A DNA stretch of 64,000 bases, from assembly GCA_964017065.1 (NCBI GenBank), contig OZ024792.1, positions 876,092-940,091 on the forward strand, in the 5' to 3' direction. Positions 1 to 64,000 of the stretch are shown in pieces (the stretch's first letter is position 1; every line of letters begins with the position of its first letter). The notes under the pieces were generated by a model. The model made no database searches and had not been told where the DNA came from. It saw nothing but the letters and a program-made list of their open reading frames with translations. The DNA is from Haliclona indistincta (taxonomy: Eukaryota > Porifera > Demospongiae > Haplosclerida > Chalinidae). A program made the translations under genes and the position numbers.

Positions 1-950
1 TGACCATCTTGCTCAGTGATGGGAGGGTAGCTGACTACCAGCTCGGTCTGCTCTCCGGGGGCTAGCTCAGGGACCTCGATGAATGGTAGCATCGGAGCAA
101 AGCCAAGTTGATGGACTAGACTGACATCTTTCCAACGTTTGGTTCCAGTGTTTTCCACAATCCAGCCCTTGTAAAACTGTGAGAATAGTGACAATAGTGA
201 TGGTGTGATGGTAGTGATGGTGTGATAGTAGTGATGGTGACTTACCTGCTTGCCGTAGTGTACTGTAGATTTGTCAGGATAGCTCGTGTCTACAATGAAC
301 TTGCTGTCAAGGCACCTTCAGTAGCAGCAACATTAGATAAACTCATTATCATCGTTAATTTTACTATATCACTCACTTTCCATGACCCTTGTGCTCACTG
401 GGTGGGGTAGCCACACCCTCCTCACTGCTCTTCCTCTCTTCCTTCTTGCGTTGCTTAGCAGCAGATAGTTGCTCTCTCAGTTCCTCTCTGTTACACACCA
501 CCATTCCATCTACTGTCCTCCTTCGGTTGCTGGCTTCTTCTACAGCTATCACATCTTCTTCTATGACCTCTGGAACCTCATTCTCTGGTTCTCTTTCCTG
601 GTGCTGTTGGGGGACTGGTGGTGGCTCAGGCCTTGGGCTGAACACAGCAACACTAGAGAGAGGAAGGGGAGTAAGGAAGAGAGAGAAAAAGAATAAATAA
701 TGTTACATTATAAAAACATCAAAGGTATAGAATAGTTTCATAACACTATTGTTCTTACAATGACTCGATCTCTGGTTGATGGCTGTGGTACACCCTCTTC
801 TTTATCAGAGGCTTTGGGAAGCCTTTCTTGCTCATACCAGCATAGCGAGCGGGACGCTTTAGTTTGATGAAGACGTGAGAGGGATCGTGCACTTGATCGG
901 ACCATTTCTCACACTTTTCACACAAGTCATAGTCAAGACAGTAACTGGAG

Positions 951-994
<44 letters not shown>

Positions 995-1002
995 AGAGAT
1001 AG

Positions 1003-1041
<39 letters not shown>

Positions 1042-1141
1042 GGGAGAGAGAGATAGGGGAGAGAGAGATAGGGAGAGAGAGAGAGAGAGACGGGGAGAGG
1101 GAGAGAGAGAGAGAGAGGGAGAGGGAGAGAGAGAGAGAGAT

Positions 1142-1191
<50 letters not shown>

Positions 1192-1898
1192 GGAGAGAAA
1201 GAGTGAGAGAGAGAAAGTAATTTATGAAGTTACTGATAATGGTAGTTGATAACTCACCCGCACTTGTAGCGAGCTCCTATAATAGGGCCATCACACAGGT
1301 CACATATAACACCCTCGTGATGTGGTCCTCTGGTCTCCTGTTGCTCATCTCCTGGAAGGACAACACCACTGCTCTTCAGAGCCTTCAGGACCCCGTCCAC
1401 TACATCAGCTGTTTTCTACACAGAGAACAAACACAGCAAGTTAGTATCAGTTCCACATAATACCAGTGCATAGTTGATAATTTAAATTCCAATGCATTAT
1501 TGCACTATGCACATACCTTGTTTAGTGCTGCTTGGAACCATTCTGGTTCCTCTGTTAGATGCTGCTGGTGATGGTGCTGACAGCCAGGCCTAGCTAGTAA
1601 TAGTGCCTGAGCTGCTTTCTTGGCTGCTCTCCTTCTTGATTCTTCACCGCCATGACCCATTGGCAGAGGAGGATGATGGTGATGAGGATGGTGATGATGG
1701 TGACCATGATGATCCTGAAGTGATAACAATTATGTCAGCACTCACTCACTCCCCTCTTCCTCCCTTTTCCACTCACTCGTCCAACTGGTGCTCTTGATCC
1801 CAAAAATGGTCTTGTCTTCTCATGAACCACAAGTTGCACGTGCTTGCCGCGCTTATAGGCAACCCTCAGGGCCTTCAACAGATCATCTGAAAGAACCA

Positions 1899-1948
<50 letters not shown>

Positions 1949-3103
1949 AGTACAAAGGAGAGGAGGAGGGTAAGAGGTCAGGTGAGAATGTTGCAGTGTC
2001 ACTAGGTATGATGACAAAGCATGTACTATACTAACCTTACAAGTCAGTAAACACAATTCACAACATGTGCATCACATGACACAGTATACATGCGTCAGTT
2101 CTGTATGCACTAGTATAGTTACAATACCAAGCTATACTAGAGAGAGAGCCAGAACTACATGTATGTGTATCCTTGGTAGCTAGTGGTGGACACAACATTC
2201 CATTCAATATTGAGTTTGACCTAAACCATAGTCACATGTAACATGATTACTGTGACGTTAATCATTGGACGTGAATTTAATAACCAGTAGCTGAGCTAAC
2301 AATAAACCTTGCCTATGATGTCATATGTGACCAATTGAATGTCGCCTGATGCTTAGGTATGACTAGAAACATTGCCCTACTACCATAGTAGAGAGGTGGT
2401 GCCCCAAACACTGGTAACAGATGGCTGTATAGTCCCAAGCAGAGTGACACTTAACAAGGGGAATTAATCCAACCCTCCCAGAACAATCGTCAACATAAGA
2501 AGCCATATCCTGTTTATAATACCAGTTAATAACCATCAGAACACCCCAGCCGGCACTAGTTATTAGAACTACATAACTGCATTGCTGGATATCAAGGTCA
2601 TTCATGTAATACAAGTGTTATTGAAAGGATTGAGATAAGGAAAAGGCTATGCTTAGCTCAGCACACATGATCTTACCCTCAGACTCCATACAGATCTCTT
2701 CACCATCCTCATCAATGTATTGTAGCCGGAGATGGTGCTTGCCGACATGCTTCTCTACCTGTGATTTTTGTACAGTAAGCAATAAGAATATGCACTTGGA
2801 AGTGACAACTACAATATTGACCAAATATGAGACGTGTTGAATTTAAAAGATGGACATGCATCCCAGGCCCAGGCGGCTTGGTCAAAACAGCTAGCAATGC
2901 ATGCACTTGACGACCACACTGAACTTTAATTGTTCATTTATAAGCTTAAACTACAGCTTAATGTTACTTGCACTACTCGTATTGTAGCTACCACTCACTT
3001 GTTTCTTTAGCTCCGAGTACGTGATTGTGTTGGGGATTACGAACGGGTGGAGCGTCTCTCCATGGCGGGTGACAGTGACCACTAGTTCGCCTGGTCCAGC
3101 CAT
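1..3103 (-). CDS. NBR1: NBR1-like selective autophagy receptor, 3' part outside window
   Basis: Nine exons are readable on the minus strand: 3103-2999, 2758-2677, 1886-1777, 1714-1517, 1415-1258, 944-759, 652-377, 303-246 and 176-1, with matching phases. Exons 1-3 give a PB1 domain: start MAGPGELVVTVTRHGE, acidic OPCA stretch YIDEDGEEICMESE, end LLKALRVAYKRGKHVQLVV. Exon 4 is His-rich. Exons 5-6 give a ZZ zinc finger (CDLCDGP, YKCGYCLDYDLCEKCE, then HDPSH). Exons 8-9 start the NBR1 four-tryptophan domain (FIVDTSYPD, GWIVENTGTKRW). PB1-ZZ-NBR1 in this order is the NBR1 cargo receptor, which links ubiquitinated cargo to autophagosomes. Any LIR and UBA parts would lie beyond position 1. The start is the first ATG before PB1, 262 bp from the divergent DNAJB11 start. 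The introns before exons 3 and 6 carry long CT tracts in sense. Confidence 0.88.
950..1210. repeat. GA microsatellite (CT in NBR1 sense)
   Basis: GA repeats with GGGGA/GATAG interruptions, running directly into the acceptor of NBR1 exon 6. A shorter GA tract at 1901-1943 precedes exon 3 in the same way. Confidence 0.95.
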
Positions 3104-3365
3104 TGCTAATACAACAAGAAAACTATTACAACGTGTAAGACATATTGGTAGCTTATATACCTGACAGAGAGAGCCGCGACGGAACGCTTCTGGATCTTGT
3201 TGTTCTAGTTAAAAATAGACTTCCTCATGATGACGTCGCCGCCATTTTACTAACAATAGACCAGATTTTTAACTCCTTTGTATTGCCCCGCCCATCGCTT
3301 AGGAGGCGAGATCATCAGTGACCACCACGTCAGCGTCACACGAGGGATAGTAAACCATTTCAAGC
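3104..3365. promoter_or_regulatory. Bidirectional promoter NBR1/DNAJB11 with UPR-type element
   Basis: The two start codons are head to head with 262 bp between them, so the promoter must be shared. Visible motifs are TGACGTC (from 3231), followed directly by GCCGCCATTTT, a YY1-like site, and CCACGTCA at 3325-3332, which on the other strand is TGACGTGG. TGACGTGG is the published unfolded-protein-response element bound by XBP1/ATF6. It lies 33 bp before the ATG of an ER chaperone gene. Motifs are seen directly; function is inferred. Confidence 0.55.
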
Positions 3366-6009
<2,644 letters not shown>

Positions 6010-6564
6010 GGGACACGATTCATTTTTAACATTTTTCTCATAATAAGGGTACTTGCCCATCATGTATTAGGCTAGTTCTTTATCAAATCACATTGTACAT
6101 TAACATCACTTTTGTATATGATTATACTGTTTTCAATTAAAATTCAGTTTTTGAAAACCAAAGTGAATATGTCACTATATCATTGCACTTTTGACGTTAT
6201 GTGTTCTTGATCAAACAGTTGTGTTTGATCAATGTTGTTGCCAGTTGATGGTGGACTGGGTGTTTCTTGGAGTAGGTACAAGACTTCATAAATCATTATA
6301 AACACTCACTTTTCTTTACTTGCTCCTGTTAATTACTTTCTAGTTTAGACTCTATCAACATAATAGGGTACTTTGCAAGTATGTTAGTAACTAAAGGTCG
6401 TGATTATAGTGCTGCATACATAATTATCTTTGATCATGCATAAACTGGTCATGGTGAACTGCTGCTGGGGGTCATTGTTAGGACACAGCTCTAGACATAA
6501 TATTATGATACCTCACTATTATTATACATGTAATGTACCACACACATCATACCTGCATGTCCTA
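6010..6564 (+). other. DNAJB11 3' flank / intergenic
   Basis: AT-rich, no gene. The first ~240 bases are repeated after the DNAJB11 exon-10 copy at 11805-12060 and in weaker form near 26260, so they travelled with the duplicated gene end. The rest holds the presumed upstream region of the next gene. Confidence 0.6.
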
Positions 6565-9500
6565 ATGGCTACAGTACTACCAGTCTTGCTGCTGCTGTTG
6601 GCCCTACCTTACACTGCTTTCACGTGGTTTGAAGTCTACTATGTCACAGCTGATGATGCTGAGCAGTCATGTCCTCCACATCAGATATGCCATAACCTCT
6701 CCTACTACATCTCTCAGCATGACTCCCACTTCTCCAGTAACAATGTCATCTTCTTGGAAGGAAAACACAACTTTGACAAAGTGGGTTATGTCATTGTGAA
6801 TTATGCCCACAACCTGACTCTGAAAGGACAAGGTCAGTGGCCGGTAGCAGGAGCTGAGGAGACTGTGATGCAGTCTACTGTAATTATCAACTGCACCAGA
6901 GGGAAAGGAGGGTTTTACTTTAATTCTGCTCATAACATCACTGTTGAAGGTCTTACATTAGTCAACTGTGGAATAAAGGACCATGCTGCAGTGTTTTACT
7001 TTACTGCTGTCCGGCATATAATCTTTCGCAAGAATTCAATACAAAACATTACAGGATATGGACTATATGTTTATAACTGTGACAATGTTCTGATCACCAA
7101 CTGCTCCTACTATCGATCAGTAGTTCTGTGTTTTATCTATGGCTGTAAGTGTGGTGGAGTGGGCATTGAATATAATGCCAATACAAGCTACACACTAGTG
7201 CTATCACACTCCAACATAACCAAGTGTTGTAACAATTACAATGGAAGAGCGGCCGCAGGTGGTATATCCTTGTCTTCACAACAAGCACCTGCATTATTAA
7301 TTCAAGTGGTCTTCAGTCATTTGGTGATATCGAAAAATAATGGATCAGGCTTAAAAATTGATGTGAATGTTCCTGCGATGTATGTCAATATCAGCAATTG
7401 CCTTTTCTCTCAAAATCGTGCAACGTATGACAGTGGTGGAGGAATACACATTGTAGCTTCTAATGCCGATTCGAAGCAGATTAATGTAAGTATTCTAAAC
7501 ACAGACCTACTGCAAAACTACTGTCCTGACAGTAGTAATATGCATTTTCAAGGAGTGTCATCAATGCTCATAGAGAACTCAACTATTGTGGATGCTGATA
7601 CAACCTACTCGAAGAATAGTGTATACATTGGTCCGAATCTTGTTCCTGCTATTTACAGTTTAATCAATAACAATATGAAGTTTGCAAAAAGCTGGTTTTT
7701 GGACTGATAGATTTATTGGTCAATTGACAATGCAAAACTGTCAGTTTGATAGCAGTCACAATGTGGCAGTAGTTGTGTACTTAACTCAAACTACCACCTC
7801 CATCATAAACTGCATCTTCTCAAATAATTCAGGAGATCACACAGTTATCTTAACTGATAAACTTACTAATTTTGTGAATTCTTCAATATCAAGCAACAAC
7901 ATGACTGGAATCACTGGAATCAGTACTACAATTAAATTTTCTGGTCACAATGTAATACAAAATAACAAGTACTCGGAGGGAGCTGGTATCACACTTTTAG
8001 AGCAGTCCGTCATCAATGTAAATGATGGTGAGTTACTGCTGTACAACAACACTGCTTACAAACATGGTGGAGCGATTCTTGCAGTGAAGAAGCTTGACCA
8101 TTCGTTTTCGGAAGGTTACAATCAAGAATGCACAATAAAATTATCAAATTTTTCCGGTCCTTTTCCAGTCATTAATTTCTCAGGGAACAGAGCAGAGGGA
8201 GGAGGAAGTGACATATATGGTGCCACACTGATGGGTTGTTATAATTCTCGTTATGATCCATTAGACATAGTACTACATGTAGGCCAACCCAATGAAACTT
8301 CATGGTACTTTGACACTCCTCTCATGAATCATTTTATTTCAGTAACACTGACAGACTCTCCTCCATGTCCTCAGACCCCATCATGGTCTGTTTCTGCAAC
8401 GCCACCACTAATTTACCAGACTGCTCTGATAGGACCATGCATCACATACAAACGTATCCAGGACTAGAGATCAACACATCAATAGCAACAGTAGGATACT
8501 ATGGTGGCACAAGTCCTGGTGATGTGCAGGTCACTGCTCAACATGCAACACTACTTCGGTACTACGGACAAAATAATACCACTGATTGTTTCCAGCTCCA
8601 CATTCTCCTGCAAAACACATCCTCAACAACAGCACTGGTTGATATCAGAGTGGATGGTGGACTACAAGGATGGAGCGTGTCTCTTGAAGTGCACATTTTA
8701 GAATGTCCTATTGGTTTCACTCATGATCAGATCTCAGGACAGTGTCGCTGTGATCGGTTGTTGGAAGATACTAACAATGTTAAATGCAATTTGTCTCTCA
8801 CACATTTCAAGTTTTTAAGAACCGGCAACAGTTGGTTTGGCTACATCAACAACACTCAGTGTATAGCTAGTACTACCAATTGTCCTTTCAACTACTGCAA
8901 TCAATCCGATGTTTCGTTTGACATCATGGCACCTGAAGGTCAGTGTGTGGCCAATAGAACAGGTATACTCTGTGGACAATGCCAGTCTCACCTTAGTATC
9001 ATGCTGGGATCCAATCGCTGTGGTACTTGCTCTAACTGGTATCTTTTCCTGTTACCAGTGTTTGCCCTCGCTGGCATAGTGTTGGTGGCTGTGCTGATGT
9101 TCTCCAACTTGAGTGTCTCTGTCGGAACTATCAATGGACTACTGTTCTATGCTAATATGGTGAAGCTCAATGAAGTTTTCTTCTTCCCAAATGGCAGTGT
9201 ACCAGTGGTGAGCCAGTTCATCTCATGGCTGAACCTTGACCTGGTATTGAAGTGTGCTTGTTTGATGGACTGGATGGCTACTGGAACACTTGGCTACAGT
9301 TTGCCTTTCCTGCTTACCTGTTCCTGCTCATGGGTGGTATTATTGTGGGCTGTCGCTACTCTGTGTGGCTTTGCAGGTTGTGTGGCTCTCATGCTGTCCC
9401 AGCACTAGCTACACTGTTTCTCATGTCCTACACTAAAATCCTACTCACAGTCACTAATGCTCTTTCCATGTCTCAGCTGCCATGCAATGACAGTATACTG

Positions 9501-10316
9501 ACCGTGTGGAGTGTAGATGGGAACATTGAGTATGGCAGTGGTAAACACCTTATTCTGGTAGTCGTCTCCTGTGGTGTCCTGGTAATTGGACTGGCTTATC
9601 CTGTTTTAGTGTTGTGTGCTCCTCTGCTGGAGAGATACAGTCACAAGTGCATCTCTCTACACAGGTGGAATCTTGTGGCTAAGTTCAAGCCACTGTTAGA
9701 TGCTTATGGAGGACCTTACAAAGACAAGTATCGATTCTGGACAGGAGTGACTCTGATGGTGCGACTGACTCTCACTGTGACATTCTCCTTCACTTCTGGA
9801 GAATCAAATACTATTAATGCTTGCATCATCACTACTATTATAGTGGGTATTTTCACTTTTTGGTCTTTTACAACTGGTGTTTATAAGAAAATATATCTAA
9901 ACGCCCTTGAAGCCAGTTATCTTCTCAACATATTTCTCCTGAGCACTGTTGGTCTTGCTAATTCAAAAAATTATCAAATAGCAACCATTGTTTCCGTGAG
10001 TCTGTCCTTTGTCACCTGCATTGTTACCATAGCAATACACTTCTGGTGGAGCTTTGATTTTAAGAAGATCAAGAGAAGGCTAGGATTTAAAGACCGGATA
10101 GAGTACATAGAAGTGCCTCTGGTGGCAGCAGATGAGGATGATGAGGAGGAGGACAGACTTCGCTCAGGATCCCCACCATCGATAGTATATGGCTCACACA
10201 GAGGAGAACATCAGTTTGTACTGGAGTTCAATTCTTCTCATGATGATTATGAAGAACATGGGTCTCCTCCATCTCCAGTGCTGTTAGCAAGGGAGCCACT
10301 GTTGTTTGCTACTTGA
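6565..10316 (+). CDS. Secreted beta-helix protein with multi-TM C-terminal half, three frameshifts
   Basis: One continuous coding stretch of ~1250 codons without an intron, but in three frames. The start at 6565 is chosen because it gives a leader (MATVLPVLLLLLALPYTAFT). Residues ~30-560 show right-handed beta-helix style repeats rich in N-glycosylation sites (HNITVEGLTLVNCG, SNNSGD). Then come a Cys cluster (CGQCQSHLS, CGTCSNWYLFLLP) and about six hydrophobic segments, ending in an acidic tail (DEDDEEEDRLRSG). Frame changes lie near 7682-7707 (A5 and T runs), 8340-8365 and 9242-9246, where one missing G would restore the family-like NLDLGIEVC reading. Function unknown; I recall similar large proteins from sponges and cnidarians. 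It may be a recent pseudogene or carry sequencing indels. Confidence 0.7.
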
Positions 10317-10335
10317 TGAAATATCCAGCTCTAGA

Positions 10336-10424
10336 TTAGCTGTAGTTACCGTATTTGCAGATTAGCCATAATAGTTACTGTATTTGCAGATTAGCCATAA
10401 TAGTTACTGTATTTGTAGTTTAGA
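10336..10424. repeat. 29-bp tandem repeat, ~3 copies
   Basis: Unit is roughly AGATTAGCCATAATAGTTAC followed by TGTATTTGC. It sits in the 3' flank of the beta-helix gene. Confidence 0.75.
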
Positions 10425-10481
10425 TTTGTTTGACTGCACGTTACAAATGTATGTCAAAATTCCAACTTTCCTAGTTTTGAA

Positions 10482-10487
10482 AATAAA
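10482..10487 (+). terminator. Poly(A) signal AATAAA
   Basis: A canonical AATAAA 166 bp after the stop codon of the beta-helix gene; a second AATAAA follows at about 10505. Confidence 0.45.
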
Positions 10488-10544
10488 GATAGTTGCAGTT
10501 CCAAATAAAGAAAACTTCTGGTTTTGTGGTTATACTCTTAATAA

Positions 10545-10787
10545 AAGCTACGCCGAAGTTCGCCGACGAAGGACGCCGAAGTTCTACCCCCTCTACTGCG
10601 GGACGGCGAAGCTCTCTCTCTCTCTCCACTGCGAAGAGCCGAAGTTCTACCCCTCTACTGCGGGACGGCGAAGCTCTCTCTCTCCACTGCGAAGAGCCGA
10701 AGTTCTATACTCCTCCACTGCGGGACGGCGAAGCCCTACCTCTCTACTCTAAGACAGTCCAGTAGAGGGGGTAGAACTTCGGCGTCC
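10545..10787. repeat. GC-rich minisatellite bounded by an inverted copy
   Basis: About three units of ~60 bp built from GCCGAAGTTCTAC, CTGCGGGACGGCGAAG and CTCTCTCTC. The first 27 bases (10571-10597) recur as an exact reverse complement at 10761-10787, so the block is bounded by an inverted repeat. Base composition is far more GC-rich than the surroundings. A short mobile element or a hairpin-primed duplication could explain it. Confidence 0.7.
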
Positions 10788-11491
10788 ATAAACACATAAT
10801 CTTTGCCAGCGGGTGGAACATGACATTAAAATTTCGTGCGTAGCAGTTTTGATACAGCAATTAAAACAATTGATTCTTGTGAGTGAGGGCTCCATCATAA
10901 AAATTAACCCCTATAGTGTGTCTGGTAACACAATAGGACAAATAATAATCCTGAAACTGCAAGTTTTATTTAAAAACTCTTGCACAACATGTGTTAAGTG
11001 CTTCTTATGTATTCATCTGTTATGCAAATTGAGCCACACAGTAGCATGCTTGTGGGCATTATGATTCATTCCATCTGTTATCGGTATATCACACATCACT
11101 CACTGATCATGAAAATAATCAGCTGAGCTTACAGTCATGCCCAGAGAACAGTTGATAAATCCTCATGGAGTCTACTTCACTACTGCAGTGTAAGTTAGAA
11201 AGTCAGTGATGTTTATAATTGTTACTATACTGCCCATCATCATTCATCTTGCCTTTAAAGCCAATGAGCATAGTGTGATGGACATGATCCATACTTGACA
11301 TGTGAATGATTCCCACTGCTTTGCAATTGTTGTATGAAGCCAAACCTAATACACAGTGCATTGTGAGCTGACATTTGAAGATAATGCTGTTCTTTTTGCA
11401 ATACTATGCATTTGACAAAATTATAACATCACATGAAGAATAGCTATACGGTCTTGTTTGTGTGTGTGTGTGAGTGTCTTTGTAGTTATAG

Positions 11492-11804
11492 GTTCAAATG
11501 AGCTGTGCACATGGCCGGGTGCTAGGATACAGAAGAAGGGAGAGGGGATGCCTAACGATGAGAACAACATGATGAAGGGCAGTCTGTACATCACCTTTGA
11601 TGTGGAATTTCCAAAAGTCACTTTTGAAGATTCTGAAAAAGAAGGTAAAAATAAGTATAACTTATAGTAAGAAGAGTGGGCGGCTGAGCATTAGAATGAT
11701 TATTGTTATCTACAAACAGTAAACACAGCTTTCATTGTATCTCCTCAGATCTGATCAGAGTGTTGGCTCAAGAACCAAAACAAACTGCTTACAATGGACT
11801 CTAG
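11492..11804 (+). pseudogene. DNAJB11 exon 9-10 copy, unit 1
   Basis: 11492-11644 matches exon 9 nearly base for base (TGGCCGGGTGCTAGGATACA onwards) with a 7-nt loss near its start, followed by GTAAAA as in the parent. 11749-11804 matches exon 10 including the stop. The intron between them is also conserved, so this is a DNA-level copy, not a retrocopy. The upstream J domain is absent. Confidence 0.85.
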
Positions 11805-12710
11805 GGACACGATTCATTTTTAACATTTTCCTCTCATAATAAGGGTTACTCACCCAACATGTATTAGGCTAGTTCTTTATTAAATCACATTGTACATTGA
11901 GCAAGTGATTGCTTGCTTCATCATCACTTTTGTATATGATATACTGTTTTCAATTAAATCCAGTTCCTGAGAACCGAAGTGCATGTCAGATTATTGCTCT
12001 TTGTGTCGTTATGTGTTCTTGATCGAACAGTTTTGTTGTGTTTGTCCTTGCTTGTTGCCAGTGATATGATCAGAACACGACGTTAAAATTTCGTGTGTAG
12101 CAATTTTTATGGAGCAACACAATTGGTTCTTGTGAGTGTGGGGAAGGGGCTCCATATGACCTTAGTGTATCTCATTATGGTAACACATTAGGGCAACAAT
12201 AATATTATTATGCTGAAACTGGAAAAGTTATTTTTAACATGTGTTAAGTGTATTCATCTGTTATGCAAATTGAGCCACACAGTGTAGTATGCTTGTGGGC
12301 GTTCCATCTGTTAGCGGTATCACTCACTCACTGATCATGAAAGTAAGCAGTGTCAAAGCTGAGATTAGTCATGCCCAGAGAGAGAACAGTCAATAAATTC
12401 TTCATGAAGTATACTTCTATAATTACCACATTACACTAACTTGAGCAGTGCCTAGACGACACCATTGAAAGTATATCTTTTACTACTACCCATTGTCGTT
12501 TATCTTGCAATACTTGACATGTGAATAATTCCCACCGCTTTGCAATTGTTGTATGAAGCAAAACAAAAACACAGCGCTTTGTGAGCTGACATAAATTATG
12601 AAGAAATGTTGTTCTTTTTGCAATACAACATCACATGAACAACAGCGATAGTGTCTATTTGTGTGACTTATGTTGCTGTGTGTGTGTGAAGTTTGTCTTT
12701 GTAGTTACAA

Positions 12711-12853
12711 GTTAAATTGAGTCGTGAGAAGGTCACATGGCCGGGTGCTAAGAAGAAGGGAGAGGGGATGCCTAACAATGATGAAGGGCAGTCTGTACAT
12801 CACCTTTGATGTGGAATTTACAAAAGTCACTTTTGAAGATTCTGAAAAAGAAG
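12711..12853 (+). pseudogene. DNAJB11 exon 9 copy, unit 2
   Basis: Same segment as unit 1, with the beginning of exon 9 better kept (AGTCGTGAGAAGGTCACATG) but two internal deletions of ~7 and ~9 nt. No exon 10 copy follows. Gene A of the charged-protein family starts a few hundred bases downstream. Confidence 0.8.
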
Positions 12854-13436
12854 GTAAAAATAACACCAAAATTAATGATGGATTGTTTGGTGATTGGCTA
12901 ACATAATTTTTTTATTTCAAAACTTAATTATGGAGTTCAAAACACCACAGCAATTGCTCGCTACACTGTAGTGATAGGTTTAGTTAGTGCGTTATGTTAA
13001 CAGTAGATGTTATTTCATTGTGCTAGATCATATAGTTATGGTTCCATTGTGAAGCTGTAATGATTGAGGTTGAGAGTTAGCTCCACTCGTTATTACCGTA
13101 ATTGTGTTATACTAATAAAGAATCCGAACAAATCCGTAGATTGTGTTTAGTCGTTTATAGAGACTGACCCGAGAGACTGACCCGACCCTAGCTAGTAAGC
13201 TTGTAGTGTCATTTTCTGACAGCTTCCTTCTTCTCTCTTTCTCTTTACCTTGTTCTCTTTCTTTATTGCCCATCAAAAAGCTATCAGCTGTATGTTTTAC
13301 AATTTTTACAGATCTGATCCACAGACAAGCTATAATGTAAGCTGCTTCAGATGTTCTAGTCTCACATAGCCTTCCTTTTAGCTTTTCTTTGCCTAACCCT
13401 TCTATGCATGCCTCACAGCATATTTTACTCACCTAG

Positions 13437-14097
13437 GAGTGACACTGAAGAGCCCCATCCACTAGAACATGCCCCACTCAATCAAGAAGTAAAAGCCAAA
13501 GAAACCAGAAGACCACATGGTAAAGAACCCAAGCAGAGAGAAGAGGCTTCAGCTGTAGAAGGTAATAAAATCATAATAGTGTAAGATGAAACTAATCTTT
13601 TGTTTATAGTTCGTACCAACAATGAAATTGATAGTACGGTTATCTCAAAATTGGAACAGCCTTTACAATTTAAAAAGCTTGACGATTCAGTTGATTGCTC
13701 TCCTCCTAGTTCCTTGGAAGGCTCTATAAATACAACACCAGAAAAGGAACATGAAGAGCCTACTCTATCAACGAGAAGAAAGAGGAAACATCATTCCGAA
13801 TCTTCAGCTAGCGCTGTAGAGGATGATCTGGAGACTACAGCTCACCCAAAACCCATCGAAGAAAATGATGGTAAGCCAGCTCCTAAACGCAGAAGTCCTA
13901 CTCCCACAGAGTATAGCGTTAAGGAAAGCGATGAAGAATGTGATTATGATTCAAGACGAAGCGATCAAGTTCCGAATGCTTGTGATGCTAAGTGTCGCTG
14001 CTGCCATTGTCATCCCAATCAAAGAACTGATAGTAGCAAACTAGACTGCAGCTGTGTTTCGCGGAGCAGCCCGCCATCATGTTCAAGAATCAAATGA
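13437..14097 (+). CDS. Member A of an unrecognised short charged-protein family
   Basis: Exon 13437-13561 (125 nt, like member C) and terminal exon 13610-14097. The second exon reads SDTEEPHPLEHAPLNQ and shares HPLEHA with member C. The last exon is Ser/Pro/Glu/Lys-rich and probably disordered, with a basic patch (TRRKRKHH) and a Cys cluster near the end (CDAKCRCCHC, then CSC). Counting a two-base AT from an upstream exon gives 615 nt, a multiple of three, but the upstream exon is not clear: the aligned donor (GTAAGC near 13196) is preceded by TA, not AT. Function unknown. Downstream of a DNAJB11 tail copy, as for member C. Confidence 0.5.
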
Positions 14098-14103
14098 CTA
14101 GCC

Positions 14104-15330
14104 GTGGTGCATCAAGGACGAATGCTGCAGATGAAAGGAAAATTATCAGACAAGGAACGTGTGTTGATGTTATCAATATCTCCAATTAACCATGGTCATG
14201 TTGTGTGTGTGAGCACTATATTTATCATGCATACTACGTTTATTACACAAAGCAGTATTTTAGCAACAACAGTGACAAAGACGAGGGGCGGGTCAAATAC
14301 AATACACGTGTTCCTACCGGTAGGTGATCTTTTAAGTAAAACTCGAGATGATTTTGTAGTAGGAATTTACCCTTTAACGATCAGCGACGAAGAAGGCAGC
14401 GCAGAGTTGGAGAGCGCCCAGGCACTACCTTGCCCTCTACGATGGATGCCGCCTGAGAGTGTAACTCTTTATCCCATCATCGATCCTTGACCCCTTGCGC
14501 GGGTAGTGAAATTTCCTGAATCTCCTGTTCAGTTCTCCACAAGCTACTGCAGAGTTTAGACAGCGCTGTCAGCACAGGCATTGTCGACGGTATGTCTTGT
14601 ATCTTACACTGAAAAAACATTGTTTAGCAGTGCTTGCATTGTATCTAGCGCCTCGGAACCCGGCAATAGCCACAAGAATGTAATTAGGGCGTGTCAATTG
14701 TTCAGCGAAGAATGTATTAGTTGCTCGCTGCTAACTTCAGCCGCGACTTCAGCACGGTCTAGCGGGCCTCATCGCGGCCTAGCTCATGATGCTGGACGAA
14801 GAGACGGCCGCGGGTACGCAGCACCGGCAGCAGTCTTGTAGCTCAGGACCAGCGCCCTGTAGCCTAGCAGCCACCACCCCATCTCCACTACATACAGAGC
14901 GGCGTTCACTCCAGAGATGTTTCTAGCTCTTCGCCTCCTCCAAGCGGACCAGATGCTAGTCGACTTGAGCATCCACCACAGGATTGTGCTAAGACGATCT
15001 TCGTAAAAGATCCTTTGAACTCTGATGGTTCACACAATGTAACCCTCGGAATAGACTTTATAATATTGCTTGCCTCCATTCCGGCGCTTCCCTTGCTTTA
15101 GCGTAACAGGCGAGGAGGAGAATCGAGCAGCAGATGATGAACGCTCATCATCTCCCCAATCTCCAGTTACAGGCTCTGGAATAAATTTAGAACTGGACGT
15201 ATCAGCCATTGTTGTCCAACCACAGAACGGTAATAATCCAGCAGCACCCACTGACAGCATCACTGGTGAACAGCCTCGGCAAGAGATACAGGACACTAAC
15301 AATCAACTCACTGCTACTGTTGAAAGCTAA
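14104..15330 (+). other. Possible degenerate small gene(s), unassigned
   Basis: No feature I can name. 15113-15330 is open and reads as a Ser/Pro/Glu-rich tail (GEEENRAADDERSSSPQS to NQLTATVES and a stop) after an acceptor-like CTTTAG. A short coding-like piece near 14918-15003 (SSSSPPPSGPDASRLEHPP) precedes it. The style resembles the charged-protein family, and the piece lies next to a MAGUK exon copy just as member F lies next to the real MAGUK. It could equally be noncoding. Confidence 0.25.
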
Positions 15331-15720
15331 CTTGCAGTTCCTGGTTTCACGTAAGGAACACAGGTGTCTGCACTTTGCTGGAAAACAAAAGTTCCTCGAT
15401 ACAGCAGCATTGAGAACAGCTCTGTTATACATGTACAGCAATAGCAGTCTAGCTCTATTTTAACTAGTTGAGACACAGATGAGCTATTTTATCTGTAGCT
15501 ATGGGATTCACCTTATTTATTCCTCTGCACTGTCATTATTGCATTCTCATCTACCTTTTAAAGTTAATTAAAATCATGTGATGCAGCCCACAATGTACAT
15601 TTACAGAGTTACTAGTTACTCTACAAAGGTAGCTCACATATATGCTTGCATGCAGCTAGCAAATTCAACATGCCTACGAAACAAATTTAATAACTATACG
15701 TTTATACACAAACTCGACAT

Positions 15721-15882
15721 GTCCAAGCTAGTTGCCGGTACCCAGGAATCACTCAGTTGCTATATCTCATCTCTGGCTTGTCTCTCACTCTTGTATGTGA
15801 CTGATGCATCGAACCAGAATGGCTGCTGTTATATAGACAAGAATGGTCCTGTGGTAACTCCTGATAGCCGGCCTCCTGGAAC
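15721..15882 (-). pseudogene. Stray copy of the last exon of the MAGUK at 31-34 kb
   Basis: On the plus strand it matches 31149-31316 with small deletions: GTTGCCGG, TATCTCATCTCTGGCTTG, TCTCTCACTC, GTATGTGAC, GATGCATCGAAC, then CTCCTGATAGCC. It is thus a reverse-oriented relic of the exon encoding the guanylate-kinase C-terminus. A large deletion removes the middle. Confidence 0.85.
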
Positions 15883-16049
15883 AAGGTTGTGTATGTACTA
15901 TGATGTAGGATAGTATTCTCACAACTGTATACAGAGGCAGTCACAGCAATTCTATCCTACAGTGTTGAATATTCTGGTTGAGTGTTGAATACATGGTTGA
16001 ATATTCTGTGTAAGGACTGCATCTCAATCAGTATTATGTGTGCGCGAAC

Positions 16050-16125
16050 ATGTGTGTGTGTGTGTGTGTGAGTGAGTGAGTGTGTGTGTGTGTACGTGTG
16101 TGTGTGGGGGGGTGGGGTGTGTGTG
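16050..16125. repeat. GT microsatellite
   Basis: TG/GT repeats with TGAG interruptions; also present before DNAJB11 exon 9, so possibly carried along with the duplicated intron. Confidence 0.8.
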
Positions 16126-16154
16126 TTCAGTTCATTGCCGTTGTACCAATGGAG

Positions 16155-16540
16155 GCTCTATTCTGCAGGAGAGCCTCATTGATGGCCAAACCTGGTGATA
16201 TAATTATTCTGGTCAATAAAACACTAAGCATTGTTCTTTGTTCTCTTTCTGTGTTCATACCTTCCAATAGCTTATCATGCATGGTCTGTTTAAAGTTGCA
16301 AATAATAACGTTTACAATGTAGTTCGCAATGCAATGACTGAGTGGGTGGGGCGTGTATGTGTGTGTGCGTATGTGTAACTGTATTATTATCATTAGGTTC
16401 GAGTGAGTCGTGAGAAGGTCACATGGCCGGGTGCTAGGATACAGAAGAAGGGAGAGGGTATGCCTAACGATGAGAACAACATGATGAAGGGCACCAAGTC
16501 ACACCACCACCAAGTCACCTTTAGAGATTTTCTAATCGTA
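16155..16540 (+). pseudogene. DNAJB11 exon 7 and exon 9 copies
   Basis: 16165-16225 resembles exon 7 (CAGGAGAGCCTCATTGATGG, then CTGGTCAATAAAACACT). 16397-16494 is exon 9 with its GTTCGAGTGAGTCGTGAG start and the preceding AG intact, broken off after ATGAAGGGCA; a short piece of the exon end follows. Exon 8 is missing between them. Confidence 0.75.
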
Positions 16541-16899
16541 GTCAGATTGTAGTGTAATACCAGCTGGTGTTAGTAAGAAGAGTGGGTGGCTGAGTTTATA
16601 GTATACACACAGTGATAGTTGATTCATTTTAAACCTTTTTTTCTCATAATAATGAACTTACCCATCATGTATTAGGATAGTTTTTATCGAAACACATTGT
16701 TAATGATAGCATCCGCCATCGAGCAGACTACCGCTATAAATCAAAATTCTATTATTCATAATTGCCAGCATGAATGACTGACATTCCTGTTTTTGTAAAT
16801 GGTTATCAAGAAGTTTCATTGTTTCAACTTCCATTGTGAATCTGTAGTGACTGCTATAATCACTAGCTTGCTGATTTACACTATCTTGGGCGTGCCTTA

Positions 16900-17520
16900 A
16901 ATTAATGATAGCATTCGTTACTAATTAATTTTAATTTTTGTTACGGCTGCTGACTAGTAAACAATGTGAGTTCTTGCTATATCCTATAGATGTATTTCTT
17001 TTCTTCTATTTCCTCTTAATCCTACTCCTATTCCTTTACTGCCTATTTCCAAGCTTCCTACAGTATGTTTACATGTACTTAGTCTTACCACAGAACTGAC
17101 ATGACTGAGGTGATGGCAACCAGCATGATAAACCTCCTAGCCCTCCACCTTCTAAGCCATCGCCATCGCGTAAGATCAAAGGTAAGCCTGGATGCATCTA
17201 GCCTCGTACCTAGGCGCTAGTATGCATCATAATCACGAAACTTGACTATCTCAGCGGCTTTGTTCCATAGTCCAAACTAAGGAAGCTCCTGATATTGTCA
17301 GTAATCAGATAAGACCATTCAATGAAACAGATTCACACAAAAAAAACCTCCAAATAACAACGATGATGAGTCTGAGACTAGTGTTCCTGATGTGCATGGT
17401 ACTGCTGCCAAGGCAGTGATGATGAGGCAACTAACAGACAATGATGACAATGAGAACTGACGTGCAGATGCCGAGGCTGGTCATACCACCGATAAGACTC
17501 TTTATTTCGGTAAGAAAGGC
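16900..17520 (+). pseudogene. Broken member B of the charged-protein family
   Basis: Shares with members C and D the upstream block (TTCATTGT, TAATCACTAGC, GGGCGTGCC) and a first-exon end AAACAAT followed by donor GTGAG at 16966. The next exon-like stretch (to 17181, AAAG then GTAAGC) starts with A rather than G, which destroys the split start codon, and the terminal exon has early stops. Confidence 0.5.
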
Positions 17521-17929
17521 AGAATCCCTCTCTAGTAGCTGCCAACATTATTCATTCTGTAGATTGTTTTCAAGAAACTAATGTTGATCATAGCACTGCA
17601 TTGCTCTGCATTTGTACTACCAGTGATTATCTCCTTGAATGGTGGAGGGAGAATCACACTCAGCAATGAGAAAGATTAGACCAACAACTCACTGTCCTGT
17701 CTTATATGCATGTACATTCTAGGCTCGTGCTGTCACTACTGTGTCATTTTCTATTCCCCTATCATGTATTGTTATCTACTTGATCCATAAATACTTCATT
17801 ATTATGAAAGCCAACTCTTGAAAAAATGACACTGATTTTAAAAAGCAGTCATGTGGGCTATATTGTCTACCAGTCAATCTAAAGCCAAGTTTCTACATGT
17901 ATAGTTTCTAAGTTATATCTCCTTCACAC

Positions 17930-18215
17930 CTCTTTTGAGAACAAGGAGAAGATAGGGAATGAAGATCATGCACTCATCTCGATGGCCGAAAGCCTACAGC
18001 AGTCTTAGCTCACTCTCAGTTTTCCACAAATTTCATAAGTCACCTTTGGGTAACCTGGAAAAGAAGGCAAATGTATAGTATAAAGAGTGGGGGTGACTGA
18101 GGATTAGTGTGCACTAATAAATGATGATTGCTGTCTACAAACAGTAAACAGCTTTCATTGCATCTCTTCAGATCTGATCATGATCAGAGAAGAACCAAAA
18201 CTGCATTCAGTTGAC
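17930..18215 (+). pseudogene. Decayed DNAJB11 exon 6/8/9/10 remnants
   Basis: Short matches in the parental order: GAGAACAAGGAGAAG (exon 6), CACTCATCTCGATGGCC (exon 8), AAGTCACCTTTGG with GGAAAAGAAGG (end of exon 9), then the intron block with CTACAAACAGTAAACAG and CTTCAGATCTGATCA (exon 10). Strongly decayed. It sits upstream of member C, as the other copies sit upstream of A and B. Confidence 0.65.
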
Positions 18216-18580
18216 ACTGGGGGACATGATTACATTAATTTTTCTCTCATAAAAAGGTACCAATTAATCCATCGTTTATTAATAATAGGCTAGCCCTCTT
18301 TATCAAATCATATTCAATAATCATTAAGCAGGTGATTTGATGCCGAAGCGAACATCAGATAATGCTTTTTTGTCTGTGCTGTTTGTCGGTAATATGTTGT
18401 TTTTGACCCAAGTAGTTTCATTCTGAGTGTAATGACTGTGGTTTAAGTTATAATCACTAGCATTTTGGCTATTACTTATCATCTTCATTATTGTGATAAC
18501 TGGGCGTGCCGGTGCCGCCTTGGATGATGTCATTAACACGGCGATAGATTTTTACCATGGCTGCTAGACAAGAATAAACA

Positions 18581-19338
18581 ATGTGAGCTAAGCCTTCACA
18601 ACAATCGTGTTTCCTTCTCCTTCTTCTTTCCTTATCTGTCTTCCTTTACTGTCATTCTCAAGCTGAATTTTTAACTCTCCCTCCATTCTTAAACTTGTCA
18701 TGCAGGTCAAGTAATCAACATCCACTTGAGCATGCTGACATCGAAGAGCACCCAGCTGAAGAGAGTGTTCCAACAAGTGGCTCTCTCTCAGATGGTAAAG
18801 CTAGTCTAAAACCTCATCGCCATACGGAAGGTAAGCTTGTGTGATCATGTAAAAGCTTAAGATCATGATTTTTTATACAGGTGGAGACACTAGCGAGAAA
18901 AAAGTTGCTGCAAGTGACAAAAATCCGATAAAGTTTCATGAATTGGATTCAACACCAGGTGACACTAGCAAGCGGACTGTGGACCATGATGTCGAGGACA
19001 GCGAATCGTCCGTTCATAGCGATTCGATTGATGCTAACAGCAGCGATCCTCACAATGAAGAAGACCTCACATTCTTCAAACTAGTGATGAGTATGAACAA
19101 TGTTGGCTATCCTTGTATCACTGGACGCACCAAGCAGACAGAAGACAGTAAATTTAAAGAGATAGTTCTTAGCAACTCAACTGTTCTTGTTCCTAATGAC
19201 CAAGATGCTAATGGACATGACCTCTCCAAACTACATGTGAGTGTTGGAGATCCCTGCGTCATTGAACACAGTGAACCTCTTGTATCTTATAAAGTGAGAG
19301 AGAGCGATATCGCCACACTCAGCGGTCAACAGGATTAG
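18581..19338 (+). CDS. Member C of an unrecognised short charged-protein family
   Basis: Model: exon 1 ends with AT at 18582 followed by donor GTGAGC; exon 2 is 18706-18830 (125 nt), exon 3 is 18881-19338. The start codon would be split AT|G, giving MSSNQHPLEHADIEEH; 585 nt in total, 194 aa. The protein is acidic and Ser/Asp-rich with no domain, TM or signal I recognise (EDSESSVHSDSIDANSSDP; later SVGDPCVIEHSEPLVSY). Same exon plan as member A and same upstream sequence as B and D. Function unknown; a disordered nuclear or cytosolic protein is likely. Confidence 0.55.
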
Positions 19339-19561
19339 TTGTGGGACAACACACTCCAACATTCAATACTATCCGTCATTCATTCATAATTCATGACGTG
19401 TATCATAGTCATTACAATCACTTGATCACATCCCAATCTTGACACATGTATCAATAATTATTATCAATTTTTTGCCAGCACTTTGAGATTTTGATACATG
19501 TAAGTTCTACATAGCTACTTGACTGTATTTATATCATTGGCTTTGTTAGTAATCTGCTCAG

Positions 19562-20470
19562 GCCTCAAGGATAGATCTAGGGATCATTGGTACCACAGTA
19601 TGTGTTCAAGGGTAGTTCTAGGGGTCATTGGTACCACAGTATGTGTTCAAGGGTAGTTCTAGGGATCATTGGTACCACAGTATGTGTTCAAGGGTAGTTC
19701 TAGGGATCATTGGTACCACAGTATGTGTTCAAGGGTAGATCTAGGGGTCATTGGTACCACAGTATGTGTTCAAGGGTAGATCTAGGGGTCATTGGTACCA
19801 CAGTATGTGTTCAAGGGTAGATCTAGGGATCATTGGTACCACAGTATGTGTTCAAGGGTAGTTCTAGGGATCATTGGTACCACAGTATGTGTTCAAGGGT
19901 AGATCTAGGGGTCATTGGTACCACAGTATGTGTTCAAGGGTAGATCTAGGGGTCATTGGTACCACAGTATGTGTTCAAGGGTAGATCTAGGGGTCATTGG
20001 TACCACAGTATGTGTTCAAGGGTAGTTCTAGGGATCATTGGTACCACAGTATGTGTTCAAGGGTAGATCTAGGGGTCATTGGTACCACAGTATGTGTTCA
20101 AGGGTAGATCTAGGGGTCATTGGTACCACAGTATGTGTTCAAGGGTAGTTCTAGGGGTCATTGGTACCACAGTATGTGTTCAAGGTTAGTTCTAGGGATC
20201 ATTGGTACCACAGTATGTGTTCAAGGGTAGTTCTAGGGATCATTGGTACCACAGTATGTGTTCAAGGTTAGTTCTAGGGATCATTGGTACCACAGTATGT
20301 GTTCAAGGGTAGTTCTAGGGGTCATTGGGGCCATCATAATGTGTTCAAGGGTAGTTCTAGGGGTCATTGGTACCACAGTATGTGTTCAAGGTTAGTTCTA
20401 GGGGTCATTGGGGCCATCATAATGTGTTCAAGGGTAGATCTAGGGGTCATTGGGGCCATCATAGTGTGGG
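19562..20470. repeat. 41-bp minisatellite, ~21 copies
   Basis: Unit: ATTGGTACCACAGTATGTGT then TCAAGGGTAGTTCTAGGGATC. Units vary at a few fixed positions (GTAGATCT or GTAGTTCT, GGGATC or GGGGTC). The last units replace TACCACAGTA with GGCCATCATA. There are no unique spacers, and 41 is not a multiple of three, so it is not coding. Confidence 0.95.
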
Positions 20471-20791
20471 CATGTGAAAATATAAGTGCACTAATCTAAA
20501 TCATTTGCAGAGGAAGTCATTAATTTGCATAAGTCACATGAGGTGCATACTAGGCCAACACATAATTATTGCCTCACTTTCAAAAGAAGATCTTTGACCA
20601 AAGCATGCAATTATAGCACGGTTATTATAGCACGGTTATTGTGTTGTATGCAAGGTAAAGCATTCGGGATTGGATCATACAGGATTGGGTCACAGGCAGA
20701 TACAGCACTCGGCTTCACCTCGTGTTGTATCAGCCTTTCAACCCAACCCCTCGTGCTTTAGCTTCCACACAGCATTCCGACCGTGCTTTAA

Positions 20792-21450
20792 GGTGGCGGT
20801 ATACCAGGTTTATGAATATTAATGAGCGACTTTCTTTTCTCTATAGCTCGTGAAAGAGCAACGCTGGCTGCGTGAAACTCACTCTGATGCATCATCAAGT
20901 GTGTCTCAATGTATAATGCAGCTTGAAACGTTGCACAATATTCTACACCAGAGAATAATCGACATCGTACGGATACGCATTTTTCTATCCAAAAATCTCT
21001 CCTGGCTAACCGTGCAGCAAAGGTTGCCAGCTGAAATTCAACTCTTACAAACCATTTCTAGGTGCTGTTGAAGAGTTTTCTGCATTTACTTTTTCCAATT
21101 ATTTTTAAGAAAAATGTGTTGACATCCAAAATTATGGCAGATTTTGCAGTGATGCCCATGTTTGTCGGCGCATAAAACAGCTATGTTCAGCGTGGGTCAA
21201 CAAAACGCTTCGTCCGCACCTGCAAAATTTACTTAGCTTTGAGTATGTTAGCCCATCTTGAAGTAAATAATTATATTGGTGCAGATTCTTGGCTAGAAGC
21301 CGGCAGACTAGAATAAGCCATGATTATCAATGAATACATTTTAACGCTGAAGTCCACGCCCATTCTGCACAGATGTTGCCGCTACCTAACGATATTCACA
21401 GTGCGCATTCTATGAGCATTTTTGTACGCACTAAATGGTATACCGCCACC
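20792..21450. mobile_element. Non-autonomous TIR element, ~659 bp
   Basis: Perfect 15-bp terminal inverted repeats GGTGGCGGTATACCA at both ends. No transposase inside. No clear target duplication beyond a few A residues. Confidence 0.6.
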
Positions 21451-22021
21451 AAAACTGGTACATAATAGTGGTAGGTGCAACCTTGTAATAAACTGGCCAT
21501 ACATGAGAGTACACACCAAGAATACATCCACAATACAGCTAAAAGGGATCTGTTCAATGAGCACCAGACAGGCAGAATGAACAAAGGAATGAATGAATCA
21601 ATCAACCATTACCTGTGGTTGATTGCTTGTTGTGGTTACTACTGTACATTGTGTATACATGTACATATTTTTATTTTAACCCCCAAATGTATTCCAAACC
21701 CATAGAAACCACATAATACACTAGCCTGCAGGCCAATACAATTATTGATGAACTCACTGATTTAGCAGTGACTCCTTCACAGTTATAGACAGCTGATTTA
21801 GCACTGGATCTGTAGTTGATATTCATGATGATGTGATTAAATGATTATCGATTCATCCTTGTGGTGCCTTGATAAAAGTTGCCGCTATAGAAATATTGAT
21901 AAACAACTACATAAAATTAATATTAATGATAATTATGAGTGGAAAAGTTAAGTGCATTAGTTAAAATTATTTAGCAATTATGTGTAGATCCTTCTGAAAC
22001 AGAACATGATCATGCAAGGTT
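21451..22021. other. Intergenic, AT-rich
   Basis: No gene, repeat or motif I can support. AT content rises towards 22 kb. Confidence 0.5.
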
Positions 22022-23575
22022 AAATCCAGTAGCGTAACTACCGTGAGGCAGAGGAGGCGCTTGCCTCCTCGCTTTTGACCAACCAAATTTTTTATGAACG
22101 TACATGTATAATATCTTGCCTAGTACAGCTGTTTCGCCTAACACAGATGTCTCTATCTTTCTCTCTTCTCCATCCAGGATACGTACCGCGAACGCGCCAT
22201 GCTATGGCGCTGCTACGAGGACGAGGAAGTAATTGCGAGGACGTAATTATGCCACGCGGTAGACGTGGCATATTTAGGGTTGGGCGGAAAACAAGATGGC
22301 GGCTACACTTAGGCTAAACGCAATAATTCACGTATATCTTGGCTGTTGACGACATCATGGGTATTTTAACTACCTAGGGGCTATCCTAAGAGGTAAGCGC
22401 TTACAATGAGTCTACTCATAAAGACTATAAGGTCAGTTGCTATGGGCATGACAAGATGGCGTCTCGTCTGGAGGCACTAAGTACGGCACTGCCATATCTT
22501 CGCCATACGGGCGTTTCAAGCTAATCTAACGTTCTGACGCTCTTTGCACGATTTGTGCGATTATAAAGAGACCTTCAGAAGCAAAAGAAACCAGGTCTAA
22601 GGTAGTAAACCAGAGTTCACGTGGTCACCCGTTTGTTCATCTTCTTTCTTCTTCTTCTTCTCCAGCCAGCCTACCGCCGTGGCGAGTGAGCTATTCAAGA
22701 CAAAACCTACATAGCAACTACACTAGTCGTTGGGAGCAGTGCACCTGATGTCTATTTAAGCCTAAAACACTAACAGAAGCGAGTATTTCCAAGAAAACAG
22801 CGATTTTTGGTCCATAACAGACTCCATTCCATCATTCTGTTTGAACTCCGTTACTAGGTTACGCCTACTCGCGCACGCCCGTGTATGTAATTATTCTAAT
22901 ACAAGCGCACCTTAGTACAAATTGCTTGTAACGCGAGTGCTGCTGCCACTAGCTGTGTTGTTCACAGCAGACAACGTGCAAATCTTCACTGTTACACTGG
23001 ATTTGTCTGTTCAGGCTTGTAAGAATGCTAGATTAAGCTTAGCTAATGTTGCATGGTACGTGTTGCTGCTGCATGCATGCAGTACAGAGTCGATCGCCAG
23101 TGCACTACCGTCGTACCGTGCCCCGGTCTCGGCTGAAATAGTTCAAGAGGCTCTATACACTGTACTAGCATAAGTGCCATCTAAGTCATTAATAAAAAAA
23201 AAGAAAAGAAACAAGTAATAAAAACATTTTAACCAAAATGCAAGAGATTTAGGGTTGTTACATTTGTCGAAAAAGAAAGGAAACAAGATTTTGAGGATTG
23301 TAACAATAGCAGTGTAATGCTACCTCCCTAAATTAACTGCTTTCGATAGTTGTGGTTAATTTAATAGGGAGGTAGCATTACACTGCTATTGTTACAATCC
23401 TCAAAATCTTGTTTCCTTTCTTTTTCGACAAATGTAACAACCCTAAATCTCTTGCATTTTGGTTAAAATGTTTTTATTACTTGTTCAATGAATATTAATT
23501 ATATATTTGCAAAAATCGCGCGCACTTACGCGCGCGCCTCCTCGGTTACCAACTTCTAGTTACGCCCCTGAAATC
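22022..23575. mobile_element. TIR element, ~1.54 kb, with internal palindrome
   Basis: The left end CAGTAGCGTAACTA (22027) and right end TAGTTACGCCCCTG (to 23570) are imperfect inverted repeats, both followed inward by an AGGAGG-rich stretch. AAATC flanks both ends (22022-22026, 23571-23575), a probable 5-bp target duplication. It has no transposase. Its middle holds ACAAGATGGCGGCTAC (22291) and a TTC-rich stretch (22637-22663), both shared with the insertion at 52.2-54.4 kb. Confidence 0.65.
23210..23485. repeat. Long palindrome inside the 22-kb element
   Basis: Arms 23210-23337 and 23355-23485 are reverse complements apart from a 3-nt indel, with a 17-nt loop. Includes TAGGGTTGTTACATTTG and its complement. 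Confidence 0.9.
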
Positions 23576-24549
23576 AGCTGATCATGCTCTTAGCTAGATT
23601 ATTCATTCGGTCATTCAGCGGAACCACTACCAAGCTTAGCAATGCTGTCTAGCATTATCCATTCTTTTGGACTAATTAGACTAGTCTAGTCTTTCCATTA
23701 TTTATGCGCCATTGTTCCATGCACAGCTAGCTCAGTGAGAGAAGAGTGTGAAACTTACTACGATCCAAGCAGGCAATGTAAAATAGAAACAATATCCACC
23801 AAAAAAGTCTTTGCAAAATGTATCTGGTATACAGATCGACTGTTCGGCTTACTGCATTGTCACGATGCACACAATGCTACGACCCTCGTGCCTAGACAGG
23901 ATGTCACTTGAATTAATTTTTATAATTAAAATAATTAATTTTTGTACGAGTTCGAGCGAGCAGACTGTCAATGAAAATGTGTAGCGAAATACGTTTGAGC
24001 TATTTTTGCAACGTTGTCGATAACTGCTTTGCTGAAAATAGGTAGACCCACTAAACATCAGCTTGCTTAATCGACCAAAGCTGCGATTCCATATCAGAAC
24101 ACTGCCACGAGCCGAGCAAGCAAGCTACACTGTGTCTGTGACGACTAGTACTGCATACAACACTATAGCACACCAGCATAACTACATTATTACAGAGACA
24201 ATACCATGTCACTAACAATGTTCCTAGCGCTCAAGGAGCCGTGTAGTGCTCGTGACAATTGGAGAAGAGTCAGTTACAGCCAGACATTGAACAGTAAAAA
24301 TAAGTCTGTTTGTCCCAGAGAGTGCCATGGAAGTTGATAATGTTGGAGAATATCTCACGGGCGTTGCAAGAAAAGCTGCACACTGAAAACAGAAAAGACA
24401 AGCTGCTCAGAACTGCAGACTCAACAAGCATGCTTCTTAATATGCGCACGTGATTGCATGTGACGAGGCTAATCAGCTTTAGTTTACAAACATGCTTCAC
24501 AAGGATAGAAAACAGTTGTTGTAGACTCTTCAAGGGGAAACAACAAAAG
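23576..24549. other. Intergenic
   Basis: No gene I can support. Presumably holds the 5' region of the small gene at 24550. Confidence 0.4.
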
Positions 24550-24888
24550 ATGGGAAATCAACCAGATAAAGGTGTGCTAAAAGACGAGGCAAAAGGCTCG
24601 TCTCCTGGCACGACAGGCTCTCCTCTATGCTCTCCTCGAACAAAACGCTGTACATGTATACTCCAGAAAAAAGTTACCGATCCCTCTCAATCAAGTTCCT
24701 CACAGCAGCAGCAGCACCGCAACCTCTCTCCTGAACATGTGCGTCCCTTTGTTGAGCAGAAAGAATGCGTGAGTCCCATTCGACGAGTATTGTCACTGGA
24801 TAACTCGTTGGAACGCTCATTGGAATCTTCCTTAATTCTTCACCCTGAACCTCTTCCTGAATCTTCAGAATCTCCCAATCAACATTGA
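24550..24888 (+). CDS. Hypothetical 112-aa Ser/Gln/Pro-rich protein (E)
   Basis: Open from ATG (MGNQPDKGVLKDEAKG) to TGA. Low-complexity with SQSSSSQQQQH and an SLE repeat (LSLDNSLERSLESSLILHP). It resembles the terminal exons of members A, C and D in composition and lies in the same region, but I see no shared motif. The Gly after Met could be a myristoylation site, though position 6 is not Ser/Thr. Earlier exons may exist. Function unknown. Confidence 0.35.
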   Translation: MGNQPDKGVLKDEAKGSSPGTTGSPLCSPRTKRCTCILQKKVTDPSQSSSSQQQQHRNLSPEHVRPFVEQKECVSPIRRVLSLDNSLERSLESSLILHPEPLPESSESPNQH

Positions 24889-25822
24889 CCAACCATCACT
24901 CTAGAAATCACCGGTACTTTCGCTGGTACTATTATTATGTCAGCTTTATTAATCAGTATCTATTTTAATTACTACACAGCGTTTTATGGTGTTTATAATC
25001 AAACTTTTGACATTAAGTTTGTTCCTATTAATTTTGTGAGCAGACTTGAGAAAGAGGTCCTGGCTCCATTTCGCTCCTGCAATTTTCGAAAGCACGCATG
25101 TTTCAAGTACTATGCCTCTAAAATGTGATATACAGAATGATACACAAAAAGAATTCCATTGAATTTTGGTATGTAATGTTTGACTGAGTAGCAGCCATTT
25201 GAAAACAGGCATGTGTTCAAAAATTGCAGGGGCGAAGTGACCCCTTTTCTCATCCCGCTCACATTTTTGCAAGGTATCACTAATCAGTGAGAATATGAAA
25301 AATGCTCAAAAAATAATTTAAATTTTGTCTATAATGACTTATATCCCGTTGCGTGAGTGTATCAAAGTTGCCGCCCGTGGTTTAAAACGCACTAAAGTGC
25401 CATGTGATTACGTCATGAGGACTATATCATCCTTTGATGTTTGATATGGTACCTCGGTGCAAAGGTCACGGACTGCCGGCAAAAAACTTAGTTTAGAGCA
25501 AGAAAGCGTATTCAACACAGATCCTACGAGCTAAAGAAATGTTCTTCTAGCTTAGCACACCTAGAACATAGTAGTGTAACGAGTCTCGGCGGCCACACGT
25601 AGCATAACTCGCCCCTAGCATAGCACGATCGAAGCGCTAGACACACACAAAACGACGATAAATAGTTTCTTTCCTATTTTCCACACTTTGCTTCGCTCTC
25701 CTTGCGGTTGCTGTCTCTACACTACACAGCAGATCCTATCATGACCTCGACCTCAGCTACCTCGTGGCCATGTGGTTTTACTGACGTCATTTAGCAACGG
25801 TGCGGCCACCGTTAGCAACGGA
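24889..25822. other. Intergenic up to assembly gap
   Basis: No gene supported. Ends in the short repeat GTTAGCAACGG. Confidence 0.5.
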
Positions 25823-26022
25823 NNNNNNNNNNNNNNNNNNNNNNNNNNNNNNNNNNNNNNNNNNNNNNNNNNNNNNNNNNNNNNNNNNNNNNNNNNNNNN
25901 NNNNNNNNNNNNNNNNNNNNNNNNNNNNNNNNNNNNNNNNNNNNNNNNNNNNNNNNNNNNNNNNNNNNNNNNNNNNNNNNNNNNNNNNNNNNNNNNNNNN
26001 NNNNNNNNNNNNNNNNNNNNNN
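25823..26022. other. Assembly gap, 200 N
   Basis: Exactly 200 N with TTAGCAACGG(A) on both sides, so the gap probably covers a tandem array of that unit; 200 may be a placeholder size. Confidence 0.95.
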
Positions 26023-26041
26023 TTAGCAACGGAGATAAATT

Positions 26042-26157
26042 AGTTATAACACCCCGTATACTCGTGAATTATCCGTTTACAGTCACTCGCACTAGGGCGC
26101 TTCGCGCCCTCGTGACTGTAAATCGGATAATTCACGAGTATACGGGGTGTTATAACT
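26042..26157. repeat. 116-bp palindromic MITE-like hairpin
   Basis: AGTTATAACACCCCGTATAC begins the left arm and its complement ends the right arm; the centre is GGGCGCTTCGCGCCC. The arms are nearly exact. Confidence 0.85.
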
Positions 26158-26486
26158 ATTACATAATATGTTGCCTGGTTATCGATGATCATTTTAAACT
26201 GTCACACTGCAAATTTATATACCACTGGATTATGATAGTGACTAGCCGTGCTCACTTTTAATGATGTTCAGTTCCACTTTGAAAGCCAAAGCGGATTCTA
26301 CCACTGTCTTTTGGCGAGTCTGTTGGTTTTAATGAAGTGGTTTCATTGTGAAGTATAACGATTTTGGTTTAGGTTGTAATCACTAGCATTGGTCCTGCTT
26401 GACTGGAGATGACATAGGAGACTTTCGGTATGTTAAAATAATCGTTAGGTGAAATATTGAACAGCCGTGCACAGTACAAACAGTCA

Positions 26487-27455
26487 TGTGAGTTTTGGCT
26501 TTATAGATCTCTCGCTTCTCTCTCTGTATCTGCTGATATGCTAAAGCTATATTCTATAGCTCTTATTTCATGTTTAGGTCTGCTAAAGATGGGATGCTGA
26601 CTTCTTTTGTAACTGATGAGAAGGAAAATATCATTGCACCTAGTCTTTCAGAAAATGAAGAATGTAGGTGTAGCTTGTATTATGAAGAAGCTTAAAAGAC
26701 ATCTTTTATATAGATGAAGAGACAGAAGCTCCTGTAGACAAAGAATTTAAGAATGGAACACTGTGTGATCATGTAGATGGAGCAAACCCGACAAATGTCA
26801 GTGAACCGAAAGATCGCCGAATAAATGCCAAAGGTATGTTACGATGATCAATGGGTATTAGTTCATTCTCAAGTATGAACATGTAGGTACTGCAAACCAT
26901 GGTGAACAGTCAATGTTGACATTTGCTCCACCTATGGAGTATGAGTCTCGTGACAACGTTAGTCCAACTCCAGATACACCAGGCTCTGGAGCCAACTCAC
27001 AAACTGCAAGTCCTATCGCTGAAGATAAAGATCCTAATCCTTTGAAAGAACAAGATTCTGAGATGTTAGGTTGCTCCATCGATGAAAAGGGTCCCTCTTC
27101 AACAATAGACATTGCATCTGACTTGGATGGCAAAAATGGAAAGACATCATCTTTGACACAAGACTCCAAGGCTGCTTCTTGCTCGTTTGAGAATGGGGAT
27201 GGAACAGCTTCACCACAAGATGCCAGTGCTGACCCTAACGAAAATAAATCGTCCTCTCCTGTAGGATTCTGTGCTCAAGGAAGCACTGACGAGAGGAATT
27301 TTCAACCAAATCGCTGCTGTGTTGTATGCGGGTGTGAACTTACTCTACTAATGCCAGTCTGTTGCTGCCAGCAATATGCTTACCGGTGCACATCACCTCA
27401 TACCACTCTGAGCAGTCCTGACAGTTTGAGCAGTACTGATGCTACCTCCATATGA
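26487..27455 (+). CDS. Member D of an unrecognised short charged-protein family
   Basis: Model: exon 1 ends with AT at 26488 before donor GTGAGT; then 26578-26663, 26714-26833 and 26887-27455. The start codon is split AT|G (MSAKDGMLTSFVTDEKEN). Total 777 nt, 258 aa, a multiple of three. Acidic and Ser/Asp-rich, with a Cys-rich C-terminal stretch (CCVVCGCELTLLMPVCCCQQ) comparable to the Cys cluster of member A. The upstream block (TTTCATTGTGAAG, TAATCACTAGCATT) is shared with B and C. No known domain. The Cys cluster could bind metal or be lipidated. Confidence 0.55.
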
Positions 27456-27677
27456 CTATCTATTGATATGCATTTTATGAAACTTCTTAAACTCATTTCG
27501 TTGTGTGATGTATGTATAAAATTATCAGTTGCTATTAGCACTTTCCTATTTCCAAAAATTATAAACTTACCATCAAAAGCAGTCTGCAATGGCCTTTCCA
27601 TTACATGTACAAGGCATAAGGAATGTTGATTAAAAATTAATGAAATTCATCAAAAATGATGACCGGTGACGGTGAGC

Positions 27678-28197
27678 GACGTCATTTGCTGGAGTACGCT
27701 CAGAGCTGTGAGCGCCAGAAACAAAGTAGTACTGCACTGCGCTAAGACTGTATACATCACCACTATTCTAAAAATAGCGATATCTATTTATGAAGAAGCA
27801 CATGGTAATATTGTGAGTTGGTATAGAGTAGGCAACGAGTGTTGAGTTTGGTCATAGAAGACTCCCAGGAGGCCGAGCGGTCTTGAAAATCCTGTAAAGA
27901 GCCATGCAGTGCATTGTTAAAGCGATAGTTGTTATGCCAAGGTAAACCAGTTGAAAAAAAAGTTGTTTTGCTAGAACTACAGTTCTGGACTCCCCGGGAG
28001 CCTCGTGAGAGTCGTTTTTTGAGAAATGGCGGCAACAAACTCGGCATTATTACCTTGCGGCTTCAGCAGTAAATCATCATCCTAGCTTTGCCTTCGGTGA
28101 AAATGTCTGAAAACAATGAAAGGGAATTAAAAAGCGCTTCTAACGAGAGAAACAATGCTGTAGTAGTGATCGCCAAGGTACTCCAGCAAATGACGTC
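27678..28197. mobile_element. Possible MITE, ~520 bp, 20-bp inverted ends
   Basis: GACGTCATTTGCTGGAGTAC at 27678-27697 is an exact reverse complement of 28178-28197. No further symmetry and no clear target duplication. Confidence 0.4.
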
Positions 28198-30504
28198 ATA
28201 ACACGCAGAATTACGCTGCGCTACATTCCTAGATCCTTGCATATTTTCCCTTATGGTGGAAAGGCCTATTTCAATGCCGAAACCCAAAATTTCAAGTATG
28301 TGCCATGAATATTATTATTGCTTTAACAAAGGCGTATTGATTTTTACTCCAGTATGACTACTAGCTAATGTGAATCTCTCCACGGTAAAACTGACACACG
28401 ATCACAACTAAAGTTTTACCAATAAAACAAAGTATTATTAGGCATTAGCCCAATAATTATTTTTGTAGCTGACTACGTGGAACCCCACTCAGCGGACACC
28501 TCTCATCTTTCTACAATGGATACTTACTGAATATAACCCACATAATGTATAATAAACCCCTGACCAGAGGACACCCTCTCTATAATGGACAATAATAATT
28601 ATTTGATGTCTGGGTTCCGTCGCACTAAGTACATATCAAGCCAGGGGATCATCTGGTGGTCTACTGAGTACATATCAAGCCAGGGGATCATCTGGTGGTC
28701 TACTGAGTACAGGCTCGCCCCAATCTTGCTTGAAGTTTACCTACAGCTGTCCAAGAGAAACCATGCTACCATGCTTTAGGCACTCAATAGCTAGGGACTA
28801 TACAACTCTATGAATATTAATTACTTTACACTTCCTTTTTAGAGCTGGCTACTACAGTGAAGCAAGCTTTTAAGCTTGTGGTTTGATACAGTGTACACTA
28901 TGTACCACTGACATACAGGCAGTGCCAAACTTTGTGATTATACAAGAAATAGTATGTACAAATCCTTCTCCACTGTAACCTTTTAAGATTTTTGTGTATT
29001 AGTTACTGATGCTATTGTGACTGGTAGTAAATTTTTGTCAAATACCTGTAGCCTAATGAATAATGCCTAATAATAATTATTAGCTCTTTCACAACCGATA
29101 GCCAGACACCTGCTATGCAGCACTCATGCTTAGTATTGTAGCTACACTGACCAGCTTTAGCAGTGGCACATGTACATTGTAGTAGATTGTGCAAACCGTA
29201 TCAAAACCACAACCGTTCCCAGACCACATTTACTGGCAACTTGCTGATTCCACAGCGATTGCGCGCGTATTAACTGCTCCGCCGGTCAACTTACGCTGAC
29301 TGAGAGCTTCCGGGTTCCGGCCACTGCATTGCCGCAGTACTATGCCGACCGGCTCAGTCGAAACCTCAGTACACTGACTTGATGCAGCTAGCTCAGTACT
29401 AAGCTTGCATGCACTGTGACAATGCAGTTTGCAGGGAACGTTTTGCCCCACAAAGGGAATTGTCTTCACTCAGTCTCTAGTGAATGATCGCCTGGCGTGC
29501 ATAAATGTCTACTCAAGTCAGCCCACGGCAGTACATGATAACTGCCTTAAAACCCATGACCTCTTAGACTGAGTCACGCTATGCAGCATGCATGCAGTGT
29601 CAAGCTAAGGCTATATAATTTATCCATGCAGTGGTTACTCACCTAAGTCTTTCAGTCTACAGAAGTTCGGCATGGCTAGCTTGCATGCAGGCTCACTGTT
29701 GAAGCAGTTGGCACAGATGATATCTCTCCGTGTTCAGCAGTCTGCAGATAATCAAAATTTTATTCACGTGATAATAATATTATACTAGTCCACAATGTAT
29801 TATTCATAGTAGACTATACTGTACTGGCTCCGTAGTACGGTATAATAATACCTGGTTGTCACAACACATACCGTAGTTCGTGTCAAACAACTAGGCTAAC
29901 AACAATTTTCACAGAGTACTATAATAGGCACTCTTGTGTGCTAAACTGTATACTTAGGTAAAATTTAATATAGGCTAGGATATGTTCCTGAGTTTGAGAA
30001 GAGAGAGATTTGATGAGAGTTATTAGCCTGAGGGAGAAGAGATCGAGTTTCAGAACTTGATATTGAAGAAGAGTAAAAGAAAAGTTCTGCAAAGCGAGAA
30101 GTGAGAAATGCAAGGACAGATGAGAGTTAAGAGCTGATCTTAGGTTTGCTTACATGTACATTTTCTTCTATTATAATTATGGGCATTGTTAATGTCAGTG
30201 AGCTAGACCAGGAGCCTATAGGTCGTGAGTTATCAATTGTTGGGTAGACCAAGAAGAAACTGAAAAGGTATTAAGGTTAAAGATAAGATTGAGAGCACTG
30301 ATTGAGTGTTGATAAAGGATAATTCGCGTCAGAGTGCTGACCAAAAGAACATCCCTGGCGCTGTTTAGGTATTATAATTATTTTACTACTCCCAATGCAG
30401 GATGTATTTAAAAACACAGAATAATTGTGCCTGCAGTGGTGAAGCTGTTGGTTTGCTAGCTCACCACGCCCAAATCACTTTTAGTCAGTATTATAACTGA
30501 TCAG
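28198..30504. other. Intergenic, 2.3 kb
   Basis: No gene supported. 28627-28706 contains two copies of a ~39-bp repeat (GTACATATCAAGCCAGGGGA and following). The rest is AT-rich. Confidence 0.5.
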
Positions 30505-30885
30505 ATGCAACGACTAACAGTGATCGGTCGACTTGTACCAAGAACAAGAACATCAGGACGACCGGTGAGCTGGACTGCACCGTCGACCCAGGAGGAGCCT
30601 GCAAAAGCCGGCGAAACATCTCACATATCCTCATCTGTGCCGGTGTCTCGGCGGATCAAGCCCTCGCCCTCATTAGCCACCGCTAGCAGTCCTAGGCCAA
30701 GCTCCCTGCAGCTGTACAATCCATCTTCTCCTACTCACAAACGTCGGAGCGGCTCGTTGTATCTCTTTAATACACAAAAATATTGTGGGGAATTCGAACC
30801 TTCACATAAAAGGGCTAGTACCTTCAGTACTGATTCGAATGACGTGCAGTTGGATTCTTTTGAAGCACAGCAAGCTAGCTATTGA
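30505..30885 (+). CDS. Hypothetical 126-aa Ser/Pro/Arg-rich protein (F)
   Basis: Uninterrupted frame from ATG (MQRLTVIGRLVPRTRTSG) to TGA. Low-complexity: SSVPVSRRIKPSPSL, TASSPRPSSLQL, then SPTHKRRSGSLYLF, which resembles a basophilic kinase substrate site. It lies tail to tail with the MAGUK at 31143, 257 bp away. No recognised domain. Earlier exons may be missing. Confidence 0.4.
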   Translation: MQRLTVIGRLVPRTRTSGRPVSWTAPSTQEEPAKAGETSHISSSVPVSRRIKPSPSLATASSPRPSSLQLYNPSSPTHKRRSGSLYLFNTQKYCGEFEPSHKRASTFSTDSNDVQLDSFEAQQASY

Positions 30886-31142
30886 CTCTTGACATTACTG
30901 TTACTAGTAGTAATGCTGAAGAGACACTGTACTGTAATTGATGTCATTAATACTTTTTGTGCTATCATAGTTGGTGCAATCATGCGATGTCGAGCGTCAA
31001 GTACAGGCTGTTTTCAGCTGAGATGACTTAATTTGCTGAAATCATGATCAGATTTGCGCTGTGTCATTGTTTGTATAACTATCAAAATAGTCTAAATTCA
31101 TAGCATAGTACATACCATCATCAATAATGATGATGCATTAAT

Positions 31143-33792
<2,650 letters not shown>

Positions 33793-35477
33793 GATCGGTC
33801 GAGGCGTCGTTGTGTTGGTTGTGGGGTACCGGGTGTGGCGGCGGAAGCTAGCAACGCTAATGTGATTCATGCATGATCGGAATGTGATCGCTGCCTGGGC
33901 GGACAGAAGGGCCGTGTGTGTTGTTTTGGTGTCGCCCATCTCATACAGCCGATCTCTCCTTATTCAACTCACCAGCAAGAAAGGGAAAGAGAGGAGAAGA
34001 GAGAAGAACTCGATCCTTCAAAGTGTAAGCCATTATTGTACTCCTGCTGCCAACTAGCTCAGGTCTCGTGCCAAGTACTGTAACCGATAGCAACAAGGCG
34101 GCCCGTGGCTATATTAGTGGTTTGTTGGCTGACCGCCCCTCTTCCGTTTGCTGTTAGAGGAGCAAGATCTGTTAGATCTGAGCAGCAGTGTGAAGTGTGC
34201 GATAAGCACATCTCTCTTCACACCATTGTGCTAACTGCGATCATTGTGGCGATATATCATCGCTTAGCTAATGTTATGGCTTTGCAGGCATTCTTCCAGC
34301 ACCTGCAATGGCTCATTATCATCCTAGTCATGAACACAAGTCTAGCTGAGGTTTCCCCATGTGTGTGTGTCATGTTTTGAACCACCATACACTGTGTGTA
34401 TGTGGGAGAGCATGCTATAGAAACATTATCATGATATTGTGTTGGAATGTGCAGCAGAATCCATTCAAGTTCGGAGGGATTGTTTTTATAGGTTTGCCTT
34501 CATCATAGTAATTCCTCTCAATAGTGACCTCCAACATGCATCTTCTCTGTCATTATGTTGTTGGTCTGTAGACCCACATGAATTCCTGTCGCTACACTTA
34601 GTAGCACTCTAGCAGCTGTCAACAGACTAGCATTAGTTGATCTATGCTGTTTCGTGTGTGCATCCACACTAGCGCTAAAGATTCAACCGTGTTGGTTACT
34701 AGCTTCTAGCCAGTTGTGTGAACTGGTTTGTGTAACAGTCATTCCTCCTTGGCTTTGATAGTGACATTCTGTGGGGCAACTAGACAGTGCAAAGTATCAT
34801 TGCTCTGCTAGTACTTTGTGGGCCGACTAGACAGTCTCCATCTAGTCACTATCTGGTTTGAATGTTTGTTTTTAGCAGCAGCACTTGTTTGTATGCTGTG
34901 GGTCATTTGGTTTACATAATATTAGACCGATTTACATCTAATGTGATGTTGAGCCTATTATTAGCACTAGCAATGGTGTGTGTGTGTTGACTGTGGTCCG
35001 GTCTCCCATAGCAACACATGTTAGTGGTGTGCATTGATTGGTGTCAATGACATTGCTAGGCTACCCACAGGAATTCATCTCTTGCCTTTTATAGACAATT
35101 TGAGTGGTTGATATTAAGTTAATTGGTTGAGTGCTGAAACTAATGGGTTGTAAAGAGTACAGATGGTTAAATAATAATTTGTAATTTAGTGCGTTTGTGT
35201 ACTCAAGTGGAATTGCCTTGGTCATGGGCAAGCGGGACTGGTTCAGATCCCAGGGAAGTCAGTGGCGGCTTATAGAATGAAGCAGGCAGCTGAAAAGGAA
35301 TTTTTGCATGTTTGAGCATGCTACTCTTGCTCATTGAGTGAGATCTAGTGATATAGCAGCATATGTTGTTTACAAAAAGGCTTTGAGAGGCTTTAAAAGG
35401 CTTTACACTTCCTTCATCCCCACCTATCTGTGCCTTCTCCATTGCAGTTGCTGTGCTGAGCAAGCTAGCTGAGAGAA
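33793..35477. promoter_or_regulatory. Shared 5' region of two divergent MAGUK genes
   Basis: 1.7 kb between the two start codons, with no coding signal I trust. Must contain both promoters and probably 5' UTR exons. Confidence 0.5.
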
Positions 35478-36029
35478 ATGGAGGTGAATCACAAGTCACC
35501 CGATCAAGATAGCAAAGTAACAGATATTAGAGGTAAGAAGAATGAGAGGTCTAGTATTTGACTTATTCTTTTCTTTCTCCAGCTACATTTTCTGTGCTGC
35601 AGTCAGCACTAAATGAGCTCAGAAGTGAACAATTCACGCGTGATGAAGACATTGATTTCTTGTGTGGGTTTGCTAAGAACATGGGGAAGCTGCTTGAGGT
35701 GAATGATCGCGTAGCACTGTCTCAGGAGTTTGACCAGCCAGAGGGAAGCGCAATTGATGTTACGAATGAGGTAAAGAGAGGGTGCCATTGCTGGTCTTGT
35801 TATGCTGTTCTGTCCTCTTAGATGCAAGCTCACTCACCTTGCAAGGACAGGGATGAGAATGAACTGCTCACTCTCTTGAAGAAACCACATCTTCAAGTAA
35901 GCTACCTGCTCCCATGTCTTGACTAGCACATCATGTTCCCTCCCTCTGTTCCACTTGCCCCCCCTCTCTCTCACACACACTCACTCTCTCTCCCTCTCCC
36001 TCTCTCTCTCTCTCCCTCTCCCTCTCCCT

Positions 36030-36076
<47 letters not shown>

Positions 36077-36605
36077 TCACTCACTCACTCTCTCCCTCTC
36101 TCTCTCTCAGAATCTCTTACTGGTGCATGACAAGGTCCGCACTCGTACTTACGAGACACCTCTCCCAGCGTTTGACCCCACCTACCATCCTAAGACTAAC
36201 TATAATCATCGTCGCAGGAACCCATCCGCTCCGGACGTGCGTACAGTTGGTCTACACAAGGACGCCAATGAAACCTTGGTCAGTATAACAACCACTACTA
36301 TGCTTCATGAGTGTGCTGTAGACAGTCTTGCTGCATAATAACACTGAGAATACAATTTGTGGCTGTTTTATAAAGTGGTGTCTACACTCCACTGTTGTTG
36401 AAAATCCTTGTGTCTAGCTATAGTTAAGGAATTTTTCTTCGTCTCTCTGAATTCTGTTATCTTACTGTTTCTTTGTCTCTGTGTAGGGTATTACACTAAA
36501 GGTGGTTGGGAACAGGTTGGTAATAGCTCGTATATTATATGGTGGTCTTATCTATCGTCAAGGTAAGGAAGAGACTGCTTGTTGTAACTCTAGCTCTTCT
36601 ATCAT

Positions 36606-36697
<92 letters not shown>

Positions 36698-39600
36698 CCT
36701 CTCTCTCAGGACTACTCCAGGTTGGTGATCGTATCATAGAGGTTAACAATGAACCTGTAGACAATATGACTCCATCAGATTTACAATCTCTGCTTGTGAG
36801 TACCATAAATACTCTAATTAGTTGTATGAGAATAATTATTATTGAAACTCACTTTCTGCAGAAACATAGTTCAGGTTCAATAGTGATCAAGGTGGAGCCT
36901 GGTCAGAAGGAGTCTGCTGGAAGCACTGATGTACGTCTGTGTGTGACCTAGCTGCTGTACTGTGCTGATCCTCTCCTCTATAGATGTATGTGAAGACACA
37001 CTTCGACTACATTCCTCGTCATGATCTCCTCATACCTTCACAAGACGTTGGACTACCCTTCAAGAAGGGAGATGTCTTGAGAGTGCTCAATCAAGATGAT
37101 AGCTTCTGGTGGCAGGTACCACTCCCTCATTCTCTCTACTTCCCTTCTTTACCATTATAGTGGGTAATTTTGGCGGGAGAAAATTTGAATTATAGAGCTT
37201 TCGGGAAAAAAAACTGCATGAACTAGGCACCAGACTTCAAAATTAAATCTAGTCTGAAGCACAAAATTTTGACCCTCCAAAATTAAATTTTATTAAGTTG
37301 CCCTCTCCTTTCTTCCATTATCATTCTTCTCTCTCACGTATTCGTTCTCTCATTCCCTCAGGCGGTGAAGCATGATGCCAACCAAACAGCTGGTCTGGTT
37401 CCCAGTCTGATGCTGGAGGAAAGGTGAGCAATGCATTAGCTTGATGTGCAATATAAAATAGTTAACATCTTTTTTATGTGGCAGTGATGGGGATTATTAG
37501 AAAAAAGTATTTATGGGTTTGGTATCGTATTTTTAGAACACTTCAACAGCGTCGAATAAACAGAATTTTATTTGTGCAACTATAGAACCACCACTATTAA
37601 TAATTATTTTGAGTTTTGATAAATAGATATGTTGCATTCACAGTTGAACAATACTTTCGCCAGTTATTTTATAATTTTCTCTGATACAGACGAAGAGCGT
37701 TCAACACTATGGATGGACGAGTGGCAGTAGGTGAGCATAGAGCAACAAATAATGATCTTATGAGCAGGTGAAATGACTTGTCTCCTTCTCTTAGGCTGCA
37801 TGGGACAGAAGAAAGCAAAGAAGAAGATCATCTATTCATCGCACCATTGTGGAGGTATGATTGATTACTGGCATCTTTGTCAGTCTGTCGGCAGCATACT
37901 TGTTGCATTTTCAAGATAGAAAATTTACGCTATTGTGCGAGAAAGCAAAATAAATTGCTACCTATTTTTTTACACTAAATCATGGTATTCGCTGATCAAA
38001 TTTCTTGAATAGCAGAAAAAAATTCCCTCTCCCACTACACTATTTGTCTATCATCTATTTTTGTACTATAATCTTATACAATTTTATGTACATGTTATCT
38101 ATTTTTGTTCTATAATCTTATACAATTTTATATACATATACATTTTTCTGTCTCTCAGAGTTCGAGTGCTATGACATGTTGCTTTACGAACCTGTTGTGC
38201 TAGTTGATGACTTCCAATTCAAGACACTCGTTTTGATTGGTCAGTTGCAGTCACATGACAACACAGGCACGTAGTATCGTGTTGTGTTACCCATCACAGG
38301 TGCTCCTAATATTGGTAGGCGGAGTCTGAAGACACGACTCATTGGTGAATATCCCGACAAATACGCTGACGTGATGGGACGTAAGTATAGATCTTACTAC
38401 AATTGCGTGTTGATCAATAGAAATTATCGTGTGTTTTTTGTTTTTTTTCAGTAGCGTTGAGCTTCTTCTAGTGTTTTATATGTGTGTATCTGTGACCACA
38501 GTTGCATACAATGCCCCTCTGTGGAAGGGACCTCCCTCCCATAGCTCCATTTCCCTCCCAAGAAGCATGTTTAGAAAGTTTATTTTGGTTATTTGGTTTC
38601 CAAAGATAACCTCAAAACCACTCTCAGAGGACTTACAATTGAAAACATTTCCTGGGCTATACCCCAGATCATAGATATTATATACTACGTAACCGGGATT
38701 GGCAACGAGTCACGTGCGCCAATTGCCACTGTACATTAGCCTGCGTGCCATCAGTGTTGCGCCGTGAGTGGGCGGTAGGCGAGAGGTCAAGAAGATGTTG
38801 CTGCCTCGAGAGAACGCTCTGTTGTGAAAGGTGGGCTCAAGTGGATACTAGTGTGTTGTTACAGTCACTAGCAGGCTACTATATAGTGTTTAGCGCTCGT
38901 TCTGAGTCCCGGTGTTGCGATACACGGAGTTTGTGTTCTTTGTCGTTCTTCAGAGACTTTGTGGGCGTCTAGGTCCACGGTAGTCGAGCTCACAGCCCCA
39001 ATTGTAGCTTCTGTTCATTGCTGGTTCATTTGCTCATGGAACTGAAGGGCATTTAGGTAGCAAAGCTGCTTCTATGTCGCTTGATTCATTGTGTAACTGT
39101 GTATTTACCAGGAGTAGTTTGTGGGCGCATAACGCCTTTCTGTCATCGCCTGTATTGGCTATAAAGCGTTTAAATTGTAGGATAAGCATGTAGAAATGGA
39201 ACTGGATAGTTAAGAACTTTGTGCAAGCTTTTAAACTCGAATTCTAAACATGAATATTGTACTCATTTCATAGTGCTAGAACAGGTCACTGGAAGATTCT
39301 CCATCAGCAGGATTGTCCGAGAGAGACGAAGATACATTCAGATGTTCATTGTTTTTGTTCCTCGTTGTTTTCATTGTTGTATTCTATTCTCTGTATAATC
39401 TACAATGGTTTATACACTGACAAACAACAAAGAATTGGTAGAAGAAATGGGCAATATACTGGTGGGCGGGGCTTCGTGCAGACTTCCCGCGCAACAAGGA
39501 TGGCACGCAATAATGGGCAAATTTTTGCTCGTTGCCAATCCCGGTTACGTAGTATATAATATCTATGCCCAGATCAACCTTTCACACTTTGGAAAGGTTT

Positions 39601-40669
39601 CCCCTTTAAAAATGCAATTCTATAGGAAACCCTTTGCCTAGAATCTGTAGTTGGTACCATTGGGATTAACTGCTATTGTCAATAGTCCTATGATATGACC
39701 CTTTGGGTTATTCCTTCATTTCAGTTTCCATGTACTTGCTTCAAAACAACTTTGGAATTTAAACCTCAAAATACTTTACAAAATGCTGTTCTTTCTTTCT
39801 CATGTGATCTTTTCTTTCTTCTTCAGATACCACTCGTGATATTCGTAGCGAGGAGGATCGCAGGAACTACCACTTTGTTCCTGAAGACGAGATGAGAGCA
39901 GACATCATACAGCACAAGTTCATTGAATTCGGGAAGCACCGCGGTACGACAGAGTCCGGCAAGGTGGTGCAACACCTCTACGGCATCAAGAGTGCCTCAG
40001 TTGCTGAGGTAGTCAATGACGGATACGTGTGCATCCTGGATGTCCACCCACAGGTGAGGGAACATTTGAAAAATGAGTTTGCCCCAGTATGCACATCCTG
40101 TTGCGTAATACCTGAAGTGTATACATCCTAGGTCAAAGATCAAATGTAGATGCAGCCATTTCCATGCCTAAAAATACCTTGAAGTCTAACTTGTTAATTC
40201 AATTTCAAATACAGACATTACTGTCTTTGATCATGGTGTAAACTTGTTAAAATTCTTCTGTTGCTGCCAGTTTTTGATAAAGTGCTTCCTCTCTAGGCAT
40301 TGAAGCACTTGAGGACTGCTCAGTTCTGTCCTCTTGTGGTGTTCATCAAGGCAGCTAATGCCGATGGAGTCAGGAGACTACATCACTCAGCTCGCGTGGA
40401 CGCTCCCGGCGGCTTCACACAACTCAGCGTGAGTAGACACATCCTTATTAGGAAAAATGATAATGATCAAGGATGTTACTTAATGTTACTTAGCTGTAAA
40501 TAACTGCTTGCTAATGCATTATCTCTCTCTCTCCCTCTCTCTCCCTCCCTCCCTCCCTCCCTCCCTCCCTCTCTCTCTCTCTCTCCCTCCCTCCCTCTCT
40601 CTCTCTCTCTCTCCCTCCCTCCCTCCCTCCCTCCCTCCCTCCCTCCCTCCCTCCCTCCCTCCCTCCCTC

Positions 40670-40717
<48 letters not shown>

Positions 40718-40916
40718 CCTCTCTCTCTCTCCCTCTCAGAATGAGGATTTTATCAAATGTTTCCAGGAGTCAGCTCGTATTGAGGAGATGTATGGTCACT
40801 TGTTTGACCACACTATAGTTAATGAGAATATCGATGTAGCTTATGAGAACCTTCTCTCTACGATCCGTCTCGTGTCTCAGGGAAAGCGTTGGGTTCCATC
40901 CAGCTGGGTCATATAA
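35478..40916 (+). CDS. MAGUK p55/MPP-family scaffold, second gene
   Basis: Sixteen exons: 35478-35532, 35583-35770, 35822-35896, 36111-36278, 36487-36562, 36710-36795, 36862-36930, 36984-37115, 37362-37423, 37690-37730, 37795-37854, 38159-38239, 38300-38380, 39827-40053, 40297-40428, 40740-40916; 1710 nt, 569 aa. The N-terminus has weak L27-like sequence (DEDIDFLCGFAKNMGKLLE). Then PDZ (VIARILYGGLIYRQG, VGDRIIEVNNEPV), SH3 (VKTHFDYIPRHD, DDSFWWQAV, GLVPSLM), basic HOOK (QKKAKKK) and GK domain (LIGAPNIGRRSLKTRLI, HTTRDIRSEEDRRNYHF), ending WVPSSWVI. It is divergent from the neighbour at 31-34 kb, so this is an old pair. Intron 13 holds a TIR element; three acceptors follow CT-repeat tracts. 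Confidence 0.93.
35960..36110. repeat. CT/CCCT microsatellite before MAGUK exon 4
   Basis: Runs to the CAG of the acceptor. A similar CT tract at 36606-36709 precedes exon 6. Confidence 0.95.
38671..39566. mobile_element. Non-autonomous TIR element in MAGUK intron 13
   Basis: 39-bp terminal inverted repeats (ATAGATATTATATACTACGT, then AACCGGGATTGGCAACGAG), exact by eye at 38671-38709 and 39528-39566. CCCAGAT(C) flanks both sides, a 7-8 bp target duplication that would fit hAT. No transposase inside. Confidence 0.8.
40521..40738. repeat. CT/CCCT microsatellite before MAGUK exon 16
   Basis: Pure pyrimidine tract of ~218 bp ending in the CAG of the acceptor. Confidence 0.95.
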
Positions 40917-41351
40917 CCACACCCATTCTTCCCTGCCCACTACCAACTTCAACTATATAGCCCACATATAGGACCATCCAGTCATCTGATAGCTAATATA
41001 TATTTGTTTCCTTGTCCGCTATGGTGTGATTGTCATCAAAATAACTATTATTTCGTCGTATTTTTTAATTCACTATAGATATTATAACATTATTTCAATG
41101 CTGTGCAAATTTGAAATGCGTCCTGCTTAAAGCAGTTCTGATCAAATAACACGGCTGTTGTGCTATGCGTAATATAGTCGTTACATCATCCGTCAAAAGT
41201 TAATGATATACATTGAATAGTTGATTAAGAGATACATCCGTAAACAAGATAGTTGTGACAGCTGATCAACACACGTTGAGATTGAGAAAAGGAAGGACTA
41301 TGCTGATATTTTGAAAAAATGCTTTGTTATAATTTCGTTATATTAAGCTCA
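40917..41351. other. Convergent 3' flank
   Basis: Tail-to-tail space between the second MAGUK and IgR1; AT-rich, no gene. Confidence 0.6.
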
Positions 41352-43929
41352 TCAGTGGTGAGGCGGGTCCCTGTTGTATCTCCCGTTCTTCATTGAGTTA
41401 GCGGTAGATGGTGGATGGTAGTTGACTGCTCTGTCATATTCTTCAGCAAAGTGAGGGTGGACTGCTCTGTTTTCCTCCGGGCCTATGTTGGAGTAGTCAG
41501 GATCTTCGTAATCGTTATCAGTTCCATCTAAGGTATTGTAGACGGGAGCGTTCGAATCTTCTAGGGTACTGTAGACCGCTGTGACTGGTAGGTTGTTGGG
41601 TTGTGAGTGGTCTAGCTTGCCAAAGGGAGAGCTGGTTGGTGGAGGTGGTGAGGTATCGTGTTGTAGACAGCTGTAGCCATTACCCTGAGGGATGCTGGGG
41701 TCTTCTTTACCATAGTGATGGTTGACCATATGTTGTGTGGGAGTGTTCAAGGATGAGTACTCATTCCGACCACCATTAGCAGGTCTTGATGGTGCAGGGT
41801 AACCTGATCTCTGAAGGGTTAAAACAGGCTCTGCATAGTCTTCAGGTGAGTCTTCAACATTCTTTTGAAATGACTTCATCTCAGGTTTAGCTGTGTAAGC
41901 CCCTTGGACAGTATTCACTTCACTACAGAACACAATACACTATATATAATACATGCACATAGCATTGGCAGTGCCTAGCTATTAGGTATTTGTCACCTGA
42001 TCCAGTGACAAGCAACCTGTGGTACAGGGAATGTTTGATTACATGATCATAGGTACACATAGCTGGCTGACCATTCAGCTTGGTTTACACTATGACACAG
42101 TGTCTACAGGTTAAGCTAACTTTGGTTGTAGGCGGTACTTTCAAGTCTTCTGAAGGATATTGTAGAGGAAACAGGGATTAGACCTGACCACATGATATAC
42201 TCATAGTCTACTTTAGTATAGTATATCCCTTATTGTATCTATACATGTGTACAGTCAGCTATTGGATACACTATTATAGCATTGTTGTATCTATACAGTC
42301 AGATATTCCAAACATATTGTATCTCTATTGCATACACTGTACCATATTGTATCTATACAAGGCTCTGTTCTATACAGTATGTAGTTACACTTACTTTAAT
42401 CCATACGCTTCATTGTCTAATCCACCTTCTGCAAAAAAAACGGACAAAATGATACAGTGCATGCAATAGAGATACAATATGTTTGGAATATCTGACTGGA
42501 ATATCTGACATCAATACCAACATGACCATACCTGACCCCCTTACTAGCTAAGCTGTGTTGCTAAGAGCTATTTAATTCCCTGGAGAATTTCATGGACAAT
42601 GCGCTTTCAGATAATGTCATTACAGGCACACCCTAAAGCTTACACACCAGGCAGTAGTGATAAATACACTGATGATGACCTTATCTATACAATAATTATA
42701 GTAAACCAATACTGTCTGTGATTAAAGTATTATCAGTGTTTGTGGTTTGACAGATGGGCACATCAGGACATACCTTTCTGACCAGTCTGGTTCTTCTTCA
42801 AAAGCATCACAATAATCACCACAATCAGGATGACGATGGTGATGAGGAAGATGCCCCCTATGGAGGCTATCACATAGAGGAATGGTGATACCTGCTCCTC
42901 CTGGGAGCCTAGTTGGGGAGTGGTGGAGGGAGAACTTGCAGCTGGAGGTAGTGCAGAGGTTGTGACAGTTACTGCATTATCAATGGTCACTGATGTGGGA
43001 ATATCAGCTACTGCAGTGACTGATGGTAGAATAGTTACTGCACTATCAATATTAGTTACTGCACTATTGGTAGTAGTTACGGCACTATTGGTAGTAGTTA
43101 CTGCACTATCGGTAGTAGTTACTGCACTATCGATACTAGTTACTGCACTATCAGTAGTGATCGATGGTAGAATACTAGTTACCGATATCGTCTGTTCGCT
43201 GGTGAGTGATGCAGTGTTTGCTGTAGGGTGTGTGGTTGTTGATGGTTCAATGAAGGAGGTCGACACTTGTGTCATGGTGCTACTGCTGGGAGCAAGGACT
43301 GGTAAAGTAGGTGTGGTCGGTGGAGCAACAGGTTGGTCAGGCAGATCAGCACATGTCCGATTATCTACAAATTGTAACTGAGCAATGCCAGCACAAGCTG
43401 ATCCACTGTATTCCTCAGGAGCCAGTAGTGTGAACACATTGCTCCTCATCAGAGGCTGGTTAGGATCAGCAGTTGTGTTGATCAACTGACACCAGTACTT
43501 GCCTAGTAGACTAGGACTGTAGGCTCTGTTGAAGAATGCTGTGTTATGATATCGTGAAAACCAATCCGTGTTGCTCTGCATTAGATCAGGATCACCTAGT
43601 CCCAAGTTCTCTACTGTTCCAGCTGTGTTCTCTCTGAACCATCTCACTTTAAACTCATCAGTTACCACATCTCTTCTTCTTATAGTGCACTCCAAAGAGA
43701 TCGCGATCGATACTGTATTATCACTCGTTTGGTACGGATTGCATCCATTCACTATAGTCGATGGAGGCTGCCTTAAGTACTCAAAACTGCACGTTGAGCC
43801 TGGAGGAGATGGAATAAAGTCGCACAGAGATGTCAATAAAATAATAGAACACAGCATTTCCGTACGCGTCATACCTGCTACGCTGCTCAGCAGTGCACAC
43901 ATCGTGAGGATGACTCCTAGTAGTGCCAT
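41352..43929 (-). CDS. IgR1: single-Ig transmembrane receptor with ITAM tail
   Basis: Exons 43929-43875 (leader MALLGVILTMCALLSSVAG), 43799-42774, 42428-42395 and 41922-41352; 1686 nt, 561 aa. The Ig domain is V-like (CSFEYLRQPPS, core Trp in VRWFREN, second Cys in GKYWCQ). A Thr/Ser stalk repeats SAVTTT/SAVTNI. One TM (VIASIGGIFLITIVILIVV) is followed by KKNQTGQKG. The tail has YSSL, YSCL, YSTL, YNTL and YSNI; YSTLEDSNAPVYNTL (41573-41529) fits the ITAM rule YxxL-x(6-8)-YxxL. An ITAM would recruit Syk-type tandem-SH2 kinases after phosphorylation. It lacks ITIM-consensus sites, unlike IgR2-4. Ligand unknown. Confidence 0.85.
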
Positions 43930-45139
43930 CACTAGCTGCTGCGATCTCGATACTGCTGTTTGCTGAAATAACATTCCTGTGATGAGTGATGTTGACCCAG
44001 TGACCCCTCCCCTAGGTACGGTCAATATTCGTAATTTCCCCTCACGCGGAGTCCTGTCATAATTCAAGGTCAAAGTGCAAACAGCATTATGAGCTGCAGG
44101 TTATGATCCATGATGATGACATTCATTGTGTTTTATAAATTGTATATATTACTTGAGCAGAGTATAAATTTATTTTCTCTTGGCTGATAAATTCAAACTG
44201 GTGTAGTGGTGTTAGCAGAACAATACTGATTGTAATAAACAGCTCACTACTGAACTGCTTCATTATAGGCAGTGGGATTGTTACGATCAATAACTTCATG
44301 ATAACACAAAGAGCTGTTTTGATACAAATTGAAGGTTGAGTGACACTGCTGTGCAATCCTGTACCAGAACGCGAAAATGAAAGTATCATTGATGGACATT
44401 CTCACAGTTGTGATTATCTGAACATGATTAGTACTTGTTGTCAGCATTATGTTGTAATAGAGATTCACTGCAGTATAATATCATGTAGCAATTTCACATC
44501 ATTGTTGACATATCTGGGACTGTACTATTCAGGACAGCTAGAACTGGTTGATGTCTGATATCTTAGTGAGTGATATGTTTGTACTGGATCAGTCACTGCT
44601 CATCAAATTGTACGACAACTTAGTCCTAAATCGAAAGTGACTCAAGGTGTTGAATCGATAGTTTATATTATACTGCCGTCAACATTGACTCGTCAGCCAC
44701 TAACCATGCTATTATTAACAAGTCTCTACATGTACTCAATAGTGCAATGATGGTAAGATTTTTAATGATTTTTAAAAGTCAAAATTGATGACAATGTTTC
44801 CTAGCAGTGCAGCAGCATACTATTAATCAACTAAATGTAACTGTATATCCATGTATTATTACTTTTCAAAAGATATTGTAGCTATATAATACACATGCTG
44901 CTCTAAAACACTGCTTGATTAATATTGTATCGCTCTGGTACTGCACAATAATTTAATACTAAAATAAGATGCTCTACACCAGCTTGAAGCACTACTGGGC
45001 ATTGAAACCATAAAAATGTGTGCATGCTAAATACACACGGGTCTACATGTACAAAAATAACTGTATTATAGAGAAAGTGTGAAATGCACATTCACAAATA
45101 ATTATTGTTGATTTGTTATCATCCCATGTTCTCATTTGT
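43930..45139. other. Duplicated intergenic spacer (copy 1)
   Basis: From ~44090 the sequence recurs at ~47690 (GAGCTGCAGGTTATGATCCA onward) through ~48600, so the receptor duplications included the flank. No gene. Confidence 0.7.
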
Positions 45140-46814
45140 TCAATAGTACAGTTGCTGGTCTGTAGAGGTCATGTCACTAGGAGCTGGAGGGACTCCAGGA
45201 TGCTGGAGAGAGCTGTACTCCTGCTCACCATAGTCTGCTGCTAGCTTGTCACGACCCATAGTGTTGGAAGATGTGTTGAGGGAGCTGTACTGATCATCTG
45301 CTGTCAGCTCCATGGGTAGGGTGTCACTAGCTGCCTGATTGTAACCCAACTTGCTATAGGCAGTATGTCCTCCAGTTGCAGTATTCTCTAAGTGTGAGGA
45401 CTGACTGTTACTGACTCCAGTAGCATCATACATTGGGCCATCAAGCAGCATAGGTGTAGCAATGGGATCCAGAGGAGGACCTGATGTCATGGTGTCAGTC
45501 AGGCAGTTATATTCACTGTTTATGATAATATAATTTCCGCCTTCTTTGGTTACACTCATTGATCTATAGAAATTAATCAACTTGCTCTTTGTTGATTTTA
45601 AATGTGACATTTACTTTTTTAAGCCATCTGGTTGGTCGTATATGACAGACGGTGGTTGTGAGGTAGTGTTGTTTGACCTACGGCGTTGTTGAAGTGCACG
45701 TCAGTTTAAATCAATCATTGCTCAGGATAAACTCACTGTATGTTGATGTTGTCTTTTGTACAATTTTTGTAGCTCACTTTTTTGTTGCTATAACCTACTA
45801 CGTATATTTATTAACAATACATCATTATACTGTATGCATGTGTTCTTGCCTGTGTGTGTCAGTTGCTTTTCATGTTTCGTCATCTTCTTTCTCTTCATCA
45901 CTATCAATATCATGATGAGCATTGAGAAGATGATCAGCACTAGTGCTACACCAGCTGACACTCCTGCTATAATGGGTGTGATAGACAGCTGTACTACAGT
46001 AACCGATCCACTAGGCAATGGAGGGGGAGTGGTGGCCATGTGAATAACTGCATCAGCAAATATTGTGTGATTTACATTAGTTTGATCTGTTGTGCTATAT
46101 CGAGTAAAAATAAGAGTGTTGTCAGATGATTTCATAGTTAATGTCTGGATTACAGACGTGGTTGTGCTGGTTAGGAGCAGAGTTGTAATAGTTTGGACAG
46201 GCTGGAAGACTAGTGGTGTTGTCTGACCAGGCTGGCTCTTTGGTAGATCAGCACATGTCTGATTATCTATGGTCAGTAATTGATTAGTGCAAGTTGGTCC
46301 ACTGTAGTCTCCAGGAGCCAGTAGTGTGAACACATTGCTCCTCATCAGAGGCTGGTCAGGATCAGCAGTTGTGTTGATCACCTGACACCAGTACTTGCCT
46401 AGTAGACTAGGACTGTAGGCCTGGTTACGAAATGCTGTGTTATGATATCTTGACAACCAATCCGTGCTGCTCAGGAATTGATCAGGATCACCTAGTCCCA
46501 GGTCCTCTACTGCTCCAGCTGTGTTCTCTCTGAACCATCTCACTTCAAACTCATCAGTTACCATATCTCTTCTTCTTATAATACACTCTAATGAGATCAA
46601 TGCTCTATTAGTACCCGTTTGGTAGGGATTACATCCATTCAATGTAGTTGATGGAGGCTGTTTTATATACTCGAAACTGCACGTTGAGCCTGGAGATGGC
46701 ATTCATAAAAAAACAGTCGTACAGATATGTCCACAAGAACAGCAGTATTTCCGTCATACCTGCTACGCTGCTCAGCAGTGCACACATCGTGAGGATGACT
46801 CCTAGTAGTGCCAT
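45140..46814 (-). CDS. IgR2: single-Ig receptor with ITIM-like/YxxL tail
   Basis: Exons 46814-46760, 46689-45850, 45797-45737, 45677-45615, 45563-45140; 1443 nt, 480 aa. Leader identical to IgR1 (MALLGVILTMCALLSSVAG). One Ig domain (CSFEYIKQPPS, VRWFREN, GKYWCQ), a stalk, then TM (IIAGVSAGVALVLIIFSML) and a basic MKRKKMTKHEKQ. The tail has VIYDQP (Crk-type YDxP), SEYNCL (fits the ITIM rule), AYSKL, QYSSL and EYSSL. Compared with IgR3, one tyrosine is lost (NSQSSHLEN versus NNQYSLLEN) and the end is shortened (QQLYY). The donor after exon 2 is GC, not GT (CACACAG|GCAAGA). Confidence 0.82.
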
Positions 46815-46892
46815 AACTAGCTTCTGCGGTCTCGATACTGCTGCTCGGTGAAATATATTCGTAGTGACTATTTTTACGGTACCGTAAAATAA

Positions 46893-47240
46893 GGCCACAT
46901 AAAATTAATAGTTAGATTCTCATCCTCTAGGCTTCAGATTTTCAATGAGGCGGGAGGCAATTTATAATTTAAATTTATTTTACACTGTTAATTTTATATC
47001 AAAAACAACATGAATATACAGTCACCATCTATCAGCGCTGCGTGATCAGCGACAATACACCCATACCAGGGCTTTACAACTCGACAGTGAGCACGAATCT
47101 GGACGACAACAAACACCATCCTCGCGATATAAATAATTAACCCCTTGTTGTCTATAAAACCTCCCCAAAATTTTTGGTCAAGAGCATTAAAAAATTGATG
47201 CGGGCGGGGATGAGAATCTAACTATTAAGTTTATGTGGCC
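46893..47240. mobile_element. MITE, ~350 bp
   Basis: Inverted ends GGCCACATAAAATTAATAGT and ACTATTAAGTTTATGTGGCC, continuing into TAGATTCTCATCC, ~33 bp with one or two mismatches. CTATTTTTACGG occurs just outside both ends. Inserted upstream of the IgR2 leader exon. Confidence 0.7.
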
Positions 47241-48638
47241 TAACCCCCCTGCTATTTTTACGGCATATGATTAGGCTGTGTTCATGGTAATGAGTTTCCC
47301 AGAGTTTTTGTTTCTTCGAAGAGCTTAAGGTTTTCTCTGGGTTTTCCCTTGGTTAGCATTGGGCCTTGCTAACCATAAATTTGATGCATATTAGGCAGGC
47401 CCCAGCTCATGATGTGCAAATGTGTGCTCGTGTTGTCTTGTGTCGTCAATGAGAAGGTTGTGGCGTGAATAGCAGGCCTTGAACCGCAAAGAGTCATTCA
47501 AGAGTTTGGTAGTGGGTGTGTGCTTGCATGCATGCAAGGTGTGCATGTTCGGGAGATGAGACATTCCTGTGATGTGTGATGTTGACCCAGTGACCCCTCC
47601 CCTAGGGCAATAATCGTAATTTCCCCTCAGCACAGAGTCCTGTAATACATCACTTTACATGAAGGTCAAAGTGCAATCGTATAATTATTAGGAGCTGCAG
47701 GTTATGATCCATGATGATGTCATTTATTGTGTTGTATAAATTGCTGTATTTATTTCTTGAGCAGATTATAAACAATTTTTTTCTCTTGGCTGATAAATTC
47801 ATACTGGTGTAGTGGTGTTATACTGATTGTAATAAACAGCTCACTACTGATCTGCTTCATTATAGGCAGTGGGATTGTTATGATCAACAACTTCATGATA
47901 ACACAAAGAGTCGATACAGATTGAAGGTTGAGTGTCACTGTTGCGCAATCCTGTACCAGAACGCAAAAATGAAACTGTCATTGATGGACATTCTCACAGT
48001 TGTAATTATCTGACCATGATTAGTATTTGTTGTCAACACATGTTGCAATAGAGATTCACTGCAGTATAATATCATGTAGCAGTTTCACAGCATTGTTGAC
48101 ATATCCAGGACTGTACTATTCAGGACAGCTAGGACTGGTTGATGTGAGTGATATGTTTGTCCTGGATCAGTCACTGCTCATCAAATTGTACGACAACTTA
48201 GTCTATATCGAAAGTGACTCAAGGTGTTGAATCGATAGTTTATATTATACTGCCGTCAACATTGACTTGTCAACCACAATCATGCTATCATTAACAAGTC
48301 ACTACATGTACTCAATAGTGCAATGATGGTAAGATTTTTAATGATTTAAAAGTCAAATGACAATGTTGCCTAGCAGTACAGCACCATGCTATATATTCAG
48401 CTACATGTAACTGTATCCATGTATTGTTACTTTTAACAAAACATAATAATAATATAATACTACACATGTCGCTATAGCTCTGATACAGTACAATGACTAA
48501 ACAAGAATCTAGTAGATGCTCCGCACCAGCTTGAAGCACTACTGGGTATGGAAACCATATTATGTGTGCATGCATGCTAAATACACACTGGTCTTACAAA
48601 AATAACTGTGTATATAAAAGTAAAATTGATTTTTGTTA
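47241..48638. other. Duplicated intergenic spacer (copy 2)
   Basis: From ~47560 to ~48640 it repeats the IgR1/IgR2 spacer (43970-45130) with small indels. No gene. Confidence 0.7.
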
Positions 48639-50343
48639 TCATGATTTGTTCAATACACTGTACTGTTGCTGGTCTGCAGAGGTCATGTCACTAGGAGCTG
48701 GAGGGACTCCAGGATGCTGGAGAGAGCTGTACTCCTGCTCACCATAGCCTGCTGCTAGTTTGTCACGACCCATAGTGTTGGACGATGTGTTGAGGGAGCT
48801 GTACTGATCATCTGCTGTCAGCTCCATGGGTGGGGTGTTGGTAGCTGCCTGATTGTAACCCAACTTGCTATACGCACTGTCTGCTCCAGTTGCAGCATTT
48901 TCCAGGAGAGAGTACTGATTGTTACTGACTCCAGTAGCATCATACATTGGGTCATCAAATAGCACAGGTGCAGCTGAACCAGGACCAGGAGGACCTGATG
49001 TTGTGGCATCAGTCAGGCAGCTGTATTCACTGTTTATGATGTTTCCACCTTCTTTGGTTACACTCATTGATCTATATAGAAACTAGCTCTTAGCTGATTT
49101 TAAATGTGACATTTTACCTTTTTAAGTCATCTGGTTGGTCATATATGACAGACGGTGGTTGTGATGTAGTGTTGTTTGACCTATGGTATATCCACAAGTA
49201 AGAGTTTGCTTATACATAAACTGTAAATAGTCTGAGTACACTCACTGAATTTTGACAGTGTCCTCAGGCTCTGAACAAATATTGTAACTCACTGCATTGT
49301 TGCTATAACTTCCTACACAGATAATGCATGTATCAATACATACATCAGTATTTTATTATCCTTGCCTGTGTGTGTCTGTTGCTTTTCATGTTTCATCATC
49401 TTCTTTTTCTTCATCACTATCAATATCATGACAAGCGTTGAGAAGATGATCAGTATCAGTACTATTACTACACCAGCTGTCACTCCTGCTACAATGGGTG
49501 TGATAGACAGCTGTACTACAGTAACTGATCCACTAGGCGATGGAGGGGAGGTGGTGGTCATGTGATTAACTACATCAGCGAATATTGTGTGATTTACATT
49601 AGTTTGATCTGTTGTACTATATGGAGTGAACATAAGAGTGTTGTCAGATGATTTCATAGTTAATGTCTGGACTACTGATGTGGTTGTGCTGGTTAGGAGC
49701 AGAGTTGTAATAGGCTGGAAGACTGGTGGTGTTGGCTGACCAGGCAGCTGGCTCTTAGTTAGATCAGCACATGTTTGATTATCAACAAATTGTGACTGAG
49801 TGGTGGTAGTTGTGCAAGTTGCTCCACTGTAGTTCCCAGGAGCCAGTAGTGTGAACACATTGCTCCTCATCAGAGGCTGGTCAGGATCAGCAGTTGTGTT
49901 GATCACCTGACACCAGTACTTGCCTAGTAGACTAGTACTGTAGGGTTGGGTACGAAATGCTGAGTCGTGATATCTTGAAAACCAATCCATGCCCAGCATT
50001 TCATTAGGTTCACCTAGTCCCAGGTCCTCTACTGTTCCAGTTGTGTTCTCTCTGAACCATCTCACTTCAAACTCATCATTTACCATAGCTCTTCTTCTTA
50101 TAGTACATTCCAAAAAGGTCAGTACTTTGTTATTATATAAACTCGTTTGGTACGGATCACATCCATCCAGTGTAGCTGATGGAGGCTGTCTTATATACTC
50201 GAAACTGCAGTCTGTCTCTGTGCCTGATGGGAGCCGAGGTGAAAAGGTCGTGCATAAAATTAATGAGTATACCAGCATAAAGCCATACCTGTCACGATAC
50301 TCAGCAGTGCACACACCACTAAGGTGGCTCCTAGTACTGCCAT
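48639..50343 (-). CDS. IgR3: single-Ig receptor with six YxxL motifs
   Basis: Exons 50343-50289, 50223-49366, 49312-49246, 49180-49118, 49071-48639; 1476 nt, 491 aa. Leader MAVLGATLVVCALLSIVT, Ig domain (CSFEYIRQPPS, VRWFREN, GKYWCQ), TM (IVAGVTAGVVIVLILIIFS), basic MKKKKMMKHEKQ. The tail is the fullest of the set: IYDQP, SEYSCL, MYDAT, QYSLL, SAYSKL, QYSSL, EYSSL, QYSVL. SEYSCL and SAYSKL match [S/I/V/L]xYxx[L/I/V], the ITIM rule for SHP phosphatase recruitment. No pair has classic ITAM spacing (YSLL to YSKL is 10). The exon 2 donor is GC. Confidence 0.85.
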
Positions 50344-50690
50344 CACTGACTAGCTTCTGTGAAAAGTGTTGTCTCGATACTGCTTCCTCTGCCTGACCCC
50401 TTGGCGTTCGCCGAGTCTTACAATACTCAAGTACTGCACCGCGGGCAATACAAAATACTAAATTTTACGTTTTCTGGGGCACTGCTCTAGAATCTGGGCA
50501 TGGAAACCATAATAATATTATTATGTGTGCATACTAAATACACACTGGTGTCGTACAAAAATAACTGTATCTAGCCTCGTACCCAGGCCATAGCTACATA
50601 GGTACGAGGCTAAACTATATCGAGAAAATGTAAATGCACATTCACAAATTGTTGATTTTGTTATCATCCCATGTTCTCATTTGTTCAATA
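50344..50690. other. Spacer IgR3-IgR4
   Basis: Includes a short inverted repeat, TAGCCTCGTACC and GGTACGAGGCTA (~50575-50613), also seen once at ~17200. No gene. Confidence 0.5.
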
Positions 50691-50886
50691 CACTGTACTG
50701 TTGCTGGTCTGCAGAGGTCATGTCACTAGGAGCTGGAGGGACTCCTGCAGGATGCTGGAGAGAGCTGTACTCCTGCTCACCATAGCCTGCTGCTAGCTTG
50801 TCACGACCCATGGTGTTGGACTATGCATTGAGGGAGCTATACTGATCATCTGCAGTCCGTTCCATGGGTAGGGTGTTAGTAGCTGC
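50690..50886 (-). pseudogene. Untranslated former tail of IgR4
   Basis: Matches the distal tail of IgR3 (QYSSL, GEQEYSSLQH region) but lies beyond the premature stop and contains another stop in frame (LNA then TAG). Confidence 0.75.
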
Positions 50887-54488
<3,602 letters not shown>

Positions 54489-54755
54489 GGCCAGTTTAAG
54501 CAGAACTAGTGACAGAAAGTTTAGACATACGGCTGTTTATATAGACTGTTTAATAACTGTCTGCCCCCACCCACCATACTGACAATGTCAACAAATCAAT
54601 ATCCTGTTAAGGTGGCCGGTACAGGAATTAGGTACAATAAAATTTAGTCATAAGAAAATACAGCAAAGATACAAATTTTTATTAGTTAAGATAAGTCTTT
54701 AAGTCATAACTACTTTATAATTACATTTTATGAATTCACTGGAATGTCAGCTTTA

Positions 54756-57700
54756 CTATAATTTTTGAAGTGAGTGTCTGCTAGTGCTGGTTGTCTGGAC
54801 TGCTGTTTTTGTCTCTGGTGTCTCGTAATCAAGTGGTGTCTTGATACAAACTGGTGTCTCATAATCTGCTTGATGTCTGGAAAATGGTGTTGCATAAACA
54901 GGTAGTTGTTGTGCTGCCTCAGGATCTAATGGCTGCTGCTGGCTACCATAACTATTCTCAGTTGTTATAGTGTTCCTTGAAGACCTGTATACAAATAAAC
55001 ACAGCCAAATACAATCAATCAACACATTAATGTAAATACTACAATAATACTAGCATAAACTCACTTATTCTTACTAATGTCCACTATATTGGTATAATTA
55101 TTCATTACTACATACAATATACACCAAAGACTGTAAAATTAATAAACAGTCACATAATTATTTTGTATTGTCATATGCAGTATCAGTCTCTCTCTTGATA
55201 GGGTCCACTATAGAGAACATCTTGCCCTCCACCTCCACTGAAGGTGGTCCGCTCCTCCCAGTGGGTGTGGTGTACACACTGGTGTAGTCAGTGGTAACAG
55301 TGTCCAGTGGTTGGTAGAGTGCAGCTGCAGGGAGAGTCACTGCTGGTATACTGAACAGCATCATAGGTGGCTGTGACAGGACGTGATGTAGCCTTGTCAC
55401 TGGTGCTTTCATCTATTGTCATTAAAAACAATCATGCATTCATGACAAACTATAAGTACCTTGTTCCCTCATTTTTGTCACATCAGTTTCAGTGTTATGT
55501 TCACTCTCTATATCACTATACAAACCAATACATTATCACAATGCACTGAATGTATCTCAGCTACTCACTGCAGTGCTGTTTGATGGTCTCTAGTTCGAGA
55601 ATCCTTCTCTGTAGTGAAAATTTTAATATCTGCTGTTAAATTGAATCAGCAACTTTCTTACTTTGTCTCCATTTAACCCTTTAACCCCTATTGTTGCCAT
55701 TTGGCAACATACATACTTCAGACACCATAACTTTATCAACTAGGCACCGAAGGTGCTTATGCCTCGGTGGAATGTTATGCATACATGCCTGTCTGACTAA
55801 ATACGTTGAACTGAAATACACAAGCAGTTATGAAAGTCTGCTGTTGCTAGTTGAACACTATGTTAGTGGCTGACAACTTATAAAAATATCCACAACCACA
55901 ACTATCCACCATTCCATAAACACAGCAACTGAAGATGCATGCATACAGGATTTCTGTACAGCAGTTGCTTTAGTTATGCAATCAGAAGCCAATCAGTGCT
56001 AACCACAATTCAACTGGGCGTGTCTACAGTGTTTAGCGCAGCACGCTCGGCGCAGCAGTCATACCACGAGCGAGATAACTTCCATAGCTTGCTTAGTTGC
56101 TTACACGATTTCTCTGGACCTGCGCTGCTATCCTGTAGTAAAATTTGAACCTATCAGCTTCTAGGCAGTCAACTGTGGACAGCTTTGCCATTGGAGAAGT
56201 CCAGATCGCCAGCAACGGTATTAACAAAGTAAGCCGGCAAATCACGCCATAACTCGAGAACGAAGCTTCGTGTACAAATTTCAAATGTTGAAAAGCGAGA
56301 TAATATCGAGTTCTACTTGCATTGCTAGTTTCAGGGCTCGGCGTTCAGCGTGCGCCGCAAAACTGAAGTAACAGACGGAAAAATAGCACCTAAGGTGCAG
56401 ATGCCTCGGTGAAACGACACTATATTCACAAACACAACTGAGCCACCATTCCACAAACACAGCAACTGCAGATGCATGTATACAGGATTTCTGTACAATG
56501 CAGTGCTTTAGTTATGCAATCAGAAGCCAATCAGTGTTAACCACAATTCAACTGGGCGTGTCTACAGTGTTTAGCACACGAGCGAGATAGCTTCCATAGC
56601 TTGCTTACACAATTTCTCTGGACCTGCGCTGCTATCCTGTAATAAAATTCTAACCTATAAGCTTCTAGGCAGTCAACTGTGGACAGCTTTGCCTTTGGAA
56701 GTAAGCAAATCACGCCATATTGATAACTCGAGAACGAAGCTTCGTATACAAGTTTCAAACGATGAAAAGCGAGATATTATCGAACTATACCTGCATTGCA
56801 AGTTTCAGAGCTTACCTTTTTGCGTGCGTCGCAGAAATGGCGTAACAGACAGAAAAATAGCACCATAGGTGCTGATGCCTCGGTGGATTGACATTATATC
56901 CACAAAAAAACACAACTATCCACCATTCCACAAACACAGCAACTGCAGATGCATGCATACAGGATTTCTGTACCGCAGTCACAATGCAGTGTTTTAGTTA
57001 TGCAATCAGAAGCCAATCATGCAGTGCTGACCACAATTCCACTGGGCGTGTCTACAATGTTGGTTACAGCACACGCATACCACGAGCGAGATAGCTTCCA
57101 TAGCTTGCTTACACGATTTCTCTGGACCTGCGCTGCTATCCTGTAGTAAAATTCTAACCTATCAGCTTCTAGGCAGTCAACTGTGGACAGCTTTGCCTTT
57201 GGAGAAGTCCAGATCGCCAGCAACGGTAAACAAAGTAAGCAAATCACGCCATAACTCGCGAACGAAGCTTTAGAACCAAATTTCTATACATGCAGATCCG
57301 AGTAAATATCGAGTTCTGCTTGTGTTGCTTGTTTCAGCGCTTAGTTTTCTGTGAGCGACGAGAAATGCTTGCAACAGACAGAAAAATAGCACCTAAGGTG
57401 CAGATGCCTCGGTGGAATGACACTATCCACCATTCCACAAACACAGCAACTGCAGATGCATGTCTACAGGAATTCTGTACAGCAATCACAATGCAGTGCT
57501 TTAGTTATGCAATCAGAAGCCAATCAGTGCTAACCACAAATAAACTGGGCGTGTCTACAGTGTTCAGCACAGCAACGCATTCCACGAGCGAGATAGCTTC
57601 CATAGCTTGCTTACACGATTTCTCTGGACCTGCGCTGCTATCCTGTAGTAAATTCTAACCTATCAGCTTGTAGGCAGTCAACTGTGGACAGTGTTGCTTG

Positions 57701-59172
57701 TTTCAGCGCTTAGTTTTTAGTGAGCGACGAGAAATGCATAACTCGCGAACGAAGCTTTAGAACCAAATTTTTACACATGCAGATCCGAGTAAATATCGAG
57801 TTCTGCTTGTGTTGCTTGTTTCAGCGATTAGTTTTCAGTGAGCGACGAGAAATGCTCGCAACAGACAGACAGCACGATTACAGTATGCCTCGTGGCTCCG
57901 CCCACCGAGGCATAATGACAGACAGCACCAGAGGAGGTTGGCCACGCGTCATACTTACACGCACGATCACATGACATTGAAATAGCAAAGAGCCCCGCCC
58001 ACCGATGCTGCAGCAGAGCTGCTGGCAGTCCAGCTACAGTCAGTGCTGTGCGAATGGAGACCAAATGTACACGAGGCTGTCCACGAGTGATGTAGAACTG
58101 CTGCTAGCAGTGATTGAATGCTGTAGCCTTGACTAGCGGTAGGCTGTGCTCAGTATGCTGTACGACTGTTATAAGCGGTCCTACAATAATGTTGGCAAGC
58201 TCCAATGCTGTTTCAAATGCTCACAGCGTTCCTTCGGCGCTCATGGTCACCGTAGACCATCTTCTGCTTCTTCCCAATGTTTCACAGTGTGGCAACCAAA
58301 ACGGCCAAGCCGAGCCATGCCTCCTGAAATACGACCTTCTTTTGGTCGGTTAACAACTTCTTGAACGCTTGCAAACAGTTTCGCTCTGTCCTGCGCCTCC
58401 AACTAGTAGCAAATCAGCAAATTCATATAATATGAATAAATTCATGAGGTTCCAAAAGGTTCCAAAAATCCATTAATTTAATATTATTCATGTTTGAATT
58501 ATTGTTATACACGTCCGGCCTCGGCCAGAGCCTCGGCTGCCTGGGCGGTCACATGAACTCGGCCTACGCATTGCATACGTAGAAATGATGATCGATGACG
58601 CGTGGCCAACCTCCTCTGAGACAGCACGATTACCGTATGCCTCGTGGCTCCGCCCTCGGCACAATGAAGCACCTAAGGTGCAGATGCCTCGGTGGAATGA
58701 CATTATATCCACAAACACAACTATCCACCATTCCACAAACACAGCAACTGCAGATGCATGCATACAAGATTTCTGTACAGCAATCACAATTCAGTGCTTT
58801 AGTTATGCAATCAGAAGCCAATCAGTGCTGACCACAATTCAACTGGGCGTGTCTACAATGTTCATTACAGCACACGCATACCACGAGCGAGATAGCTTCC
58901 ATAGCTTGCTTACACGATTTCTCTGAACCTGCGCTGCTATCCTGTAGTAAAGTCTAACCTACCAGCTTCCAGCCAGTCAACTGTGGACAGCTTTGCCTTT
59001 GGAGAAGTCCAGATAGCCAGCAACGGTAAACAAAGTAAGCAAACCGCGCCATAACTCTAGAACAAAGCTTTGCATGGAACTTTCGCTAGTTCACAACCGA
59101 GATAATATTGAGTTCTACCTGCAGTGCAAGTTTCAGAGCTTACCTTCCAGCGTGCGCAGCAAAAATGGTGTA

Positions 59173-59209
<37 letters not shown>

Positions 59210-62200
59210 ACGACAGACAACGCGATTACAGTATGCCTCGTGGCTCCGCCCACCGAGGCATAATGACTGACTGAGTCCTAGGGGTGAGCACATTATTCCT
59301 CAAATTTTGCCCATTATTCTTTCCGGAATTTCTCAAAATTTTCACCCATTATTCTCATACATTCTGCCCAAAATTCTTGCTATTATTCTTGAAAAAATTG
59401 CTGTTTTTGATCACAGCGCAATAACAATGATGATTGTGCATATGACTGATGTGCACTGTTGATGATAGGTGATGATAATAATGATGGTGATGATGTACTG
59501 TTGGTGATTAAGTGATTTAGTAACTGTTGTTGATTAAATATAAATGAATTAGCAGCCAGCTGATTAAATGAACTAGCGACTATTGTACTGCAGCATCATT
59601 GACACTTCTACGTAGTCTTGTAGTGCACTAGTCTGCCTATCACCAAATGAGTTTGCAAGAAGAGAAAATACTCTCTCCGCAGCAGCAGAGGAGGGTTGCA
59701 CCAATAGGACCTTCCGAGCTAATGAGGACCAGTGTGGCAAAGAAGCACTGTTGTTTTTCCACCATTTCAAAGGGCAATACTCATCACTAATATTTGCCAC
59801 CTTGGCAATATAAGAAGGCAGCTCGGATTTAAGGTTGTCAAGCATTGTGCTGGTTACAAACGGAACAGAACAAAGTGAGTCCACGTCATTAGCAGTAGGC
59901 ATCATCTCTGCTACCTTCTTGGGATCAACAAGCCTTGCAGACTTAAATGCCTTAAGAGGACCACACAAACTGGCACTTAGTTGTTTCGTGAAGTACTCAA
60001 TGCCTGGTTGGGTACAACTCAAAGCATAGTTGACTAGTTGCTGCCTAGCATTTGCATTATCACCAGAGAGCTGGTTAGCTATTGCATCTACATTTGGGTG
60101 ATGGTTGTTACTAATTGAGGCCTGCAACATACTAATTACCTCATAACACTCTAAAGCAAGTGGACCGTCGCCCTCCAAACGGTACGTTGCTTTGACAAAG
60201 GGTTCCCCTATATCAATTGTCGCAGCTAGCTCTAACTGTAATAGACCTTTGTTCTGGGGAACACTGAGCACAGCAAGCATCTTCGCTGTTGTAGCAGTAC
60301 CAACATCTTGCTCAGAAGCCAAAGTCAGATATGGTTCAATCTCACCAAACTTCACCATCAATTCCTTCATTACCTCCCATTTGCTCCACCAGCGAGTTGC
60401 AGAGTAACTAGGCATAGATTTTCCAGTCTGCTCCTTCCAGAGAAGCCTAGCCTTTGGACTATGACTGAAGTGCTTCACCAAACTAGACACAAACTCGTTG
60501 AGAATAGGTGTTTTGAATTTGTCACCAACATGGTCAATGGTGTGCGAGAAACAGCCGATGTCAAGTACTGTGGGATACACAATTTTTACTGTTCTCATCG
60601 CAACACCATTAACAGAAGCCCTGTCTCTCATTGATGCTAGGAGACGATCAGATGCAATGCTATAATTGGTAGAAAGCACTGAAATAAGCTCACGGGCAAT
60701 CTCCTCTCCGGTCATACTTTTTGCAAGCGTTTGCATTCGAAGAAGACGCTGCACCACTACCCATTCACTAGTTACAAAACGAACCACTATAACCATCGCT
60801 TCTCCTAAGCGAGTGGTTCCATCGAAAATTATGGAAACATCCTCATCCTCGATTTCCTTTTTGATTTTTGCTTGCTCCTCAGCCAAAATAAATGGTATGA
60901 GGTCAGACATGTGACGTCTATCCGTTAAGCTATACGCTGATTCCTCCAAAATATCTCTAAAGTGGCCTAACTTCTGTAAAGGAATCCCAGCACGGAGAAA
61001 TGCTGTCATCACCTTGACCCTGTACACCCGGTGTTGCATGGGAAGAGACTCACCTTTAGGATGAGAGTCTGTGTCATGTTTCTTTAGAGCTTGTGCAATA
61101 TCAATTTCTCGAACCTCCTTTTGCTCACGTTTCTTCTTCCTGTCTTGATGCTTTTTTGACGAGATATGATATTTTAACACACTACGTTTAGTGCTTAACT
61201 CTTCTCTACATGCTTGGCAGAAAAGCTTTCCCGCAGAAACGCACAAACATTCGTTACGAAACTCACTTACTCGTTGTGCAGGGGTAACTGTTTTGGGATC
61301 GAAGTTTCCACGGCCTTTGGACGGTCGCTTTCCTTTTGGTGGGTAGTTGCGATGAATAGAACGTTTTCTCCCGATTTCTGCTGGCTGGGGTGCACGCAAA
61401 CGACTCAATAGTGATGATGACTGTGTTTGAGGGCCTGTCTCAGACGAGGATGTTATTTCGGTACTAGCGAGCAACGTAGCGTCTGCCTCACTATCTGATG
61501 ATGGTGGTGATGACTCCTCGGATGAGAGAGTCACTGTCACTGAAGTCTCAGCAGCCTCTGCGGGCTCTGCCATACGTATACTGTACTGCTACACGTGTGG
61601 GGCGTGGCTTAAATTTTTCCCCAATTATTCTCAAATTATTCTATTCTCACATCAGCCCATTATTCTCAAAATTATTCCGGAATATTGTGCGCACCCCTAT
61701 GACTGACTGACTGACTGACTGACAAACAAACGAACTACTGTATGCCTCGTGGCTCCGCCCACCGAGGCATAACTAGAGTTCTAATGAACACATACCCGTG
61801 CGCTGAGCTAAGAGCTAAACACAACTACTCCACGTTACAGCGGCTAGTCCGCTTCAATACATGTGAGACTGAGTGAGGACATCGACATGTGAGACTGAGT
61901 GAGGACGTCGACAGTGAGACTGAGTGAGGACGTCGACTGTTGGGTGACACACCCACAATACCGTAAAGTGCTCTTACAAGGGACACGTAGCTTTAGAAAG
62001 CCATGGATTAGCCGCTCGAGCAAGGCTTGCCAGCACAGAAAACGTCTTCATAGGACTATAAATTCAGTGAAGAAGCTGCAGAGAGTGTTTTCGTGGAGAT
62101 GTTCGAGCGGTGAGACGTAAACAAGCGTGTTTTTTGACGACACACACACATATACACAGACGGACACAAACGCATAACCCTGGCGCATACTGCGCACGGG

Positions 62201-63415
62201 TAAAAAGTGTTAAATATTCCGAAATTAAGCTAAATTGAAGAATACAAATAACCGCCCAAAATCCAGTGGTTTTCGGCGCGCCTCCTGCGCTAAACGCTAT
62301 GGCGACGGCATTTTCTATGGCTTCAGTGCAAATTTCACAACATTTTATGAGAAACAAAATGACCGCCAAGAAAATTTGGACATTTTATGGCTTCAGGGTG
62401 CTCGGAAACACATTTTTGTGCATTCTCTATGATCTGGGCTACATTTTGCGCTCACCAAAACCACTGCTATTTGTGTGTACTTTTCAGTATCCAGCCCCAA
62501 AGTACTAACTTTGAGCAAAATTTGACGAGGTCGTTGCACTTAATCGGCTTCACTTTCGAAGTGGGAGGAGCATATCGACTGACTTGAGTGTTGGCAATTG
62601 CAGCTACTCACTGGCGTAAAAGGACGCAAATTTGAGACCAGTAGCACAAAAGACACACGAGATATTCACGAAAGAAGTGGTCAGCATTTACGAGGTTAAA
62701 ATTTCAGTAAGATAATTTAGTAATTAAAGGGTTAATGACTATTATCACAATGACTCTTACCGCTAACAGACCAAATATTGCAATGACCACACCCATTACT
62801 GCTATAATTACTGAACTCAATTGCTGCTCATCACTAGCCTGAGTAGGTGTGGTTATAGGTGTGTGAGCATCCACTGACAATGAAGTTTGAGTGATTGTAG
62901 TAAAGATAGCAGCTGTTGTTGCTGTTTTTAAAATCTGTGATGTATGTGAAGTAGAGTGGTTTCAATTTGATTAGACAGATCAGCACATGTTATGTTTACT
63001 AATGGTTGGAGTCCAATACAAGTTGGTCCACTGTAGTTCTCAGGAGCCAGTAGTGTGAACACATTGCTCCTCATCAGAGGCTGGTCAGGATCAGCAGTTG
63101 TGTTGATCACCTGACACCAGTACTTGCCTAGTAGACTAGTACTGTAGGGCTGGTTGATAAACTTATTGTCATGATATCTCGATGACCGTTCAGTATTACT
63201 CAGTTGACTAACAGGATCACCTAGTCCCAGGCATTGTACTAATCCATCTGTGTTCTCTCTGAACCATTCAATAAAATAGTTGGTATTTACAGTAGAATGT
63301 CTCCTCACAAAACATTCTAATGATATTCGAACTATATTTTGGTGATCGTAGGGATTACAACCTTGTTGTGTGCTAGAGGGAGGCTGTGCCAGATACGCAA
63401 AGCTACAATTTTGAC
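54756..63415 (-). CDS. IgR5: single-Ig receptor, split by transposons, YxxP tail (tentative join)
   Basis: 63415-62762 encodes the Ig domain (CSFAYLAQPPS, IEWFRENT, GKYWCQ) and a TM (VIIAVMGVVIAIFGLLA), closest to IgR4, with a frameshift in the linker at a T4A5 run near 62927-62935. About 7 kb of transposons follow. Tail-type exons lie at 55608-55569, 55515-55460, 55412-55158, 55088-55067 and ~54976-54756. They show YTTP, YATP, YETP and YETP, i.e. YxxP motifs as bound by Crk/Nck-type SH2 domains, not YxxL. The 255-nt exon changes frame inside. The phase from the TM exon (0) does not match the first tail exon (needs 1), so at least one exon is missing or the join is wrong. The leader exon is not in the window. 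Possibly a decaying gene. Confidence 0.45.
55744..59270. repeat. Array of ~0.5-0.6 kb TIR repeat copies
   Basis: Five copies begin with a GCACC(T/G)AAGGTGC-like hairpin and ATGCCTCGGTGG at 55744, 56386, 56860, 57389 and 58669. Each carries ACTATCCACCATTCC, CAATCAGAAGCCAATCA, ACTGGGCGTGTCTAC and CTCTGGACCTGCGCTGC. CCACCGAGGCATAA, the inverse of the start, closes copies at ~57914 and ~59264. Non-coding; probably one transposon family inserted repeatedly or tandemly duplicated. Confidence 0.8.
59279..61699 (-). mobile_element. hAT-type DNA transposon, 2.4 kb
   Basis: Inverted ends TAGGGGTGAGCACATTATTC and GGAATATTGTGCGCACCCCTA, with further ATTATTCTC-type subterminal repeats on both sides. It sits in a GACTGACTGAC run at the end of a repeat copy. 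I find no clean 8-bp target duplication, perhaps because the target was repetitive. Confidence 0.75.
59573..61573 (-). CDS. hAT superfamily transposase, 666 aa, intact
   Basis: Single open frame. The N-terminus is Ser-rich and probably disordered. A zinc finger of BED/CGBP1 type follows at ~115-140 (LFCQACREEL, then KYHISSKKH). The RNase-H-like core has Asp in SIIFDGTTR, Asp in LLASMRDRASVNG, the conserved Trp pair in SATRWWSKW, and Glu in SSAAAERVFS. The C-terminal dimerisation block is CPLKWWKNN to SAAAERVFSLL. All expected landmarks of hAT transposases are present and no stop interrupts them. It cuts and pastes elements with matching ends. The 39-bp-TIR element at 38.7 kb has different ends, so it is not an obvious partner. 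Confidence 0.88.
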   Translation of the reverse strand: MAEPAEAAETSVTVTLSSEESSPPSSDSEADATLLASTEITSSSETGPQTQSSSLLSRLRAPQPAEIGRKRSIHRNYPPKGKRPSKGRGNFDPKTVTPAQRVSEFRNECLCVSAGKLFCQACREELSTKRSVLKYHISSKKHQDRKKKREQKEVREIDIAQALKKHDTDSHPKGESLPMQHRVYRVKVMTAFLRAGIPLQKLGHFRDILEESAYSLTDRRHMSDLIPFILAEEQAKIKKEIEDEDVSIIFDGTTRLGEAMVIVVRFVTSEWVVVQRLLRMQTLAKSMTGEEIARELISVLSTNYSIASDRLLASMRDRASVNGVAMRTVKIVYPTVLDIGCFSHTIDHVGDKFKTPILNEFVSSLVKHFSHSPKARLLWKEQTGKSMPSYSATRWWSKWEVMKELMVKFGEIEPYLTLASEQDVGTATTAKMLAVLSVPQNKGLLQLELAATIDIGEPFVKATYRLEGDGPLALECYEVISMLQASISNNHHPNVDAIANQLSGDNANARQQLVNYALSCTQPGIEYFTKQLSASLCGPLKAFKSARLVDPKKVAEMMPTANDVDSLCSVPFVTSTMLDNLKSELPSYIAKVANISDEYCPLKWWKNNSASLPHWSSLARKVLLVQPSSAAAERVFSLLANSFGDRQTSALQDYVEVSMMLQYNSR
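61700..62761. other. Remaining repeat sequence, unassigned
   Basis: 61740-61772 is another CCACCGAGGCATAA end. 61861-61937 holds ~26-bp tandem copies of GTGAGACTGAGTGAGGAC. The rest looks like transposon debris with no gene. Confidence 0.5.
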
Positions 63416-63419
63416 CTAT

Positions 63420-64000
63420 AATGGTATTATAGGTGGGAAAAGTGCTCGTGGGAAAAGTCGTGGTGGAGGCACAGCTGCCTCGGTGGCTGTGCCTCGGAGG
63501 AGTACTCGGATAGCTGGAACTGCTGGCGGTAACCAAGCTGTTTCTACCCATGAGGAAGACGGAGCCTCCTCAAGGTCACTGCATAGACCTGCTCATAGTC
63601 GGTCTCCCAGCTGTCAGGGCTCACCCCAAAGTCAGTCTGCTGCTTCGCCTCTCCCCTGTTCATCTCCCAAGTCGCTGCTACCCGCACCACGTCAGTCTGA
63701 GTCTTCCTTGCCTCTGAAGCCTCCCATGCCAAGTCGCCCTCCTTTTCTTCTTCCTACTCCTTTAGCCAACTCTCTCGTTCCTATTCCAGTCTTCTCTCGC
63801 GTCTCTCTTCTCTTCTCCCTGATTCTGTCAGTGTTTCTATTTCTTTCTCTCCACTAACAGCTGTGTGCTGGCTCTATGATCTCTTTCCCTCGTCACTAGT
63901 GACTATACTCTATATATGCTTTTACTACTCTCTCCACTCATGACTGCTGCTCTCAATCTGATCTGTGCCACGAGTCTCCCCATACCATTGTCTTCATTAT
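63420..64000 (+). other. Possible retroelement-like open frame, cut by window
   Basis: The plus strand from ~63430 reads GKSARGKSRGGG, RRSTRIAGTAGG, then a long Ser/Pro/Gln-rich stretch to 63857. It begins next to the IgR5 acceptor, where a leader intron is expected. A mobile-element coding piece is plausible but I recognise no domain. Confidence 0.25.

Follow-up and report, generated by a model that had tools for sequence, protein, structure and literature searches.

The window analysed here is a stretch of 64,000 nucleotides on contig OZ024792.1 (C10:876092-940091); the genome searched comprises 144 Mb in 46 contigs. The window carries a cluster of putative immunoglobulin (Ig) receptor genes, designated IgR1 to IgR5, with the following features (window coordinates; TM, transmembrane).

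41352-43929, minus strand: IgR1 gene; open frame across all four exons, GT/AG sites, matching phases
43929-43875 (leader), 43799-42774 (Ig domain, stalk, TM), 42428-42395 and 41922-41352 (class I tail), minus strand: IgR1 exons
45140-46814, minus strand: IgR2 gene; matching phases, GC donor after the TM exon, tail conservation
46814-46760, 46689-45850, 45797-45737, 45677-45615 (VIYDQP) and 45563-45140 (class II tail), minus strand: IgR2 exons
46208-46687, minus strand: IgR2 V-type Ig domain (AlphaFold2 model)
48639-50343, minus strand: IgR3 gene; exon phases, motif scan
50343-50289, 50217-49366, 49312-49246, 49180-49118 and 49071-48639 (class II tail), minus strand: IgR3 exons
50674-54488, minus strand: IgR4 gene; exon phases, class II tail with in-frame stop
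54488-54416 (leader), 52156-51380, 51332-51272, 51226-51164 and 51109-50674, minus strand: IgR4 exons
51690-52154, minus strand: IgR4 V-type Ig domain (AlphaFold2 model)
54759-55049, minus strand: second candidate tail exon, with YATP, YETP and YETP; linkage to IgR5 positional
55161-55412, minus strand: candidate class III tail exon (YQPLDTVTTDYTSVYTTP...); the nearest upstream Ig found is that of IgR5, linkage positional
62704-63415, minus strand: IgR5 Ig region and TM-like segment; broken or not understood

IgR1 to IgR4 are each predicted to have four or five exons with compatible phases on the minus strand. These encode a hydrophobic leader (assigned by eye), a single V-type Ig domain, a Ser/Thr-rich stalk, a TM segment followed by basic residues and a tyrosine-rich tail. 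The genes lie where an earlier sequence-only reading had placed them, and their exons join in frame at GT/AG junctions, with one GC donor 3' of the TM exon that is common to IgR2, IgR3 and IgR4. The predicted translations of IgR1, IgR2 and IgR3 are 562, 481 and 490 letters long, respectively (stop counted). A model of IgR2 to IgR4 with the small exon directly behind the TM exon was rejected: it loses the frame, which is kept by an intervening exon of 61-67 nt together with the upstream GC donor.

The sequence-only reading described five paralogues with a leader/Ig/TM layout. This holds for IgR1 to IgR4 (the IgR4 tail has an in-frame stop right after SAYSKLGYN and another further on), but not for IgR5. 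Because the IgR5 Ig frame closes upstream of the TM-like stretch, which is in a different frame, and a hAT-like transposase frame intervenes before the candidate tail exons, this gene is not intact as read. The YxxP motifs ascribed to IgR5 are present in the candidate exons, but their connection to the gene is putative. The minus strand at window 59573-61588 contains a 671-aa open frame with a match to the hAT C-terminal dimerisation domain (Pfam, E-value: 4.6e-12). Intron 1 of IgR4 contains a TTTC microsatellite of about 1 kb (window 52420-53390), and there is an assembly gap of 200 N at window 25823-26022.

The IgR ectodomain is supported as a V-type Ig domain by modelling. Two AlphaFold models (IgR2 and IgR4), evaluated by structure comparison, have a V-type Ig beta sandwich. 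The hallmarks of V-set domains are a B-strand Cys, a C-strand Trp and GxYxC in the F strand, and these residues are present in a 54-row alignment of the family (entropy 0 for Trp49 and Cys99, 0.2 for Cys33 and 0.1 for Gly95 and Tyr97). In an alignment of 112 relatives, PF00047 (ig) matches 31 members weakly (best E-value: 3.3e-4) and the Pfam V-set family matches seven (best E-value: 0.019). The five Ig frames of the window match no Pfam Ig family at E ≤ 1, and so none at the gathering score, while a PDB sequence search with IgR2 returned no Ig match (best E-value: 0.22, integrin). When the window ORFs were compared with Pfam, the receptor frames matched nothing but TM or low-complexity families, RIFIN among them, and those weakly. 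The RIFIN match (E-value: 1.4e-4 for IgR3, below its cut-off; 17 of the 112 relatives) was set aside as stalk/TM similarity. Compared with the vertebrate V-set domains of TCR, VH, PD-1 and CD147 Ig0, the IgR domain is only about 7-17% identical and, unlike them, has extra cysteines.

The ITAM consensus is YxxL/I-x6-8-YxxL/I and the ITIM consensus is [SIVL]xYxx[LIV]. P values for tail motifs were derived from composition shuffles. As previously proposed, IgR1 has an ITAM (YSTL-x7-YNTL) and no strict ITIM. One match at spacing x6-8 occurs in 1.1% of shuffles (P = 0.011), and the two overlapping ITAM-like matches found at spacing x6-12 occur in 0.06%. The class II tail of IgR2 contains SEYNCL, TAYSKL, QYSSL and EYSSL, and that of IgR3 contains SEYSCL, YSLL-x10-YSKL, YSSL (twice) and YSVL. 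The ITIM-type sites claimed for IgR2 to IgR4 are indeed there (SEYxCL in all three, SAYSKL in IgR3 and IgR4), but in numbers barely above chance: strict ITIM counts in IgR1 to IgR4 are 0, 1, 2 and 2 (P = 1, 0.37, 0.048 and 0.017), and with P values of this size for IgR2, IgR3 and IgR4 the strict count alone is weak evidence. The enrichment of Yxx[LIV] in IgR1 to IgR4 (P = 0.0014-0.043) is firmer, and the real evidence among these sequence data is tail conservation. The claim that IgR2 to IgR4 lack an ITAM is correct at spacing 6-8 but not at 6-12, as the YSLL-x10-YSKL pair of IgR3 and IgR4 is accepted by the wide definition; this wide-spaced pair in a class II tail could serve as an ITAM.

At least four tail classes are present in the genome. 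Class I tails are ITAM-like and class II tails have several YxxL sites with a SEYxCL site, while class III tails carry YQPL/YTSV/YTTP and class IV tails YEVP/YSVV/YSSL/YSKx. Genome matches number three for class I (two full tails and one fragment), 14 for class II (some being pieces of a single exon), 49 for class III, the commonest (three being second pieces of one exon), and 18 for class IV. The second full class I gene has YSSV-x7-YNTL in place of the YxxL pair. The full class I tails, at C10:266417 and C10:917446, are the lowest-coordinate tail match in each of two separate clusters. More tyrosine-rich tails, outside the counts for the four classes, lie at C10:693-708 kb and 4.89-4.90 Mb.

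Tails of relatives, drawn from ENA assemblies, include a set almost identical to the window and a set at about 60-75% identity that is probably from another species. In class I, YxxL-x7-YxxL is retained in 5/6 aligned tails, the sixth being YSSV-x7-YNTL. Among the five is a tail 99% identical to that in the window, which leaves three that are truly separate. The class II alignment contains 21 tails (IgR2 and IgR3 of the window and 19 matches nearest to IgR2). SEYxxL is found in 21/21, as are eight of the nine tyrosine columns. More distant class II tails on C10, outside this alignment, have AYSKL in five frames and SEYSLV in one. Five class II tails have a pN/pS of 0.53, which indicates only moderate constraint. 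The sequence-only reading depended on the tail tyrosines being kept in related species; in the relatives examined they mostly are, the exceptions being the ninth class II column (18/21), the class I DYAEP tyrosine (absent in P0123 and P0124) and one distant class II tail with SEYSIA.

The tandem cluster first described as five genes belongs to a far larger family. The IgR2 Ig exon has at least 120 matches in the genome, on C10, C2 and C8, and 76 among the matches listed span the domain (from query residue ≤10 to ≥150). Some matches are fragmentary or have internal stops, which may reflect run-on into introns, and some family copies may be broken. For comparison of heads and tails, 54 complete domains were taken from genomic DNA (most of C10:980-1062 kb was left out) and each was paired with the nearest downstream tail, so that tail assignment beyond the window is positional. 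Twelve of the 54 had no positional tail; IgR5, one of these, was then labelled class III, giving tree rows of 22 class III, 14 class IV, five class II, two class I and 11 without a label. A splice scan of 28 genes on C2 and C8 gave more candidate joins than could be told apart; in the 11 rows with a readable TM type, this agrees with the positional tail class in 10 and disagrees at C8:6501639. At C10:304267 a class III tail exon and, beyond it, a class II tail lie downstream of a single Ig exon; these may be alternative tails of one gene. At C10:702964-705981 a single 1006-aa open frame contains two family Ig domains split by long PSTTPV repeats.

Near-identical ectodomains are found on different tails. 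The leader exons of IgR1 and IgR2 are identical (55/55 nt), and their Ig exons are 87% identical over the first 450 nt versus 52% over the last 240 nt (stalk/TM), with tails of different classes. IgR3 and IgR4 have the reverse pattern (tail 95%, Ig 71%). The Ig domains of IgR4 and IgR5 are 89% identical, although it is class III tails that lie nearest IgR5. On a tree of the 54 domains, class III requires 18 changes (340/500 shuffles as low) and class IV 11 (84/500), whereas class II requires three (2/500) and is clustered. All five tail labels taken jointly are also clustered: they need 18 changes, where shuffled labels average 27.8 (0/200 as low). Labels track genomic clusters, with mixing inside clusters that chiefly involves classes III and IV. 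For 26 C2 domains, pS is 0.173 within class III, 0.176 within class IV and 0.168 between them, and among 28 C2 and C8 domains nine have a closest ectodomain that carries their own tail class, versus a shuffled mean of 13.6. As classes III and IV are unsorted on the tree, are equal in pS and often have the other tail on the nearest ectodomain, they share heads.

Further signs of ectodomain homogenisation, beside the equal pS across tail classes on C2, are found at the nucleotide level. Nine copies, which carry class I, II and III tails and come from two C10 clusters separated by about 600 kb, have an identical 93-nt haplotype; ten copies on C2 and C8 share another. These sequences are read most simply as products of gene conversion, with nucleotide-level constraint as the alternative. 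In P0003, from another assembly, an IgR1-type head and stalk is fused to an IgR2-type stalk and TM, though this chimera is possibly an assembly error.

The segment between strands F and G (31 codons), by this position the likely equivalent of the CDR3 loop, has a pS of 0.035 among 15 C10 domains, against 0.427 for codons 1-82. Among 26 C2 domains the corresponding values are 0.034 and 0.256, and when C2 is compared with C10 they are 0.192 and 0.578. A second block of low pS (about 0.04-0.14 within sets) covers codons 49-60. At the protein level no part of the domain varies less than the FG segment, which contains an NTT sequon; in antigen receptors, by contrast, the F-G loop is the most variable part of the V domain. 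Variable stretches of the IgR domain lie in its N-terminal part. One possible arrangement, put forward tentatively, is a genome-wide paired-receptor system with a single pool of V-type heads continually redistributed over at least four tails. The FG loop, with its NTT sequon, would be held near-invariant as a common docking or dimer surface, and diversification would fall on other stretches of the domain, chiefly at the N-terminus and between strand C and strand F. If true, the pattern would invert that of antigen receptors and would place integrated recognition of the ITAM/ITIM type in the earliest animals. The invariant FG loop suggests a particular structural question.

The host genome encodes tandem SH2 enzymes of both the Syk and SHP types. 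PF00017 (SH2) has 90 genome matches, counted by exon. The SHP-2-like gene, whose SH2 pair lies at C9:7649.4-7651.2 kb, is an open SH2-SH2-PTP frame of 581 aa that is most similar to PTPN11 (E-value: 7.8e-192). Two adjoining open frames with two SH2 matches each lie at C9:7650603-7653885, one of them being the intronless SHP-2-like protein. The Syk-like gene has two SH2 exons on C8 (tandem SH2 at C8:9494.4-9496.6 kb), with best matches to ZAP-70 and SYK (E-values: 1.1e-35 and 3.2e-39), and a downstream kinase exon whose best match is ZAP-70 (5.7e-16), with an EGFR chain (1.4e-15) second and SYK (7.3e-15) third; the SH2, SH2 and kinase exons are arranged in a row. Syk-family kinases have been published from sponges, including Amphimedon (PMC9601881).

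The logic of paired receptors, as first proposed for this locus, is well supported by the gene sequences with respect to architecture: leaders and ectodomains are shared, TM segments and tails differ, classes III and IV mix, tail tyrosines are conserved, and Syk-like and SHP-2-like genes are present. The sign of each tail is a prediction from its motifs. The locus is probably part of a large type I receptor family in which related heads signal through different tails, with class I predicted to activate and class II to inhibit or modulate. In this model, unequal exchange and gene conversion would keep ectodomains similar across tail classes. Ligand binding would cluster the receptors and a Src-type kinase would phosphorylate the tail tyrosines. 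The class I tail would then recruit a tandem-SH2 Syk-like kinase, leading to activation, and the class II tail a SHP-2-like phosphatase or other SH2 proteins, leading to inhibition or modulation. Class III and IV tails might recruit other SH2 proteins, with no established sign for either class. Opposing signals from one kind of ligand would be integrated by the cell to recognise self tissue or microbes. The model presumes cellular splicing, phosphorylation, signalling partners, the sign of the signal and the ligand.

Alternatively, all tail classes could be positive or neutral scaffolds in a multi-adaptor adhesion or recognition family without opposition of activation and inhibition. The near-chance strict ITIM counts of IgR2 and IgR3 and the YSLL-x10-YSKL pair of IgR3 and IgR4 would fit such a family, as would the absence of ITIMs from the commonest class, with its YQPL/YTSV/YTTP sites in 49 matches. 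It is nevertheless unlikely, given that SEYxxL is kept in every aligned class II tail (though lost in some distant ones), that the genome encodes both SHP-2-like and Syk-like genes, and that heads mix while tail classes remain distinct. It is very unlikely that the cluster is mostly a decaying repeat family, whose similar heads and tails arose passively through tandem duplication and many of whose copies are pseudogenes. The stop in IgR4, the break in IgR5, the hAT-like element inside the cluster, and the fragments and internal stops (possibly intron run-on) in some genome matches point in that direction, but the frames of IgR1 to IgR3 are open with matched phases and tail tyrosines are kept in relatives.

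Allorecognition, in which germline-diverse receptors read self markers as is thought for Hydractinia Alr or for Botryllus FcoR with FF, is as much a use of the favoured explanation as a rival to it. The family is large and clustered, the N-terminal stretches of its V domain are variable, and its multi-tail logic resembles the descriptions of Alr and FcoR in PMC12065747. The diversity seen here, however, is among paralogues rather than alleles, and the same text cites the aggregation factor family as another sponge candidate; as the specific role of the IgR genes, allorecognition is rather doubtful.

The activating/inhibitory family favoured here resembles the CEACAM, Alr and FcoR systems in its anatomy. 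In frogs, the ligand domains of CEACAM paired receptors are kept alike by gene conversion (PMC5112662), and Siglec-11/16, CD300A/C and CEACAM1/3 are paired Ig receptors homogenised in the same way (PMC5112662, PMC5701461, PMC12447643). Like these vertebrate pairs, IgR genes combine similar ectodomains, different tails and ectodomain exchange; opposite sign is known for the vertebrate receptors. Unlike them, the IgR family has a single V-type domain, extended by a cysteine-bearing stretch of its own, has at least four tail classes and comes from a probable sponge. Hydractinia Alr is a clustered Ig family of 41 genes with V-set and I-set domains and ITAM/ITIM motifs (PMC12065747, PMC11999971), and is likened to the IgR family by anatomy as a clustered early-animal Ig family with such motifs. 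IgR ectodomain groups cut across tail classes. Botryllus FcoR comprises 53 clustered loci whose tails have ITIM, hemITAM or core YxxI/L/V motifs, and at oligomorphic loci motifs can be swapped by splicing (PMC12065747). FcoR is composed of V, sushi and two C2 domains, with an FF partner next to it, whereas an IgR gene encodes one Ig domain.

Sponge receptor tyrosine kinases and adhesion molecules with Ig-like domains are reported to rise after grafting (PMC2248247), and sponge Ig-TIR receptors have been described (PMC8242945). The IgR proteins would be membrane proteins with Ig-like domains like these, but the known sponge receptors are described as having kinase or TIR domains or an adhesion role, with no ITAM/ITIM tails mentioned in the available text (PMC2248247, PMC8242945). 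The literature searched, which was mostly outside subscription journals and was seen in part (including PMC11999971, PMC12065747, PMC2248247, PMC9505182 and PMC8242945), holds no mention of ITAM/ITIM Ig receptors in sponges; absence in print is unproven. Novelty is softened by earlier descriptions of ITAM/ITIM tails in Hydractinia Alr and of ITIM/hemITAM tails in Botryllus FcoR (PMC12065747). Should the tails have the signalling roles that their motifs suggest, opposing tyrosine-motif receptors with shared heads would date back to one of the earliest branches of animals or would have evolved there independently. The family would then offer a clustered, sequence-defined recognition candidate in an animal with poorly known immune and allorecognition receptors, and would test the generality of head mixing across tails in such systems.

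The silicatein active-site pattern has no match in the genome in either forward or reverse orientation, which introns or absence could account for. There are 39 homeodomain matches in the genome, seven of them at C2:15.07-15.15 Mb. Six homeodomains of this cluster were examined by eye and look NK-like, with one resembling Msx. A small homeobox set with an NK-like cluster is consistent with a sponge or another early branch, going by homeobox counts in other phyla.
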